A stretch of 60,823 bases of DNA from Chloroflexi bacterium ADurb.Bin180 (GTDB lineage: Bacteria > Chloroflexota > Anaerolineae > UBA2200). Location of the stretch: contig MWCV01000002.1 in NCBI GenBank assembly GCA_002070215.1, positions 98,952 through 159,774 on the forward strand, in the 5' to 3' direction. The first letter of the stretch is position 1; every line of letters begins with the position of its first letter. A program made the translations under genes and the position numbers. This document shows positions 1 to 60,823 of this stretch, one piece after another. The notes beneath the pieces are model-generated. The model ran no database searches. It was not told where the DNA came from and saw only the letters and a list, made by a program, of their open reading frames with translations.

Positions 1-1
1 G

Positions 2-1708
2 CACAAAGCTCGCTGTTCCGCGTCGGTTCAAGAAAAGAATGACCTGCTGCCTGGCCGCCAGCGTTGCTGCCATCGCGCGTTGCAGCGAGCGACTGAATGG
101 GCTGCGGTTTCCGGCCCGAAGCTCGGCTCTCAGGTCAACCACCTCGACTGGCGGCAGGCCTGTCTCGCGCGGTGCCGCAGGCGCGCCGACGTGCTCGCTC
201 TCTCCGCTGACAGGCATCGTACCTGCCCCCGCGGGACGGATCATGGGCTCGTGCCCTACCACACGATGGGGCAGACGCAGCAGCTTGAACTCGCCCCTCT
301 CGGCACGGTAGTAGGAGGTGACGTCAGGCGTCGCTGTACCGAGGACCACCGTTGCTCCCGTCAGTTCGCCCAGCTTGATCGCCACATCCCTGGCGTGGTA
401 GCAGGGCATCTCTTGCTGTTTGTAGGTCCATTCGTGTTCCTCATCCACTACCACCAACTTGGGGCGCAGCAGGGGGGCAAAGAGAGCCGAACGGGGCCCG
501 ATGACCACATCGGCTTCTCCTGCCCTGATGCGCCTCCATTCGTCGTAGCGTTCTCCAACCGCCAGCCGGCTGTGAAGCACGGCCAGGCGTTGACCAAATC
601 GTGCGGCAAAGCGGCGAATGGTTTGTGGTGTCAGCGAGATCTCCGGAACGAGCACGATTCCCTGCCCGCCTGCGGCCAGCACCTGCTCCAGCGCCCTCAG
701 GTAGAGCTCGGTCTTGCCGCTTCCGGTAACACCGTGCAAGAGAAAAACGGTCGAATCGACCCTCTGCAGCGCCTGATCGATCTCGTGCCAGGCGGCTTCC
801 TGGTCGGCGGTGAACTCGGGCCTCACCGAAGAAGCAAAGGCTCGCCCGGCCAACGGGTCGCGTCGGATCTCGCGCTCTTCCAGTCGGACCAGGCCACGCT
901 TCGCCAGCGCGCGGACCGCTGTCGCCGGATTTCCCGTGGCCTTGCTCAGGTCGCCCAGCGCCACCTGCACTGGGTAACCAGCGCTCGAGCCCAGCTCAAG
1001 CAGGTACGCCAGCAACCGTTTCTGTTGTGGTGCTTTCTCAAGCGCGGCGACGGCCTCGGGCTGAGGGGGCGCCTCGAGGCTGACCACTCGCTCCAGCTTG
1101 GGCTTGACTCCGGCCCTGCCAGCCAGGGGCTCTTTCCGCAGCAATCCCCGACGCACCAATCGGTCGACCCAGGCTCGCACGTCACCTGGCGCAAACCTTG
1201 CCGCAAGATGAGTGAGACGCGACGGTCCACGGCTACGAAGATAGTCTACCAGCCCCTGTTCGCCTGCACTCAGCGCTACTTCTGCGGTGGCCTCGTCGAG
1301 CAGGCTCACGCTCCACTCAGGCGTCCAGCTCAGCTCACGGGGAAACATGCTCCACGCCACACGATGCAGAGGGGTTCGGTAGTAGCCGGCGATCCAGCGC
1401 ATCAGTGCCAGTTGGTAGGGCCTGAGCACCGGCTCAGGATCGATGAGCGCGAGCAGGGGTTTCGTTCGCTCAACAGGAGAAGATTCCGCCCGGCCCAGTA
1501 CGATTCCAGGCAGCTCTCGTCGGCCGAAGGGAACCCACACCAGGTGCCCCGGCAGGACCTCCATTCCCTCCGGGATCTCATAGTGGAATCCTTGGAGGTG
1601 GGGGGACTGGTCAACCTCAGAGGCCGCCACCTCTCCCGTTCTCGCAGTGCTGCCACCGGGAGAGTGTACTACCACCTGGGCAAATTGCATCCCTGCTGCC
1701 ACGGTCAT
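2..1708 (-). CDS. priA: Primosomal protein N' (replication restart helicase PriA), 3' end cut by window edge
   Basis: PriA reloads the replicative helicase at stalled forks as a 3'-5' DNA helicase. The minus frame stays open from ATG at 1708 to the window edge, giving 569 codons; the missing part is the C-terminal helicase and zinc-binding region. Read by eye, the N-terminal DNA-binding region ends in a basic segment, followed by Walker A VTGSGKTELYL at about residues 313-323, the Walker B-type box VVVDEEHEW, then GTATPD and, at the very edge, QVILFLNRRG (start of helicase motif IV). The order of motifs is that of PriA. It is the last gene of the gmk - MEMO gene - priA series. The start has only a weak ribosome site (AGAG), so it could be a few codons off. 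No frame disruption was seen. Confidence 0.93.
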   Translation of the reverse strand, partial: MTVAAGMQFAQVVVHSPGGSTARTGEVAASEVDQSPHLQGFHYEIPEGMEVLPGHLVWVPFGRRELPGIVLGRAESSPVERTKPLLALIDPEPVLRPYQLALMRWIAGYYRTPLHRVAWSMFPRELSWTPEWSVSLLDEATAEVALSAGEQGLVDYLRSRGPSRLTHLAARFAPGDVRAWVDRLVRRGLLRKEPLAGRAGVKPKLERVVSLEAPPQPEAVAALEKAPQQKRLLAYLLELGSSAGYPVQVALGDLSKATGNPATAVRALAKRGLVRLEEREIRRDPLAGRAFASSVRPEFTADQEAAWHEIDQALQRVDSTVFLLHGVTGSGKTELYLRALEQVLAAGGQGIVLVPEISLTPQTIRRFAARFGQRLAVLHSRLAVGERYDEWRRIRAGEADVVIGPRSALFAPLLRPKLVVVDEEHEWTYKQQEMPCYHARDVAIKLGELTGATVVLGTATPDVTSYYRAERGEFKLLRLPHRVVGHEPMIRPAGAGTMPVSGESEHVGAPAAPRETGLPPVEVVDLRAELRAGNRSPFSRSLQRAMAATLAARQQVILFLNRRGTASFV

Positions 1709-1732
1709 CACGACTCTGTTCTTACAACGTGG

Positions 1733-2557
1733 TTACGATCGCATCAGAGCCGCTGCCGCGTAGCCCACCACGGAGCTCCGGTCGCCGGTGACATCGCCCG
1801 AGTTCATGTACTTGAGCAGCACTGCCCGGTCCGCTTTGAGCCTGAGGGCGGCGATCATCACCGCCATTACCGGGCCGGCGCCGCAGGCCTCGCCGCGGTC
1901 TGTTTCCACCGCATGAGCCAGCCCCTCAGCGTCGAGGGCCACGATATGCCTGACGATCTCCTGATCCAGGTGAACCGCGGCCTCGTAGCGATGAAAATGC
2001 GATAGGTCCGTGCTGGCGATCAGCAGCACCGGCTCGGTTCCAATCACCTCCGCCAGGGCCACACCCAGCTCAGCCGCCGACTGCTTGTCCTGGTTACCCA
2101 TCATGATCGGCGTCAGGCTGAACTCTCCCAGAGTGTGCTGCAGGAAGGGCAGTTGGATCTCCAGCGAGTGCTCCATATCCTCGCCGACGCTGTTGATCCG
2201 CTGTCGTACTGACAGAGCTTGCACCATCTCACGGTTCACGGGAACCAGCCCCAGCGGCGTCTCATAGTACGCCTTGTCTGTGACGGCCAGGGTGCCCACG
2301 TACATTCGATGGACCGGCGAAACCACAACCACCCGCTTGAACTGGCGTCCCTTCAACTGGGCGTAAGCGTACGCTGCCACCTGACCCGAATACATGTACC
2401 CCGCGTGGGGGACAATCAAACCAACCAGCTCACCCTGCAGCGGCTCTGTGTCTACTGCGGCCATAAAGCCATCCATCATGGCTCGCAGCTGCCGCGGTTC
2501 ACCGGGATACCATTGACCGGCAATCACCGAATGGCGTATGGTGCGTGCGTCGGGCAT
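1733..2557 (-). CDS. MEMO family protein (AmmeMemoRadiSam system protein B)
   Basis: This 274-residue protein belongs to the MEMO1 family, a fold related to class III extradiol dioxygenases. The bacterial members are often encoded near an AMMECR1-domain protein and a radical SAM protein; neither partner is in this window. Visible marks are the N-terminal IAGQWYPG, the VPHAGYMYSG box with its histidine, SPVHRMY, and ASTDLSHF with the second metal-site type histidine. The frame extends 17 codons further up, but the ATG at 2557 is chosen because it has an AGAGGAGAAG ribosome site just before it and sits 18 bases after the gmk stop. The longer version would overlap gmk. The biochemical role of the bacterial family is not settled. 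Confidence 0.88.
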   Translation of the reverse strand: MPDARTIRHSVIAGQWYPGEPRQLRAMMDGFMAAVDTEPLQGELVGLIVPHAGYMYSGQVAAYAYAQLKGRQFKRVVVVSPVHRMYVGTLAVTDKAYYETPLGLVPVNREMVQALSVRQRINSVGEDMEHSLEIQLPFLQHTLGEFSLTPIMMGNQDKQSAAELGVALAEVIGTEPVLLIASTDLSHFHRYEAAVHLDQEIVRHIVALDAEGLAHAVETDRGEACGAGPVMAVMIAALRLKADRAVLLKYMNSGDVTGDRSSVVGYAAAALMRS

Positions 2558-2574
2558 CAGCTCTTCTCCTCTGC

Positions 2575-3231
2575 TCACAACCGGACGACTCGCGGCCGGG
2601 TGCGACACCTCTCGGCGCGGATGATGGCAACCACGTCCTCGGCTGCGTGGTCCAGTTCACCCTCTCGATTCACCACCACATAGTCGAACTCGGGGATACG
2701 GCGCATCTCTTCGCGCATGGTGGCCAGCCGCCTCTCCAGCGCGGCAGGATCCTCTGTCTTGCGACGCTGCAGCCGATTCAACCATTCCTGCTCCGAACCG
2801 GCCACCAGAAAGACAAGTATGGCATCTGGCAGCAGCGCTTTGATGGTTGCCGCCCCCTGTACGTCCACTCGCATGATCACATCCTGACCGCTGGCCAACG
2901 CCCGCCGGGCATGCTCTCTCGGCACTCCTTTGTGCTCGCCGTACACGAGCGCATGCTCCAGCAGTTCTCCCCTCCGCTCCAGATCAAGGAACTCTTCGTC
3001 ACTGAGAAAATAATAGTCCTTGCCGTTCTGTTCGCCTTTGCGGGGCTTGCGCGTTGTGGCGGTCACCACAAAATGGAAAGGATAGCCCAGTTCTTTGAGC
3101 CGCTGAACCAGGGCATCCTTTCCCACCCCAGACGGTCCGGAAATGACCACCAGCATAGGGTTCTGCTGAGGTGTGCCATAGAAGCCGATGGGCGCGGCTG
3201 TCGAACTGCTCTTCTGGGGAGTGTCTGTCAT
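2575..3231 (-). CDS. gmk: Guanylate kinase
   Basis: Guanylate kinase phosphorylates GMP (and dGMP) with ATP to GDP in the cytoplasm. The P-loop GPSGVGKD is at residues 32-39, followed by the GMP-binding box TTRKPRKGEQNGKDYYF and the YGEHKGVPRE segment. With this start it has 218 residues, about 25 more than usual, and the extra N-terminus is low in complexity. ATG at 3156 (residue 26) would give a typical 193-residue enzyme. A TATAAC box lies directly upstream of the 3231 start (3233-3238), so if that is the -10 element the transcript would begin inside the first codons and the 3156 start would be the real one. Neither start has a convincing ribosome site. It is first in the gmk - MEMO gene - priA series. 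Confidence 0.93.
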   Translation of the reverse strand: MTDTPQKSSSTAAPIGFYGTPQQNPMLVVISGPSGVGKDALVQRLKELGYPFHFVVTATTRKPRKGEQNGKDYYFLSDEEFLDLERRGELLEHALVYGEHKGVPREHARRALASGQDVIMRVDVQGAATIKALLPDAILVFLVAGSEQEWLNRLQRRKTEDPAALERRLATMREEMRRIPEFDYVVVNREGELDHAAEDVVAIIRAERCRTRPRVVRL

Positions 3232-3281
3232 GTGTTATAATCCTGCTGGTCAGTCACTACCAAGATGGGAATTGGTCTGCT

Positions 3282-3668
3282 ATGCCTATTTACGAATACC
3301 GCTGTCAAAAATGCCACCGCCGCGTGACCATCTTTTACCGCAGCTTTGCTGAACTGGAGCGATCTCACCCGGTCTGCAGTCACTGCGGCCACGATCAGCT
3401 CGAGCGCCTGGTATCCTGCGTGGCCACCCTCAAGTCGGAGGACGCGCGGCTCGACAGCCTGGCCGATCCCACTGCTATGGGTGACCTGGACGAGAGCGAT
3501 CCCAAGAGCATTGGCCGCTGGATGAAAAAGATGTCTTCCGAGTCCGGCGAAGACCTGGGCGATGAGTTCCGAGAGGTCGTGGACCGTCTCGAATCAGGCC
3601 AGGCTCCGGAGGACATCGAATCGGCGATGCCGGGCCTCGCGCCTCCTTCGGCCGAGGACGCTGTCTAG
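3282..3668 (+). CDS. FmdB-type zinc ribbon protein
   Basis: A 128-residue protein with the N-terminal FmdB/CxxC zinc ribbon: MPIYEYRCQKC, with Cys8 and Cys11 paired with Cys32 and Cys35 (PVCSHCG). The remainder is acidic and probably disordered or helical. The family is thought to be regulatory, but its precise role here is unknown. The start at 3282 is chosen because it gives the invariant MPIYEY beginning; the frame extends farther upstream into gmk's promoter region without family resemblance. A TATAAT box at 3236-3241 could serve as its -10 element, though the -35 is poor. Its 3' end overlaps the end of the convergent c-di-AMP receptor gene by four bases. Confidence 0.85.
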   Translation: MPIYEYRCQKCHRRVTIFYRSFAELERSHPVCSHCGHDQLERLVSCVATLKSEDARLDSLADPTAMGDLDESDPKSIGRWMKKMSSESGEDLGDEFREVVDRLESGQAPEDIESAMPGLAPPSAEDAV

Positions 3669-3994
3669 TACTTTTCGCTTCTCGTCACATCCAGGACGAA
3701 CACGGTAGCCCCGCCCACCTGAACCTCGACCGGACGGGGAATGTAGAACTCGCCTGCCTCCGCGACAGGCGGCAGAGGACTCACCATCTGCGTCCTGGCA
3801 TGGCAGTTCTCCTGGATGACATCCAGTACCGGATCTACCTGGTCCTCAGCGGCTCCAATCAGCACCGTAGCGTTTCCCTCGCGCAGAAAGCCCCCTGTGG
3901 TGCTGATGAGGGTGCACCTGTGCCCCTTTTGCTCCAGCACACGGATGAGAGCTTCAGCATCGTCACTGTGTACGATGCCGACTATCAGTTTCAT
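3665..3994 (-). CDS. darA: Cyclic-di-AMP receptor (DarA/PstA-like, YaaQ family)
   Basis: A 109-residue PII-like protein of the cyclic-di-AMP receptor family. Characteristic elements are the N-terminal KLIVGIVHSDDA, the GGFLREGNATVLIG segment that forms the ligand-binding loops, and the C-terminal VGGATVFVLDV strand. In Firmicutes this family binds c-di-AMP as a trimer, and the gene commonly sits beside tmk, as here (stop of tmk and start of this gene abut at 3994/3995). No diadenylate cyclase is present in the window. The binding ability is inferred from family membership only. Confidence 0.88.
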   Translation of the reverse strand: MKLIVGIVHSDDAEALIRVLEQKGHRCTLISTTGGFLREGNATVLIGAAEDQVDPVLDVIQENCHARTQMVSPLPPVAEAGEFYIPRPVEVQVGGATVFVLDVTRSEKY

Positions 3995-4660
3995 CTAGCC
4001 GACCTCCTCTCCGGTATCCCGCGGTTGGCACCCTTTTGCCAGCAATCCTTTGATCTTGCGCCGGATAGAACGCTGCAACACCTCAACCGGCAACGTGGCA
4101 TCCAGGACAAACCAGCGCTCTGGCTCAGCCGCCGCCATAGCCAGATAGCCCTCTCTGGCACGGCGATGAAACTCGACCTCCTTCTGATCCATCCGGTTCC
4201 ACTCGCCCTGGCCTGCCTGGTAACCACGGGCCTTACGGCGCAGCCCCTCCTCCACCTCAATGTCAAGGTAGATGACCAGGTCCGGGCGAATCCCCCCCGT
4301 CGCAAAGGCAGTAATAGCCTTGAGCTTGTCCAGGTCGAATCTGTGTCCATAACCCTGGTAGGCCATGGTTGACTCAGCAAAACGGTCGCACAACACCATC
4401 TTACCACTGCGCAGCGCGGGCACAATGACCTCACCGGTAAGTTGTGCCCGCGACGCCGAGTAGAGCAGCACCTCGGCGCGCGGATCCATTGTCACATTGG
4501 CGGGATCGTGCAGCACCTGCCTGATCTGGTCCCCGATGTCCGTGCCCCCTGGCTCACGCAGCACCACAATAGGATAGCCGACCTTGAGCAGATAGCCCTG
4601 CAGGCTGTGCAATTGCGTGGTCTTGCCGCTGCCGTCCGGACCTTCGAAGGTGATGAACAT
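3995..4660 (-). CDS. tmk: Thymidylate kinase
   Basis: Phosphorylates dTMP to dTDP using ATP in the dTTP pathway. The 221-residue length is normal. The P-loop is GPDGSGKTT at residues 7-15, the DRF/Y-type box is LCDRFAESTMAYQGYG, and the lid region follows with several arginines. It lies 12 bases after the R3H ATPase stop and directly before the c-di-AMP receptor gene, so the three are probably co-transcribed. An in-frame ATG gives the standard MFITFEG beginning. Confidence 0.96.
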   Translation of the reverse strand: MFITFEGPDGSGKTTQLHSLQGYLLKVGYPIVVLREPGGTDIGDQIRQVLHDPANVTMDPRAEVLLYSASRAQLTGEVIVPALRSGKMVLCDRFAESTMAYQGYGHRFDLDKLKAITAFATGGIRPDLVIYLDIEVEEGLRRKARGYQAGQGEWNRMDQKEVEFHRRAREGYLAMAAAEPERWFVLDATLPVEVLQRSIRRKIKGLLAKGCQPRDTGEEVG

Positions 4661-4672
4661 CTTGTCTCTGGC

Positions 4673-6196
4673 CTATTGCCCCTGTTGTATGCGCACCCGC
4701 CGGTATGGCTCTTTGCCCTTGCTGTACGAGCTCAGCTTGGAGGCGCGCGCCAACTCATGCTGCTGACGCCGCACAAAAGCCTCCTGAGGTGCGAGCTCAA
4801 CCGATGACCTCTGGCCCCGCAGGATCAACTCGATCGCCTCCTGCGTCTCGCGCACGGCCAATGTAAGGGGATTGGCCGCTGACTCGAGCCCAAAGATGTC
4901 GGCCAGGCACTTTTCCATCTGCGTCGTAGTGTTGCTCCGCAGAACATAGACTGAAAGACCCGACCGCTCCGCGTCGGTGATCGTCTGCGGCCTCTTGCGG
5001 TAGTAGCTCTTGGAGGTCATGAGGATGTCCGCCTCGCCAACATCGTTGACCACCACCACCGGCAGATTCAGTGCCTTGCTGGCCTGACGCAGCCGCCCCA
5101 GACTGATTCCATAGGGAAACACTCTCAGCGTGCGCGACGGCCGCTCCTCTGCCGTGTCCCGCACTGCCGCTGCCTGCCGTGGCAGGTCGGCATGGGTCAC
5201 GGCCGTCTCCACGTGAATCTCACCGCTCTCGTCGCGCTGGCGCACCTCGGCCGGCGTGGTGCGACCGCGCAGCAAAGCGTCCACTGCCTCGGCCACATCG
5301 TGGCGCACCGCCAGTCGATCCCACTCTTGAATCTCCACCACAACCTCAAAGGTCGGGGGCGCCTTGCGTTCCAGCACCGATTTCTGCGTTCCTCGCCGGC
5401 GGGCCTCTTCATCGCTCAGGGTCACCGACTGTATGCCGCCGACCAGGTCCGAAAGCGTTGGATTCATCATCAAGTTGTCCAGCGTGTTGCCGTGAGCAGT
5501 CGCGACCAGTTGCACCCCGCGCTCGGCGATGGTCCGTGCCGCTTCTGCTTCGAGCTCGGTCCCCATCTCATCGATGACGATGACCTCGGGCATGTGGTTC
5601 TCGACGGCTTCGATCATCACCGCGTGTTGCATAACCGGCGTGGGCACCTGCATGCGTCGCGCACGGCCAATCGCCGGATGCGGGATGTCACCGTCGCCGC
5701 CGATCTCGTTTGAAGTGTCCACCACGATAACGCGCTTCTTCTCCGCCAGCACCCTGGCTATCTCGCGCAGCATTGTCGTCTTGCCCACACCAGGTCGGCC
5801 CAACAGCATGATGCTCTTGCCCGCCTCCACAATGTCCCGGATGATGTCGATGGTCCCATAGACGGCTCGTCCCACCCGGCAGGTCAGGCCAACAACCTTG
5901 CCCTGTCGGTTGCGGATACAGGAGATGCGGTGCAGCGTCCGCTCGATGCCAGCCCGATTGTCGGCACCAAATGTGCTGATGCGGCCTACGACGTGGTCGA
6001 TCTCTTCCTGAGTCACTTCGCTGTCGCTCAGCTCCACCTCGCCGTCGACAAAACGCGCATTGGGCTTGCGCCCCAGGTCAAGCACGATTTCGAGCAGGTC
6101 CTCACTGCGATTCACCGCCAACAGCGCTGCTGCTATCTGGCAGGGGAAGACCGCCACCAGCGCATCTAGATCATCAGCTATTACCAGTCTGGCCAA
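4673..6196 (-). CDS. AAA ATPase with C-terminal R3H domain (Ycf45/SpoIIIAA-like)
   Basis: A 507-residue single-strand nucleic-acid-binding ATPase of the Ycf45 type, known from cyanobacteria, plastids and some Firmicutes and Chloroflexota, with an ATPase domain related to SpoIIIAA. The N-terminal region ends in [12 protein letters not shown], followed by Walker [10 protein letters not shown] near residues 133-141 and Walker B VIVIDEMG near 205-212. The sensor-like segment [13 protein letters not shown] comes next. A linker domain and a C-terminal R3H motif (RRQQH near residue 475) complete it. The start is TTG at 6196 with an AGGAAGG ribosome site. The cellular role is not established. It stands immediately upstream of tmk and darA. 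Confidence 0.85.
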
Positions 6197-6233
6197 TTCG
6201 CCTTCCTCTCCGGTTTTGCCACCATCGGCGCCG

Positions 6234-7247
6234 CTACCTGACCCTTTCCAGAACCGCTCGTGCCGCCTGACTTTGGGAAGCAGTCGGCACTGCTCCAGCC
6301 CGCTTCTCCAGAGCTGGCACCACTCGCCGTCGCGTCTCGCTGACCTGCACTGTGGTGTGCTTGACGAGCAGCGACCGCTCTACCAGCGGCTCAAAACCAC
6401 ACTGGCCCAGGACCGTTGCCACGCCTCCTTCATAGTCTCGCACGGCGCAAAGCACCTTTCGGTCGCTCTTATCAGGGATACCGCCCAGCGCACAGCAAAC
6501 CAGTTCTGCTGCGCCCTCTCGTTCGTCCGGGCTGAGCATCAGGCGCAACCAGTAGGCGGAGCCGGCACTCGATACCGCTGCCCAGCCAGTGACCTCATCC
6601 TGACGCCCGGTAAGCACAAACTCGGCCTCAGCCTCGAGCAAGCCTGGCGGCCCTCGACCAGTGCCGTTCTCTCCAGATCCTTCCGCCTCGCGGACCAGCC
6701 TCGGCGCAACCCGGGCGTACAGGCGCTGAATGTCCCACTGGTCCTGAGCACGAGCCGCTCGCACCCTCTCGGCGACTGTACATTGCAGGGGGCGGTCTCC
6801 ACTCCGGAGCCACACCGAGTCACGACAGTACACAGCAAAGCTAGCCTGCCGCAGTACCTGCTCTTCAGCACCGTCCGGTTCTACGCAGGCAAACAGCTTT
6901 TGGATGTGATGCTCGCCGGCCGCAATGCAGAGGTGGAGAAGCAGCCGATACCACAGAGTGGGGGCATGCGGCTGATCCTGGATCTTCGGGGCAAGGCAGA
7001 CGACGCGCCAGGCGTTTGCGCCATGCTCACCCCTGGCCTGAACAAATCCCTGCCACGGAACTCCACCGTCGACTGCGTGAAGCACATAGGTGAACGTTCC
7101 GGACTGCCGCACAAAGTATCCGCGCAGGGCCTGATGCAGGGGGTTTGCTGACGAGCTATCACCCGGCGCCGCGGGGTCAAGAACAGTACAGCTTGCCGCG
7201 AGGTCACGCACCAGAAAAGTATGCCGCAGCCCAAATGGCGTGATCAA
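6234..7247 (-). CDS. Uncharacterised GNAT-like protein
   Basis: I do not recognise this 337-residue protein with certainty. Its pattern resembles two degenerate acetyltransferase-like halves: residues about 20-150, with the strand-helix run ending in [13 protein letters not shown], and residues about 160-300, with [27 protein letters not shown], which looks like the GNAT V/L-x2-CGF region. A clear acetyl-CoA loop (Q/RxxGxG/A) is not visible, so catalytic activity is doubtful. The start is TTG at 7247 after a GAGGTGAGGG site; a later start is possible. It precedes the R3H ATPase by 37 bases and is likely part of the same operon. Confidence 0.6.
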
Positions 7248-7381
7248 CCCTCACCTCATGCCAACGGGTCAAGAACCTGCTCTCAGGTCACGACTGCCCG
7301 TCAGAGACGGGCGGTCTGGCCGAGCTGCGCCGCACTCCAGCCATCTGCTCTGGAACGTCACGCCGAGACTCGACCGATTGG

Positions 7382-7984
7382 TTAATGCCCAGCCATGGAC
7401 AGAAAGTAGCGGTGGAAACGCGAATCGTCGGTCAGCTCCGGGTGGAAGGCCGTCGCCAGCAGACGACCCTGCCTGGCCGCGACGAAAGCCCCTCCATGCT
7501 CCGGAAGGACAGCCAGTGTCTCAACACTGCTGCCAACCCGGTCGATCAGAGGCGCACGGATAAAGATACCCCGAAACGGCTTGCCTCGCTCCGGCCCGCT
7601 GGCCACGCCATCCAGCACCGGGATGTTCAGGTCCACTTCAAAGCTCTCGGTCTGACGCCCGAAAGCATTTCGCCTGACCACGATATCCATCACACCGATG
7701 AGCGGTTGGCCGACTCCGACATCCTTCGCCAGCAGAATCATACCGGCGCATGTGCCCCAGACCGGGAAGCCTGTCTCTGCAAGGCCGCGAATCGCGTCCA
7801 CCAACCCATAAGCTACAGCCAGCTTGCCCACGGTGGTGCTCTCGCCGCCCGGGATGATCAGTGCATCCAGGCCTTCCAGTTCGGCTGCGCGCCGCACTTG
7901 AGGCGCCTCGACCCCAAGGCGCTCAAGCACCCGGCAGTGCTCAACGAACGCCCCTTGCAGCGCCAGAACACCGCAGCGAGTCAA
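7382..7984 (-). CDS. pdxT: Pyridoxal 5'-phosphate synthase glutaminase subunit
   Basis: PdxT hydrolyses glutamine and channels ammonia to PdxS for PLP synthesis. The class I amidotransferase triad is visible: nucleophile Cys in [11 protein letters not shown] and the His-Glu pair in FHPELT; the oxyanion segment PGGESTT is also present. The frame runs further upstream, but TTG at 7984 is chosen because it lies one base after the pdxS stop, has a GAGAGGG ribosome site, and gives the expected [13 protein letters not shown] beginning. Length is then 200 residues, normal for the family. It is translated just after pdxS and probably coupled to it. Confidence 0.93.
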
Positions 7985-7985
7985 A

Positions 7986-8876
7986 CTACCACCCTCTCGC
8001 GGCCAGCCGCTCCGCCTCTGGGATGCTACCGATCTCCAGACCGGGCATCGCCTCTCCCAGGCCTCGCGAAACATCAGCCAGGACCGCTGGATCTCTGAAA
8101 TGCGTGGTCGCCTTCACAATGGCCGCTGCTCGGCGCGCCGGGTCGGCAGACTTGAAGATGCCCGAGCCAACAAACACACCATCCACACCAAGCTGCATCA
8201 TCAGCGCCGCGTCGGCCGGCGTGGCAATGCCTCCCGCGGCAAAGTTCACCACGGGCAGCCGGCCAAGCCTGGCCACCTCGACGACCAGGTCATAAGGGGC
8301 GCCCATCTCCTTCGCCGCGGCCATCAGCTCCTCCGGGGCCATGCTTTGCAGGCGGCGGATGGCTCCCAGCACGGTGCGTGCATGCCGCACCGCCTCAACG
8401 ACGTTGCCCGTGCCTGCCTCGCCTTTGGTGCGCATCATCGCCGCGCCTTCACCGATGCGCCGCAGCGCTTCGCCGAGGTTGCGGCAACCGCACACAAAGG
8501 GCACCTTGAAGGCGTGCTTCTCGATGTGGTGCTCCTCATCGGCTGGCGTGAGCACTTCGCTTTCGTCGATATAGTCGACGCCGAGGGACTCGAGGATCTG
8601 CGCTTCGACAAAGTGCCCGATCCGGCACTTGGCCATTACCGGAATGGTCACCGCGTCCATAATCCGCTGAATCAACTCCGGGTCACTCATACGGGCAACC
8701 CCGCCCTGCGCCCTGATATCCGCCGGCACCCGCTCCAGAGCCATAACTGCACACGCCCCGGCGTCCTCCGCTATCCTGGCATGGTCAGGTGTGACGACAT
8801 CCATGATGACGCCGCCCTTGAGCATCTGCGCCAGGCCGCTCTTGACTGTCCAACTGCCTTTCTCGACCTCGGCCAT
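7986..8876 (-). CDS. pdxS: Pyridoxal 5'-phosphate synthase subunit PdxS
   Basis: PdxS builds PLP directly from ribose 5-phosphate, glyceraldehyde 3-phosphate and ammonia (the DXP-independent route). The 296-residue protein keeps the catalytic lysines in VKSG-type and [12 protein letters not shown] segments, [16 protein letters not shown] near the N-terminus, and the phosphate-binding [17 protein letters not shown] and [10 protein letters not shown] loops. The ATG at 8876 follows a GGAGGTGA ribosome site. The promoter on the minus strand is at 8928-8956. The operon pdxS-pdxT is complete. Confidence 0.97.
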
Positions 8877-8927
8877 CGTTCACCTCCACGAACCGCAGCC
8901 TTACCCTGGCCGCGCTGGTTTGTATCG

Positions 8928-8956
8928 ATTCTACCCCCGTTCGAGGCGATTGACAA
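8928..8956 (-). promoter_or_regulatory. Predicted sigma-70-type promoter of pdxST
   Basis: On the minus strand TTGTCA (-35, at 8951-8956) and TAGAAT (-10, at 8928-8933) are 17 bases apart. It is back to back with the promoter of the radical SAM gene; the two -35 boxes are 11 bases apart. Confidence 0.65.
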
Positions 8957-8967
8957 GTGTCAGCCAC

Positions 8968-8995
8968 TTGACAGGTAGCACATTTGTTCTATACT
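8968..8995 (+). promoter_or_regulatory. Predicted promoter of the radical SAM gene, with dyad in front
   Basis: TTGACA at 8968-8973 and TATACT at 8990-8995 are 16 bases apart. The expected transcript start near 9002 lies after the ATG at 8998, which therefore cannot be the start codon and supports the TTG at 9022. An inverted repeat CAAGTG-TCAGC-CACTTG (8954-8970) overlaps the -35 boxes of both divergent promoters and could bind a repressor. Confidence 0.7.
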
Positions 8996-9021
8996 GTATG
9001 AGCAGAAGGGAGGCTTCACCG

Positions 9022-10146
9022 TTGGACAAGCGCGAAAAGCTCAAGCTCCTGGCGCGCGCTGCACAATACGACCTCTGCGCGAGCTGTGGCACGCACTCAG
9101 CGCGGGTGCGCGACGAAATCGGACATTGGATCTTCCCCGCCGCTCTCCCCGACGGAAGGCACGTAGCCCTGCTCAAGGTCCTCCAATCCAACGCCTGTGA
9201 GAACGATTGTTTCTATTGTGCCAATCGGCGTTCGCGCAACACAACCCGCTGCGACCTCGCACCGGAGGAACTGGCCTGGTCGTTCACCGAGCTGGTGCGC
9301 ACGCGCAGGGCGGAAGGCCTGTTCCTGAGCTCTGCCATCTGCCGCGACACCGCCCGCACCATGGCCCAGATGATTGCTACGGTTGAGCTCGTGCGACAGA
9401 AGTACGAGTTTCGCGGCTACATCCACCTCAAACTGCTGCCTGGAACGGACGAGGCCACCATTGAGCGCGCCGTGCAGCTCGCCGACCGAGTCTCGGTCAA
9501 CCTGGAGGCCCCGAGCGCGGCCCGACTGGAGCGATTGAGCGGTGACAAGCGCTTTGACCAGCAACTGATGCAACCGCTGAAAAGCGCCGGGCGGCTCCGC
9601 GATGCTGGTCTGGGCGCCAGGGCCGGGCTGACAACCCAGTTCGTTGTGGGCGGAGCCGGAGAATCAGACGCCGAGATCCTCGGCACAGTAGCCCAGCTCT
9701 ACCGCGAGCTGCGGCTGAGGAGAGCTTACTACAGTGCGTTTCAGCCGGTGCCGCTCACTCCTCTGCAGGACCTCCCGGCAACTTCCCCTCTTCGTGAGCA
9801 CCGTCTGTACCAGAGCGATTTCTTGCTGCGTCAGTATGGCTTTGACCTTGCCGACATACCGCTGGACCCGGCCGGCAATCTGTCTCTGGTCCACGACCCC
9901 AAGCTGGGCTGGGCATTGGCTCACCCCGAGCGATTTCCGATTGAGGTGAACAAGGCGTGCCAAGAGGAGCTGCTTCGGGTACCGGGAATCGGTCCAGTAT
10001 CAGCGCGGCGGATCATCCTGCTGCGCGCGACGAACCGGCCTACCTGCCTTGAGCACCTGGCAGCCATCGGAGTGGCAGAAAAGCGGGCGGCTCCGTACAT
10101 CACCATCAACGGTCGCCGCCCGCCCCAGCAGTTGTCACTCTTCTAG
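9022..10146 (+). CDS. Radical SAM protein, putative DNA modification/repair type, with C-terminal HhH
   Basis: This 374-residue protein resembles the SplB-related family annotated as putative DNA modification/repair radical SAM protein. The cluster-binding motif is Cys59-x3-Cys63-x2-Cys66 (ACENDCFYCANR). A helix-hairpin-helix DNA-binding motif, RVPGIGPVSARRII, sits near the C-terminus, consistent with a nucleic-acid substrate. The TTG start at 9022 has a GGGAGG site 9 bases upstream; the ATG at 8998 lies upstream of the predicted transcription start. In other genomes the gene is often paired with a uracil-DNA-glycosylase-like partner, which is absent here. The substrate is unknown. Confidence 0.85.
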   Translation: MDKREKLKLLARAAQYDLCASCGTHSARVRDEIGHWIFPAALPDGRHVALLKVLQSNACENDCFYCANRRSRNTTRCDLAPEELAWSFTELVRTRRAEGLFLSSAICRDTARTMAQMIATVELVRQKYEFRGYIHLKLLPGTDEATIERAVQLADRVSVNLEAPSAARLERLSGDKRFDQQLMQPLKSAGRLRDAGLGARAGLTTQFVVGGAGESDAEILGTVAQLYRELRLRRAYYSAFQPVPLTPLQDLPATSPLREHRLYQSDFLLRQYGFDLADIPLDPAGNLSLVHDPKLGWALAHPERFPIEVNKACQEELLRVPGIGPVSARRIILLRATNRPTCLEHLAAIGVAEKRAAPYITINGRRPPQQLSLF

Positions 10147-10156
10147 TCCAGTCGTG

Positions 10157-10174
10157 GCGAGGAAGGTTCCTCGC
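10157..10174. terminator. Palindrome between two convergent genes
   Basis: GCGAGGAA and TTCCTCGC form an 8-bp inverted repeat separated by two bases, in the 35-base gap between the convergent radical SAM and dehydrogenase genes. There is no T-run, so termination is only a guess. Confidence 0.35.
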
Positions 10175-10181
10175 AGTGCGG

Positions 10182-11225
10182 CTACATGGTCACGATGACC
10201 CGATAGTTGTTGCCATTCATCGCTGCTTCCAGGCCGTCCCGGAGCTGCGAAAAGGGAAAAACACTCGTGATGAGCGGCCGCATGTCAACTGCGCGGGTCG
10301 TGATGAGACCCACTGCCTGAAGGAACTCCCCCTGCCCCTGGCTTACTGTTCCAGTCAGAACAATCTCCTTGCTGTGGAACAGGTTCGGATCGATGGTGAT
10401 GCTGGAGCCACGAGGATACACGCTGGCATAAACCATCAGCCGACCGCCCTTGGCCACAGCCTGAATGGCCTCCTGAATCGCGGCGGCAACGCCGACGGCC
10501 ACGATGACCACCTCTGCACCGCGGCCGTTCGTCAAGGCTTTGACTCGCTCGACCAGGCTCTCCTTGCTTGGGTCAATCGTCTCCAGCGCACCCAGCTCTC
10601 TTGCCTTTGCCGCCCGAACCGGATTGGGTTCACTGACCATGACCCTGGCGCCCAGGCGTTGGAGCATAATGAGGTGCAGCAGGCCCATAACCCCCGCGCC
10701 GATGATCACCACGTTGTCTCCTGGCTCAACTCCGGCTTTGACGATGCTGCGGAGAACGCAGGAGAGCGGCTCGGAGAGGCAGGACTCGACAAAGGGCACG
10801 TCCCCCACGGTGGTAAAGATCTGGTAGCCGTCCGCGAGCACGTACTCGGCAAGTCCGCCCGGCCCCATAGGTACACCCGGCTGCCGCTGAGACCAGGAGT
10901 TGTCGCAATTGCTATCCAGGCCGCGACGGCAGGAGGCGCATTGAAAGCAGCGATGCAGCCTCGACACAATCACATGGTCGCCCGGCCTGGCTTTGATCTG
11001 CACTCCGGGGCCGACCTCCGCCAGCACACCCGACACCTCATGGCCGCCTAGCAGTGGATAGAGTGTGCTCTCGACTCCAGAATAAACCCTCTGCTCCCAG
11101 GTGCAGATAGCGCAGGCCTTGACCTGCACCAGCGCCTGGCCGGGACCTGGCGTCGGGATGGGCACTTCCTCGACCACGACCTCCCTCGGAGCAGTGAGAA
11201 TGCTGCGTTTGTATGTTCTGGTCAT
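10182..11225 (-). CDS. Zinc-dependent medium-chain alcohol/polyol dehydrogenase
   Basis: A 347-residue MDR-superfamily enzyme expected to oxidise a (phospho)polyol or alcohol with NAD(P). Catalytic zinc candidates are Cys38 (in CAICTWE), His62-Glu63 (GGHE) and a later acidic residue; the structural zinc site is Cys93, Cys96, Cys99 and Cys107. The nucleotide-binding loop is IGAGVMGLL near residues 175-183. It closes the PTS operon, so it probably acts on the imported phosphorylated sugar alcohol or its derivative; the exact substrate cannot be read from sequence. ATG at 11225 is preceded by a GGAGA site. Confidence 0.85.
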   Translation of the reverse strand: MTRTYKRSILTAPREVVVEEVPIPTPGPGQALVQVKACAICTWEQRVYSGVESTLYPLLGGHEVSGVLAEVGPGVQIKARPGDHVIVSRLHRCFQCASCRRGLDSNCDNSWSQRQPGVPMGPGGLAEYVLADGYQIFTTVGDVPFVESCLSEPLSCVLRSIVKAGVEPGDNVVIIGAGVMGLLHLIMLQRLGARVMVSEPNPVRAAKARELGALETIDPSKESLVERVKALTNGRGAEVVIVAVGVAAAIQEAIQAVAKGGRLMVYASVYPRGSSITIDPNLFHSKEIVLTGTVSQGQGEFLQAVGLITTRAVDMRPLITSVFPFSQLRDGLEAAMNGNNYRVIVTM

Positions 11226-11240
11226 CTGTCTCCTGCCCTT

Positions 11241-12038
11241 CTAGTGCAGGGCCCTGGCGGCCTGTGCCGCGGTGGCCTCGTCATGGATGACCGCACGGAT
11301 GGCTCGCACCATCTTTTCCGGGTGAGTGTACTGATAGATGTTGCGGCCAATCGCCACCCCCTTTGCCCCCGCCCTCATAGCATCAGAGATCACGGACAAC
11401 AGGTCGGCCTCGTTCTTGATCGTGCCTCCGCCCAGCACAACCACCGGGGCATAAGTGGTATCGACGATCTTCCGGAAGCTTTCCACGTCGCCGCTGTACT
11501 GCGTCTTGACCAGGTCGGCACCCATTTCCACTGCCACGCGGCAGGCAAAGCCGATGTTCTCGGGCGTCCACATGTTGGCCGGGTCCTCGAATCCGCCGGG
11601 AAGTGCCTCAGCCATCACCGGCAGGCTCCACTCCCGGCATTGGGAGACCAGCGCTGCCAGGTAGGGTAGAGTCTCGTCCTCAGAGCGGCTGCCCGGCATA
11701 GCCATGACCGCCACCGCGTCAGCGCCGATGCGCAGCGCGTCGAGCGCGTCGTAACTCAGGCTCATCGCGCCTCGCTCCTTTGCCAGCGCCGTACAGGCAC
11801 CATCGGCGCGCAGCACCACCGCCAGACCGCCGATCTGCTCGGCGAAGCGGGTTGCTACCCCGTAGGTAGTAAGAATGGCGTCTGCACCGCCAGCAACGAT
11901 GGAGTCGATCAACCTGCCGGGGTCCTGCAAACCAGGTAGCACGCCCATAGAACCGGCGTGGTCCATGGCCACGATAAACGCTTTGCCATCGCTCTGGAAA
12001 AGCCGCCTCATACGACGTTCTTTGGCTCCGTACACCAT
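11241..12038 (-). CDS. Class I aldolase (DhnA/LsrF/LacD-like)
   Basis: A 265-residue TIM-barrel aldolase of the class I fructose-bisphosphate aldolase (DhnA) type. AMDHAGSMG at residues 24-32 and the Schiff-base lysine Lys178 in DLVKTQYSGD are visible, as is the phosphate-binding VLGGGTIKN and GVAIGRNIYQY. Relatives cleave fructose- or tagatose-bisphosphate, or act in autoinducer-2 breakdown. Its place between a PTS permease and a dehydrogenase suggests the cleavage step of a sugar pathway. ATG at 12038 follows AGGAGG. Confidence 0.82.
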   Translation of the reverse strand: MVYGAKERRMRRLFQSDGKAFIVAMDHAGSMGVLPGLQDPGRLIDSIVAGGADAILTTYGVATRFAEQIGGLAVVLRADGACTALAKERGAMSLSYDALDALRIGADAVAVMAMPGSRSEDETLPYLAALVSQCREWSLPVMAEALPGGFEDPANMWTPENIGFACRVAVEMGADLVKTQYSGDVESFRKIVDTTYAPVVVLGGGTIKNEADLLSVISDAMRAGAKGVAIGRNIYQYTHPEKMVRAIRAVIHDEATAAQAARALH

Positions 12039-12082
12039 GGTCCTCCTTGCCGTGTCCTGAGCAGACGGACAAGATCACCGTC

Positions 12083-13810
12083 CTAGAAGATACTGAACCC
12101 GCGAATGGGGTACGACCCCAACAGCGCGATCACGATGATGCCGACCATGATCTTCGTGGGGCTGATCCTCTTCTTCTCCAGCAGCCACCAGACAAACAGC
12201 ACCAGCAGCAAAGGCAGCATTTTGGGCATCAGGCTATCGAGCACTTTTTGCAGTTCGAAGGTAGTTCCACCAATGATGAACTTGATCTTGGTCGCCAGAC
12301 TGACAAAACTCACCGTCAGGGCGCCCATGACAAAGTTGCCCAGCACCTGCGCGAGAGTGATCACGCGGTTCAATGCGCCGCCTTTGAGGATGTTGGTCAC
12401 CGCACTGCGACCCTGCAAGTAGCCCTGCTGCCACAACCACCAGCCCACACCCCAGACAAAGATCGCCATCAACACCAAGAATACCACTGGCCCGAGGATG
12501 TTTCCTTGCAGTGCCAGGCTCATACCGATGGCCAGAGCGATCGGAATGACGATGCCCTGCTGGATCGTATCACCAATGCCGGCCATTGGGCCCATCAAGC
12601 TGGTCTTGACCGAGTTGATGGCGTCGTCGCTGATGTCCGCGCCCATGGCCCGCTCTTCTTCCATCGCGATGGTGATGCCGTGCACCACACCGCCGATGTC
12701 GGGCTGGGTGTTGAAGAATACCAGGTGCCGCTTGAGCGCGGCGCTGATGTCTTCCCTTGTCTTGTACAGTTTTTTGATGATGGGCGTCATGCTGTGCGCA
12801 AAGCCCATACCCTGCATACGCTCCCAGTTGTAGCAGGAATGAGAGAAGAATAGCCAGCGCAGCCACGACTGGAACAGGTCGTTCTTGCTCAGCAACTTGA
12901 AGCGCTCAACCTTCTCACCACCGGTAGGAAAGAGCGACAGGCTCTCCTCGCCCTTCGAGGTGAACATCACGTGCAGCAGCGCAACGCACGTGCCGATGAT
13001 CGCCAGCGACAGCAGGTTGACACTGCCGCCAGAGAGCGCGGCGATCATGAACCCGAGGAAAAAGTACGCCGGCAGTGAGCCGCGGAACAGGAAGCGCAAG
13101 TTGAGGGCGATCCCAAGGGCAGCCAGGGCCCCGCTTGCGGTGTACAGCCCACCCATTGCCCAGCCGAGGTTCTGGCCGACCCAGCCCAGCGCCACTGCCA
13201 CTGCCTGAGAGCCAAGGTAGGCGGCCAACATCACCGGAACGGCATAGATGATGAACAACCAGATCTGCGAGGGAACATAGTTCATCCTGGCAACACCGTC
13301 GATATCGGCCTTTTCCGCTCGCTGATCAGCCCAGTGCGCAAAGATGGAGCAGGTGGACAAGCGCAGTGCCCAGGTCAGGCCGCCCAGCAGCCCCAGGGGT
13401 GCGGCAACAGCCAGCGCGGCATCCGCACCGAGGCCACCGCCCAGAGCCAGCGCTGTGCCGAGGTAACCCGCGAGGCCAGGGTCTCCAGGCAAGGAGCCAC
13501 CGGCGGAGAGCCAACCGAGATAGAGAACGTTGATATTGGCTCCGATAGCCATGCCCTCGACGGGTCGTCCCATCACCAGACCGACCAGGGTGCCGGCAAC
13601 CAGCGGCCGGTAGAGCACGGTGAAACCGAGATTGGCAAAGAACGGCGACAGTGAGGCGTAGTAGAAAACTCCGACTACAAAGGCTATGCCAATGCTCATC
13701 TTTGCCTCGCCCTGGCCTGTCGGGGCAGCACGGACGACACTAAATACGCCGCCAACCAGCATCAGCACCACGCTCAATAGCAGAGCCCCCGCAACCTTCC
13801 TACGCTCCAT
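12083..13810 (-). CDS. Fused PTS mannose/fructose/sorbose-family IIC-IID membrane subunit
   Basis: A 575-residue membrane protein combining two PTS subunits that are usually separate. Residues 1 to about 290 are IIC: many hydrophobic helices and the VEGMAIGANINVLYLG segment. Residues about 300-575 are IID: SKNDLFQSWLRW, CYNWERMQGMGF, and GPMAGIGDTIQQG are typical IID boxes. The junction lies near KGEESLSLFPTGG. IIC and IID together form the mannose-family transport channel, so the fusion keeps stoichiometry fixed. It is third in the operon IIA - IIB - IIC/IID - aldolase - dehydrogenase. ATG at 13810 has a GGAGGAGG site. EI and HPr are not in the window. Confidence 0.9.
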   Translation of the reverse strand: MERRKVAGALLLSVVLMLVGGVFSVVRAAPTGQGEAKMSIGIAFVVGVFYYASLSPFFANLGFTVLYRPLVAGTLVGLVMGRPVEGMAIGANINVLYLGWLSAGGSLPGDPGLAGYLGTALALGGGLGADAALAVAAPLGLLGGLTWALRLSTCSIFAHWADQRAEKADIDGVARMNYVPSQIWLFIIYAVPVMLAAYLGSQAVAVALGWVGQNLGWAMGGLYTASGALAALGIALNLRFLFRGSLPAYFFLGFMIAALSGGSVNLLSLAIIGTCVALLHVMFTSKGEESLSLFPTGGEKVERFKLLSKNDLFQSWLRWLFFSHSCYNWERMQGMGFAHSMTPIIKKLYKTREDISAALKRHLVFFNTQPDIGGVVHGITIAMEEERAMGADISDDAINSVKTSLMGPMAGIGDTIQQGIVIPIALAIGMSLALQGNILGPVVFLVLMAIFVWGVGWWLWQQGYLQGRSAVTNILKGGALNRVITLAQVLGNFVMGALTVSFVSLATKIKFIIGGTTFELQKVLDSLMPKMLPLLLVLFVWWLLEKKRISPTKIMVGIIVIALLGSYPIRGFSIF

Positions 13811-13839
13811 ACAGACCTCCTCCTGGAATACGGATTGGC

Positions 13840-14373
13840 CTACTTGACCATGGAAAAGTCCAGAGACTGTTCGCCGGGCACTGTGAGCAGAGTAACCTTG
13901 ACTCCGTCTTGGATCAGACCTCTCAGAATGCGCTTATCCTCTTCGGACATGGAAATGTTCTTGAACACCGATTTGCGTCCAGGGCCGCCGCCGATCCCGC
14001 CCACGTTCAGACGGCTGAAACGCACGCCGCCGTCGAACAATGCTCGAGCCACCCTGGGCGTCTTGACCAGGACCATTGTATGCTCACGGTTCGGTGCATT
14101 CACTCCCAGACTGGCAATACCCTCCTGAACGGAGCGTGCCTCGACCTTGATCCCCGGTGGAGCTGCCAGGCGGAGCACATCTTGCATGAATTCGTCTTGG
14201 GCTACAGCATCGTCGACCACGATAATGAGGTCGACCTTGATGTGCTTGACCCATACCGCCATGACCTGCCCGTGAATGAGCCGGTCATCGATTCTAACCA
14301 GCGCAAGCTCGGCGATTGCGTTCGCCCCCTTCTCGCCGCGTTCCCGCTGTTGGAAGGCTCTGCCTAGGGACAC
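13840..14373 (-). CDS. PTS mannose/fructose/sorbose-family IIB subunit
   Basis: IIB receives phosphate from IIA and passes it to the incoming sugar. The phospho-accepting histidine is His34 in VRIDDRLIHGQV. The 177-residue frame is opened by GTG at 14373, which overlaps the end of the IIA gene by 10 bases. Family members start about 20 residues later, but I see no good internal start codon (only ATC or CTG), so the start is uncertain. The domain runs to the C-terminal GEQSLDFSMVK. Confidence 0.9.
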   Translation of the reverse strand: MSLGRAFQQRERGEKGANAIAELALVRIDDRLIHGQVMAVWVKHIKVDLIIVVDDAVAQDEFMQDVLRLAAPPGIKVEARSVQEGIASLGVNAPNREHTMVLVKTPRVARALFDGGVRFSRLNVGGIGGGPGRKSVFKNISMSEEDKRILRGLIQDGVKVTLLTVPGEQSLDFSMVK

Positions 14374-14777
14374 GGTTCTGCATCCCTGCCCAGCAGCGGC
14401 TTGACGTTCACCACTGACTTGACACCGGCTTCCAGTACCTGCACCGCCAGCTCATGCAGCGGCAGGCTCTCCCGCGACGAAAGGGCCTCGATCAGAACAG
14501 CCAGATTCAAACCGGTGACGCACTCTACGTTGGGCAACAACACCTTGCGTGACGAAACGTTAAAGGGGGTCCCGCCGAAGAGGTCAACCAGGATCAAAGC
14601 ATCCTGCCCCTCAAGGCCGGCCATCGCCGCGTCGAGTTTGTCGCCCAGGAATTCCGGGCTGTCTTCTGGTAGCAGCGAAACAGCCTGTACACTCTCCTGC
14701 GGCCCGACGATCATCTCTGCTGCTCGAATGAGCGCCTCACCCAAGTCGCCGTGGGTCACCAGCACAATGTTGATCAC
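14364..14777 (-). CDS. PTS mannose/fructose-family IIA subunit
   Basis: The 137-residue IIA domain takes phosphate from HPr on His9 (VLVTHGDLGEAL), a position shared by the family, and has the ILVDLFGGTPFN segment. It is the first gene of the operon. Start is GTG at 14777 with a GGAGGT site. Translation of IIB overlaps its stop. No gene for HPr, EI or a PTS regulator is present nearby. Confidence 0.92.
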   Translation of the reverse strand: MINIVLVTHGDLGEALIRAAEMIVGPQESVQAVSLLPEDSPEFLGDKLDAAMAGLEGQDALILVDLFGGTPFNVSSRKVLLPNVECVTGLNLAVLIEALSSRESLPLHELAVQVLEAGVKSVVNVKPLLGRDAEPCP

Positions 14778-14922
14778 GAGGTCGTCTACCTCCCTGGAAT
14801 CTCAGAAACGCCCAGCTCAACGGGTCATATCCGCAGCGCAACCGCCAAGGATCTGGTCGTTGGCACTGCCGTCGCGAGCCGCAGTGCACAACCCCAGGCA
14901 CTTCTCCGCTGAGCCTGTATTC

Positions 14923-14951
14923 ACTATATCGTTCACGTGACCCTTCGTCAA
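14923..14951 (-). promoter_or_regulatory. Predicted promoter of the PTS operon with palindrome in spacer
   Basis: On the minus strand TTGACG (14946-14951) and TATAGT (14923-14928) are 17 bases apart. The spacer holds a perfect palindrome TCACGTGA at 14933-14940, a possible operator. About 145 bases of leader follow before the IIA start; I see no recognisable riboswitch in them. Confidence 0.65.
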
Positions 14952-14985
14952 GGCGAGGTGGTCCCTCCGCGAAGCCGTGTGTCAC

Positions 14986-15014
14986 TTGACAACGGACTCA
15001 GACTATCCTATGCT
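14986..15014 (+). promoter_or_regulatory. Predicted promoter of the MacAB-type exporter operon
   Basis: TTGACA at 14986-14991 and TATGCT at 15009-15014 with a 17-base spacer, 55 bases before the start of the adaptor gene. It diverges from the PTS promoter 35 bases away. Confidence 0.65.
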
Positions 15015-15068
15015 CTTTAGTGTTGCTAAATATCTGCTGGCCATGAGCCATTAGGAAGGTTGCTGTCG

Positions 15069-16478
15069 ATGACCAAACGAACCTGGTTCTGGATCTCGGC
15101 TGTCGCCGTTCTCGCCGTGGTTGCCTTTCTCGCATTGTGGACTCTGCGTCAGAACCGTGCGCGCCAAACGGCAGCAATCGAGACCGTCGCTGTGCGGCGC
15201 GATACCATTCTGGCTACCGTAACCGCTTCGGGTACTATTCTGCCAGCCCAGTCACTCAAGATGGTGTTTCCTTCCGGAGGTGTTCTGGCCTCGCTCAGCG
15301 TCCGTGCTGGCCAGCAGGTCAAGAAGGGCGACGAGCTCGCCAGACTGGACAGCAGGCAGTTGCAGCTCGCGGTTGACCAGGCCGAGGCCGCCCTCAAGAT
15401 CAGCCAGGCCCGCCTGGCACAGACCCAAGCCGGCGCCACTGCCGCCGACCTGGCCGCCGCCGAGGCCTCCGTCGAGAGTGCTCAGGGCGCCTACGAGACA
15501 GCCAGGAAAAAGACCAGTCTGAAAGGCGACCAATTGGCTCTGGCCGAAAGCGACCTGAAGCGCACCGAGCTGGCCCTGCAGGACGCTCAGGCCGCCTATG
15601 ACCGGATTTCCTGGAGAGCGGATATCGGCATGCTGCCTCAGGCATCGGCCCTGCAGCGCGCCACCCTGGACTATGAGCGAGCCCAGTCCAACTACAAGCT
15701 ACAAGTGGCAGCGATCGATGACACTGCCTTCCGCACGGCCGCAGCGCAACTGGCCCAGGCCAAGGCACAGTTGGAGCGCCTCCGCCAGAGCCCCACCGCC
15801 GAGGAGCTGGCCATCGCCGAAGCGCAGGTGGCGCAATCTCAGGCCTCGCTCGATGCAGCCCGGCTGCGTGTAATCGATGCCACCCTCGTGGCTCCGTTCA
15901 GCGGGACAGTGGTTTCCACCGGCGCAGAGGTCGGCGAATCCGTCAGCGCTGCCACGCCGGTGGTGATCTTGGCCGACCTGGACCGCTTTTACGTAGAGGC
16001 GACCATCGACGAGAGCGATATCGGCCGGATACAGGAGGGCCAGGACGTCACCATCATTCTAGACGCGTTCCCCGACGTCACACTTCGCGGGAGCGTGAGC
16101 CGGCTTGACCCTCTCGGCAAAGTCGCTCAGGGTGTTGTCACCTACTGGACAAGAATCGATGTAATTGCCAAAGATGTGCCTCTTCGGCCCAATATGACCG
16201 CCACGGTCGACATTGTCGTGCAGCGAAAAGCCGACGTCATGCTCGTTCCTAATCGCGCCGTGAAACGAGCCACCGCCGGCCGCTACACCGTGGACGTATG
16301 GAACGGCAAGGCCGTCGACACTCGCAATGTCACCATCGGTCTGAGCAACGATACAGTGACCGAGATCGTCAGCGGGCTGCAAACAGGCGAGGAGGTCGTC
16401 ATCTCCAGCAGCTCTGCCGGCTTGCTTCAGCGACTGGGTCAACGCCAGGGCTTGTTTTTCGGAGGAGCATCCAGGTGA
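15069..16478 (+). CDS. Efflux adaptor subunit (MacA/HlyD-like membrane fusion protein)
   Basis: A 469-residue membrane fusion protein: one N-terminal transmembrane segment (residues about 5-27), a lipoyl half-domain containing LKMVFPSGGVLASLSVRAGQ, a long alanine-rich coiled-coil hairpin (about residues 90-270), the second lipoyl half (VVAPFSGTVVSTGAEVGESV type) and a beta-barrel domain. It links the MacB-like ATPase/permease encoded next to the export path; in a monoderm cell it may act without an outer-membrane channel. ATG at 15069 has an AGGAAGG site. It overlaps the ATPase gene by four bases (GTGA). Confidence 0.88.
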   Translation: MTKRTWFWISAVAVLAVVAFLALWTLRQNRARQTAAIETVAVRRDTILATVTASGTILPAQSLKMVFPSGGVLASLSVRAGQQVKKGDELARLDSRQLQLAVDQAEAALKISQARLAQTQAGATAADLAAAEASVESAQGAYETARKKTSLKGDQLALAESDLKRTELALQDAQAAYDRISWRADIGMLPQASALQRATLDYERAQSNYKLQVAAIDDTAFRTAAAQLAQAKAQLERLRQSPTAEELAIAEAQVAQSQASLDAARLRVIDATLVAPFSGTVVSTGAEVGESVSAATPVVILADLDRFYVEATIDESDIGRIQEGQDVTIILDAFPDVTLRGSVSRLDPLGKVAQGVVTYWTRIDVIAKDVPLRPNMTATVDIVVQRKADVMLVPNRAVKRATAGRYTVDVWNGKAVDTRNVTIGLSNDTVTEIVSGLQTGEEVVISSSSAGLLQRLGQRQGLFFGGASR

Positions 16479-17209
16479 TTCAGCTCGATTCTGTCACCAA
16501 GGTCTACAACATGGGCTCCGTTGAGGTGAACGCGCTGCGCGGCATCGACCTCAAGATCGAACCGGGCGAGTTCATCGCCATTATGGGGCCGTCTGGATCC
16601 GGCAAGAGCACTCTGATGAACATCCTGGGCTGTCTCGACCAGCCCTCGGGAGGGAGCTACCGGCTGGACGGTCTCTCGGTAGCGCAGATGAATGATGACC
16701 AGCTGGCCGAAGTGCGGAACCGCAAGATCGGCTTTGTCTTTCAGAACTATAACCTGCTGGCGCGAACGAGCGCCATCGATAACGTCGAGATCCCCATGGT
16801 GTACGCCGGCGTGTCACTGGCGGACCGTCACAGGAAAGCAGTTGACGCGCTCAAGAGCGTTGGCCTCGCCGAGCGATTGCACCACAAACCCAACCAGCTA
16901 TCCGGCGGCGAGCAGCAACGTGTGGCCATCGCTCGCTCGCTGGTCAATGAACCATCGATCATTCTGGCCGACGAGCCGACCGGCAACCTCGACAGCCGCA
17001 CGGGACGTGAGATTATCAGCATCTTTCAGCATCTCAACCGCGACCGCGGAATGACCATTATCTTTGTCACACACGACCCGGAAGTAGCCGCTTGCACCAG
17101 ACGGATCGTGCGCCTGAGAGACGGTTTGGTCGTGGGCGAGGAGCTCGTGAACCAACCATGCAGCTCGGAGGTCCCCGCCGGCCCGGAAAGCGCGGCAAAC
17201 CGGCCATGA
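16475..17209 (+). CDS. ABC transporter ATP-binding protein (MacB/LolD-like)
   Basis: A 244-residue ATPase. Walker A GPSGSGKS at residues 38-45, signature [12 protein letters not shown] near 143, Walker [14 protein letters not shown], and the H-loop histidine in VTHDPEVA are all intact. Start is GTG at 16475, overlapping the adaptor stop as GTGA and preceded by GGAGGAG. Its stop overlaps the ATG of the permease (ATGA), so the three genes are translationally coupled. Substrate unknown: relatives export macrolides, peptides or lipoproteins. Confidence 0.93.
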
Positions 17210-18438
17210 ACATCCTCGAGAGCATCCGACTGGCCACGCGTGGCCTGTCGGCCAACAAGCTTCGCTCGGCGCTCACCATGCTCGGCATCATCATCGGCGT
17301 TGGGGCAGTGGTAGCGTTGCTGTCCGTCGGTCAGGGCGCCCAGGCGGCCATCACCGCGCAGATACAGGGCATTGGCTCCAACGTCGTCTTTGTCTTCCCT
17401 GGCGCGCTCACCCAATCGGGCATGTCCTTCGGTGCCGGCTCCTCGGCGACACTGACCATGGAGGACGCCGAGGCGATGGCGGATCCACTCAACTGCCCCG
17501 ATTTGGTGGCCGTGGCGCCTCAACAGCAGCGAAATGCGCAGCTCGTGTTCCGCAACCGGAACACCAATGCCAGCGTCGTTGGCACAACCCCTGAGTATTC
17601 GTTCGTCCGCAAGGCCGAACCGGCGCAGGGTCGCTTCTTTGATGACCAGGACGTGGCTTCCTCCTCCAGAGTGGCAGTGCTCGGCGCGCAGCTAGCACTC
17701 GACCTCTTCGATCAAGAAGACGCCGTTGGACAGACCATTCGCATCAACCGCGTGCCGTTTCGCGTTATCGGGGTTCTCGTGGAACAAGGAGGCGGTGGTC
17801 CAACCGATACTTCGCTCTACGTGCCCATAACAACGGCCAGGTCGCGCCTGTTTGGCTCAACCATTGCCCGTGGCGGCGGCAGGTCAGTGCAGCTCATCAT
17901 TGCGTCGGCGGTGAGTGAGAGCCGCATCGACGCCGCTGTCCAGCAAATCACCGACCTGCTGCGCCGAAGACACAAGATCGAATACGATGACGACGACTTT
18001 TCCGTCACCAGCCAGAAGGACATCCTCGGCGTGCTCAATCAGGTCACCGATATCCTGACTCTGTTTCTGGCGGCCATCGCCGCCATCTCCCTACTGGTCG
18101 GCGGGATCGGCATTATGAATATCATGCTGGTGTCGGTTACCGAACGCACCAGAGAGATCGGTATACGCAAGGCCGTCGGCGCCAAGCGCCGTGACATCCT
18201 GGTGCAGTTTCTCATCGAGGCGATGGTGCTGAGCGTCTTGGGCGGAGTCGTGGGCATCGCCTTTGGCGCTGCCGTTGCCGGTGTAGTCACAGCGACCGGC
18301 GTGCTCTACACCAAGGTGTCTCTGCAGGCAGTGGCCCTCTCCGTCACCTTCTCTATGGCGGTAGGTTTGTTCTTTGGTATCTACCCGGCCACCAGAGCCG
18401 CGAGTCTGAACCCGATTCAGGCGCTGCGTTACGAGTAA
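17206..18438 (+). CDS. ABC transporter permease (MacB type)
   Basis: A 410-residue MacB-type permease with one N-terminal helix (residues about 20-42, GIIIGVGAVVALLSVG), a large extracytoplasmic domain, then three helices ending in FGIYPATRAASLNPIQALRYE, the family's C-terminal signature. NIMLVSVTERTREIGIRKAVGA marks the FtsX core. ATG at 17206 overlaps the ATPase stop. Together with the adaptor and ATPase it forms a complete tripartite-type exporter; the substrate cannot be inferred. The predicted tRNA/leuS promoter follows 12 bases after its stop. Confidence 0.93.
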   Translation: MNILESIRLATRGLSANKLRSALTMLGIIIGVGAVVALLSVGQGAQAAITAQIQGIGSNVVFVFPGALTQSGMSFGAGSSATLTMEDAEAMADPLNCPDLVAVAPQQQRNAQLVFRNRNTNASVVGTTPEYSFVRKAEPAQGRFFDDQDVASSSRVAVLGAQLALDLFDQEDAVGQTIRINRVPFRVIGVLVEQGGGGPTDTSLYVPITTARSRLFGSTIARGGGRSVQLIIASAVSESRIDAAVQQITDLLRRRHKIEYDDDDFSVTSQKDILGVLNQVTDILTLFLAAIAAISLLVGGIGIMNIMLVSVTERTREIGIRKAVGAKRRDILVQFLIEAMVLSVLGGVVGIAFGAAVAGVVTATGVLYTKVSLQAVALSVTFSMAVGLFFGIYPATRAASLNPIQALRYE

Positions 18439-18450
18439 CACGCAGCTGAT

Positions 18451-18479
18451 TTGACAGCCACAGCCGATTGCCTTATACT
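18451..18479 (+). promoter_or_regulatory. Consensus promoter of the tRNA-Ala / T-box / leuS transcript
   Basis: TTGACA at 18451-18456 and TATACT at 18474-18479 with exactly 17 bases between. The expected start near 18486 is 7 bases before tRNA-Ala(CGC). I find no convincing promoter between the first tRNA and the T-box stem I (13 bases) or directly in front of the second tRNA, so this promoter probably serves everything to leuS. Confidence 0.8.
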
Positions 18480-18492
18480 GTCCCACGCTCAC

Positions 18493-18565
18493 GGGGATGT
18501 AGCTCAATTGGGAGAGCGCCTCAATCGCACTGAGGAGGTCAGGGGTTCGAATCCCCTCATCTCCA
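18493..18565 (+). tRNA. tRNA-Ala (anticodon CGC)
   Basis: All four stems pair. The acceptor stem carries the G3:U70 wobble pair, the main alanine identity element. The anticodon loop ATCGCAC gives anticodon CGC (codon GCG). CCA is not encoded. It differs from the tRNA at 18794 at two positions only (34 and 38). Confidence 0.95.
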
Positions 18566-18793
18566 TCATACGGGAAAGGCGACGAGCAGGAGCAGTAGGC
18601 CATCCCTCACAGAGAGCCGGGCAGCTAACCAGGTGGGAGCCCGGCACGGACGCCCCGAGGGAGCGTCGAGGCCGAACTCGCCTGAGAGCTGTCGCAGTGA
18701 TTGCCCCGTCACGCTGCTGTGGGTGATCTGGCCTTAGCTGCGAACGTCTGGCGAACGTTACACCGCCGTCAAGTAGTCGGAATTCCCTATCGT

Positions 18794-18866
18794 GGGGATG
18801 TAGCTCAATTGGGAGAGCGCCTCAATGGCATTGAGGAGGTCAGGGGTTCGAATCCCCTCATCTCCA
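18794..18866 (+). tRNA. tRNA-Ala (anticodon GGC) inside the leuS T-box leader
   Basis: All stems are intact and G3:U70 is present. The loop ATGGCAT gives anticodon GGC (codon GCC). No CCA is encoded. It sits between stem IIA/B and stem III of the leader, has no convincing promoter of its own, and is 71/73 identical to the tRNA at 18493. It looks functional rather than decayed. Confidence 0.94.
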
Positions 18867-18951
18867 CCTCCACGGATGGGAGGCCGGGCTGCGCAATGAG
18901 GTAGCGCGGCCTCACCAACCGGTTCCGGCTCAACAGGGTGGTACCACGGAG

Positions 18952-18982
18952 AGCACTTCGTCCCTGGACGAAGTGCTTTTTG
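18952..18982 (+). terminator. T-box-controlled terminator in front of leuS
   Basis: AGCACTTCGTCC pairs with GGACGAAGTGCT and is followed by five T. Its 5' arm overlaps the antiterminator partner GAGC at 18951-18954. In the absence of antitermination it would also end the transcript carrying both tRNA-Ala genes. Confidence 0.9.
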
Positions 18983-19029
18983 TTTGTCCGAATTGCCGAG
19001 TTGTGGCGAGCTGCGCGCAGGAGGCTGAG

Positions 19030-21480
19030 ATGGCACGGAAAAAGTACGAACCAGTCGGTATGCAGAAGAAATGGCAGGCCAGGTGGGAGGCTGACGCCCT
19101 CTATCACGCCCGTGAGGACGATCCGCGTCCCAAGTTTTATGCGCTCACCATGCTGCCCTACACTTCGGGCGACCTTCATATGGGTCACTGGTATGCCATG
19201 GTGCCGTCCGACGCCAGGGCCAGATACCTGCGCATGAAGGGCTACAACGTGATGTTCCCGCCTGGCTTTGATGCGTTCGGTCTCCCGGCCGAGAACGCCG
19301 CGATCAAGCACAAGATCCATCCATACAAGTGGACCATGGACAACGTGGTTCATATGCGCGCGCAATTGCGCTCCATGGGCGCAATGTGGGATTGGCCGCG
19401 CGAGGCAGTAACCTGCGACCCGTCCTACTACAAGTGGACCCAGTGGTTCTTCCTAAAGTTCTGGGAGCACGGTCTGGCCTACCGGGCTATGGCACCGGTG
19501 GACTGGTGCCCTCACTGCCTGACTGTGCTGGCCCGTGAGCAAGTTCTGGAACAGGACCGCACCTGCGAACGTTGCCACACCCCTGTGGTCAAGAAGGACT
19601 TGGAGCAGTGGTTCTTCCGCATCACCAACTATGCCGACGAGCTGCTGGATTTCAGCAAGATCGACTGGCCCGAGCGCGTTCGCACTATGCAGACGAACTG
19701 GATCGGCCGCAGTGAGGGAGTCGAGTTCGACCTGGGCGTCGACGGCTCATCGCGCAAGATCCGTGTCTTCACCACGAGGCCGGACACTGTCTTTGGCATG
19801 AGCTTTGCCGTGCTGTCTCCAGAGCATCCGCTGGTCCACGAGCTCACCAGGCCCAAACACCGGGCGGAGGTCGAGGCTTACGAGCAGCAAGCCAGACGTC
19901 TGGCCGAAATCGACCGGCTGTCATCCAAGCGCGAACGTGTCGGCGTATTCACCGGAACCTACGCCATCAACCCGATGAATGGCGCCAGGGTGCCGCTGTA
20001 TGTGGCCGACTATGTGCTGATGACTTACGGCACGGGTGCGATTATGGGCGTTCCAGCACATGACGAGCGGGATTTCGACTTTGCGCGCCGCCACAACCTG
20101 CCCATCCCCGTGGTGATCGCACCACCGGACTGGGATGGACAGCCGCTTGAGGAAGCCTACATCGGCGATGGAATCATGGTCAACTCGGGACGTTTCGACG
20201 GTCTACCCTGCGCCCAGGGCTGGCAGGCCATTGCTGACGAAATGGCCGCTCGCGGCATTGGTGAGCGCAAGATCAACTACCGCCTCCACGATTGGCTGAT
20301 TTCCCGCCAGCGTTACTGGGGTGCGCCTATCCCGATGGTCTACTGCGACCACTGCGGCATCGTCCCGGTCCCAGAGGATCAACTGCCTGTCTTGTTGCCC
20401 GAGGATGCCGAGTTCCTTCCGACCGGCGACTCTCCGCTCAAGCTCCACAAGGGATTTCTCAACACCACCTGCCCCAGGTGCGGAGCGCCCGCCAAACGCG
20501 AAACCGATACCATGGATACCTTTATGTGTTCCTCCTGGTATCACATGCGCTACACCAGTCCTGGCTATGACCAGGGACCCATCGACCCGGCCAGGGCGCG
20601 CTACTGGCTGCCCGTCGATCAGTACACCGGCGGCATTGAGCACGCCGTAATGCACTTGCTGTACACGCGCTTTTTCACCAAGGTCTGTCGCGACATGGGC
20701 ATTCTCAATCACGACGAACCAATGCTGCGGCTGTTCAACCAGGGGATGATCCTTGGCGAGGATGGTGAGAAGATGAGCAAATCTCGGGGCAACGTCGTTG
20801 ACCCCGACGACCTTGTGCTGACTTTGGGCGCCGACACCGTTCGCACCTACCTCATGTTCCTGGGGCCATGGGATGCGGGTGGACCCTGGAGCACCAATGG
20901 TATCCAGGGAGCACACCGTTTCCTGCAGCGTGTGTGGGACCTGGTAGTGGATCCTCCGAACAGTTCAGAAGGCCAGCCCACCGACGGTGAGATAGCGGCC
21001 CTGAGGCGCATCACGCACAAGACCATCCGCCGTGCCACGGACGACATCGAGGCGTTCCGTTTCAATACCATGATCGCCGGCCTGATGGAGTTCAACAACT
21101 ACCTGGTCAAGGCCAAGGAGACTCTATTAGTCAACTCGGAGGCCTGGACGGAGGCTGTCCGCAGCTTGCTGCTGATGCTAGCGCCCATCGCCCCACACCT
21201 GGCAGAAGAGCTGTGGGCACGCATTGGGGGTACCTACAGCATTCACCAGCAACGCTGGCCAGAGTGGGATGAGGCCGCGGCAGCGGACGAGTCTCTCACC
21301 GTGGTTCTCCAGGTCAATGGGAAGGTGCGCGACCGCATCTCGATTCCTGTCGACATGGATGAAGCACAGGTTCGCCAGTTGGCCCTGTCCAGTCCCAAGG
21401 TACAGCGCTTTGTGGGCAGCCAATCCATCGTCAAAGTCGTGTACGTCCCCGGTAAACTGCTCAACGTAGTGGCCAGGTAG
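19030..21480 (+). CDS. leuS: Leucine--tRNA ligase
   Basis: Charges tRNA-Leu with leucine. The 816-residue class Ia synthetase has the HIGH variant HMGH at residues 50-53, KMSKS near 581-585 (DGEKMSKSRGN), the CP1 editing domain with the TTRPDTVFG box, zinc-type cysteine pairs (WCPHCLTVL..CERCHTPV), and DHCGIVPVP. ATG at 19030 follows CAGGAGG. Expression is predicted to be under the T-box leader just upstream, which reads a leucine codon. Confidence 0.97.
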   Translation: MARKKYEPVGMQKKWQARWEADALYHAREDDPRPKFYALTMLPYTSGDLHMGHWYAMVPSDARARYLRMKGYNVMFPPGFDAFGLPAENAAIKHKIHPYKWTMDNVVHMRAQLRSMGAMWDWPREAVTCDPSYYKWTQWFFLKFWEHGLAYRAMAPVDWCPHCLTVLAREQVLEQDRTCERCHTPVVKKDLEQWFFRITNYADELLDFSKIDWPERVRTMQTNWIGRSEGVEFDLGVDGSSRKIRVFTTRPDTVFGMSFAVLSPEHPLVHELTRPKHRAEVEAYEQQARRLAEIDRLSSKRERVGVFTGTYAINPMNGARVPLYVADYVLMTYGTGAIMGVPAHDERDFDFARRHNLPIPVVIAPPDWDGQPLEEAYIGDGIMVNSGRFDGLPCAQGWQAIADEMAARGIGERKINYRLHDWLISRQRYWGAPIPMVYCDHCGIVPVPEDQLPVLLPEDAEFLPTGDSPLKLHKGFLNTTCPRCGAPAKRETDTMDTFMCSSWYHMRYTSPGYDQGPIDPARARYWLPVDQYTGGIEHAVMHLLYTRFFTKVCRDMGILNHDEPMLRLFNQGMILGEDGEKMSKSRGNVVDPDDLVLTLGADTVRTYLMFLGPWDAGGPWSTNGIQGAHRFLQRVWDLVVDPPNSSEGQPTDGEIAALRRITHKTIRRATDDIEAFRFNTMIAGLMEFNNYLVKAKETLLVNSEAWTEAVRSLLLMLAPIAPHLAEELWARIGGTYSIHQQRWPEWDEAAAADESLTVVLQVNGKVRDRISIPVDMDEAQVRQLALSSPKVQRFVGSQSIVKVVYVPGKLLNVVAR

Positions 21481-21490
21481 CCTGCTCACC

Positions 21491-21540
21491 GTGCCGGACC
21501 GGCTTGTTCTTCCCTCCCGGTCCGGCACGTTTGGTTTTTT
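21491..21540 (+). terminator. Rho-independent terminator of leuS
   Basis: GTGCCGGACCGG (21491-21502) pairs perfectly with CCGGTCCGGCAC (21517-21528), followed by GTTTGGTTTTTT. Confidence 0.9.
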
Positions 21541-21568
21541 GCTGTCCCGTCTCCGCCTGCGCTATGAT
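21539..21568 (+). promoter_or_regulatory. Predicted promoter giving a leaderless xseA transcript
   Basis: TTGCTG (21539-21544, weak) and TATGAT (21563-21568) are 18 bases apart. The usual start position, 7 bases after the -10 box, is the A of the xseA ATG at 21575. There is no ribosome site before that ATG. Confidence 0.55.
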
Positions 21569-21574
21569 AGCGGC

Positions 21575-22816
21575 ATGCAGATACTGACCGTCACCCAGGT
21601 TACCGGCTATATCAGCACCCTCTTCGACGCTGACCCTCTGCTTCAGGATGTGTGGGTTGAGGGGGAGGTCTCCAACTTTTATCAGTCTGGTGCCGGGCAC
21701 ACCTACTTCACCCTCAAGGACAGTCAGGCTCAACTGCGGTGTGTGGTCTGGCGCACGCAGATGGCACGCGTGGAGCATCAGCCGGCCAACGGCGATGCCG
21801 TGCTGGTCCACGGGCGGGCAGCAGTCTACGAGGCGCAGGGCAGCTACCAGCTCTACGTTGACGAGATCAAGGCCGCTGGTGCCGGCGCCTTAGCGCAGCA
21901 ACTGGAAGCACTCAAAGCCAGACTGGAGCGAGAAGGGCTGTTTGCCCCAGAGCGAAAACGCTCCTTGCCCGTCTTTCCTCGCTCGATTGGTGTGGTTACC
22001 TCCCCCTCCGGTGCCGCCGTGCGAGATATCTTGCATGTGCTCAAGAGGCGCTTTCCCATTGCCCAGGTGATCGTTGCACCCACCAGGGTGCAGGGGGACG
22101 AGGCACCTCCCCAGATTGTCGCCGCCATTCAGGCCCTCAACGCCTGCAGCGATATCGACGTGATCATTGTGGCTCGCGGCGGAGGCTCACTGGAGGAACT
22201 GTGGGCCTTTAACGACGAGCGAGTTGCCCGCGCCGTCTTTGCCTCGCGGATTCCCGTGATCTCCGGAGTTGGGCACGAGACGGACTGGACGATCTGCGAT
22301 TGGGTTGCCGACGTCCGGGCACCAACACCCTCCGCCGCTGCCGAAATCGCCGTTCCAGACCAGGACGAGCTGCGACAACAGATCGAGCAATACGGCGTCG
22401 GGTTGCGGCAGGCGATGGTCCAGTTGCTCTCTCGCCTGCGAGCCAGTGCGGAGCACTCGCGAACCCTGCTGAAACGATTCTCGCCGAGAGCGACGGTTGA
22501 CCGCCTGCGAATGTCGCTGCAAATGCTCGAACAGCGGCTGACCAGCCAGCAGAAGCACCGTTTAGAGTTATCCAGCCGTCTGCTTTCTGGCTCTCTGGCC
22601 CGATTGCGCGCGCTCAGCCCGCTGGCCACTCTCGACCGTGGCTATGCGGTGGTCTTGCAGCGGGACACGGGCCACATCATCGCCAGCGTCAGCCAGGCCG
22701 CGCCTGGCTCCGCCATCGATATACGGGTGCGCGATGGCCACTTTGGGGCAGAAGTACAGCCGCCAACCAGTACGCGGCAGGCCAAAGGTCATCGCACGCC
22801 GGCCTCACGCAGGTGA
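21575..22816 (+). CDS. xseA: Exodeoxyribonuclease VII large subunit
   Basis: The 413-residue catalytic subunit of exonuclease VII, which degrades single-stranded DNA from both ends. An N-terminal OB fold (residues about 1-100, DVWVEGEVSNFYQSGAGHTYF) is followed by the catalytic domain with GVVTSPSGAAVRDILHVLKRR, IIVARGGGSLEELWAFND, and SGVGHETDWTICDWVAD, then a C-terminal coiled coil. The start at ATG 21575 gives the standard MQILTVTQVTGYI beginning and coincides with the expected transcript start, so it may be translated from a leaderless message. xseB follows 16 bases later. Confidence 0.96.
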   Translation: MQILTVTQVTGYISTLFDADPLLQDVWVEGEVSNFYQSGAGHTYFTLKDSQAQLRCVVWRTQMARVEHQPANGDAVLVHGRAAVYEAQGSYQLYVDEIKAAGAGALAQQLEALKARLEREGLFAPERKRSLPVFPRSIGVVTSPSGAAVRDILHVLKRRFPIAQVIVAPTRVQGDEAPPQIVAAIQALNACSDIDVIIVARGGGSLEELWAFNDERVARAVFASRIPVISGVGHETDWTICDWVADVRAPTPSAAAEIAVPDQDELRQQIEQYGVGLRQAMVQLLSRLRASAEHSRTLLKRFSPRATVDRLRMSLQMLEQRLTSQQKHRLELSSRLLSGSLARLRALSPLATLDRGYAVVLQRDTGHIIASVSQAAPGSAIDIRVRDGHFGAEVQPPTSTRQAKGHRTPASRR

Positions 22817-22832
22817 CAGATTGGGAGGTCTA

Positions 22833-23069
22833 ATGGCCGACAAGACAGCGCCAAGCTTTGAGGAGTCATTCGCCCAGCTCGAAGAGGTCGTACGCCAGTT
22901 GGAGCGCGGAGAACTGACCCTGGACGAGTCCATGGCCCTCTTCGAAAAGGGTATCAAGCTGGCCCAGTTGTGCGAGGCCAAGCTCGACAAGGCCGAACAG
23001 AAGGTAAGCCAGCTCGTAGGCATCGGCAGCGACTCGATAACCCTGGCGACGTTTGAGGAGAAGGACTAA
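22833..23069 (+). CDS. xseB: Exodeoxyribonuclease VII small subunit
   Basis: The 78-residue small subunit that binds the coiled coil of XseA. SFEESFAQLEEVVRQLERGE and LTLDESMALFEKGIKLAQLC are the family signature. ATG at 22833 has a GGGAGG site and it follows xseA by 16 bases. Confidence 0.95.
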   Translation: MADKTAPSFEESFAQLEEVVRQLERGELTLDESMALFEKGIKLAQLCEAKLDKAEQKVSQLVGIGSDSITLATFEEKD

Positions 23070-23098
23070 CGCGAGCTACGTGTGCCTGTCGTTATGTT

Positions 23099-23126
23099 TT
23101 GACCGGCTTCCGGCCTGTGCTATACT
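23099..23126 (+). promoter_or_regulatory. Predicted promoter of tdh-kbl
   Basis: TTGACC (23099-23104) and TATACT (23121-23126) with a 16-base spacer, about 36 bases before the tdh start, which has an AAAGGAGAG ribosome site. Confidence 0.65.
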
Positions 23127-23161
23127 GGCCGGCGCCGAGTTGATCTCAAAGGAGAGAACTG

Positions 23162-24151
23162 ATGTCCCCAACCGCTAGTGCCGCAGCGTCCCCACGTATC
23201 CTCGTTACCGGTTCTGTTGGTCAGATCGGCTCCGAACTCACCCCCGCGCTTCGCCGTCGCTATGGTGCTCAGAATGTAGTCGCCGCTGGCCACAAGACTC
23301 CACCCTTACCTGCTTTGCGCGACGCCGGGCCTTTCGCCATCGTCGACTGCGCCCAGAAGCAGACCCTGGAAGCAGTGGTTGACAAGTACCACATCGACAC
23401 GATCTATCACCTGGCGGCCATCCTCTCAGCGGCCGGCGAAAAGAACCCCCAGCTGGCCTGGGATGTCAACATCAATGGCCTGTACAACGTGCTCGAAGTA
23501 GCCCGAGAGCGCAAGCTCACGCGCGTTTTTTGCCCGAGCTCTATCGCTGCCTTTGGTCCCGAAACGCCGCGCGACAACACTCCCCAGGAGACGGTGCTGC
23601 GGCCCAAGACGATGTACGGTGTGACCAAAGTGGCCGGAGAGCTGCTCTGTGACTACTACTTCCAGCGGTTTGGCGTGGACGTGCGCGGCGTGCGCTATCC
23701 AGGAATCATCAGCAGCGAGACAGCGCCCGGGGGCGGTACTACTGACTATGCCGTGCACATTTTTTACGAGGCCATCAAGCATCAGCGCTATGACTGCTTC
23801 CTGAAGGATGACACGGTTCTGCCAATGATGTACATGCCGGACTGCATCAAGGGCACCATCGACCTGATGGAAGCGGATCTCTCGTGCCTGACCCGCCACT
23901 CGGACTATAACTTGGCCGCATTCAGCTTTTCGCCGACCGAGCTGGCGGCCGAGATCCAGAAACATATCCCCGAACTGGCCTGCACCTACAATCCCGATTT
24001 CAGACAAAAGATCGCTGACTCGTGGCCGAGAAGCATCGACGACAGTGCCGCACGACGCGATTGGGGCTGGAAACCTGACTTTGATCTGGCAGGAATGGTT
24101 AAGGACATGCTCGAGAAACTCGGCCAGCGTCACGCCGAGGGCAAGCTCTAG
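23162..24151 (+). CDS. L-threonine 3-dehydrogenase, short-chain (epimerase-like) type
   Basis: A 329-residue SDR-type enzyme that would oxidise L-threonine to 2-amino-3-ketobutyrate with NAD. The nucleotide loop is [12 protein letters not shown], the catalytic Ser-Tyr-Lys are in PSSIAAFGP and YGVTKVAGE, and the GVRYPGIIS segment is typical of the epimerase-like threonine dehydrogenases found in animals and some bacteria. The next gene encodes the partner enzyme Kbl, which strongly supports the call. It is unrelated to the zinc-dependent Tdh of E. coli. Confidence 0.88.
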
Positions 24152-24189
24152 TCCGACAAGAATTGCCGGAAATCACACAGGAGGACACA

Positions 24190-25374
24190 ATGACCGAGAA
24201 CAAGCTGAGCTTTATCGATCAGGACGTAGCCAGCCTGAAGGAACAGGGGCTGTTCATCAACATCCGCACGATCCAGAGCGCACAGGGCTCCAGGATCACC
24301 GTCGACGGCAAACAGGTGCTGAACTTTTGCGCCAACAACTATCTTGGTCTGGCCAACGACCCACGGATGAAAGAGGCCGCCAAGAAGGCCATTGATCAGT
24401 ACGGTGTCGGCCCGGCCGCTGTACGCTCCATCGCCGGAACGATCAGCCTCCACCTCGAGTTCGAGCGGCGTATGGCCGCCTTCAAGGGAGTCGAGGATGC
24501 CCTGTACGTGCAGTCTGGTTTCTGCGCCAACCAGGCAGCGATTCCCCCGTTAATGGGCAAGGAGGATGTGATCTTCTCCGACCGGCTCAATCACGCCTCG
24601 ATCATCGACGGATGCCGCCTGTCCGGCGCCAAGATACTGGTCTATGAGCACTGTGATGCTGCCGATGCCGAGCGCGTGATCAAAGAGAACCTGCCCAGTT
24701 TCCGGCGCGGCATGCTCATCACTGACGGCGTGTTCAGCATGGACGGCGACATGGCGCCGCTCGACAAGCTCTACGAGATTGCCGAGCGCTACGGGCTCAT
24801 CACCATGGTCGACGATGCCCACGGCGAGGGCGTAGTCGGCAAGGGCGGCCGCGGCCTGGTGGATCATTTTGGCCTTCACGGCAAGTTCGACATCGAGATG
24901 GGCACGCTGTCCAAGGCCTTTGGCGTCGTCGGCGGGGTGATTGCCGGCAAGCGCAAGATCATCGACTATCTCCGGCAGAAGGCTCGCCCGTTCCTCTTTT
25001 CCAGCGCCGTCACTGCCGCCGACACTGCCGCCTGCCTGACCGCCATTGACATTCTCGAGTCATCGACCGAGTTGGTCGACCGGCTGTGGTCGAACACGCG
25101 CTACTTCAAAGCAGAGCTCAAGCGGCTCGGCTTTGACATCGGCAGCAGCGTCACGCCCATCACCCCGTTGATGCTCGGCGAGGCGCCCCTGGCCAAAGAG
25201 TTCTCCAAGAAGCTGTTCGAGAACGGCGTCTTTGCCATGGCCCTCGGCTTCCCCACCGTACCCAAGGGCAAGGCTCGCATCCGCGTCATGATCTCCGCTG
25301 CGCACAGCAAGAAGGACCTCGATCAGGGTCTGGAAGCCTTTGCCAAGGTCGGCAAAGAGCTCAAGGTCATCTAG
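24190..25374 (+). CDS. kbl: Glycine C-acetyltransferase (2-amino-3-ketobutyrate CoA ligase)
   Basis: The 394-residue PLP enzyme splits 2-amino-3-ketobutyrate with CoA into glycine and acetyl-CoA, finishing threonine breakdown. It belongs to the alpha-oxoamine synthase family: [39 protein letters not shown], and the PLP-lysine box [13 protein letters not shown] near residue 242 are present. ATG at 24190 has a CAGGAGG site. It forms an operon with the dehydrogenase and ends in a strong terminator. Confidence 0.95.
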
Positions 25375-25383
25375 CCTGAAGGA

Positions 25384-25422
25384 AACGGGCTCTGACTGTT
25401 GACCAGTCAGAGCCCGTTCTTT
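25384..25422 (+). terminator. Rho-independent terminator after kbl
   Basis: AACGGGCTCTGACTG (25384-25398) pairs perfectly with CAGTCAGAGCCCGTT (25404-25418), followed by CTTT. It lies between convergent kbl and the phosphofructokinase gene. Confidence 0.85.
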
Positions 25423-25433
25423 GTACGGGGAGC

Positions 25434-26636
25434 CTAGGCCGTGGCTCTGCTTAGCCGCACATAGGGCGGTGCGAGCGCGCCAACCAACGGTCTGGCATAG
25501 TCCAGAAAGGCCGCTGTTGGATAGTTGCCGGCCTCGTTCATGAATTCGACAGGCAGCATCTTTTCCTTGTTGGCCACCTCGGCCAGACTGACCACTTCCA
25601 GCGAGCAGTGATAGCCGGGGCCCGGAGCGCGCACCAGAGTGACGATGCCTTCCGCGCAGCCGCCGACGGCCTGCTTCACTGCCTCTTTGCCGACACGGAA
25701 CGCCTCTTCCAGGTCAACTGCCGAAGCACACACCATCAGTGAACGCTGCAGGTAATTCGGCTTGTCCAGGCGCACTTTCAACCCCAGCTTGCCGCTGAGC
25801 AGGGTCGCCACAAAGTCACTGACCCCGCCTTTCATACGGTGGCCGAACGTGTCCACCTCTTTGGGCGCAAACGCCTCGCCCAGCGTCTTGCCCGCCGATT
25901 CCTGGGCCCCTTCGCTCATGGCAATCACTACGTACTCTCGCTCCCGGTAGCACCGCTCCACATCCTGCAACAACTGCTCAACGCTTACCGGTCGCTCGGG
26001 AACATAAACCAGGTGCGGCGGATCGCCCTCCTCCTGACGCGCCAGAGCAGCGGCCGCAGTCAGCCAACCGGTGTTCCGGCCCATCACCTCGAGAATCTTG
26101 ACCGGACTCTCCGGGCCCATGGCCTCCGTATCGCGACCCGTGTCCCGCGTGGCCATGGCCACGAACCGAGCCGCGCTCGGATAGCCGGGGCAGTGATCGG
26201 TGTGCACCAGGTCGTTGTCCACCGTCTTGGGCACGGCGACGACGTGCAGCTCGTATCCCGAACTGGCGGCCAGCCGAGCCAACTGCCAGCTCGTATCTGA
26301 CGAGTCATTGCCACCGATATAGTGCAGGTAGCGGATATTGTGCTTTTTCAGCACATCCAGGATGCGGTCATAGTCCGCCTCGCTTAGCTTGTAGCGCACG
26401 GTTCCGAGAGCGGCCCCCGGTGTATGGCGGAGCCCTTCCACGACGCCAGCAGGCTGGCGGCGCAGGTCAATGAACTCTTCCTTGAGCAGGCCGCGAATGC
26501 CGCGGTACATACCGTAGATCTCGCCAACCGCGCTCTGCGCCATCGCTTCCTGGATGACGCCGCTCAGGCTGCTGTTAATGACGACTGTCGGCCCGCCAGA
26601 CTGCCCTACCACGAGATTGCCTTTGACTTTGCCCAT
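25434..26636 (-). CDS. 6-phosphofructokinase, residues of the diphosphate-dependent type
   Basis: A 400-residue phosphofructokinase A-family enzyme converting fructose 6-phosphate to fructose 1,6-bisphosphate. Phosphoryl-donor residues are informative: GGNDSS at 108-113 has Asp where ATP enzymes have Gly, and PKTVDNDL at 136-143 has Lys where ATP enzymes have Gly. Both are the pattern reported for diphosphate-dependent enzymes, so the donor is likely PPi and the step reversible. VGQSGGPTVVINSSL at the N-terminus and MGRNTGWL are also as expected. ATG at 26636 has a GGAGGA site; the frame extends 23 codons further up without homology. It has its own divergent promoter. Confidence 0.9.
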   Translation of the reverse strand: MGKVKGNLVVGQSGGPTVVINSSLSGVIQEAMAQSAVGEIYGMYRGIRGLLKEEFIDLRRQPAGVVEGLRHTPGAALGTVRYKLSEADYDRILDVLKKHNIRYLHYIGGNDSSDTSWQLARLAASSGYELHVVAVPKTVDNDLVHTDHCPGYPSAARFVAMATRDTGRDTEAMGPESPVKILEVMGRNTGWLTAAAALARQEEGDPPHLVYVPERPVSVEQLLQDVERCYREREYVVIAMSEGAQESAGKTLGEAFAPKEVDTFGHRMKGGVSDFVATLLSGKLGLKVRLDKPNYLQRSLMVCASAVDLEEAFRVGKEAVKQAVGGCAEGIVTLVRAPGPGYHCSLEVVSLAEVANKEKMLPVEFMNEAGNYPTAAFLDYARPLVGALAPPYVRLSRATA

Positions 26637-26670
26637 AGTTCCTCCTTCCGCAGTCTGCATGCTATTAACA

Positions 26671-26700
26671 ATTGTAGTGCTGGCATAGGTGGTCAGACAA
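26671..26700 (-). promoter_or_regulatory. Predicted promoter of the phosphofructokinase gene
   Basis: On the minus strand TTGTCT (26695-26700) and TACAAT (26671-26676) are 18 bases apart, about 28 bases upstream of the ribosome site. Confidence 0.55.
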
Positions 26701-26727
26701 ACCATCGTTGACGCAGCGTCCGTGTAC

Positions 26728-26756
26728 TTGACTAGTGTAGCTTATTATGGTAGTAT
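26728..26756 (+). promoter_or_regulatory. Predicted promoter of infC-rpmI-rplT
   Basis: TTGACT (26728-26733) and TAGTAT (26751-26756) with a 17-base spacer. About 75 bases of leader follow to the infC start. I see no clear terminator-type hairpin in that leader. Confidence 0.55.
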
Positions 26757-26836
26757 CCTCGCCTTAGTGGATGCGCGTCGGGCGTTCGCTGTCTGTCCTG
26801 GCGCTTCCACGCAACAACAGGTGAGGTGGAGGTCAC

Positions 26837-27421
26837 ATAGCCAGGGCAGAGCACCGAATCAACGAGGCAATCACGGCAAGCGAAGTGCGGGTGATCGACG
26901 ACGAGGGCAAGCAGGTGGGCGTCTTTCCCATCCGCGAAGCCCTACGCTTGGCTCAGGAGCGAGACGTGGACCTGGTAGAGGTAGCCCCGGCTGCCCGGCC
27001 CCCCGTATGCCGCCTCCTGAACTATGGCAAGTTCCTCTACGAGCGCACCAAGAAGGAACGTCAGGCTCGTAAGGCGCAAAAGACCATCGAGATCAAGGAA
27101 ATCCGCATGCAGCCCAAGATCGGTGCCCACGATCTCGATTTCAAGAGACGCCGCGTGCGGGAGTTTCTCGCCGATGGAGCCAAGGTGCGCATTCGGGTGC
27201 GCTTCCGTGGCCGGGAGCGCAGCTACCCGGAGATCGGCCAGGCCCTGCTGGAGAGGCTGGTCGCCACGCTCACCGATGTCGCGGTCGTAGAGCAGATGCC
27301 CACTATCGAAGAGGGCGCCGGCAGCATCTATGTGCTGGTCGCGCCAAAGGTTTCGGTTCATCGAGAGGTCAAGCCCGGGGAGAGTGCAGAGGCTGCCGAC
27401 AGTCTGCAAGGGTCTCTCTAG
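26837..27421 (+). CDS. infC: Translation initiation factor IF-3 with ATA start codon
   Basis: IF-3 binds the 30S subunit and checks start codons. The conserved N-terminus RINEAITASEVRVID lies upstream of the first ATG/GTG/TTG (GTG at 26885). The frame is closed by TGA at 26822-26824, leaving only GGT GGA GGT CAC ATA before the conserved region, so ATA at 26837 is the only plausible start. An AGGTGGAGGT ribosome site precedes it. infC is known for AUU/AUC/AUA starts that let IF-3 repress its own synthesis. The protein is 194 residues, with the linker and C-terminal domain (GAHDLDFKRRRVREFL, VRIRVRFRGRE) intact. rpmI and rplT follow. Confidence 0.95.
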   Translation: MARAEHRINEAITASEVRVIDDEGKQVGVFPIREALRLAQERDVDLVEVAPAARPPVCRLLNYGKFLYERTKKERQARKAQKTIEIKEIRMQPKIGAHDLDFKRRRVREFLADGAKVRIRVRFRGRERSYPEIGQALLERLVATLTDVAVVEQMPTIEEGAGSIYVLVAPKVSVHREVKPGESAEAADSLQGSL

Positions 27422-27455
27422 GCCCAACCCTCACAGTCAAGGGAGGATGTTTCTC

Positions 27456-27659
27456 GTGCCAAAGATCAAGACCCAGAAGAGTGCCGTCAAGCGATTTGAC
27501 CGCACTGGAACCGGCAAACTCATGCGAGCAAAGGGCCATCAGAGCCACTTGCGCCGCAACCGGTCGATGCGTGCCAAGCGCCTGTTTGGCCGCAAGATCG
27601 AAGTCAAGACCCGTGGCGAGCAGGAGCATGTCGACCGGCTCGCTCCGTATCTCAAGTAA
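27456..27659 (+). CDS. rpmI: 50S ribosomal protein L35
   Basis: A 67-residue L35: PKIKTQKSAVKRFDRTGTGK and the arginine-rich middle are typical. GTG at 27456 is chosen over ATG at 27447 because GGGAGG (27441-27446) lies directly beside the ATG but 9 bases before the GTG, and L35 normally begins MPKIKT. Part of infC-rpmI-rplT. Confidence 0.96.
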   Translation: MPKIKTQKSAVKRFDRTGTGKLMRAKGHQSHLRRNRSMRAKRLFGRKIEVKTRGEQEHVDRLAPYLK

Positions 27660-27693
27660 CATCGCGGACCGCGTTGTTCGAAGGGAGTTCTAG

Positions 27694-28044
27694 GTGCCAA
27701 GAGTAAAGAGGGGCGTGCCGGCCCATCAACGGCACAAAGCAGTACTCAAGTTCACCAAGGGTCAGAAGGGCAGCAAGCACCTGCTCTACCGACGGGCTAA
27801 TGAAGCCCGCATGCATTCGATGTGGTACGCCTATCGTGACCGCCGCGACCGCAAGCGCGATTTTCGCCGCCTGTGGATTGTTCGCATCAACGCCGCGGCG
27901 CGTCTGTGCGGCACGACCTACAGCCAGCTCATGGCCGGGCTTGACAAGGCCGGCGTGACCATCGACCGCAAGATGCTTGCCGACCTGGCTGTTAGCGACA
28001 ATGCTGCCTTTGCCAAGCTGGCGACCATCGCCAAAGAGGCGTAG
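27694..28044 (+). CDS. rplT: 50S ribosomal protein L20
   Basis: The 116-residue L20 binds 23S rRNA early in assembly. [33 protein letters not shown] and [16 protein letters not shown] are the family's conserved boxes. Start is GTG at 27694 with an AAGGGAG site. Last gene of infC-rpmI-rplT; a hairpin follows at 28104-28158. Confidence 0.97.
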
Positions 28045-28103
28045 CACCTTCATTCGCCAGGGTGCGGCTGCTGCGCCGCACATCAACCGTACACGCACCA
28101 CCG

Positions 28104-28166
28104 GAACCCGCCTCTCCCAGGCCTCATGCCGTTATACCAGGGCCAGCAGGGCGGGTTCTTCTTGTT
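28104..28166 (+). terminator. Probable terminator after rplT
   Basis: GAACCCGCC (28104-28112) pairs with GGCGGGTTC (28150-28158) over a GC-rich inner stretch that can also pair in part, followed by TTCTTGTTCT. It is 44 bases before the methyltransferase start. Confidence 0.6.
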
Positions 28167-28209
28167 CTATTCGCACTCGCCAGTGACTTGTCTCCAGCGG
28201 AGATGACCT

Positions 28210-29007
28210 GTGCCAGAGCACCTCGAAATGATTACCAGTGTCAGCAACGAGACTATCAGACGTGTACGTGCGCTGCATCAGCGCCAGGAACGTGACGAAC
28301 AACGTTGCTTTCTCGCCGAGGGCGTGCGCGTGGTGGAGGAGGGGCTGCGGGCCGGAATTGCGCCGACGCTGCTGTTGTGCACCCCTTCAGCTCTGGCGCA
28401 ACCGCGCGTAGTGGCACTGGTGCACCGGGCACGCCAGGTCGGGTGTCTGGTGCGCCAGACCAGCGACCGCGTGATGGCCGCCGCATCCGACACGGTGAAC
28501 CCATCTGGCGTTCTGGCTGTTTTTCCCATTCTCCCGAGCGCCGTCCCGACCCCTCTGCACTGGGTCCTGGTCGCCGATGGGCTGCGAGATCCTGGGAACC
28601 TGGGCACGATTCTGCGCTCGGCCTGGGCCACGCAGGTGCAACTGGTCATCACCACAGCCAACACAGTAGATGTGCACAGCCCCAAAGTGGTCCGTGCCGC
28701 CATGGGCGCCCACTTTCACCTGGCACTCCAACAGGAACGCTCCTGGCCAGAGATCAGGGACAGCCTTCAAGGAATCAATATCCTGCTGGCCAAACCGCGC
28801 TGCGGGGAAGCATACTGGGAGGTCGACTGGCGGCGCCCGACAGCGTTGGTCATCGGTGGAGAAGCAGAGGGAGCGAGCAGCGAGGCCGAAAGTATGGCCG
28901 ACGGCCTGGTGCATATTCCAATGGATCCAACCGCCGAATCCGTCAACGCCGCTGTTGCGGCCAGCATCCTGCTCTTTGAAGCGGCCCGGCAGAGACAGCC
29001 GGAGTAG
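28210..29007 (+). CDS. TrmH/SpoU-family RNA methyltransferase
   Basis: A 265-residue SPOUT-class enzyme that 2'-O-methylates rRNA or tRNA using SAM. The N-terminal substrate-binding domain holds RCFLAEGVRVVEEGLRAG. The knotted methyltransferase domain has the three motifs: GLRDPGNLGTILRSA, ALVIGGEAEGAS and IPMDPTAESVNAAVAASILLFE. Start is GTG at 28210 with CGGAGATG before it; ATG at 28228 is possible. Which RNA position is modified cannot be told from the sequence. Confidence 0.9.
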   Translation: MPEHLEMITSVSNETIRRVRALHQRQERDEQRCFLAEGVRVVEEGLRAGIAPTLLLCTPSALAQPRVVALVHRARQVGCLVRQTSDRVMAAASDTVNPSGVLAVFPILPSAVPTPLHWVLVADGLRDPGNLGTILRSAWATQVQLVITTANTVDVHSPKVVRAAMGAHFHLALQQERSWPEIRDSLQGINILLAKPRCGEAYWEVDWRRPTALVIGGEAEGASSEAESMADGLVHIPMDPTAESVNAAVAASILLFEAARQRQPE

Positions 29008-29016
29008 CCTGAGCGG

Positions 29017-29499
29017 CTAGTGCTGCTCCAGGTATTCTGCCAGCAGTTCCAGTGCGGCTCTGGCTGAGCTCTCGCGATTGGCGCGGCGGTCGCCTGCCCA
29101 CAGGTACTTGCGCACCAAGGTCGAGTCCGGCCCGGCGAGCGCCATAAAGGTCAGCCCGACCGGTTTGCCCGGCAGTGCGCCTGTCGGCCCGGCAATGCCG
29201 GTGATGGCCACGGCTACATCCACACGCAGCCTTTCCCTGGCGCCTCGTGCCATCTCCTGAGCGGTTTCGGCGCTCACCGCACCGTGGCTCTTGAGAGTAC
29301 GCCTGCTCACGCCGAGCAGCCGATACTTAACCTCCACCGAGTAGGCCACGATTCCACCCAGAAAGTAGCCCGACGCTCCCGCGACATTGGTGATGTACGC
29401 CGCAACCAGACCACCGGTGCACGACTCGGCCAATCCGAGACTGAGCCCGCGCTGCTGCAGCAACTGTCCTACCTGCTCGGCTAAGAACTGGGTGTCCAT
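29017..29499 (-). CDS. pncC: Nicotinamide-nucleotide amidohydrolase (CinA C-terminal type)
   Basis: A 160-residue stand-alone CinA C-terminal domain, which deamidates NMN to nicotinate mononucleotide in pyridine-nucleotide recycling. [20 protein letters not shown] with its serine, [11 protein letters not shown] and [10 protein letters not shown] are conserved. Its start overlaps the end of the upstream exonuclease gene by 19 bases. Confidence 0.9.
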
Positions 29500-30059
29500 C
29501 CCTTTGGCTCCAGATTCTCCATCAACATGTTGATGAACAGGCTGCCCTGTTCGAGCGCGTCATCCATTGGTCGGTGGGTATGCGGCAAGTTGTCAAACCA
29601 GCGTTTGGGCAAGTCGCCCTTGCCGCATTCCCGGTAGCGGCGCTTCAGCATGGCCATGGCATAGCTCCGAATGTCAATGCCGTGGTGGCCGAACGGGCTC
29701 TCGCCGGCGAAGCGGAGCAGGTACCAGTACACAAAGCTAAAGTCATAGCCCAGGGGGTAGGCCACAAAGATTGGCGTGCCGGGCAGACTCTTGAGCCACG
29801 AAACATAGACATTCATCGCCACTTCCGGCGGTTGCGGGTCTTGGCGGCTGAGTGCCCATTCCACGGTGTGCCCCTGCCACCACTTCATGGTTCTGGGGTG
29901 GCCTGATGCCCCGGGGAGAAGTTCCAGATTCATTTCGAATGTTCCGATGAGTCTCTTGTCGGCCAGGTAGGCGGCAGAGGCAAAACTCAGCATCGAGTGC
30001 GGGCCGGGAATCGGCCCGTCCGCTTCGATATCTGTGCTTACGTACACTTCTTTCTTCAT
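29481..30059 (-). CDS. DEDDh-type 3'-5' exonuclease (Rv2179c-like)
   Basis: A 192-residue protein with the exonuclease I motif DIEADG at residues 9-14, the middle aspartate region [13 protein letters not shown], and the last motif [11 protein letters not shown] with His and Asp. The pattern matches the RNase-H-fold exoribonuclease group typified by Mycobacterium Rv2179c. The ATG at 30059 is chosen for its [15 protein letters not shown] beginning; the frame upstream is arginine-rich and lies in the obg promoter area. It is divergent from obg. Confidence 0.8.
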
Positions 30060-30202
30060 CCAACAGCACTCCCATTCTCGACGATCACGCCAGGCCACCC
30101 GCGCAGACGAACGCGGAGCTAGCCCGCCGGCTATTGTGCCATAGCCTGCAGCCCGACGCAAACCTCGCAATGGGTCATCAAACCGCCGCGGGACCAGTCT
30201 CG

Positions 30203-30231
30203 TTGCCCCGGTCAACTCGGCGTGGTATAAT
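30203..30231 (+). promoter_or_regulatory. Predicted promoter of obg with a seven-base leader
   Basis: TTGCCC (30203-30208) and TATAAT (30226-30231) with a 17-base spacer. The expected start A30238 is 7 bases before the obg ATG, too short for a ribosome site. Confidence 0.6.
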
Positions 30232-30244
30232 CGGCAAACGCGCT

Positions 30245-31513
30245 ATGGATGAACGTCTATTCTTTGACGAGGCAACGATAGAGGTCCGCGCCGGAAACGG
30301 CGGCAATGGCAGTGTGAGCTTTCGCCGCGAAAAGTTCGTGCCCCTCGGCGGTCCATCGGGCGGCAACGGTGGCAAGGGCGGCGATGTCTACGTGATGGCC
30401 AACCGCCGTCTCAACACCCTGATCCAGTTCCAGAGGCAGCGTCACTTTGCTGCCGACGCCGGCGGCAAAGGCGACCGCAAGAACATGCAGGGCAAGAGCG
30501 GCGAGGACCTGCTCATCGCCGTTCCGCCGGGGACGGTAGTTCGCGACGCGGCGTCATCGGAGCTGCTGGCCGACCTGATGGTGGATGGTCAGAAGCTCGT
30601 TGTTGCCCGAGGAGGGCGAGGTGGGCGCGGAAACGCCGCGTTCGCCACACCTACGAATCAGGCCCCTAGGATTGCCGAGAAGGGCGAGCCAGGCCAGGCC
30701 CGCACCCTGAAGCTAGAGCTCAAGCTCATTGCTGACGTGGGCATCATCGGTGTGCCCAACGCTGGCAAGTCGACCCTGCTGGCAGCCGTGAGCGCCGCCA
30801 GGCCCAAGATTGCCGACTATCCCTTCACCACGCTCATACCCAACCTCGGCGTGGCCACCGTTGACGATGACACTCTTGTCCTGGCCGACATCCCCGGGCT
30901 GATCGAAGGCGCCCATGACGGGGCCGGCCTGGGCACCGCCTTCCTCAAGCACATCGAACGGACCCGCGTTCTCATCCACCTCCTCGACGGCGACTCGCCT
31001 GATCCTTTGAAAGACTATGCGGTGATCAACCAGGAACTGGGACTGTTCAGCGCCAGACTGGCCGCCAAACCTCAGGTGGTGGCTCTCAACAAGATGGACC
31101 TGCCCCATGCCCGGCAGGTCTGGCCAAAGATTCAGCAGGTGATGAGCGACGAGGGAGTGCCGGCACTTGCCCTCTCAGCCTTCACCGGTCAGGGCACCCT
31201 CGAGCTGCTTCGAGAGGTCAGCCGCATTCTCCAGACGCTGCCGCCGGACCTCGAGTCGCCCGAAGAACCCAAGGTCTTTCGACCTGAGGAATCGGAGGAG
31301 CTGTTCTGGGTCACCCGAGAGCGAGGCCACTACCGGGTGCGCGGGCGGCGCATCGAGCGAGTCGCGGTGATGACGGACTGGGCCAACGATGAGGCTGTGG
31401 CCCGGTTCCAGCGCATTCTCAAAGCCATGGGCATCCTTGATGCACTCCAGAAAGCCGGGGTCAAGTCAGGAGATACCGTGCTCATTGGCGAGCATGAGCT
31501 GGAATGGCAATAG
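30245..31513 (+). CDS. obg: GTPase Obg (CgtA)
   Basis: A 422-residue ribosome-associated GTPase. The glycine-rich Obg fold covers residues 1 to about 158 ([18 protein letters not shown]). The GTPase domain has G1 GVPNAGKS near 170, [16 protein letters not shown] and NKMDLP. A C-terminal OCT domain from about 340 contains [21 protein letters not shown] at 30245 gives the usual beginning, but no ribosome site is seen. nadD follows, forming a typical obg-nadD pair. Confidence 0.96.
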
Positions 31514-31557
31514 AACCCTTACCGTGAGAGAGGCAGGGCGCACCCTGGAGAACCAGC

Positions 31558-32193
31558 ATGGATAACGAGCGACGCGTCGGCCTGTTTGGCGGCACCTTTG
31601 ATCCCATCCACTACGGCCACCTGGTGATCGCCGGAGACGCCCGTGCCTACCTTGGGCTAGACAGGGTGTATTTCGCGCCGGCCTTCCAGCCGCCGCACAA
31701 ACCCCGGGGCAGCTACTCGGCTTTTGACCACCGGGTCAGCATGGTGGAACTGGCCATCAAGTCCAACCCCCGTTTTGCCCTCTCCCTGATCGAAAGCAGA
31801 CTGCCGGTACCTTCCTACACTGTGGACACGGTCCGTGCCTTCAGGCAGGAACTCTCTGCTGGCACTGCCCTCTACTTCATCATGGGTATGGACTCACTGG
31901 CCGATATCCTGAGCTGGCACAAGCCAGATGAATTGCTGCACCTTTGTCGAATCGTCGTCGCAGAGAGGGCCGGGTACCAGGTCGACATTGCCTCCCTAGA
32001 ATCCAAACTCCCCGGTCTGAGGGAGAGCCTCGAGCTCATCGACACGCCAGAACTCTCCATTTCTTCGACGGATCTTCAGCGGCGCATTCGCCAGGGTCTC
32101 CCAGTCCGTTACCAGTTGCCCGTACGCGTCGAGCAGTACATCCGCCGGCAAAACCTCTATGGCCAAAAGGGCGAGGCCGGGACAGCGCGGTGA
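31558..32193 (+). CDS. nadD: Nicotinate-nucleotide adenylyltransferase
   Basis: Transfers AMP to nicotinate mononucleotide in NAD synthesis. The 211-residue protein has GLFGGTFDPIHYGHL at residues 8-22 and the second nucleotide motif SISSTDLQRRIRQG. ATG at 31558 is 44 bases after obg with GGAGAA upstream. The stop overlaps the GTG of the next gene (GTGA). Confidence 0.95.
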   Translation: MDNERRVGLFGGTFDPIHYGHLVIAGDARAYLGLDRVYFAPAFQPPHKPRGSYSAFDHRVSMVELAIKSNPRFALSLIESRLPVPSYTVDTVRAFRQELSAGTALYFIMGMDSLADILSWHKPDELLHLCRIVVAERAGYQVDIASLESKLPGLRESLELIDTPELSISSTDLQRRIRQGLPVRYQLPVRVEQYIRRQNLYGQKGEAGTAR

Positions 32194-33032
32194 CTTGCCC
32201 ACTCAGTCTCTCCACTGGCTGTTTGGCCCACTGGCCGCTCAGATGCGTATTCCGCCTGGCCCGCGAGTGTGGTTTCGACGGGCTCGAGCTGGTGCGCACG
32301 CCGAGCATTGCCCTGCTGCGCCCGGACTATATGCGGCACCTGTCCGACGAATACCACCTGCCCATTCTCAGCGTCCACCCGTCGGTGATCCCATTCCCCG
32401 GCTATGACCGCGCGGCGAGGGTCCTGCCCGCGCTGGTCGACCTGGCCCACCAGGTCCAAAGCCCGACAGTTGTAGTGCATACTCCCAAGGTCCGCGACCT
32501 TGCTCATCCTCTGGCCGTCGAGTTCGTGCGAGTGCTGCGCCAGGAGAAAGCACAGGCTGGCCCGGATGCTGTGATATCGGTCGAAAATGCTGGCCTATAC
32601 CGGCCCGAGGACGCGCGTTACTGGCTGCACGATGTTCACCATCTGCGCGAACTGGCCGATCAGTGCGACGTAGCGCTCACCTTTGACACCTGTCATGCCG
32701 GCACCAGCCCGGAAGGGCTAATGGGGTCGTACGACATCCTGCGCGAGCGGGTGGTCAACATCCACTTGAGCGACCTCTCGTCGCGGCACCTCACGCCGGA
32801 CTGGCGTCCTCTGCGGACGCTCCTCGTGCACCACCAGATGCCAGGAGAGGGCGCTCTTCCCCTGGGAAGCTTTCTCCACCGGCTGACCGGCGACGGCTAC
32901 TCGGGACCCATAACCCTTGAACCGAGTCCGGTAGCGCTGCATGCGTACAGTCAGACGCGTCTGTCGGAGCGACTGAGACAGGCAGTGGCTTTTATCCGGC
33001 GGGCCCTGGCCGCTCAGGCCTCTGCCGGATAG
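32190..33032 (+). CDS. Xylose isomerase-like TIM-barrel protein
   Basis: A 280-residue protein of the sugar phosphate isomerase/epimerase (AP endonuclease 2) fold. Strands such as LPILSVHPSVIPF, TVVVHTPK, AVISVENAG, VALTFDTCHAGTS and VVNIHLSDL place His, Glu and Asp residues at the expected metal positions. Function is unknown. GTG at 32190 overlaps the nadD stop. Its 3' end overlaps that of the convergent gene by 19 bases. Confidence 0.78.
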   Translation: MTCPLSLSTGCLAHWPLRCVFRLARECGFDGLELVRTPSIALLRPDYMRHLSDEYHLPILSVHPSVIPFPGYDRAARVLPALVDLAHQVQSPTVVVHTPKVRDLAHPLAVEFVRVLRQEKAQAGPDAVISVENAGLYRPEDARYWLHDVHHLRELADQCDVALTFDTCHAGTSPEGLMGSYDILRERVVNIHLSDLSSRHLTPDWRPLRTLLVHHQMPGEGALPLGSFLHRLTGDGYSGPITLEPSPVALHAYSQTRLSERLRQAVAFIRRALAAQASAG

Positions 33033-33595
33033 AAACCGGGCTTGCACAGCACTTCCATCACGCGCAGGTCAAAGAAGGTTTGAGCGTTCGCCGGCAGGAG
33101 CACCAGCGCCGTGTCGGCCCCGTGGCCGGTTCCGCCGACGGCGAGCGCCGGTTCGCCTACCTTCACCAGGCCAGCGTCGGCGGCCATCAGCGAGATCTCA
33201 CAGGCCACCTTGACCCCCTCGCCAAAGATGCGCAACGTGTAGGCGATGATCTCATCGAGCTGGTAAGTTTGCAGCTTTTTGCGTACCGCGCGCCCGACGC
33301 CGCCAAAGGCGTGCTGACAAGTGAGAATCCGTCCCCCGTTGGCTTCGATTGCTTGCCGGTGCTGCACCAGCAGCTCTTGCTGGTTCTCTTCGGCAAAGCC
33401 GGTACTGTGACTCACCACTACCACATCCAGGCCGCGCAGCACCTCCGCTGCTCGCGCTCCGGTCGCACCGCTGGTCGACGCCACCAGCACCGTGCCGATT
33501 CGCAGTTGTTCGGCACGGTTCCTCACCAGGGCCAGCACACGCTCTGTGTTCTCCGCTCCCGGGCGCACAAAGTATTCACCGCTGACGACGGGCAT
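33014..33595 (-). CDS. Pyruvate kinase C-terminal-like domain protein
   Basis: A 193-residue stand-alone protein resembling the C-terminal (alpha/beta) domain of pyruvate kinase: IGTVLVASTSGATGARAAEVL, VVVSHSTGF and the later LVKVGEPALAVGGTGHGAD. No catalytic barrel is present, so it is not a pyruvate kinase; its role is unknown. ATG at 33595 is favoured because GGAGG lies 7 bases before it, whereas ATG at 33601 is only 1-2 bases from it. Confidence 0.75.
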   Translation of the reverse strand: MPVVSGEYFVRPGAENTERVLALVRNRAEQLRIGTVLVASTSGATGARAAEVLRGLDVVVVSHSTGFAEENQQELLVQHRQAIEANGGRILTCQHAFGGVGRAVRKKLQTYQLDEIIAYTLRIFGEGVKVACEISLMAADAGLVKVGEPALAVGGTGHGADTALVLLPANAQTFFDLRVMEVLCKPGFYPAEA

Positions 33596-33655
33596 TCTCA
33601 TACCTCCTTCTGCCGATATCCATACCGCTCGATGGGTCAACCCCCAAGAACAGGA

Positions 33656-33683
33656 AACGGGGCGGCCGACTGACCGCCCCGTT
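33656..33683 (-). terminator. Terminator after the 138-residue hypothetical gene
   Basis: AACGGGGCGG and CCGCCCCGTT form a 10-bp stem with an 8-base loop. Read on minus it is followed by TCCTGTTCTT, and lies 34 bases after the stop at 33717. Confidence 0.7.
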
Positions 33684-33716
33684 AGTTTGGCTCCAGTGCA
33701 TCGCGCCGGCCAGCAC

Positions 33717-34133
33717 TCACTCGACCGGCTTGATTCCCAGGTACACCTGACCGCGAGTGAGCATCCGCAGAATCACATCTGCCGGTCTCTTCTCCAAACG
33801 CTCATGAAGCTGCTGGGCTGACAGCGGCTTGTTGCCATTGGCCAGGAACACACGAAAGATACCGTCCAGGATTGGGGTTTCCGGGGTAAGATAGCCAGGC
33901 CTATTGCTGCAGCATGCCCTGATTGCTTCCCAGAGGGCATCCACCCTGGTGACTTCGGCCGTCTCGGGATCGATCATGTCAACCATGGGAGAGCCAGGCT
34001 GAGACGCGAGCCGCTCCTTACATTCGGCACAGAGCAAGTCACGCATAAACACGCGGATGTCCTTGTTCTGCTTCTCCCACCAGCCCATATCGATATGGAA
34101 TTTGGTCGCGGTCGTTGGCCTGAGTGATTTCAC
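33717..34133 (-). CDS. Unrecognised protein, winged-helix-like C-terminus
   Basis: I do not recognise this 138-residue protein. The middle has one Cys pair-like stretch (LLCAECKERL) and the C-terminal 60 residues (LDGIFRVFLANGNKPLSAQQLHERL and onward) read like a small winged helix. GTG at 34133 overlaps the stop of the upstream 569-residue gene (GTGA), so the two are translated together and probably act together. Confidence 0.7.
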   Translation of the reverse strand: MKSLRPTTATKFHIDMGWWEKQNKDIRVFMRDLLCAECKERLASQPGSPMVDMIDPETAEVTRVDALWEAIRACCSNRPGYLTPETPILDGIFRVFLANGNKPLSAQQLHERLEKRPADVILRMLTRGQVYLGIKPVE

Positions 34134-35839
34134 GGCTTTTTGTCCTCGGAGGGCATCCCGTAAGCAAAGACTCGGTCGACGATCAGGTCCTGGCGGTGCG
34201 AGCTTGGCCGCCGGCTCATCTCTTCAGGTGAGGTGTACAGTACCTTACGTAACGACTCGTCATAGACCCAGTTCCCGTCGCCGACAGGATCAAAGCAAGC
34301 ATGCCTGGTCAGTTCGGCAAAGATTGGTACCGCTCCCGAGCGGCGCGTAAGGTTGACCGCGGAGTAGAGCGTCTTGGCATTCACCAGGCCCTGGCCGCTC
34401 AGCTTGGCCAGCTCGGGGATCAGGTCTACCAGACAATCGAACAGCGCCGACGAAGGGCCGCCGGGGTTTTGCCAGAGCTGGTCCAGCTCTTCGGCTGAGC
34501 CTTCTTCGAGCAGCAGGTGCTTGTCGTAGCGGCAAGCATAAGCTTTGCGCTGCATACTGAACGTCAGCCGCCCGCCAACCACGCGAGCCTCGCGAACCCA
34601 TTCACTGCGTCGCTTGCCTTCGTCAAAGCCAACACGCAGGCTCTGGCCATCCTCGCCGCGCGAGAGTTCGATCAGACTGCCAACAGGCAAGCCGTGCTGC
34701 TGGTACCAGTCACCGAGGCCCCAGGCGTAGCCGCCAGACTGCATGACCCATCCCGACATCCGCTCGCCGGTCCGCTTGTCGACAAACGTGACCATGAACC
34801 TCTCACCCGGCTGCTTCTCAACCATGCTGAGCGCCCGGGCCGTCATGGGCACAGTCCCTTCCCGTCGGTGCGGGTAGCTCAGGAAAAAGGTGACGCTGTT
34901 CACCGCTCCTGCAGATACCGGCGGCGTATTGGGCAGCTCATCGGCCTGATCCCCCACTTCGCTGACCAGGTCCAGCAGCTCGCGGCTCAGCCACTCCCCG
35001 CCGCGTGCGCGGAAGGAAACCTCCAGACGACGAGGGGTATCACGTACACCCGCCGGGATCAAATTCGCCAGGAACCAGGTTGCCCCTTCGCCTGTGCCTG
35101 TCTTGGCGAATCGCGGGTCCTTGCTCATCGCGAGGCCCAGTGCGTAGGCGCGGCTCTGCGCCTTGGCTGTGGCAGGCAGCCCAACCTCGTCCAACATCTG
35201 TCCCACAGTCAGAGGGCTGCGGCGCTCGTCGATCATTGCCTCGGCCAGGTTCAGATGGAACTCGGTCACTTCGGGCAGCAAGCCCTTCAAGTACCACTGG
35301 CCGTCGAACTGCACAAAGTCATCGTTTTCTTTCAGGGCCTGCTCGACCTGCGCGCCGGCGCTTTCACCATACAGCTCGCAAACCTGCCTGGCGGGCAGCA
35401 CACCTTCGATCTCTTCGACTTGAGCCACGCTCTTTTTCAGGACATGGTCTGGCACCAACTCGGCGGCGAATTCGCGCGCAGAAGTCTCCTTCTCGAGCAG
35501 CACCTTGATGACTGAGAACGTACCATAGCGGGGGTTGTCACCCTGGCGAACGGCAAGCACCTGGCCGGCAGAATAGTCGAATGCGGGAAAGACCAGCTTT
35601 TGCCCGACCTCGAACTTGTCCTGAGGCTGGTAGACTGCTCCCTTGCCACCCTTGGCCAGAGCAAGCTCCTCTCGCTGGATGCGACGCTCCATCACTTTCA
35701 ATACAAGGGCATCGAGCGGGCGCGGCTCTCCCTCCTCTACGAGCCATTCGTAGAGGTGTTCCGTGTCCTCCCGGTGCATCTCAAACTCGTCGCGCCAGTA
35801 CTCTTCCGTTTGAGTGCGCCGCTTCTGTTGGAAACTCAC
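34130..35839 (-). CDS. Unrecognised multidomain protein with SH3-like and winged-helix-like segments
   Basis: A 569-residue protein I cannot assign. Residues about 70-100 (DKFEVGQKLVFPAFDYSAGQV) look like a small SH3-type barrel. Two segments (about 150-185 ending FDGQWYLKG, and about 210-255 ending DPRFAKTGTGEGATWFL) have the winged-helix rhythm of HARE-HTH-like domains. Residues about 335-400 (MSGWVMQSGGYAWGLGDWYQQHGL) faintly recall a B3-type DNA-binding barrel. A nucleic-acid-binding role is a guess. Start is GTG at 35839 with TGAGGAC upstream. It lies 117 bases downstream of tRNA-Val on the same strand without a clear terminator between. Confidence 0.75.
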   Translation of the reverse strand: MSFQQKRRTQTEEYWRDEFEMHREDTEHLYEWLVEEGEPRPLDALVLKVMERRIQREELALAKGGKGAVYQPQDKFEVGQKLVFPAFDYSAGQVLAVRQGDNPRYGTFSVIKVLLEKETSAREFAAELVPDHVLKKSVAQVEEIEGVLPARQVCELYGESAGAQVEQALKENDDFVQFDGQWYLKGLLPEVTEFHLNLAEAMIDERRSPLTVGQMLDEVGLPATAKAQSRAYALGLAMSKDPRFAKTGTGEGATWFLANLIPAGVRDTPRRLEVSFRARGGEWLSRELLDLVSEVGDQADELPNTPPVSAGAVNSVTFFLSYPHRREGTVPMTARALSMVEKQPGERFMVTFVDKRTGERMSGWVMQSGGYAWGLGDWYQQHGLPVGSLIELSRGEDGQSLRVGFDEGKRRSEWVREARVVGGRLTFSMQRKAYACRYDKHLLLEEGSAEELDQLWQNPGGPSSALFDCLVDLIPELAKLSGQGLVNAKTLYSAVNLTRRSGAVPIFAELTRHACFDPVGDGNWVYDESLRKVLYTSPEEMSRRPSSHRQDLIVDRVFAYGMPSEDKKP

Positions 35840-35956
35840 TCGTCCTCAGCTCCTCCTCCAGCTCCGCTACCTGTCCGACTCACAGCAAACAAAGGCCCGA
35901 GTTGGAGTGACTCCTGCTACGTCGCGCTGGTCACACCAATCAGAGCCTTGTTACTG

Positions 35957-36029
35957 TGGGCGAAACAGGGCTCGAACCTGTGACCTTCTGAATGTAAGTC
36001 AGATGCTCTCCCGACTGAGCTATTCGCCC
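35957..36029 (-). tRNA. tRNA-Val (anticodon TAC)
   Basis: Minus-strand cloverleaf GGGCGAA/TTCGCCC acceptor, anticodon stem TCTGA/TCAGA with loop CTTACAT, anticodon TAC (codon GTA). CCA is not encoded. Confidence 0.95.
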
Positions 36030-36042
36030 TCTGAAGCTACTT

Positions 36043-36070
36043 ATTATAGAGGGGTCGAGGTTATTGTCAA
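36043..36070 (-). promoter_or_regulatory. Consensus promoter of tRNA-Val
   Basis: On minus, TTGACA (36065-36070) and TATAAT (36043-36048), both perfect, with a 16-base spacer. The expected start is about 7 bases before the tRNA. Confidence 0.8.
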
Positions 36071-36086
36071 AACACTGCCCGCGTTG

Positions 36087-37754
36087 CTACATCTGCTCGG
36101 GAGTGCTCATGCCCATCAGCTTCAAGACTCTCGCCAGCACGATTCTCGCCGCCTGCACCAGCTCCAGACGCGCCTGTGTCAGCTCTTCGTCGGCGGCGTC
36201 CGAGGATACGACCCGGCAATCGCGGTAAAAGGCGTGGAAATGGCCGGCGAGCTCCTGTGCGTAAGCCGCCAGATGATGCGGGGCAAGGGTCTCCGCTGCC
36301 AGTTTGACGATCTCCGGCAGCATGATCATGCTTTGTATCAGAGCCTGCTCCATTGGGTGAGTCAACAAGGCCAGGTTGCCATGCTTGCCCAACTGATCCC
36401 GTTCCTGGGCCACCCGAACGATGCTGCAGATCCTGGCGTGAGCGTACTGGATGTAGTATACCGGGTTCTCGTTGGATTGTTCCTTGGCCAGGTCCAGGTC
36501 GAAATCCATCTGGCTCTCAGCAGCACGAGACAGCAGAAAGAAGCGCACCGCGTCGGCGCCTACATCCTCCAGCACCTCGCGCAAAGTGACGATGTCTCCC
36601 GTGCGCTTGGAGAGCCGTACCACTTCCCCGCTGCGCTTGAGCGTGACCAACTGATAGAGAATGATCGACAGCCTTTGCGGGTCGAGGCCCAGCGCCTTCA
36701 TCATGGCGTACATACGCGGAACGTGGCCCTGATGATCGGCACCCCAGACGTCGATCACCCGGTCGAACCCGCGCCGTACGAACTTGTCATAGTGGTAGGC
36801 AATGTCCGAAGCAAAGTACCCGGGCGTGCCATTGGAGCGGATAATGACTTCATCCTTCTCCTTACCCCCAGTTCCGGCGCTGAACCACACCGCGCCGTCT
36901 TTTTCGACAACGTGTCCGCCTTCGCGCAGTATCGACATCACGCGCCCGAACGTTCCGTCCTGGTACAGCGACCGTTCCGAGAAATAGCGGTCGTAATGAA
37001 TGCCCAGTAGCTCGGCATCGCGACCGATCGAGTCGAGCATGTAGGCCAGGCCGATATCGTTCAGCTCCTTCAGCGCATCAGCTTTGGACAGTGACAGCAG
37101 GCGATCCCCGTGCTCCTCGACCGCACGGCGGCCGAGCTCAACCATGTAAGCGCCCAAGTATCCGCCCTCTGGCACTGCCTCGTTGCTCCCCAGGGCCTGC
37201 GCATAGCGAGCGTACAGGGTTTCGGCAAACAGGCCCATTTGCGTGCCCGCATCATTGACATAGTACTCCCGCTGTACTTCATATCCCCCTGCCTCGAGCA
37301 CATTGGCCAGGGCATCGCCAATGACCGCATTGCGCCCGCTGCCGATATGGAGAGGCCCGGTGGGGTTGGCGCTGATATACTCGACCTGCACTCTTTTGTG
37401 GTCGCCCAGAGGCACGTCACCAAAGCGCTCACCCGCGTCCAGAATGACCCTGACCTGTTGAGCCACCCACTGTGGATCGAGATAGAGGTTGATGTAGCCG
37501 GGCGGGGCGAATTCGGCCTTGCTCAGATAGTCCGTCTTTGAAATCAGCGGAATGACAATCTCCGCGATGCGCATAGGAGCCATACGGGCCAGGCTCGCCA
37601 TTTGCAGGCAGATGGGGCTGGCCAGGTCACCGCGTCCCTCTTGCTTTGGCCGTTCGACCGGGATGGTCGGTATCTCAAACTCGCGCAAGGCTTCCTTCTT
37701 CTGAGCTTTGCGGATCGCCTTGTGCAATAACTTGGCAATGTCGTCACGAATCAT
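36087..37754 (-). CDS. argS: Arginine--tRNA ligase
   Basis: Charges tRNA-Arg. The 555-residue class I synthetase has the N-terminal additional domain, the HIGH motif in NPTGPLHIGSGRN near residue 129, and the C-terminal anticodon-binding domain ending in VLARVLKLMGMSTPEQM, the family's signature end. The KMSKS region is degenerate (RLSKRTGD), as in many ArgRS. It begins 3 bases after polA's stop, with GGAG upstream. Confidence 0.96.
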   Translation of the reverse strand: MIRDDIAKLLHKAIRKAQKKEALREFEIPTIPVERPKQEGRGDLASPICLQMASLARMAPMRIAEIVIPLISKTDYLSKAEFAPPGYINLYLDPQWVAQQVRVILDAGERFGDVPLGDHKRVQVEYISANPTGPLHIGSGRNAVIGDALANVLEAGGYEVQREYYVNDAGTQMGLFAETLYARYAQALGSNEAVPEGGYLGAYMVELGRRAVEEHGDRLLSLSKADALKELNDIGLAYMLDSIGRDAELLGIHYDRYFSERSLYQDGTFGRVMSILREGGHVVEKDGAVWFSAGTGGKEKDEVIIRSNGTPGYFASDIAYHYDKFVRRGFDRVIDVWGADHQGHVPRMYAMMKALGLDPQRLSIILYQLVTLKRSGEVVRLSKRTGDIVTLREVLEDVGADAVRFFLLSRAAESQMDFDLDLAKEQSNENPVYYIQYAHARICSIVRVAQERDQLGKHGNLALLTHPMEQALIQSMIMLPEIVKLAAETLAPHHLAAYAQELAGHFHAFYRDCRVVSSDAADEELTQARLELVQAARIVLARVLKLMGMSTPEQM

Positions 37755-37757
37755 TCT

Positions 37758-40511
37758 CTACTCCATCTCGCCCCAGTGTCGTCCCGTCTTCAGATCAACC
37801 CGCAGAGGCGCATCGAGCGGGTAAGCACCCTCCATCACCGACGCGACCAGAGGGCACACTTCGTTCAGCTCGCTCTCGGGCACCTCGAGCACCAACTCGT
37901 CGTGGACCTGAAGGATCATCTTGCTCTTGAGACCACGTCGGCACAACTCGTCATAGAGGCGGATCATCGCTATCTTGATGATGTCGGCCGCGGTGCCCTG
38001 AATGGGGTGATTGACCGCCATACGCTGCGCTGACGACTTGACCTGTGCCGGCACCTTGCTGTTGGCCTGGAGCTCGGGGAAGTAGCGCTTGCGTCCCAGC
38101 AGTGTTTCGACATAGCCCCGCTCGGCAGCCTGCTGCTTGATGCGCTCCAGGTACAGCCGCACCCCCGGGTATTGCCCAAAGTACTTGCTGATAAAGTCAC
38201 TGGCTTGTTCCTGGGTCAGCTCGGTCCGCGCAGCGAGGCCCCATTCACTCATACCATAGATGAGGCCGAAATTCACCGCCTTTGCCAGGCGGCGCATGTC
38301 GGGCGTCACACTGGAGAGAGGCACCCCCAGGATGCGCGCCGCCGTACTGGCGTGGATATCTTCGCCGTTGCGAAAGGCGGTGAGCAGGTTCTCATCACCC
38401 GATACGTGGGCCAGGATGCGCAACTCGACCTGCGAATAGTCTGCGCCCACCAGTCTGGTACCTTCGGGTGCGACAAAGGCCTGCCTGACCCGTCGCCCTT
38501 CCTCGGTCCGGATGGGGATGTTCTGGAGGTTGGGGTCGCTGGAGGAGAGGCGCCCGGTTACGGCACCAGTCTGGTTCCACGACGTATGCACCCGTCCCGT
38601 CCTGGGGTTCACCAGTTGGGGGAGCGCGTCGACGTAGGTGGACTTGATCTTGGCCAACCGTCTCTGCTCTAGCAACAGGTCGACCACGGGGTGCTTTCCG
38701 CGCAGGCTTTCCAGGACGTCCGCCGCCGTTGAGTAGCGGCCTGACGTTCCCTTCTGCAGGCCGGCGACTGGCAATTCGAGCCTCTTGAACAGCGCATCGC
38801 TTAGCTGCTGAGAAGAGTTGATGTTAAAGCTGTAGCCGACCTGCTGTTGGATCTCTCGCTCGAGCTCTGCCAACCGCTGGTTCAGCTCCTGTGCCATACG
38901 ACCCAGCAAGTCGACATCCAGTGCCACTCCGGTGCACTCCATGTCGATGAGCACCGGCACGAGTGGCATTTCGATGTCGGTGAAGAGCCGCCACAGTCCC
39001 TTCTCCTTAAGCTGAGGCTCCTGCTTTCCGACCAGACGCAGCGTCATGTCTGCATCCGCAGCCGCGTAGGGGTACACCCTGTCCACCGACACCAGGTCGA
39101 TCGTGAGTTGCCGCTTTCCCGAGCCGATCAGCTCATCGATAGTGGTCATCTCGGCGCCCAGTTCCTGCCAGGCCAGCCCCTTGAGACCCAGGTTGCGACC
39201 CGACGGGTCGAGCAGAAAGGCGGCAATCATGCTATCGAACTGCAGACCCTTGGTCGGCAGACCATGCTCGCTCAACACGATCAGGTCATAGTTGGCATTG
39301 TGAGCATACTTGACCACACTGGCATCGAGCAGCACCGGACCAAGCAGACGGCGGACAGTGTCCAGGTCGAGCTGCTTGGTGGCTGCCGTGCCGCTGTGCC
39401 CGGTGGGAATGTAATAGGCTTCTTCGGGCTCGCAGGCCAGGGAGATGCCGACCATACGCGCCTCTACCGGGCGAACCGATGTTGCCTCCACGTCAACGGC
39501 GCAGATGCCTTTGGTGCGTATGCGCTCCACCAACTGCGCCAACTCTCGCTCTTCGTCCACCAGGTGGTACGCGCCCAGCGATGCGCTCTTCACCTGCTCA
39601 CCCTGGCCGCCCGCAAACAGAGGCAGTTGCGCAGTCGAGGCTTCCGGCGCCCGTGGCAAGCGTTGCAGCAGGGTGTGAAAACCGAGCTCACGAAAAGTCG
39701 CGGCTACTTCGTTCCTGGAGAAAGCATTGGGCCGCGCCTTGTCCAGTTCGAGTTCCACCGCCAAGTTGTCCACCAATTTGACCAGTGTCTTGCCACGCTC
39801 AACGCCGGCCCGATTGTCCACGAGCTTGCTGCGCAGCTTGGGGTCGACTTCGTCCAGCCGGGCGTACAGCCCATCGACTCCACCGAACTGCTGCACCAGC
39901 CTGGTGGCCGTCACGTCGCCGACCCCTGGTACGCCAGGCACGTTATCAGTGACGTCTCCCTTGAGCGTCTTGAAGTCGACCAACTGCTGCGGCTCCATGC
40001 CGTAACGTTCGCGAATGGCCTGCTCGTCGTACATCTTGGTGTCGGTGAACTTGCGGCCAGAGAGGAGGACCCTGACATGAGGCCCAATGAGCTGGAGAGT
40101 ATCGGTATCTCCGGTGACGATGATCACATCCAGACCCCGGGCCACGGACTGGCGTGCAAGGGTCGCCAGCACGTCGTCAGCTTCATAGTTCTGTACCGAG
40201 ACTACCGGCAGGCCCAGCCTGGCAACAACCTCTCGCACCCGCTCCAGTTGCACTCGCAGGTCGTCAGGCAGCGGAGGGCGCGTGCCCTTGTAGTCGGCAT
40301 ACAGGTCGTGACGGAAGGTTCGCCCGATGTCAAAGGCCACGGCCGCGTAGGCCGGGTGATGGTCCTCCAGGACCTTCAACAGCGTCGAGACAAAGCCAAA
40401 TGTGGCGTTCGTAGGCTCGCCAGTGGGGCTGGTCAGTGGTGGAATAGCGTGATAGGCACGATGGACTACGGCGTTCCCGTCCACCAGGACGATTACCGGT
40501 CTTGCGGGCAT
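37758..40511 (-). CDS. polA: DNA polymerase I
   Basis: The 917-residue enzyme fills gaps and removes RNA primers. Residues 1 to about 300 are the 5'-3' exonuclease (FKTLKGDVTDNVPGVPGVG helix-hairpin-helix). The 3'-5' exonuclease domain near 330-500 keeps its first acidic pair in AVDVEATSV, so proofreading may be active. The polymerase domain near 540-917 has GADYSQVELRILAHVSGD (motif A), RRLAKAVNFGLIYGMSEWGL (motif B) and QVHDELVLEV (motif C). ATG at 40511 follows GGAGGGAAG. A TATAAT box on minus at 40530-40535 may serve a promoter just upstream. Confidence 0.97.
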   Translation of the reverse strand: MPARPVIVLVDGNAVVHRAYHAIPPLTSPTGEPTNATFGFVSTLLKVLEDHHPAYAAVAFDIGRTFRHDLYADYKGTRPPLPDDLRVQLERVREVVARLGLPVVSVQNYEADDVLATLARQSVARGLDVIIVTGDTDTLQLIGPHVRVLLSGRKFTDTKMYDEQAIRERYGMEPQQLVDFKTLKGDVTDNVPGVPGVGDVTATRLVQQFGGVDGLYARLDEVDPKLRSKLVDNRAGVERGKTLVKLVDNLAVELELDKARPNAFSRNEVAATFRELGFHTLLQRLPRAPEASTAQLPLFAGGQGEQVKSASLGAYHLVDEERELAQLVERIRTKGICAVDVEATSVRPVEARMVGISLACEPEEAYYIPTGHSGTAATKQLDLDTVRRLLGPVLLDASVVKYAHNANYDLIVLSEHGLPTKGLQFDSMIAAFLLDPSGRNLGLKGLAWQELGAEMTTIDELIGSGKRQLTIDLVSVDRVYPYAAADADMTLRLVGKQEPQLKEKGLWRLFTDIEMPLVPVLIDMECTGVALDVDLLGRMAQELNQRLAELEREIQQQVGYSFNINSSQQLSDALFKRLELPVAGLQKGTSGRYSTAADVLESLRGKHPVVDLLLEQRRLAKIKSTYVDALPQLVNPRTGRVHTSWNQTGAVTGRLSSSDPNLQNIPIRTEEGRRVRQAFVAPEGTRLVGADYSQVELRILAHVSGDENLLTAFRNGEDIHASTAARILGVPLSSVTPDMRRLAKAVNFGLIYGMSEWGLAARTELTQEQASDFISKYFGQYPGVRLYLERIKQQAAERGYVETLLGRKRYFPELQANSKVPAQVKSSAQRMAVNHPIQGTAADIIKIAMIRLYDELCRRGLKSKMILQVHDELVLEVPESELNEVCPLVASVMEGAYPLDAPLRVDLKTGRHWGEME

Positions 40512-40542
40512 GGCTTCCCTCCGTCGGCGATTATACCATAGG

Positions 40543-41742
40543 TCAGTGCCCGCTCTTGCGGGGTGCGGGCTGTGGAGGGTCTTCTGCCCCCTCGAGGAAG
40601 GACGCGCGACGGATAGAATCGTTTCCGTAGCGGCGGCGGATGTCGTCGACTGCCTGGCTTAGCCTGGAAAGCTGCTCGGTCTGCGTTTCAAACAGCGTCA
40701 GTTGCGTGCCTCGCGTGAGGCCCGCAGCGCCAACTCCGATCAACCTCAACTTGACGCCGGGTCCGAGCTCGCGGCGCAACAGCCGGCCCGCTTGATCGTA
40801 GAGCACCTCTGCCAGGTCGGTCGGTTGATCGAGTGTGATGCGCCTCGTGATGGTGGTAAAGTCAGGATAGCGCATCTTGAGCACCACCACCCGAGCATAC
40901 TCGCCCTCCCGGCGCAATTGCGATGAAACCTCATCGCTCATTTTGAGCAGACAACGCAAGAGTTCGTCCAGGGAGCCAACATCGCGAGCGAAGGTTCGCT
41001 CCTGGCTCACCGACTTGTGCCTGCTCTCTGTGCACACCGCTCGGTCGTCGATGCCCAGAGCGCGACGGCGCATGGACTCGGCGCCGTGGCCAAACAAGCG
41101 CTGCAGAGCGGGTAAGGGGAGCCTGGCCAGGTCCCCGATGGTTGAGACACCATTTGACCTCAGCAACTGGGAGGTGACTTTGCCCACGCCCCACAGCCGC
41201 TCGATGGGCAGAGGCGCCAGGAAGCTGGCCTCCTGACCGCAGGGGACAACCAGAACACCGCACGGCTTGGCTCGCGCCGAGGCGATCTTGGCCACCAGTT
41301 TGTTCGCCGCCACCCCGAGCGATGAGGGCAACCCTACTTCATCTTTGATACGCTGCTGAATGGTGCGCGCCAGATTCTCCGGCGGGCCAAAGAGCGCCCC
41401 GCTGCCGGTGACATCGAGAAAGGCCTCGTCGATGGAAATCTGTTCCATCAGCGGCGTGTACTCGCCCAGGATGGCCATCACGCGGCGCGAGTAGGAGGTA
41501 TAGTCACTGTAGTGGCCATGCCGCACTACCGCGTGCGGGCACAGCCGCAGAGCCTGTGCCATAGGCATGGCAGAATGGACCCCAAACGTCCGCGCCGCGT
41601 AGGAGGCGGATGCCACTACGCCCCGCTCGCGCGGATCACCGCCAACGATGATGGGCTGACCCACGATTGAGGGGTCACGTAGCTCCTCAACGGAGGCAAA
41701 GAACGCATCGAGGTCCAGATGGATGATGCAGCGTTCAGACAC
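40543..41742 (-). CDS. dinB: DNA polymerase IV (Y-family)
   Basis: A 399-residue translesion polymerase. HLDLDAFFASVEEL at the N-terminus and SIDEAFLDVTGS carry the catalytic acidic residues; GVAANKLVAKIASARAKP and the HhH LWGVGKVTSQLL follow, and the little-finger domain contains RRITLDQPTDL. The C-terminus lacks an obvious clamp-binding QLxLF except QLTLFE near residue 350. Start is GTG at 41742 with GAGG before it. The gene is 31 bases upstream of polA. Confidence 0.95.
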   Translation of the reverse strand: MSERCIIHLDLDAFFASVEELRDPSIVGQPIIVGGDPRERGVVASASYAARTFGVHSAMPMAQALRLCPHAVVRHGHYSDYTSYSRRVMAILGEYTPLMEQISIDEAFLDVTGSGALFGPPENLARTIQQRIKDEVGLPSSLGVAANKLVAKIASARAKPCGVLVVPCGQEASFLAPLPIERLWGVGKVTSQLLRSNGVSTIGDLARLPLPALQRLFGHGAESMRRRALGIDDRAVCTESRHKSVSQERTFARDVGSLDELLRCLLKMSDEVSSQLRREGEYARVVVLKMRYPDFTTITRRITLDQPTDLAEVLYDQAGRLLRRELGPGVKLRLIGVGAAGLTRGTQLTLFETQTEQLSRLSQAVDDIRRRYGNDSIRRASFLEGAEDPPQPAPRKSGH

Positions 41743-41772
41743 TGCGTCTGCCTCGCTGCCATGCCCCGTGGC

Positions 41773-41801
41773 TTGCCAGACCGCATATCGCCGGGTAGAA
41801 T
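41773..41801 (+). promoter_or_regulatory. Predicted promoter of the 128-residue membrane protein
   Basis: TTGCCA (41773-41778) and TAGAAT (41796-41801) with a 17-base spacer, then GGAGG and the ATG at 41819. Divergent from dinB. Confidence 0.55.
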
Positions 41802-41818
41802 GGCCAGTGGAGGACTAG

Positions 41819-42205
41819 ATGAGCGTTTCGCGCAGAGAAAACCTGCTCGTCAGCCTGCTCTGGGCAGGAGTGGCAGCAGTGGGCGAGTTCACGATGCTGT
41901 TTCTCAGCATTATCGGGCGTATTCACGTCACTTTTGCCAATCAGGCGCCGGTCTTTGCCGTCGATCCCCGTGGGCCGATTGTTCTCACCAAAGACACTGC
42001 TCTGGCGACCGTGTGGGGCCTGGCCATTCTTTATGCAGTCATTGTCGGGGTGATGGTCTATCTCGGATCTGACCGCGTGCGTCCCCACCGAACTGTCCCC
42101 ATCGTCTGTTTCGTCGTTAGCGCACTGGTTGCTGCCCTGGCAGAACCGCTCTGGGGGCTGGCCCTGCTGGTGAGTCTGGCCGCACTCTACCCGCTCCTCA
42201 AGTGA
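41819..42205 (+). CDS. Unrecognised small membrane protein
   Basis: A 128-residue hydrophobic protein with four likely membrane segments (about residues 10-33, 62-83, 90-108 and 110-126). Between the first two is a short polar loop VDPRGPIVLTKD. I do not recognise the family. The GGAGG site at 41808-41812 and the promoter above make it a credible gene. A bidirectional terminator follows. Confidence 0.7.
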   Translation: MSVSRRENLLVSLLWAGVAAVGEFTMLFLSIIGRIHVTFANQAPVFAVDPRGPIVLTKDTALATVWGLAILYAVIVGVMVYLGSDRVRPHRTVPIVCFVVSALVAALAEPLWGLALLVSLAALYPLLK

Positions 42206-42241
42206 GCCCGCATCCCCTGCGGGCTGGCCCGTGAACGAAAA

Positions 42242-42280
42242 GCCGGCCGTCCTTGCTTCGGACGGCCGGCCTGGTTTTCT
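42242..42280. terminator. Bidirectional terminator
   Basis: GCCGGCCGTCC (42242-42252) pairs with GGACGGCCGGC (42260-42270). CTGGTTTTCT follows on plus and TTTTCGTTC follows on minus, so it can end both convergent transcripts. Confidence 0.85.
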
Positions 42281-42283
42281 ACG

Positions 42284-42607
42284 CTAGCTGCGCGCCGACT
42301 TGGCGCAATTGATACACATCGTCGCCAGCGGCAGTGCTTCCAGCCGCTCGGGGTCGATCGCCGCGCCGCACTGCTCACAGACGCCGTAGCGCCCCTCTTT
42401 GCATCTCGCCATCGCCTGCCGGATCGTCTCCACACGGGCCAGCGCCGTCTGGCGCATGGCCAGGGTCAGCTCCCACTCGTAGATAGCAGGGTCTCCCTTT
42501 CCTGGTCCATAGTCGGCCTTGTGCTGCAGTCTCTCGTCCAGCCGCTCCAGTTCTTGCATTGCCTGTTCCAGCTGGGCACGCAGTTTTGTCTTGAGACCTG
42601 AAGCCAT
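42284..42607 (-). CDS. TraR/DksA-type zinc finger protein
   Basis: A 107-residue protein with a coiled-coil N-terminal half and a C-terminal four-cysteine zinc finger: CEQCGAAIDPERLEALPLATMCINC-type spacing (two CxxC pairs about 17 residues apart). DksA relatives act in the RNA polymerase secondary channel; the acidic tip (D..D) is not obvious here, so regulation of polymerase is uncertain. ATG at 42607 has a GAGGAG site; GTG three codons upstream is weaker. It lies 66 bases after the S1 gene on the same strand. Confidence 0.85.
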   Translation of the reverse strand: MASGLKTKLRAQLEQAMQELERLDERLQHKADYGPGKGDPAIYEWELTLAMRQTALARVETIRQAMARCKEGRYGVCEQCGAAIDPERLEALPLATMCINCAKSARS

Positions 42608-42673
42608 GGCAGCCACTCCTCTGCTTCAGCCACATCCTCGCACGCTTCACCCTCGCCGGCCTCGCCAAGCGTT

Positions 42674-50114: not shown

Positions 50115-53100
50115 ATGTCCAACCGACTGACGGGGCAGCCATTCCCCGTTTTGCTGCGCTGGATCACCGAGGAGCTCAAGCAGCACCAGTCCATCTTTGG
50201 CCTTCATCGCTCGCAGCTCTATGTTCCTCCAGCCAACCCACCCTATGCTATTCCCGAGCTGTACGGTCAGTACCTCGGCACGCCTCTCGGCCCTGCCGCC
50301 GGCCCCCACACGCAGCTTGCTCAGAACATCGTCTGCGCCTGGTTGTGCGGAGGACGGTTCATCGAGCTCAAGACGGTGCAAATCATGGATGAGCTGGAGA
50401 TCAGCCGTCCCTGCATCGACGCGGCGGACGAAGGGTACAACGTCGAATGGTCACAGGAGCTCAAACTCGAGCAGTCGGCCAGCGAGTATGTCAAGGCCTG
50501 GGCACTGATTCACCTGCTGCCGAGGATTCTGGGGTGGGATGAACACCTGCCCCTAGGCACGGTCTTTAACATGAGTGTCGGCTACAACCTGGAGGGGATC
50601 CAGAGTCAGTCCATTACCCGCTTTATGGAGAGGCTGCGCGACGCCAGCGAGGAGCTCGCTCAGATTCGTGCCGTTCTCCGCTCTGGTTTTCCCAAACTCG
50701 CTAACGTGGAGATTCCCACGCGGCTAACCAACAACGTGACCCTGTCCACCATGCACGGCTGCCCGCCAGACGAGGTAGAACGCATCGCCAGCTACCTGCT
50801 GCGAGAGTGCCACCTGCACACGACCGTCAAGCTCAATCCCACCCTTCTCGGCGCCGACGAGGTCCGGCGTATCCTGCGTGAAGATCTGGGCTATCGCGAG
50901 ATCCAGATTCCTGATCCCGTGTTTGAGCACGACATGCAGTACGGACGAGCGGTACAGCTCATTCGCCAGCTCAAATCGGTAGCTGACGCAGAGCATCTGT
51001 CCTTCGCGATCAAGCTCAGCAATACCCTGGCTATGGGGAACCACAGAGGCATCCTCCCGGGTCAGGAAATGTATATGTCCGGGCGTGCCCTCTACCCCAT
51101 CACGATGAACCTCTTCCATCGCCTGGCCAAGGATCTCGGAGGGGATCTCAGGGTATCCTATTCTGCCGGCGCCGATGCCTTCAACATTGTCGACATCCTC
51201 GCTACGGGCGCCCGGCCGGTCACCATGGCCACGGATCTCCTAAAGCCGGGCGGTTACGCTCGCCTCAGACAAAGCATCGAGCAGCTCGACACTGCCATGC
51301 ACCAGCGCCAGGTAAGCAGCCTCGACGAACTGGCCAAAGACTCGCTGGCCAATCTCGAGCGCTCGGCCAGGGAGGCTTTGCGCCAGCCGCGCTACAAAAA
51401 GAACTACCATCCCTATCCACTGCCCAGGGTCAAGTCTCCTCTCGCCGCTTTTGATTGCATCACCGCACCGTGCAAGGAACCCTGCGCCGTTTGCCAGGAC
51501 ATCCCCGAGTACGCCAGGTGGATCGCCGAAGGAGACTTGGACCGGGCCCTGGAGACCATCCTGGCCCGCAACCCTCTGCCGGGAGTCACCGGGCACATTT
51601 GCACGCAGCTTTGCCAGACCCGCTGCACACGCAACAACTATGACCAGCCAGTAGCCATCCGCGACCTCAAGCGGGTGGCGAATGAACGAGGAGTGTCAGC
51701 GCCCGCGGCTGGCCCAGATACGGGCTATCGTGTTGCCGTGGTCGGCGGCGGGCCATCGGGCCTCGCCGCAGCCTACTTTCTCGCCCTGAGCGGGGTGCAC
51801 GTAACCCTCTTCGAGGCCAGGGATCGGCTGGGCGGAATGGTCTGTCTCGCGCCGGCGTTCCGTCTGCCGGAGAGGATCTTGCAGGCGGACATTCAAAGGA
51901 TTTGCTCGCTCGGTATCGAGGTCAAACTCAATCACGCCATCACCACAGTCCCGGAAGAGCTGCTGAAGCAAGGCTTTTCGGCCGTGTACGTTGCCTATGG
52001 TTTTCAGCGCGACGCCGAGCTCGACCTGCCGGGCAAAGACGCCACCGGCGTCCATACCGCCATGGCATTCCTCGAGCAGGTCTCTCGCGGGGAGAAACCC
52101 TATCTCGGCAAGAAGACCCTGGTGATCGGCGGCGGCAACACTGCTATGGATGCGGCCCGCACAGCGCAACGGCTCACAGGCAACCCGGTCACGGTTGTCT
52201 ACCGTCGCACTGTCCACGAGATGCCGGCAACGATGGAAGAAAGAGAGGATCTGCTGGCCGAGGGCAACTCGATCCTTGAGCTGGCTTCGCCCCAGCGTGT
52301 GTTGGCCAAACAAGGCAGGGTCAGCGAACTGCGCTGCATCCGCAACCGTCTGGGACAACCTCAGACCGACGGCCGCAGGGAGCCAGTGGCCATTCCCGGC
52401 AGCGAGTTCACCCTTGAAGCGGACTCGATCATCATCGCCACAGGCCAACAGCCGGACCTAGCATTCCTCACCGGCAGCACCATCGCGGTGAACCAGGGCA
52501 AACGCGTTCGAGTCGACGAGCGCACGGGTCAAACGGACGCGCCGGGGGTCTACGCTGGCGGCGATGTGGTGCGGGGTCCGGCGACGATCATCCAGGCCTG
52601 TGCCGATGGGCGCCGCGCTGCCGAGGCAATCTGTCGGCAACTGCGGGTGCCCTTCGCACCAACGCTGGCCTCTGTCCACTCGCCGGCGCCAGATCCTTCC
52701 CGGATCAAGGTGGCACGCTCACGCCTGGCTCTGCCGATCCGACCAAAAGCGCTTCCTGTGGCTGCTCGCAGCTCCTTTGCTCTCGTCCAGTCCACCCTGA
52801 GCATTTCTGACGCCCGCTCCGAAGCCGAGCGTTGCCTGCAGTGTTCGGTGCTGTGCGACAAGTGCGTCGAGGTTTGCCCCAACCGGGCCAATCTCGCTTA
52901 CACTTGTTCACCCATTGTAACCACACTCCCTCTTTACGAAAGCCGGCATGACCGACTGTCCATCGTGGGAGAACAGGTCGTCCGCATCGAGCAGACCCGC
53001 CAGATCGTTCATTTGGCCGATCTCTGCAACCAGTGCGGCAACTGCGCCACGTTCTGCGTACACGAAGGCGAACCATTTCGCGACAAGCCCGCGCTGTACC

Positions 53101-53405
53101 TCACTGCAAGTACCTTTCGTTCTGTGGACACGGACGGTTACTACATCGCCCGTGAGGAAGCGGGACTCGCCATTACCAGGCGCAGCGGCGGCCGCCTGGC
53201 CCGGCTGATCTGGAAGGGCGACCAACTCTGGTACGAGAACGAGCATCTACGAGCCACGCTCCACAGGCTGAACTTGTCCATTCAGCAGGTCCAACTCAAG
53301 CAGAGCTTGGCAGGCACGCTCACTCTCGCCGACGCTATCGAGATGTACGTCGTTCTGAGCGGCGTATCTGCCTCGCTGCCATTCCTCCCCCTAGGTCTCG
53401 CCTGA
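50115..53405 (+). CDS. ygfK: Putative selenate reductase subunit YgfK (multi-domain flavin/Fe-S oxidoreductase)
   Basis: A 1096-residue protein. The N-terminal 430 residues form the dihydropyrimidine dehydrogenase-like TIM barrel region (TTMHGCPPDEVERIASYLL type boxes). Residues near 448-510 hold a cysteine-rich Fe-S segment (CITAPCKEPCAVC and CTQLCQTRC), then a GltD-like FAD domain (VAVVGGGPSGLAAAYF near 540) and an NADPH loop (VIGGGNTAMDAARTA near 671). Two ferredoxin-like clusters follow near 906 (CLQCSVLCDKCVEVCP) and 971 (CNQCGNCATFC). The family is linked to selenium-dependent molybdenum hydroxylases; the name selenate reductase is a database label. ATG at 50115 has GGAGGG. Its stop overlaps the next ATG region. 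Confidence 0.9.
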   Translation: MSNRLTGQPFPVLLRWITEELKQHQSIFGLHRSQLYVPPANPPYAIPELYGQYLGTPLGPAAGPHTQLAQNIVCAWLCGGRFIELKTVQIMDELEISRPCIDAADEGYNVEWSQELKLEQSASEYVKAWALIHLLPRILGWDEHLPLGTVFNMSVGYNLEGIQSQSITRFMERLRDASEELAQIRAVLRSGFPKLANVEIPTRLTNNVTLSTMHGCPPDEVERIASYLLRECHLHTTVKLNPTLLGADEVRRILREDLGYREIQIPDPVFEHDMQYGRAVQLIRQLKSVADAEHLSFAIKLSNTLAMGNHRGILPGQEMYMSGRALYPITMNLFHRLAKDLGGDLRVSYSAGADAFNIVDILATGARPVTMATDLLKPGGYARLRQSIEQLDTAMHQRQVSSLDELAKDSLANLERSAREALRQPRYKKNYHPYPLPRVKSPLAAFDCITAPCKEPCAVCQDIPEYARWIAEGDLDRALETILARNPLPGVTGHICTQLCQTRCTRNNYDQPVAIRDLKRVANERGVSAPAAGPDTGYRVAVVGGGPSGLAAAYFLALSGVHVTLFEARDRLGGMVCLAPAFRLPERILQADIQRICSLGIEVKLNHAITTVPEELLKQGFSAVYVAYGFQRDAELDLPGKDATGVHTAMAFLEQVSRGEKPYLGKKTLVIGGGNTAMDAARTAQRLTGNPVTVVYRRTVHEMPATMEEREDLLAEGNSILELASPQRVLAKQGRVSELRCIRNRLGQPQTDGRREPVAIPGSEFTLEADSIIIATGQQPDLAFLTGSTIAVNQGKRVRVDERTGQTDAPGVYAGGDVVRGPATIIQACADGRRAAEAICRQLRVPFAPTLASVHSPAPDPSRIKVARSRLALPIRPKALPVAARSSFALVQSTLSISDARSEAERCLQCSVLCDKCVEVCPNRANLAYTCSPIVTTLPLYESRHDRLSIVGEQVVRIEQTRQIVHLADLCNQCGNCATFCVHEGEPFRDKPALYLTASTFRSVDTDGYYIAREEAGLAITRRSGGRLARLIWKGDQLWYENEHLRATLHRLNLSIQQVQLKQSLAGTLTLADAIEMYVVLSGVSASLPFLPLGLA

Positions 53406-54751
53406 TGCGCCTTGCGAGCGCTTTGAGCATCCACCGCGGCGACGTCGTTGCCTTTGTCGGCGGGGGAGGCAAGACTACCACAATGTTCGCCCTGGCCAGG
53501 GAGCTCGTTGCTGATGGATGGCGGGTCCTCACCACCACAACCACGATGATCGCTCCTCCCAGACCGGAGGATGGTTCGTTCCTTGTGCTCGCCCCAGGGC
53601 AGCGCCAGGCCTGCCGCCAGGTTGAGCTGGCCCTGCGCGAGCAGAAGCACGTCACTCTGGCCACGGAGCACCTGGTCGAACAAAACAAGCTCCGCGGCGT
53701 GCCTCCTGAGTGGATTCCGGCCCTTGCGTCTCTGGTAGACGCGCTCCTTGTCGAAGCGGATGGTGCCAAGATGAGACCGTTCAAGGCGCCGGCCGCACAC
53801 GAGCCAGTGATGCCTGCAGGGGCCTCTTTGTTGGTCCCAGTCGCCGGCATCGATGCCATTGGCAAACCCCTCGGTCCGCAGACTACCCACAGACCCGAAG
53901 TGGTTTCTTCGCTCACCGGACTCGCACTCGGAGCCAAGATCACGCCGCAGGTCGTGGCGCAGGTTCTCACCCATCCCGACGGGGGACTGAAGGGATTCAG
54001 CGGTGAGAGGGTCATTCCCTTGATCAACAAGGTTGCATCGACCGAGGAGTTGGCTCTGGCTCGCCAGATCGCCCGGCCGATGATGCTTTGCCCGGCGGTC
54101 GACCGCGTGCTGATCGGCTCTGCGGCCCGCGATCAAGTAACCGAGTGCTGGCGTCACGTGGCGGCCATTGTGCTGGCCGCCGGCGGCTCAACACGCATGG
54201 GCACTCCTAAGCAGCTCCTGACCGTCGCCGGTGAAACCATGCTCGCACGGGTGCTGCGCACCACCTGTAGCCTGCTCTTTCACCAGGTGGTTGTTGTACT
54301 TGGTGCCGGCGGCTCAGAGCTATTGCCCCTTGTCCCTCCTTCGTGCCAGGTAGCCCTCAACCCACACTGGCAGGAGGGGATGAGCTCTTCTCTCCGCATC
54401 GGGCTGGACAGCCTCGGCCCGCGCGCCGAGGCAGCCCTGTTCATCCTCTCGGACCAGCCGCTGCTCGAAGCGGATACCTTGCTCCAGATCCTCTATGCCT
54501 ACTTTGGCACAGAAAAGGGTATCGTTGTCCCTGAGTATGGCGGTCGACGCGGAACGCCCGTCCTCTTCGACCGAAAGCTGTTTCCGCGCCTGCGCAAGGT
54601 CCGCGGCGACACAGGCGGCCGCGAGGTCATTCAAGAGACGCCAGAAGAGGTGCTGCCGGTGCAGATGCCATCGGCCGACGTACTGATCGATATCGACACT
54701 ATGCAGGACTATCACAACCTGATCGCCTCTCGCCAGGCCAATCAGGGCTGA
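53405..54751 (+). CDS. YqeC-like GTPase/ATPase fused to MocA-type nucleotidyltransferase
   Basis: A 448-residue fusion. Residues 1 to about 235 resemble YqeC, an accessory protein for selenium-dependent molybdenum hydroxylases: P-loop VGGGGKTTTMFALA near 18-31, TTTTTMIAPP, LLVEADGAKMRPFKAPA. From residue about 250 a MocA/MobA-type nucleotidyltransferase follows: AAIVLAAGGSTRMGTPKQLL, SDQPLLEADTLL and the RGTPVLFDRKLF segment. MocA makes molybdopterin cytosine dinucleotide. In the usual genomes these are separate genes. Start is ATG at 53405, one base into ygfK's stop. Confidence 0.85.
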   Translation: MRLASALSIHRGDVVAFVGGGGKTTTMFALARELVADGWRVLTTTTTMIAPPRPEDGSFLVLAPGQRQACRQVELALREQKHVTLATEHLVEQNKLRGVPPEWIPALASLVDALLVEADGAKMRPFKAPAAHEPVMPAGASLLVPVAGIDAIGKPLGPQTTHRPEVVSSLTGLALGAKITPQVVAQVLTHPDGGLKGFSGERVIPLINKVASTEELALARQIARPMMLCPAVDRVLIGSAARDQVTECWRHVAAIVLAAGGSTRMGTPKQLLTVAGETMLARVLRTTCSLLFHQVVVVLGAGGSELLPLVPPSCQVALNPHWQEGMSSSLRIGLDSLGPRAEAALFILSDQPLLEADTLLQILYAYFGTEKGIVVPEYGGRRGTPVLFDRKLFPRLRKVRGDTGGREVIQETPEEVLPVQMPSADVLIDIDTMQDYHNLIASRQANQG

Positions 54752-54791
54752 CTGATCCTTGCCGCAGACCGAGCTCGGAGCCAGAATCCCT

Positions 54792-55622
54792 ATGCCTAAC
54801 TCGATTCTGCCCACCATCCGCAGCCTCATCCTGGATATGGATGGGGTGCTTTACCGGCTGAATACCCCCATCCGTGGCGGAGCCGAGTTCCTTGCCTACC
54901 TTCAAGAGACCGGGCGTCGTTTTGTGCTGGTCACCAACAACTCGACCTTGACTCCCGGGCAGTACGCCGACAAACTTAGCCGGATGGGTATCCGCGTCGA
55001 CGCGCGGCACATTCTGACATCCGCCGAAGCTACGGCGATGTACCTGTCGCGGCTCTCGCCGCCGGGCACGAGGGTGTACGTTGTCGGAGAAAACGGCCTC
55101 CGAGCCGCACTCCAGAAACACGGTTTTGTGCTGGCGGATGACATCACTGTCTCCTACGTTGTCTGCGGTCTCGACCGACAACTCACCTACGACAAGCTGG
55201 CCACGGCGACCCTGGCCATTCGCTCAGGGGCCAGGTTCATTGCCACCAACCCCGACCGAACCCTTCCCACGGAGCGCGGCCTTGAGCCAGGGGCCGGGGC
55301 AGTCTTCTCCGCGATCCAGGTGGCCACGGACACCGCGCCGACGGTGATCGGCAAGCCAGAGCCGGCCATGCTCGAGCTGGCAATGACCATGCTCAACGCG
55401 ACTACGCCAGGCACAGCCATCATCGGCGACAGTCTCGAAACAGACATCCGGGGAGGTCGCGCTCTCGGGCTCAAGACGGTGCTATTGATGAGTGGCGTGA
55501 CCTCTCCGCAACAGTTGGCGCACTCTGCCCAGAAGCCGGATCTCGTCTACCAGGACATCTCGGCCCTGCTCGCGGATTGGCACGCCTCAGATTCGATACA
55601 ACCATTGCCTCAGGGGGACTGA
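54792..55622 (+). CDS. HAD-IIA family phosphatase
   Basis: A 276-residue HAD phosphatase of the NagD/p-nitrophenyl-phosphatase type. DMDGVLYRLN carries the nucleophile Asp; VTNNSTLTPGQYADKL is the T/S motif; GKPEPAMLELAM has the Lys; IGDSLETDIRGGRALGLKTVLLMSG is motif III. Physiological substrate unknown. ATG at 54792 is chosen over an upstream TTG at 54759 because it starts just before the first motif. One base separates it from rlmN. Confidence 0.9.
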   Translation: MPNSILPTIRSLILDMDGVLYRLNTPIRGGAEFLAYLQETGRRFVLVTNNSTLTPGQYADKLSRMGIRVDARHILTSAEATAMYLSRLSPPGTRVYVVGENGLRAALQKHGFVLADDITVSYVVCGLDRQLTYDKLATATLAIRSGARFIATNPDRTLPTERGLEPGAGAVFSAIQVATDTAPTVIGKPEPAMLELAMTMLNATTPGTAIIGDSLETDIRGGRALGLKTVLLMSGVTSPQQLAHSAQKPDLVYQDISALLADWHASDSIQPLPQGD

Positions 55623-55623
55623 C

Positions 55624-56670
55624 GTGCAAGAGCGGCAATTGCTGACCGACCTTTCGTTCGACGAGCTGGGTGCCTGGCTCACCGGGCTCGGGCAACCAGC
55701 GTTCAGGGCGAAGCAGCTCTTTTCCTGGCTCTATGGCTCACTGGTTGCCGACTGGGGAGCGATGACCAACCTGCCTGCCGACCTGCGCGAGAGGATGTCC
55801 CAGACCGCCCTGCTGACCTCACTCGCCCTGCTGGAGCGAGTGAGCTCGGCGGACGGCCTCACGACCAAGGATCTGCTCGAGCTGCGGGATGGCGAGACCA
55901 TCGAAAGCGTTCTCATGCGGTACGAGGGCCGTCAGTCGGTGTGCCTGTCCTCACAGGTTGGTTGCGCGGTTGGCTGTCCGTTCTGCGCCACAGGGCAGAG
56001 CGGCCTGGTGCGCAACCTCACCTCCGGCGAGATCGTTGACCAGGTTCTGCACTTTGCTCGCCAGCTTCACGCCGAAGGCGCCGCGGTCACCAATGTGGTG
56101 TTTATGGGTATGGGCGAGCCGCTGGCCAACTATGATCCCGTCTGGAAGGCCATTCGTACCCTGAACGACCAGCGCGGTCTGCGTCTCGGGGCGCGCCGCT
56201 TCACCGTGTCGACGGTAGGCGTCGTCCCGGGCATTCGCCGCATGATGCAGGAGGGCTTGGAGGTAGGGTTGGCTGTGTCGCTTCACGCTCCCACCGACGA
56301 CCTGCGCAGCCAGCTCGTTCCGATCAACAAGAGCTATCCCCTAGCGGAGCTCATTTCCGTTTGCCGCGAGTATACCGAACAGACACACCGCCGGGTCACG
56401 TTCGAGTACGCCCTCATCCAGGGGGTTAACGACAGCCCTCAACTGGCACGCCAGCTCGGTCAGCTCTTGCATGGCATGCTCTGCCATGTCAACCTGATCC
56501 CGGTTAATCCGACCTCTGCCAGCAGCTACCGTCCCGCCTCCCGAGACACGGTGCTGCTATTCCGCCAGGAGCTCAATCAGCATGGTATTGCTAACACGGT
56601 CAGGCTCGGCCGGGGGCTCGATATCCAAGCCGGGTGCGGTCAACTGCGATCCCGTCACTTGAGCAGATAG
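55624..56670 (+). CDS. rlmN: 23S rRNA (adenine-2503-C2)-methyltransferase
   Basis: A 348-residue radical SAM methyltransferase modifying A2503 of 23S rRNA (and tRNA m2A37). The cluster motif is Cys114-x3-Cys118-x2-Cys121 (GCAVGCPFCATGQ). FMGMGEPLANYDPVWKAI, TVSTVGVVPGIRRM, and VNLIPVNPT are conserved. The catalytic cysteine near the C-terminus lies in IQAGCGQLR. GTG at 55624 overlaps almost with the HAD stop. Confidence 0.96.
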   Translation: MQERQLLTDLSFDELGAWLTGLGQPAFRAKQLFSWLYGSLVADWGAMTNLPADLRERMSQTALLTSLALLERVSSADGLTTKDLLELRDGETIESVLMRYEGRQSVCLSSQVGCAVGCPFCATGQSGLVRNLTSGEIVDQVLHFARQLHAEGAAVTNVVFMGMGEPLANYDPVWKAIRTLNDQRGLRLGARRFTVSTVGVVPGIRRMMQEGLEVGLAVSLHAPTDDLRSQLVPINKSYPLAELISVCREYTEQTHRRVTFEYALIQGVNDSPQLARQLGQLLHGMLCHVNLIPVNPTSASSYRPASRDTVLLFRQELNQHGIANTVRLGRGLDIQAGCGQLRSRHLSR

Positions 56671-56682
56671 TCCCTCGTTATT

Positions 56683-56706
56683 GTCAAAAAGGTATTGCTT
56701 TTTGAC
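56683..56706 (+). repeat. AT-rich perfect inverted repeat before rpe
   Basis: GTCAAAAAG and CTTTTTGAC (9 bp) flank the loop GTATTG, 14 bases after the rlmN stop and 24 bases before the rpe start. It lacks a following T-run. It could be an operator or a weak terminator. Confidence 0.6.
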
Positions 56707-56729
56707 GCGAATGTCGCTATCATCCAGCC

Positions 56730-57404
56730 ATGAAACATAAACTGCCCATCCAGCTCGCCGCGTCCGTCCTGGCTGCCGACCTGACACGACTGGGCGAGCA
56801 GATCAAGGAAGCTGAGGCAGGCGGCGCCGACGCCCTGCACATCGATGTCATGGATGGCCGGTTCGTGCCGAACCTGAGTTTCGGTCCCGGCATCGTCGCG
56901 GCGTGCCGCCGGGTCACTGGCCTGCCGCTGGTCACCCACCTGATGATTGTTCAGCCGGAGCGCTACATACACGAATTCGTCGCTGCTGGCTCCGACGCCA
57001 TTCTGGTGCACCAGGAAACGTGCCCCCATCTGCATCGGACCATACAGCAGATCAAGAGCGAAGGGGCACAGGCTGGCGTGGTGATCAATCCGTCCACTCC
57101 TGCCGGTACGCTGGAAGAGATCATCGCGGATGTCAACTCGGTTCTGGTGATGACGGTGAATCCCGGGTTCGGCGGCGGAGAGTTCATCCCGAGAACGCTC
57201 AAGAAGATCGCACTGGTGCGCAAGATGCTCAGCGGCTGCGGCTCACAGGCGCTTCTGGCGGTAGACGGGGGGATCACTGCGGCGACTGCCCCTCTGGCAG
57301 TTGAGGCAGGAGCCACGGTGTTGGTAGCTGGAAGTGCGGTGTTTCGCTCAAAAGAGGGCATCGCTCAGGCCTTGCAAACGCTGCGGCGGAGCATCGAAGC
57401 CTGA
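56730..57404 (+). CDS. rpe: Ribulose-phosphate 3-epimerase
   Basis: Interconverts ribulose 5-phosphate and xylulose 5-phosphate. The 224-residue TIM barrel has QLAASVLAADL, ALHIDVMDGRFVPNLSFG (metal His and Asp), THLMIVQPERYI, MTVNPGFGGGEF and AVDGGI. All expected catalytic positions are present. No ribosome site is obvious before ATG at 56730. A terminator follows at 57428. Confidence 0.96.
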   Translation: MKHKLPIQLAASVLAADLTRLGEQIKEAEAGGADALHIDVMDGRFVPNLSFGPGIVAACRRVTGLPLVTHLMIVQPERYIHEFVAAGSDAILVHQETCPHLHRTIQQIKSEGAQAGVVINPSTPAGTLEEIIADVNSVLVMTVNPGFGGGEFIPRTLKKIALVRKMLSGCGSQALLAVDGGITAATAPLAVEAGATVLVAGSAVFRSKEGIAQALQTLRRSIEA

Positions 57405-57427
57405 GCGCTGGTGTTCTACAGGAAACA

Positions 57428-57461
57428 GAAAGCCAGCACCCTGGTCAGGGTGCTGGCTTTC
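57428..57461. terminator. Bidirectional terminator between rpe and rpmB
   Basis: GAAAGCCAGCACCCTG pairs with CAGGGTGCTGGCTTTC, 16 bp with a two-base loop, between convergent rpe and rpmB. Tails are A/T-poor beyond the stem. Confidence 0.8.
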
Positions 57462-57479
57462 GATGGCCAATGGCTGGTC

Positions 57480-57662
57480 TTAGGCCTTGTGGAGCGTTCT
57501 CAGACACCGGCTGCAGACATTGAGCCGAGTAGCGGAACCACCTTGCTGAACGGTGATCTTCTGGATGTTCGGCAGCCAGCGCCTCTTGGTGGCGCGCTTG
57601 GAATGGCTCACATTGTGGCCGACGAGTGGCCCTTTTCCGCACAGGTCGCATCGGATTGGCAT
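57480..57662 (-). CDS. rpmB: 50S ribosomal protein L28, four-cysteine form
   Basis: A 60-residue L28 with two CxxC pairs (CDLCGKGP at residues 5-8 and CSRCLRTL near 50-53), the zinc-binding form. [21 protein letters not shown] is the family signature. ATG at 57662 has AAGAGGT before it; the frame extends further upstream without homology. Divergent from asp23, as in Firmicutes. Confidence 0.95.
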
Positions 57663-57708
57663 CGAACAGTACCTCTTTCTGACATAATGCGTGCTGCAAC
57701 AGCGGGTT

Positions 57709-57737
57709 AATATAGCACAATCAGTGCTTTTGTGCAA
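57709..57737 (-). promoter_or_regulatory. Predicted promoter of rpmB
   Basis: On minus, TTGCAC (57732-57737) and TATATT (57709-57714) with a 17-base spacer. Confidence 0.7.
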
Positions 57738-57766
57738 GTCCGTTAGCTAGCCCAAGGAGAATGTGG

Positions 57767-58120
57767 ATGGCTGAAGAAACGAGACTGGGCCGTGTCGAAG
57801 TTTCACCGGGAGCGATAGCGGGCCTGGCAGGGAACGCCGTACTGGAATGCTATGGCGTGGTTGGCATGGCACATCCATCGCTCCGCAGCGGGTTTCAGGT
57901 CCTTCAACGCGAGAGCATTCGGCGTGGAGTGCAGGTTCGCGTCATCGAGGAGCGCATCGTCATCGACCTGTTTGTCGTTCTCGAGTACGGAGTCCGTATC
58001 TCCGAAGTCGCGCACAATATCATGGAGAACGTCAAGTTCCGTGTCGAGCGAGCGCTCGGGGTACCAATTCATGAGGTGAATGTGCACGTGCAGGGACTGC
58101 GCGTCAGCTCGAGGCAGTAG
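57767..58120 (+). CDS. Asp23/Gls24 family envelope stress protein
   Basis: A 117-residue protein like B. subtilis YloU. RVEVSPGAIAGLAGNAVLECYGVVGMA and GVRISEVAHNIMENVKFRVERALG are the two conserved blocks. ATG at 57767 is preferred because AAGGAG (57754-57759) lies 7 bases before it, whereas ATG at 57761 touches that site. The order rpmB / asp23 / fakA matches Firmicutes. Confidence 0.92.
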   Translation: MAEETRLGRVEVSPGAIAGLAGNAVLECYGVVGMAHPSLRSGFQVLQRESIRRGVQVRVIEERIVIDLFVVLEYGVRISEVAHNIMENVKFRVERALGVPIHEVNVHVQGLRVSSRQ

Positions 58121-58198
58121 GACCCGGAGTAATGGGGAGCTACTCACCGGCGCGTCTCCTCAACTGCTTCGTTTCCACGCCAAACTGGAGGAACGTTC

Positions 58199-59878
58199 TT
58201 GACCCACGACACAAGTGATTCAGGGAGCAAGGGTCTCCCATCTCAGGAGCAGGCGAAGGTGCAGCACCGCACCACCTGCGACGGACGAGAACTCGGCCAG
58301 GCAATAGAAAGCAGCACCACCTGGCTCGAGAAGCATATCGAGTTCGTCAACTCGCTTAACGTGTACCCTGTTCCCGATGGAGATACCGGGACCAACATGT
58401 ATCTCACCATGCAGGCTGCGCTGCGCGAGGTATCTACGGTGACGGACTCATCCGCAGGAGTCGTTGCTCAGGCACTCGCGCATGGTGCGCTGATGGGCGC
58501 CAGGGGCAACTCGGGCGTGATCCTCTCGCAGATATGGCGCGGCGTGGCCAAACACCTGGAGAACAAGCCCAGATTGAATGCAGCTCACTGGGCACAGGCC
58601 CTCCGAGAGGGCGCAGCCACTGCCTACAAAGGTGTGATGAGACCGGTTGAGGGCACCATCCTGACCGTGATTCGAGAGGCCTCCGATGCAGCGGCCGCGG
58701 CCGCCACAGCAAGCTCGGACCTCGTCTATGTCACAGAGCGCGCTCTGCATCAAGCTCGCTCCACACTGCAGCGCACTCCCGACCTGTTGCCCGTACTCAA
58801 GGAAGCGGGGGTGGTAGACGCAGGAGGCCAGGGCCTTTGCTTCATCCTGGAAGGCTTCTTGCGCTTTCTGCGCGGCGACCAGCCCGAAGCAGCACCGGCT
58901 CGCAAGACCACCGCTCAGGTCGAACATGACCACATCGAGGGTGGCCAGTATGGCTACGACATCCAGTTCCTCATCTCTGGCCAGCGCCTGGCCATCGATG
59001 AGATCAGAGAGACTCTCTCGGCCATGGGCGACAGCCTTCTGGTCGTCGGCGACGAGTCGCTTGTCAAAGTGCACATTCATTCAGACAACCCGGGCCCGAT
59101 TCTGACCTATGCCACCAGCAAGGGCGCTCTGAGTGACATTGTGCTCGAGAACATGCAGGAGCAGTATCAGCAGTTCATGACCAGGCAAGAACCCAGGCCT
59201 CCTCACCAGAATCAGCCGCTCGGCGACATTTCCATTGTCGCTGTGGCCAACGGCGAGGGGCTGCAGAGGGTATTTGAGAGCCTGGGCGCCGGGACCACAG
59301 TGGTCGGCGGTCAGACGATGAACCCGAGTACCGAAGAACTGGCCGCTGCCGTGGACAGTCTGCCTACGTCGCAGGCGATCATCCTTCCGAACAATCCCAA
59401 CGTGATCCTGACGGCCCAGCAGGTACAGAACCTGACTGCCAAGCAGGTCGCCGTAGTACCTACCAAGACCATTCCCCAGGGTATCGGGGCCTTGCTGGCC
59501 TTCAACTACCAGTCTGACCTCAAGACCAACGCCGACCTGATGGAGCGTGCCGCCGCCCCGATCCAAACTATCGAGATCACCAGCGCCGTGCGCTCGGTGC
59601 ATATCAATGGCATGCACATCCGTGAGGGGCAGTTCATCGGTCTGCTGAACGGAGAGCTCGTCGAAGCCAGCAACGACGTACACCAGACAGCCCAGATTAT
59701 GCTGCAAAGGCTGGAGATGAGCCGCTACGAGATCATTACCATTTACTGGGGAGCGGACATCACCGAGCGCCAGGCACTGGAACTCGTTGCCTGGACCAGG
59801 GCCCATTACCCCGACAAAGAGGTCGAGTTGGTTGAGGGCAAACAGCCATACTACCAGTACATTATCTCTGTCGAATGA
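58199..59878 (+). CDS. fakA: Fatty acid kinase catalytic subunit FakA-like (DAK2 domain, YloV)
   Basis: A 559-residue protein. The N-terminal DAK2 (DhaL-type) nucleotide-binding domain contains YPVPDGDTGTNMYLTM and GARGNSGVILSQIWRG; the middle and C-terminal DegV-like part includes SIVAVANGEGLQRVFESLGA and NNPNVILTAQQV. FakA phosphorylates fatty acids bound to a DegV protein (FakB), which is encoded next. Start is TTG at 58199 with GGAGGAAC upstream. Confidence 0.92.
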   Translation: MTHDTSDSGSKGLPSQEQAKVQHRTTCDGRELGQAIESSTTWLEKHIEFVNSLNVYPVPDGDTGTNMYLTMQAALREVSTVTDSSAGVVAQALAHGALMGARGNSGVILSQIWRGVAKHLENKPRLNAAHWAQALREGAATAYKGVMRPVEGTILTVIREASDAAAAAATASSDLVYVTERALHQARSTLQRTPDLLPVLKEAGVVDAGGQGLCFILEGFLRFLRGDQPEAAPARKTTAQVEHDHIEGGQYGYDIQFLISGQRLAIDEIRETLSAMGDSLLVVGDESLVKVHIHSDNPGPILTYATSKGALSDIVLENMQEQYQQFMTRQEPRPPHQNQPLGDISIVAVANGEGLQRVFESLGAGTTVVGGQTMNPSTEELAAAVDSLPTSQAIILPNNPNVILTAQQVQNLTAKQVAVVPTKTIPQGIGALLAFNYQSDLKTNADLMERAAAPIQTIEITSAVRSVHINGMHIREGQFIGLLNGELVEASNDVHQTAQIMLQRLEMSRYEIITIYWGADITERQALELVAWTRAHYPDKEVELVEGKQPYYQYIISVE

Positions 59879-59901
59879 CGCGTCTGCCAAGGAGTTGACC
59901 C

Positions 59902-60738
59902 ATGCTCAAGATCGTCACCGATAGCTCTTCTGACATGTCTCCCAGCCTTTGCGCCGAGCTGGGAGTCAGCGTCGTGCCCGTCAGGATCACTTTCGGAGCC
60001 AAGACCTACCATGACGGTGTGGACATCGACCGGACCACTTTCTATCAGCACCTGAGCAAGAGTTCGGCCTTGCCCACCGTCGAACCGCCCGCCCTCGAGC
60101 AGTTGCAGGACACGTACAGCCGGCTGCTCAAGGGCACCGATCAGATACTGTCAATACACAGTTCATCGCGGCTCAACAAGACCACCCTGATCGCTCAGCA
60201 GGCAGCCAAGTCCTTCCTCGGGCACACCAGAATCACGGTCGTCGACTCGCGATTGATCTCGTGGGGTCTCGAAACGGTAGTCATTCTCGCGGCAGAAGCA
60301 GCCAGGAAGGGCTCAACCACGGAAGAAATCGTCCGCCTTTTGCGCGGGCTGATCCCCCACATCTATATGGTTTTCTTCACCGAGAACCCCGACTATCTGG
60401 AGCGCCAATCTCATCCCGGCCGCGGCCGGATGATTACCGACAACCTGCCCGGCGCCCGTCCTCTGCTGATCATGGAGGATGGCGAAATCGTCCCCATGGA
60501 CAAGATTCGCACGCGCGGCAAGTCACTGGACCGGTTGTTCGAGTTCGTCGCCGAGTTTGCTCACTTTGAGCAGGTGGCCATCCTGCAGGGTCGGGCATCA
60601 GACGACACCCAACTGCTCTTTCAGCGGTTGGCTGAGGCCTTTCCGCAGAAGAGGCTTGATGTCAAGCCTTATGGTCCCGCCCTGGCTACGTACCTCGGCC
60701 TCGACGCCCTGGGCGTAGCAGTCTACGAGGGGATTTAG
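59902..60738 (+). CDS. DegV family protein (fatty-acid-binding FakB-like)
   Basis: A 278-residue DegV protein. KIVTDSSSDMSPSLCAELGVSVVPV, the threonine-rich SALPTVEPPALEQLQDTY, and HSSSRLNKTTLIAQQA are the family marks of the lipid-binding pocket. Being 23 bases downstream of fakA, it likely supplies the bound fatty acid to FakA. ATG at 59902 has AAGGAG before it. Confidence 0.94.
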   Translation: MLKIVTDSSSDMSPSLCAELGVSVVPVRITFGAKTYHDGVDIDRTTFYQHLSKSSALPTVEPPALEQLQDTYSRLLKGTDQILSIHSSSRLNKTTLIAQQAAKSFLGHTRITVVDSRLISWGLETVVILAAEAARKGSTTEEIVRLLRGLIPHIYMVFFTENPDYLERQSHPGRGRMITDNLPGARPLLIMEDGEIVPMDKIRTRGKSLDRLFEFVAEFAHFEQVAILQGRASDDTQLLFQRLAEAFPQKRLDVKPYGPALATYLGLDALGVAVYEGI

Positions 60739-60768
60739 GGCGGTCAGTGTGGCCCCCGGGGGCGCGTC

Positions 60769-60823
60769 GTGACAATTGACCTGGAGCGGCTCGCCCACAA
60801 GCTTTGCGGCAAGCACGGTATAC
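60769..60823 (+). CDS. Start of a gene cut by the window edge, possibly recG
   Basis: GTG at 60769 opens a frame (TIDLERLAHKLCGKHGI) that runs to the edge; a GGGGGCG run is just before it. The only support for recG is gene order: in B. subtilis recG lies downstream of yloU-yloV. The visible residues are too few for identification. Confidence 0.35.
   Translation, partial: MTIDLERLAHKLCGKHGI

Follow-up and report, generated by a model that had tools for sequence, protein, structure and literature searches.

In the 60,823-nucleotide stretch of DNA analysed here (the window), the leader of the leucyl-tRNA synthetase gene leuS is probably a transcriptional leucine T-box whose stem III has a functional tRNA-Ala(GGC) gene inserted at its apex, with the leader doubling as a tRNA precursor. 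A first-pass annotation of the sequence had proposed that the tRNA is nested in the T-box, and the nesting held: the tRNA called by ARAGORN and Rfam lies inside the match to the T-box family RF00230 (Table 1). The AGTA, AGAGAG, GGTGGGAG, GAACTC and CGTTA motifs, the T-box core and the terminator that it listed are likewise all present in the sequence.

Table 1 Features of the tRNA-bearing leuS leader (positions in the window).
Feature	Position	Strand	Basis
Sigma70-type promoter, TTGACA-17-TATACT	18451..18479	+	11/12 consensus bases
tRNA-Ala(CGC), opening the predicted transcript	18493..18565	+	ARAGORN identity; Rfam tRNA 68.0 bits
T-box leader (RF00230), tRNA-interrupted	18573..18968	+	50.4 bits, E 4.6e-10, model positions 1-219
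Stem I motifs: AGTA 18594-18597, AGAGAG 18611-18616, GGTGGGAG 18632-18639	18594..18639	+	Sequence
Specifier GAACTC, codon CTC (Leu) 18677-18679	18674..18679	+	Sequence
CGTTA motif, stem IIA/B	18756..18760	+	Sequence, RF00230 alignment
Stem III 5' strand AGTCGGAA	18775..18782	+	Pairs with 18923-18930; covariation
Nested tRNA-Ala(GGC), predicted stem III loop	18794..18866	+	Rfam tRNA 68.5 bits, cut-off 29
Stem III 3' strand TTCCGGCT	18923..18930	+	Pairs with 18775-18782; covariation
Antiterminator: CAGGG / TGGTACC bulge / ACG...CGT / CCCTG	18934..18966	+	Sequence; compensatory changes in relatives
Intrinsic terminator (hairpin plus T run), mutually exclusive with antiterminator	18952..18981	+	Sequence, fold
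leuS, leucyl-tRNA synthetase	19030..21480	+	TIGR00396 993.9 bits, cut-off 548

The annotation had allowed for the outcome that no T-box would be hit; a permissive RF00230 search returned an alignment spanning the whole model, in which the tRNA falls within an insert of 141 nt. Its score is below the curated RF00230 cut-off of 93 bits, and a default Rfam search reports no T-box here. Several plain T-boxes of the same genome also score below this cut-off, which is therefore not a strict definition of the family. Stem I has its AG-rich bulge and distal loops, and AGTA, AGAGAG and GGTGGGAG are invariant or nearly so among relatives. The specifier codon CTC fits the downstream gene, leuS; GAACTC is invariant in 21 aligned nested leaders, a set chosen for having it, and occurs in nearly all other loci too, as does CGTTA. 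Stem I is not decayed: across stems I and II of the 21 nested leaders, double-sided changes were found at 17 of the 20 predicted pairs. Helix A1 of the antiterminator reads AGGG/CCCT in 122, AGAG/CTCT in 32 and GGGG/CCCC in 3 of 160 distinct leaders. The alanine codon GCC directly after CTC was considered and rejected; this triplet is part of the stem I base, with which it varies (GTC or ACC in relatives). None of the other seven T-boxes found in this genome has a tRNA inside it. At another locus of this genome (L002, 1400-1771, G000:C15), a tRNA-Tyr ends 14 nt upstream of a T-box leader, and the gene downstream of that leader resembles a B3/B4-domain protein.

For the nested tRNA-Ala(GGC), ARAGORN gave bounds of 18794-18868. 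Three alanine tRNA genes were found in the genome, namely the CGC and GGC genes of this locus and a TGC gene beside tRNA-Ile. A search for a second tRNA-Ala(GGC) found none in this draft assembly (170 contigs), which is about 95% complete, so that one unseen copy is possible. tRNA-Ala(GGC) is expected to read GCC and GCU, and the nested gene is probably essential to its host. The CCA end is encoded in many relatives.

The placement of stem III differs from that in the first-pass annotation, which had taken a hairpin just after the tRNA for stem III. The hairpins there are extra, and the strands of the real stem III bracket the tRNA: AGTCGGAA on the 5' side pairs with TTCCGGCT on the 3' side, and the corresponding strands in a sister genome are AGTTGGAA and TTCCAGCT. 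In relatives, the bases after AGTGG or AGCGG pair with those before AANC-AGGGTGG, with the tRNA in between. In the first set of loci, 355 of 426 cells were paired, compared with 254 ± 8 when partners were shuffled. With all groups pooled, the figures were 706 of 882 (80%) against 490 ± 11 (56%). The shuffles here and below leave kinship uncorrected. In 58 composite rows from which the tRNA was removed, 86.7% of cells were paired (58.9% shuffled), a value favoured by the selection of these rows by hand from 88, about 30 having been dropped mostly for lying off the anchor or in a shifted register. The unselected 80% supports the same conclusion. Double-sided changes were found at 7 of 7 pairs in the 58 rows, with 149 such cells against 47 in shuffles, and sliding one strand lowered the pairing to 51% or less.

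Other approaches to stem III were less informative. A free duplex search between the tRNA flanks was too blunt (mean z −0.97), and fixed-register pairing with partner shuffles was decisive. The plain minimum-energy fold contained stem III and the terminator, with the cloverleaf absent. Stem III lengths of nested and plain T-boxes could not be compared, since the anchor was not located in many of the plain ones. In T-boxes, aminoacylation is sensed by the element RRRxG-stem III-AA, stem III loops are variable, and stem III insertions of unknown function have been noted (PMC7583486). RRRxG-stem III-AA is present in most of the nested relatives; the genus of the window has AAGTA, one base away from RRRxG, and a stem III helix displaced by one base. 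Because the strands on either side of the tRNA pair and covary, the tRNA is predicted to form the apical insert, or loop, of stem III. The distance from tRNA to T-box core ranges from 7 to 67 nt across loci, and where it is only 7-20 nt, little remains of the stem III loop besides the tRNA.

We then considered from where the leader is transcribed. The annotation had proposed a readthrough RNA of 18486-19030; the unit is better drawn as 18451-19030, with a promoter and a second tRNA gene, tRNA-Ala(CGC), at its start. In 119 related loci with the same gene order, some of them from repeated genomes, a promoter match of at least 10 of 12 bases occurred upstream of the first tRNA in 98% (0% in shuffled sequence), after the first tRNA in 2% and before the nested tRNA in 8%. 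The 8% are largely a subset of one family carrying a promoter-like insert. In the window, no promoter was found before stem I or before the nested tRNA, and the possibility that a promoter directly before 18794 makes the tRNA separately found no support there (best site 7/12); in most of the 119 loci, nothing beyond chance precedes the nested tRNA. Given this single promoter-like site before the first tRNA, tRNA-Ala(CGC), tRNA-Ala(GGC), both halves of the T-box and leuS most likely belong to a single RNA. In the Bacillota loci that were read, the upstream tRNA-Ala is usually absent, and the promoter-like site precedes stem I. Loci L154-L156, L159-L168 and L173-L175 of family f36 have 60-115 extra nt between the stem III 5' strand and the tRNA, and promoter-like sites lie 14-42 nt upstream of the latter; in these loci, the tRNA may have a promoter of its own within stem III.

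We analyzed how far the arrangement extends among bacteria. As the annotation had anticipated, relatives have the tRNA at the same place, for example in 20 of the 41 genomes (36 families) first sampled from the host's class. A strict nested pattern matched 91 of 396 genomes of this class and a reversed-pattern control 2, indicating that nesting is not due to chance. Among the named-genome matches listed, nesting was found in Ktedonobacteria (the isolates Dictyobacter kobayashii and D. aurantiacus), Thermomicrobia (Sphaerobacter), Bacillota (Syntrophomonas and others) and MAGs labelled Coprothermobacterota and Armatimonadota. These matches comprise at least 80 listed loci, with 77 Ala(GGC), one Ala(CGC) and two without a tRNA call, of which one lies at the edge of a contig and the other is a T-box with TGGA. 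Among 398 species sampled from the phylum that includes Syntrophomonas, 70 showed nesting; one of 71 matches, G532:C52, was not tRNA-like. Over all loci read, in which genomes recur, the nested tRNA was always Ala (219 GGC, 2 CGC).

The first downstream gene is leuS or, in several Chloroflexota families, ilvE followed by leuS, and both orders fit a leucine signal. Among the 50 Bacillota loci read, 44 have leuS and one (L313) was too short; in the other five (L333-L337), a leucine T-box with nested tRNA-Ala(GGC) lies upstream of an acyl-CoA ligase-type gene that takes the place of leuS. On a midpoint-rooted LeuS tree of a subset of loci, the nested and plain states require at least nine changes on starred branches, and Bacillota carriers fall mostly inside a Bacillota group. 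The LeuS of the Armatimonadota MAG groups among Chloroflexota, so transfer or misbinning is likely in that case, and single MAG labels are weak ground. Overall, many families retain the nesting, and they span at least Chloroflexota and Bacillota. The distribution and the tree fit an old origin with many losses, and transfers are also possible.

Several loci depart from the common plan. Uninterrupted T-boxes with a tRNA upstream occur in L047, L051 and L059, and many plain T-boxes exist; G039 and G032 have two tRNA-Ala genes followed by an uninterrupted T-box. L128 and L231, which probably represent one genome, have Ala(CGC) as the nested tRNA; no GAACTC was found upstream of it, and the distance to leuS on the downstream side is 1.35 kb. 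L065 (G021, 216-416) has tRNA-Ala(CGC), tRNA-Ala(GGC) and a terminator-like hairpin with no T-box core, followed by an ilvE-like gene and leuS; its T-box has possibly been lost. Leucine tRNAs normally carry A at the discriminator position, whereas the T-box bulge reads TGGC, not TGGT, in L135, L137-L146 (mostly family f16), L131 and L150. Seven Bacillota loci (L192, L212, L220, L222, L246, L252 and L267) have the specifier 41-48 nt before the tRNA and no CGTTA, and seem to be without stem II and IIA/B while keeping the tRNA-bearing stem III. L196 and L205, labelled Coprothermobacterota, have a very short stem I without its distal part and keep the specifier and the nested tRNA-Ala(GGC).

In T-box regulation, tRNA charging decides between antiterminator and terminator, and the switching proposed here is drawn from that established biology. 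RNA polymerase would start upstream of tRNA-Ala(CGC) and pass through stems I and II, the tRNA-bearing stem III and then the antiterminator/terminator region. Uncharged tRNA-Leu at the CTC specifier and TGGT bulge would stabilise the antiterminator, allowing leuS expression; with charged tRNA-Leu, the terminator would form. Because both tRNA-Ala genes lie upstream of the terminator, both would be made whether or not leuS is, and a terminated leader would be a tRNA precursor rather than waste. The terminator ends about 115 nt after the tRNA in the window, and sooner in many relatives, which suggests that the leuS decision would be made co-transcriptionally, ahead of tRNA excision or independently of it. 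The annotation had proposed that RNase P and tRNA 3' processing would sever the sensing half from the antiterminator half. With the tRNA in a hairpin loop, the two halves of the leader could stay paired through stem III after cutting, and stem III may also delay cutting by RNase P or at the 3' end. Points counting against this explanation are the AAGTA motif and one-base register shift in the window's genus, the sub-cut-off match, the draft genome and the five Bacillota loci with an acyl-CoA ligase-type gene in place of leuS.

Whether the nesting has a function can be weighed separately. The tRNA may have entered stem III long ago, left the switch unaffected and been retained because it is needed and not easily relocated. 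We give this an even chance; it shares the anatomy of the preferred explanation and differs from it only in function. It agrees with the variability of stem III loops in T-boxes (PMC7583486), with the search of the genome having found no GGC copy besides the nested gene, and with the many plain relatives and the three loci that have a tRNA before an uninterrupted T-box. Passive retention is less easy to reconcile with the changes between nested and plain states on the LeuS tree, which indicate that loss or gain is possible. Processing might instead be part of the control, with RNase P or 3' processing competing with antitermination, or with the cut after the tRNA setting the 5' end and stability of the leuS mRNA; the output of leuS would then depend on tRNA processing as well. 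The tRNA always lies between sensor and switch, stem III abuts it without a spacer in some families and could hinder RNase P, and the long conservation of one tRNA identity (GGC in 219/221 loci) would fit a coupled function. The wide range of tRNA-to-core distances speaks against such control, a needed tRNA gene would stay in place anyway, and part of one family seems to have its own tRNA promoter; we regard control by processing as unlikely. In a fuller form, tRNA-Ala maturation would itself act as a regulatory input: the folding of stem III would gate RNase P and 3' processing, and both the stability of the leuS mRNA and the time for which sensor and antiterminator remain joined would be set by the cuts. 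This form seems rather improbable. If true, a single old RNA would connect the supply of alanine tRNA with the sensing of leucine.

The remaining explanations dispute the anatomy itself. A decayed T-box relic could lie upstream of a separate tRNA gene that has a promoter and a terminator to itself, as the promoter-like sites in a subset of one family and the silence of the default Rfam search might suggest. We consider this very improbable, since the best site in the window matches only 7/12, most loci have none beyond chance, and stem I, the specifier, stem III and the antiterminator are kept, with covariation. The draft state of the window's genome could also have allowed an assembly error to join a tRNA locus to a T-box. 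The same order recurs across numerous independent assemblies, single-contig genomes and the Dictyobacter isolates among them. This refutes an assembly error, to which we assign next to no probability.

The annotation had known of no T-box with a nested tRNA gene, and we found no description of one in the literature searched; subscription journals were mostly outside its scope, and an earlier mention is possible. As far as we know, the nested tRNA is thus an undescribed and widespread composite anatomy on a known T-box plan. It would place a regulatory RNA and a needed tRNA on one transcript and in one hairpin, in lineages that include at least Chloroflexota and Bacillota. Should the T-box work as predicted, termination would yield a useful RNA instead of waste. 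Stem III would also be seen to tolerate a whole folded domain, and the locus offers a natural test of sensing before tRNA processing. Such leaders can escape standard annotation, as this one scores 50 bits where the cut-off is 93.

Compared with the leucine-type transcriptional T-box (RF00230), the leader has the same stem I, CTC specifier, AGTA and distal loops, CGTTA, TGGN bulge, antiterminator/terminator and downstream leuS; RRRxG-stem III-AA is common to most nested relatives, with AAGTA in the window's genus. It differs in that the stem III loop is a whole tRNA gene, which would make the leader also a tRNA precursor. tRNA operons can share a promoter with a protein gene, and here too one promoter would serve tRNA and mRNA; in this case, however, the tRNA interrupts a regulatory RNA instead of lying beside it. 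The T-box leader of thrS in B. subtilis is cleaved, and a cut inside the present leader could likewise set the mRNA 5' end, although the cuts expected here are those of tRNA maturation, not of general mRNA decay. T-boxes with stem III insertions (PMC7583486) share the insertion site, whereas the insert in the loci described here is a complete tRNA gene whose Ala identity is kept across phyla.
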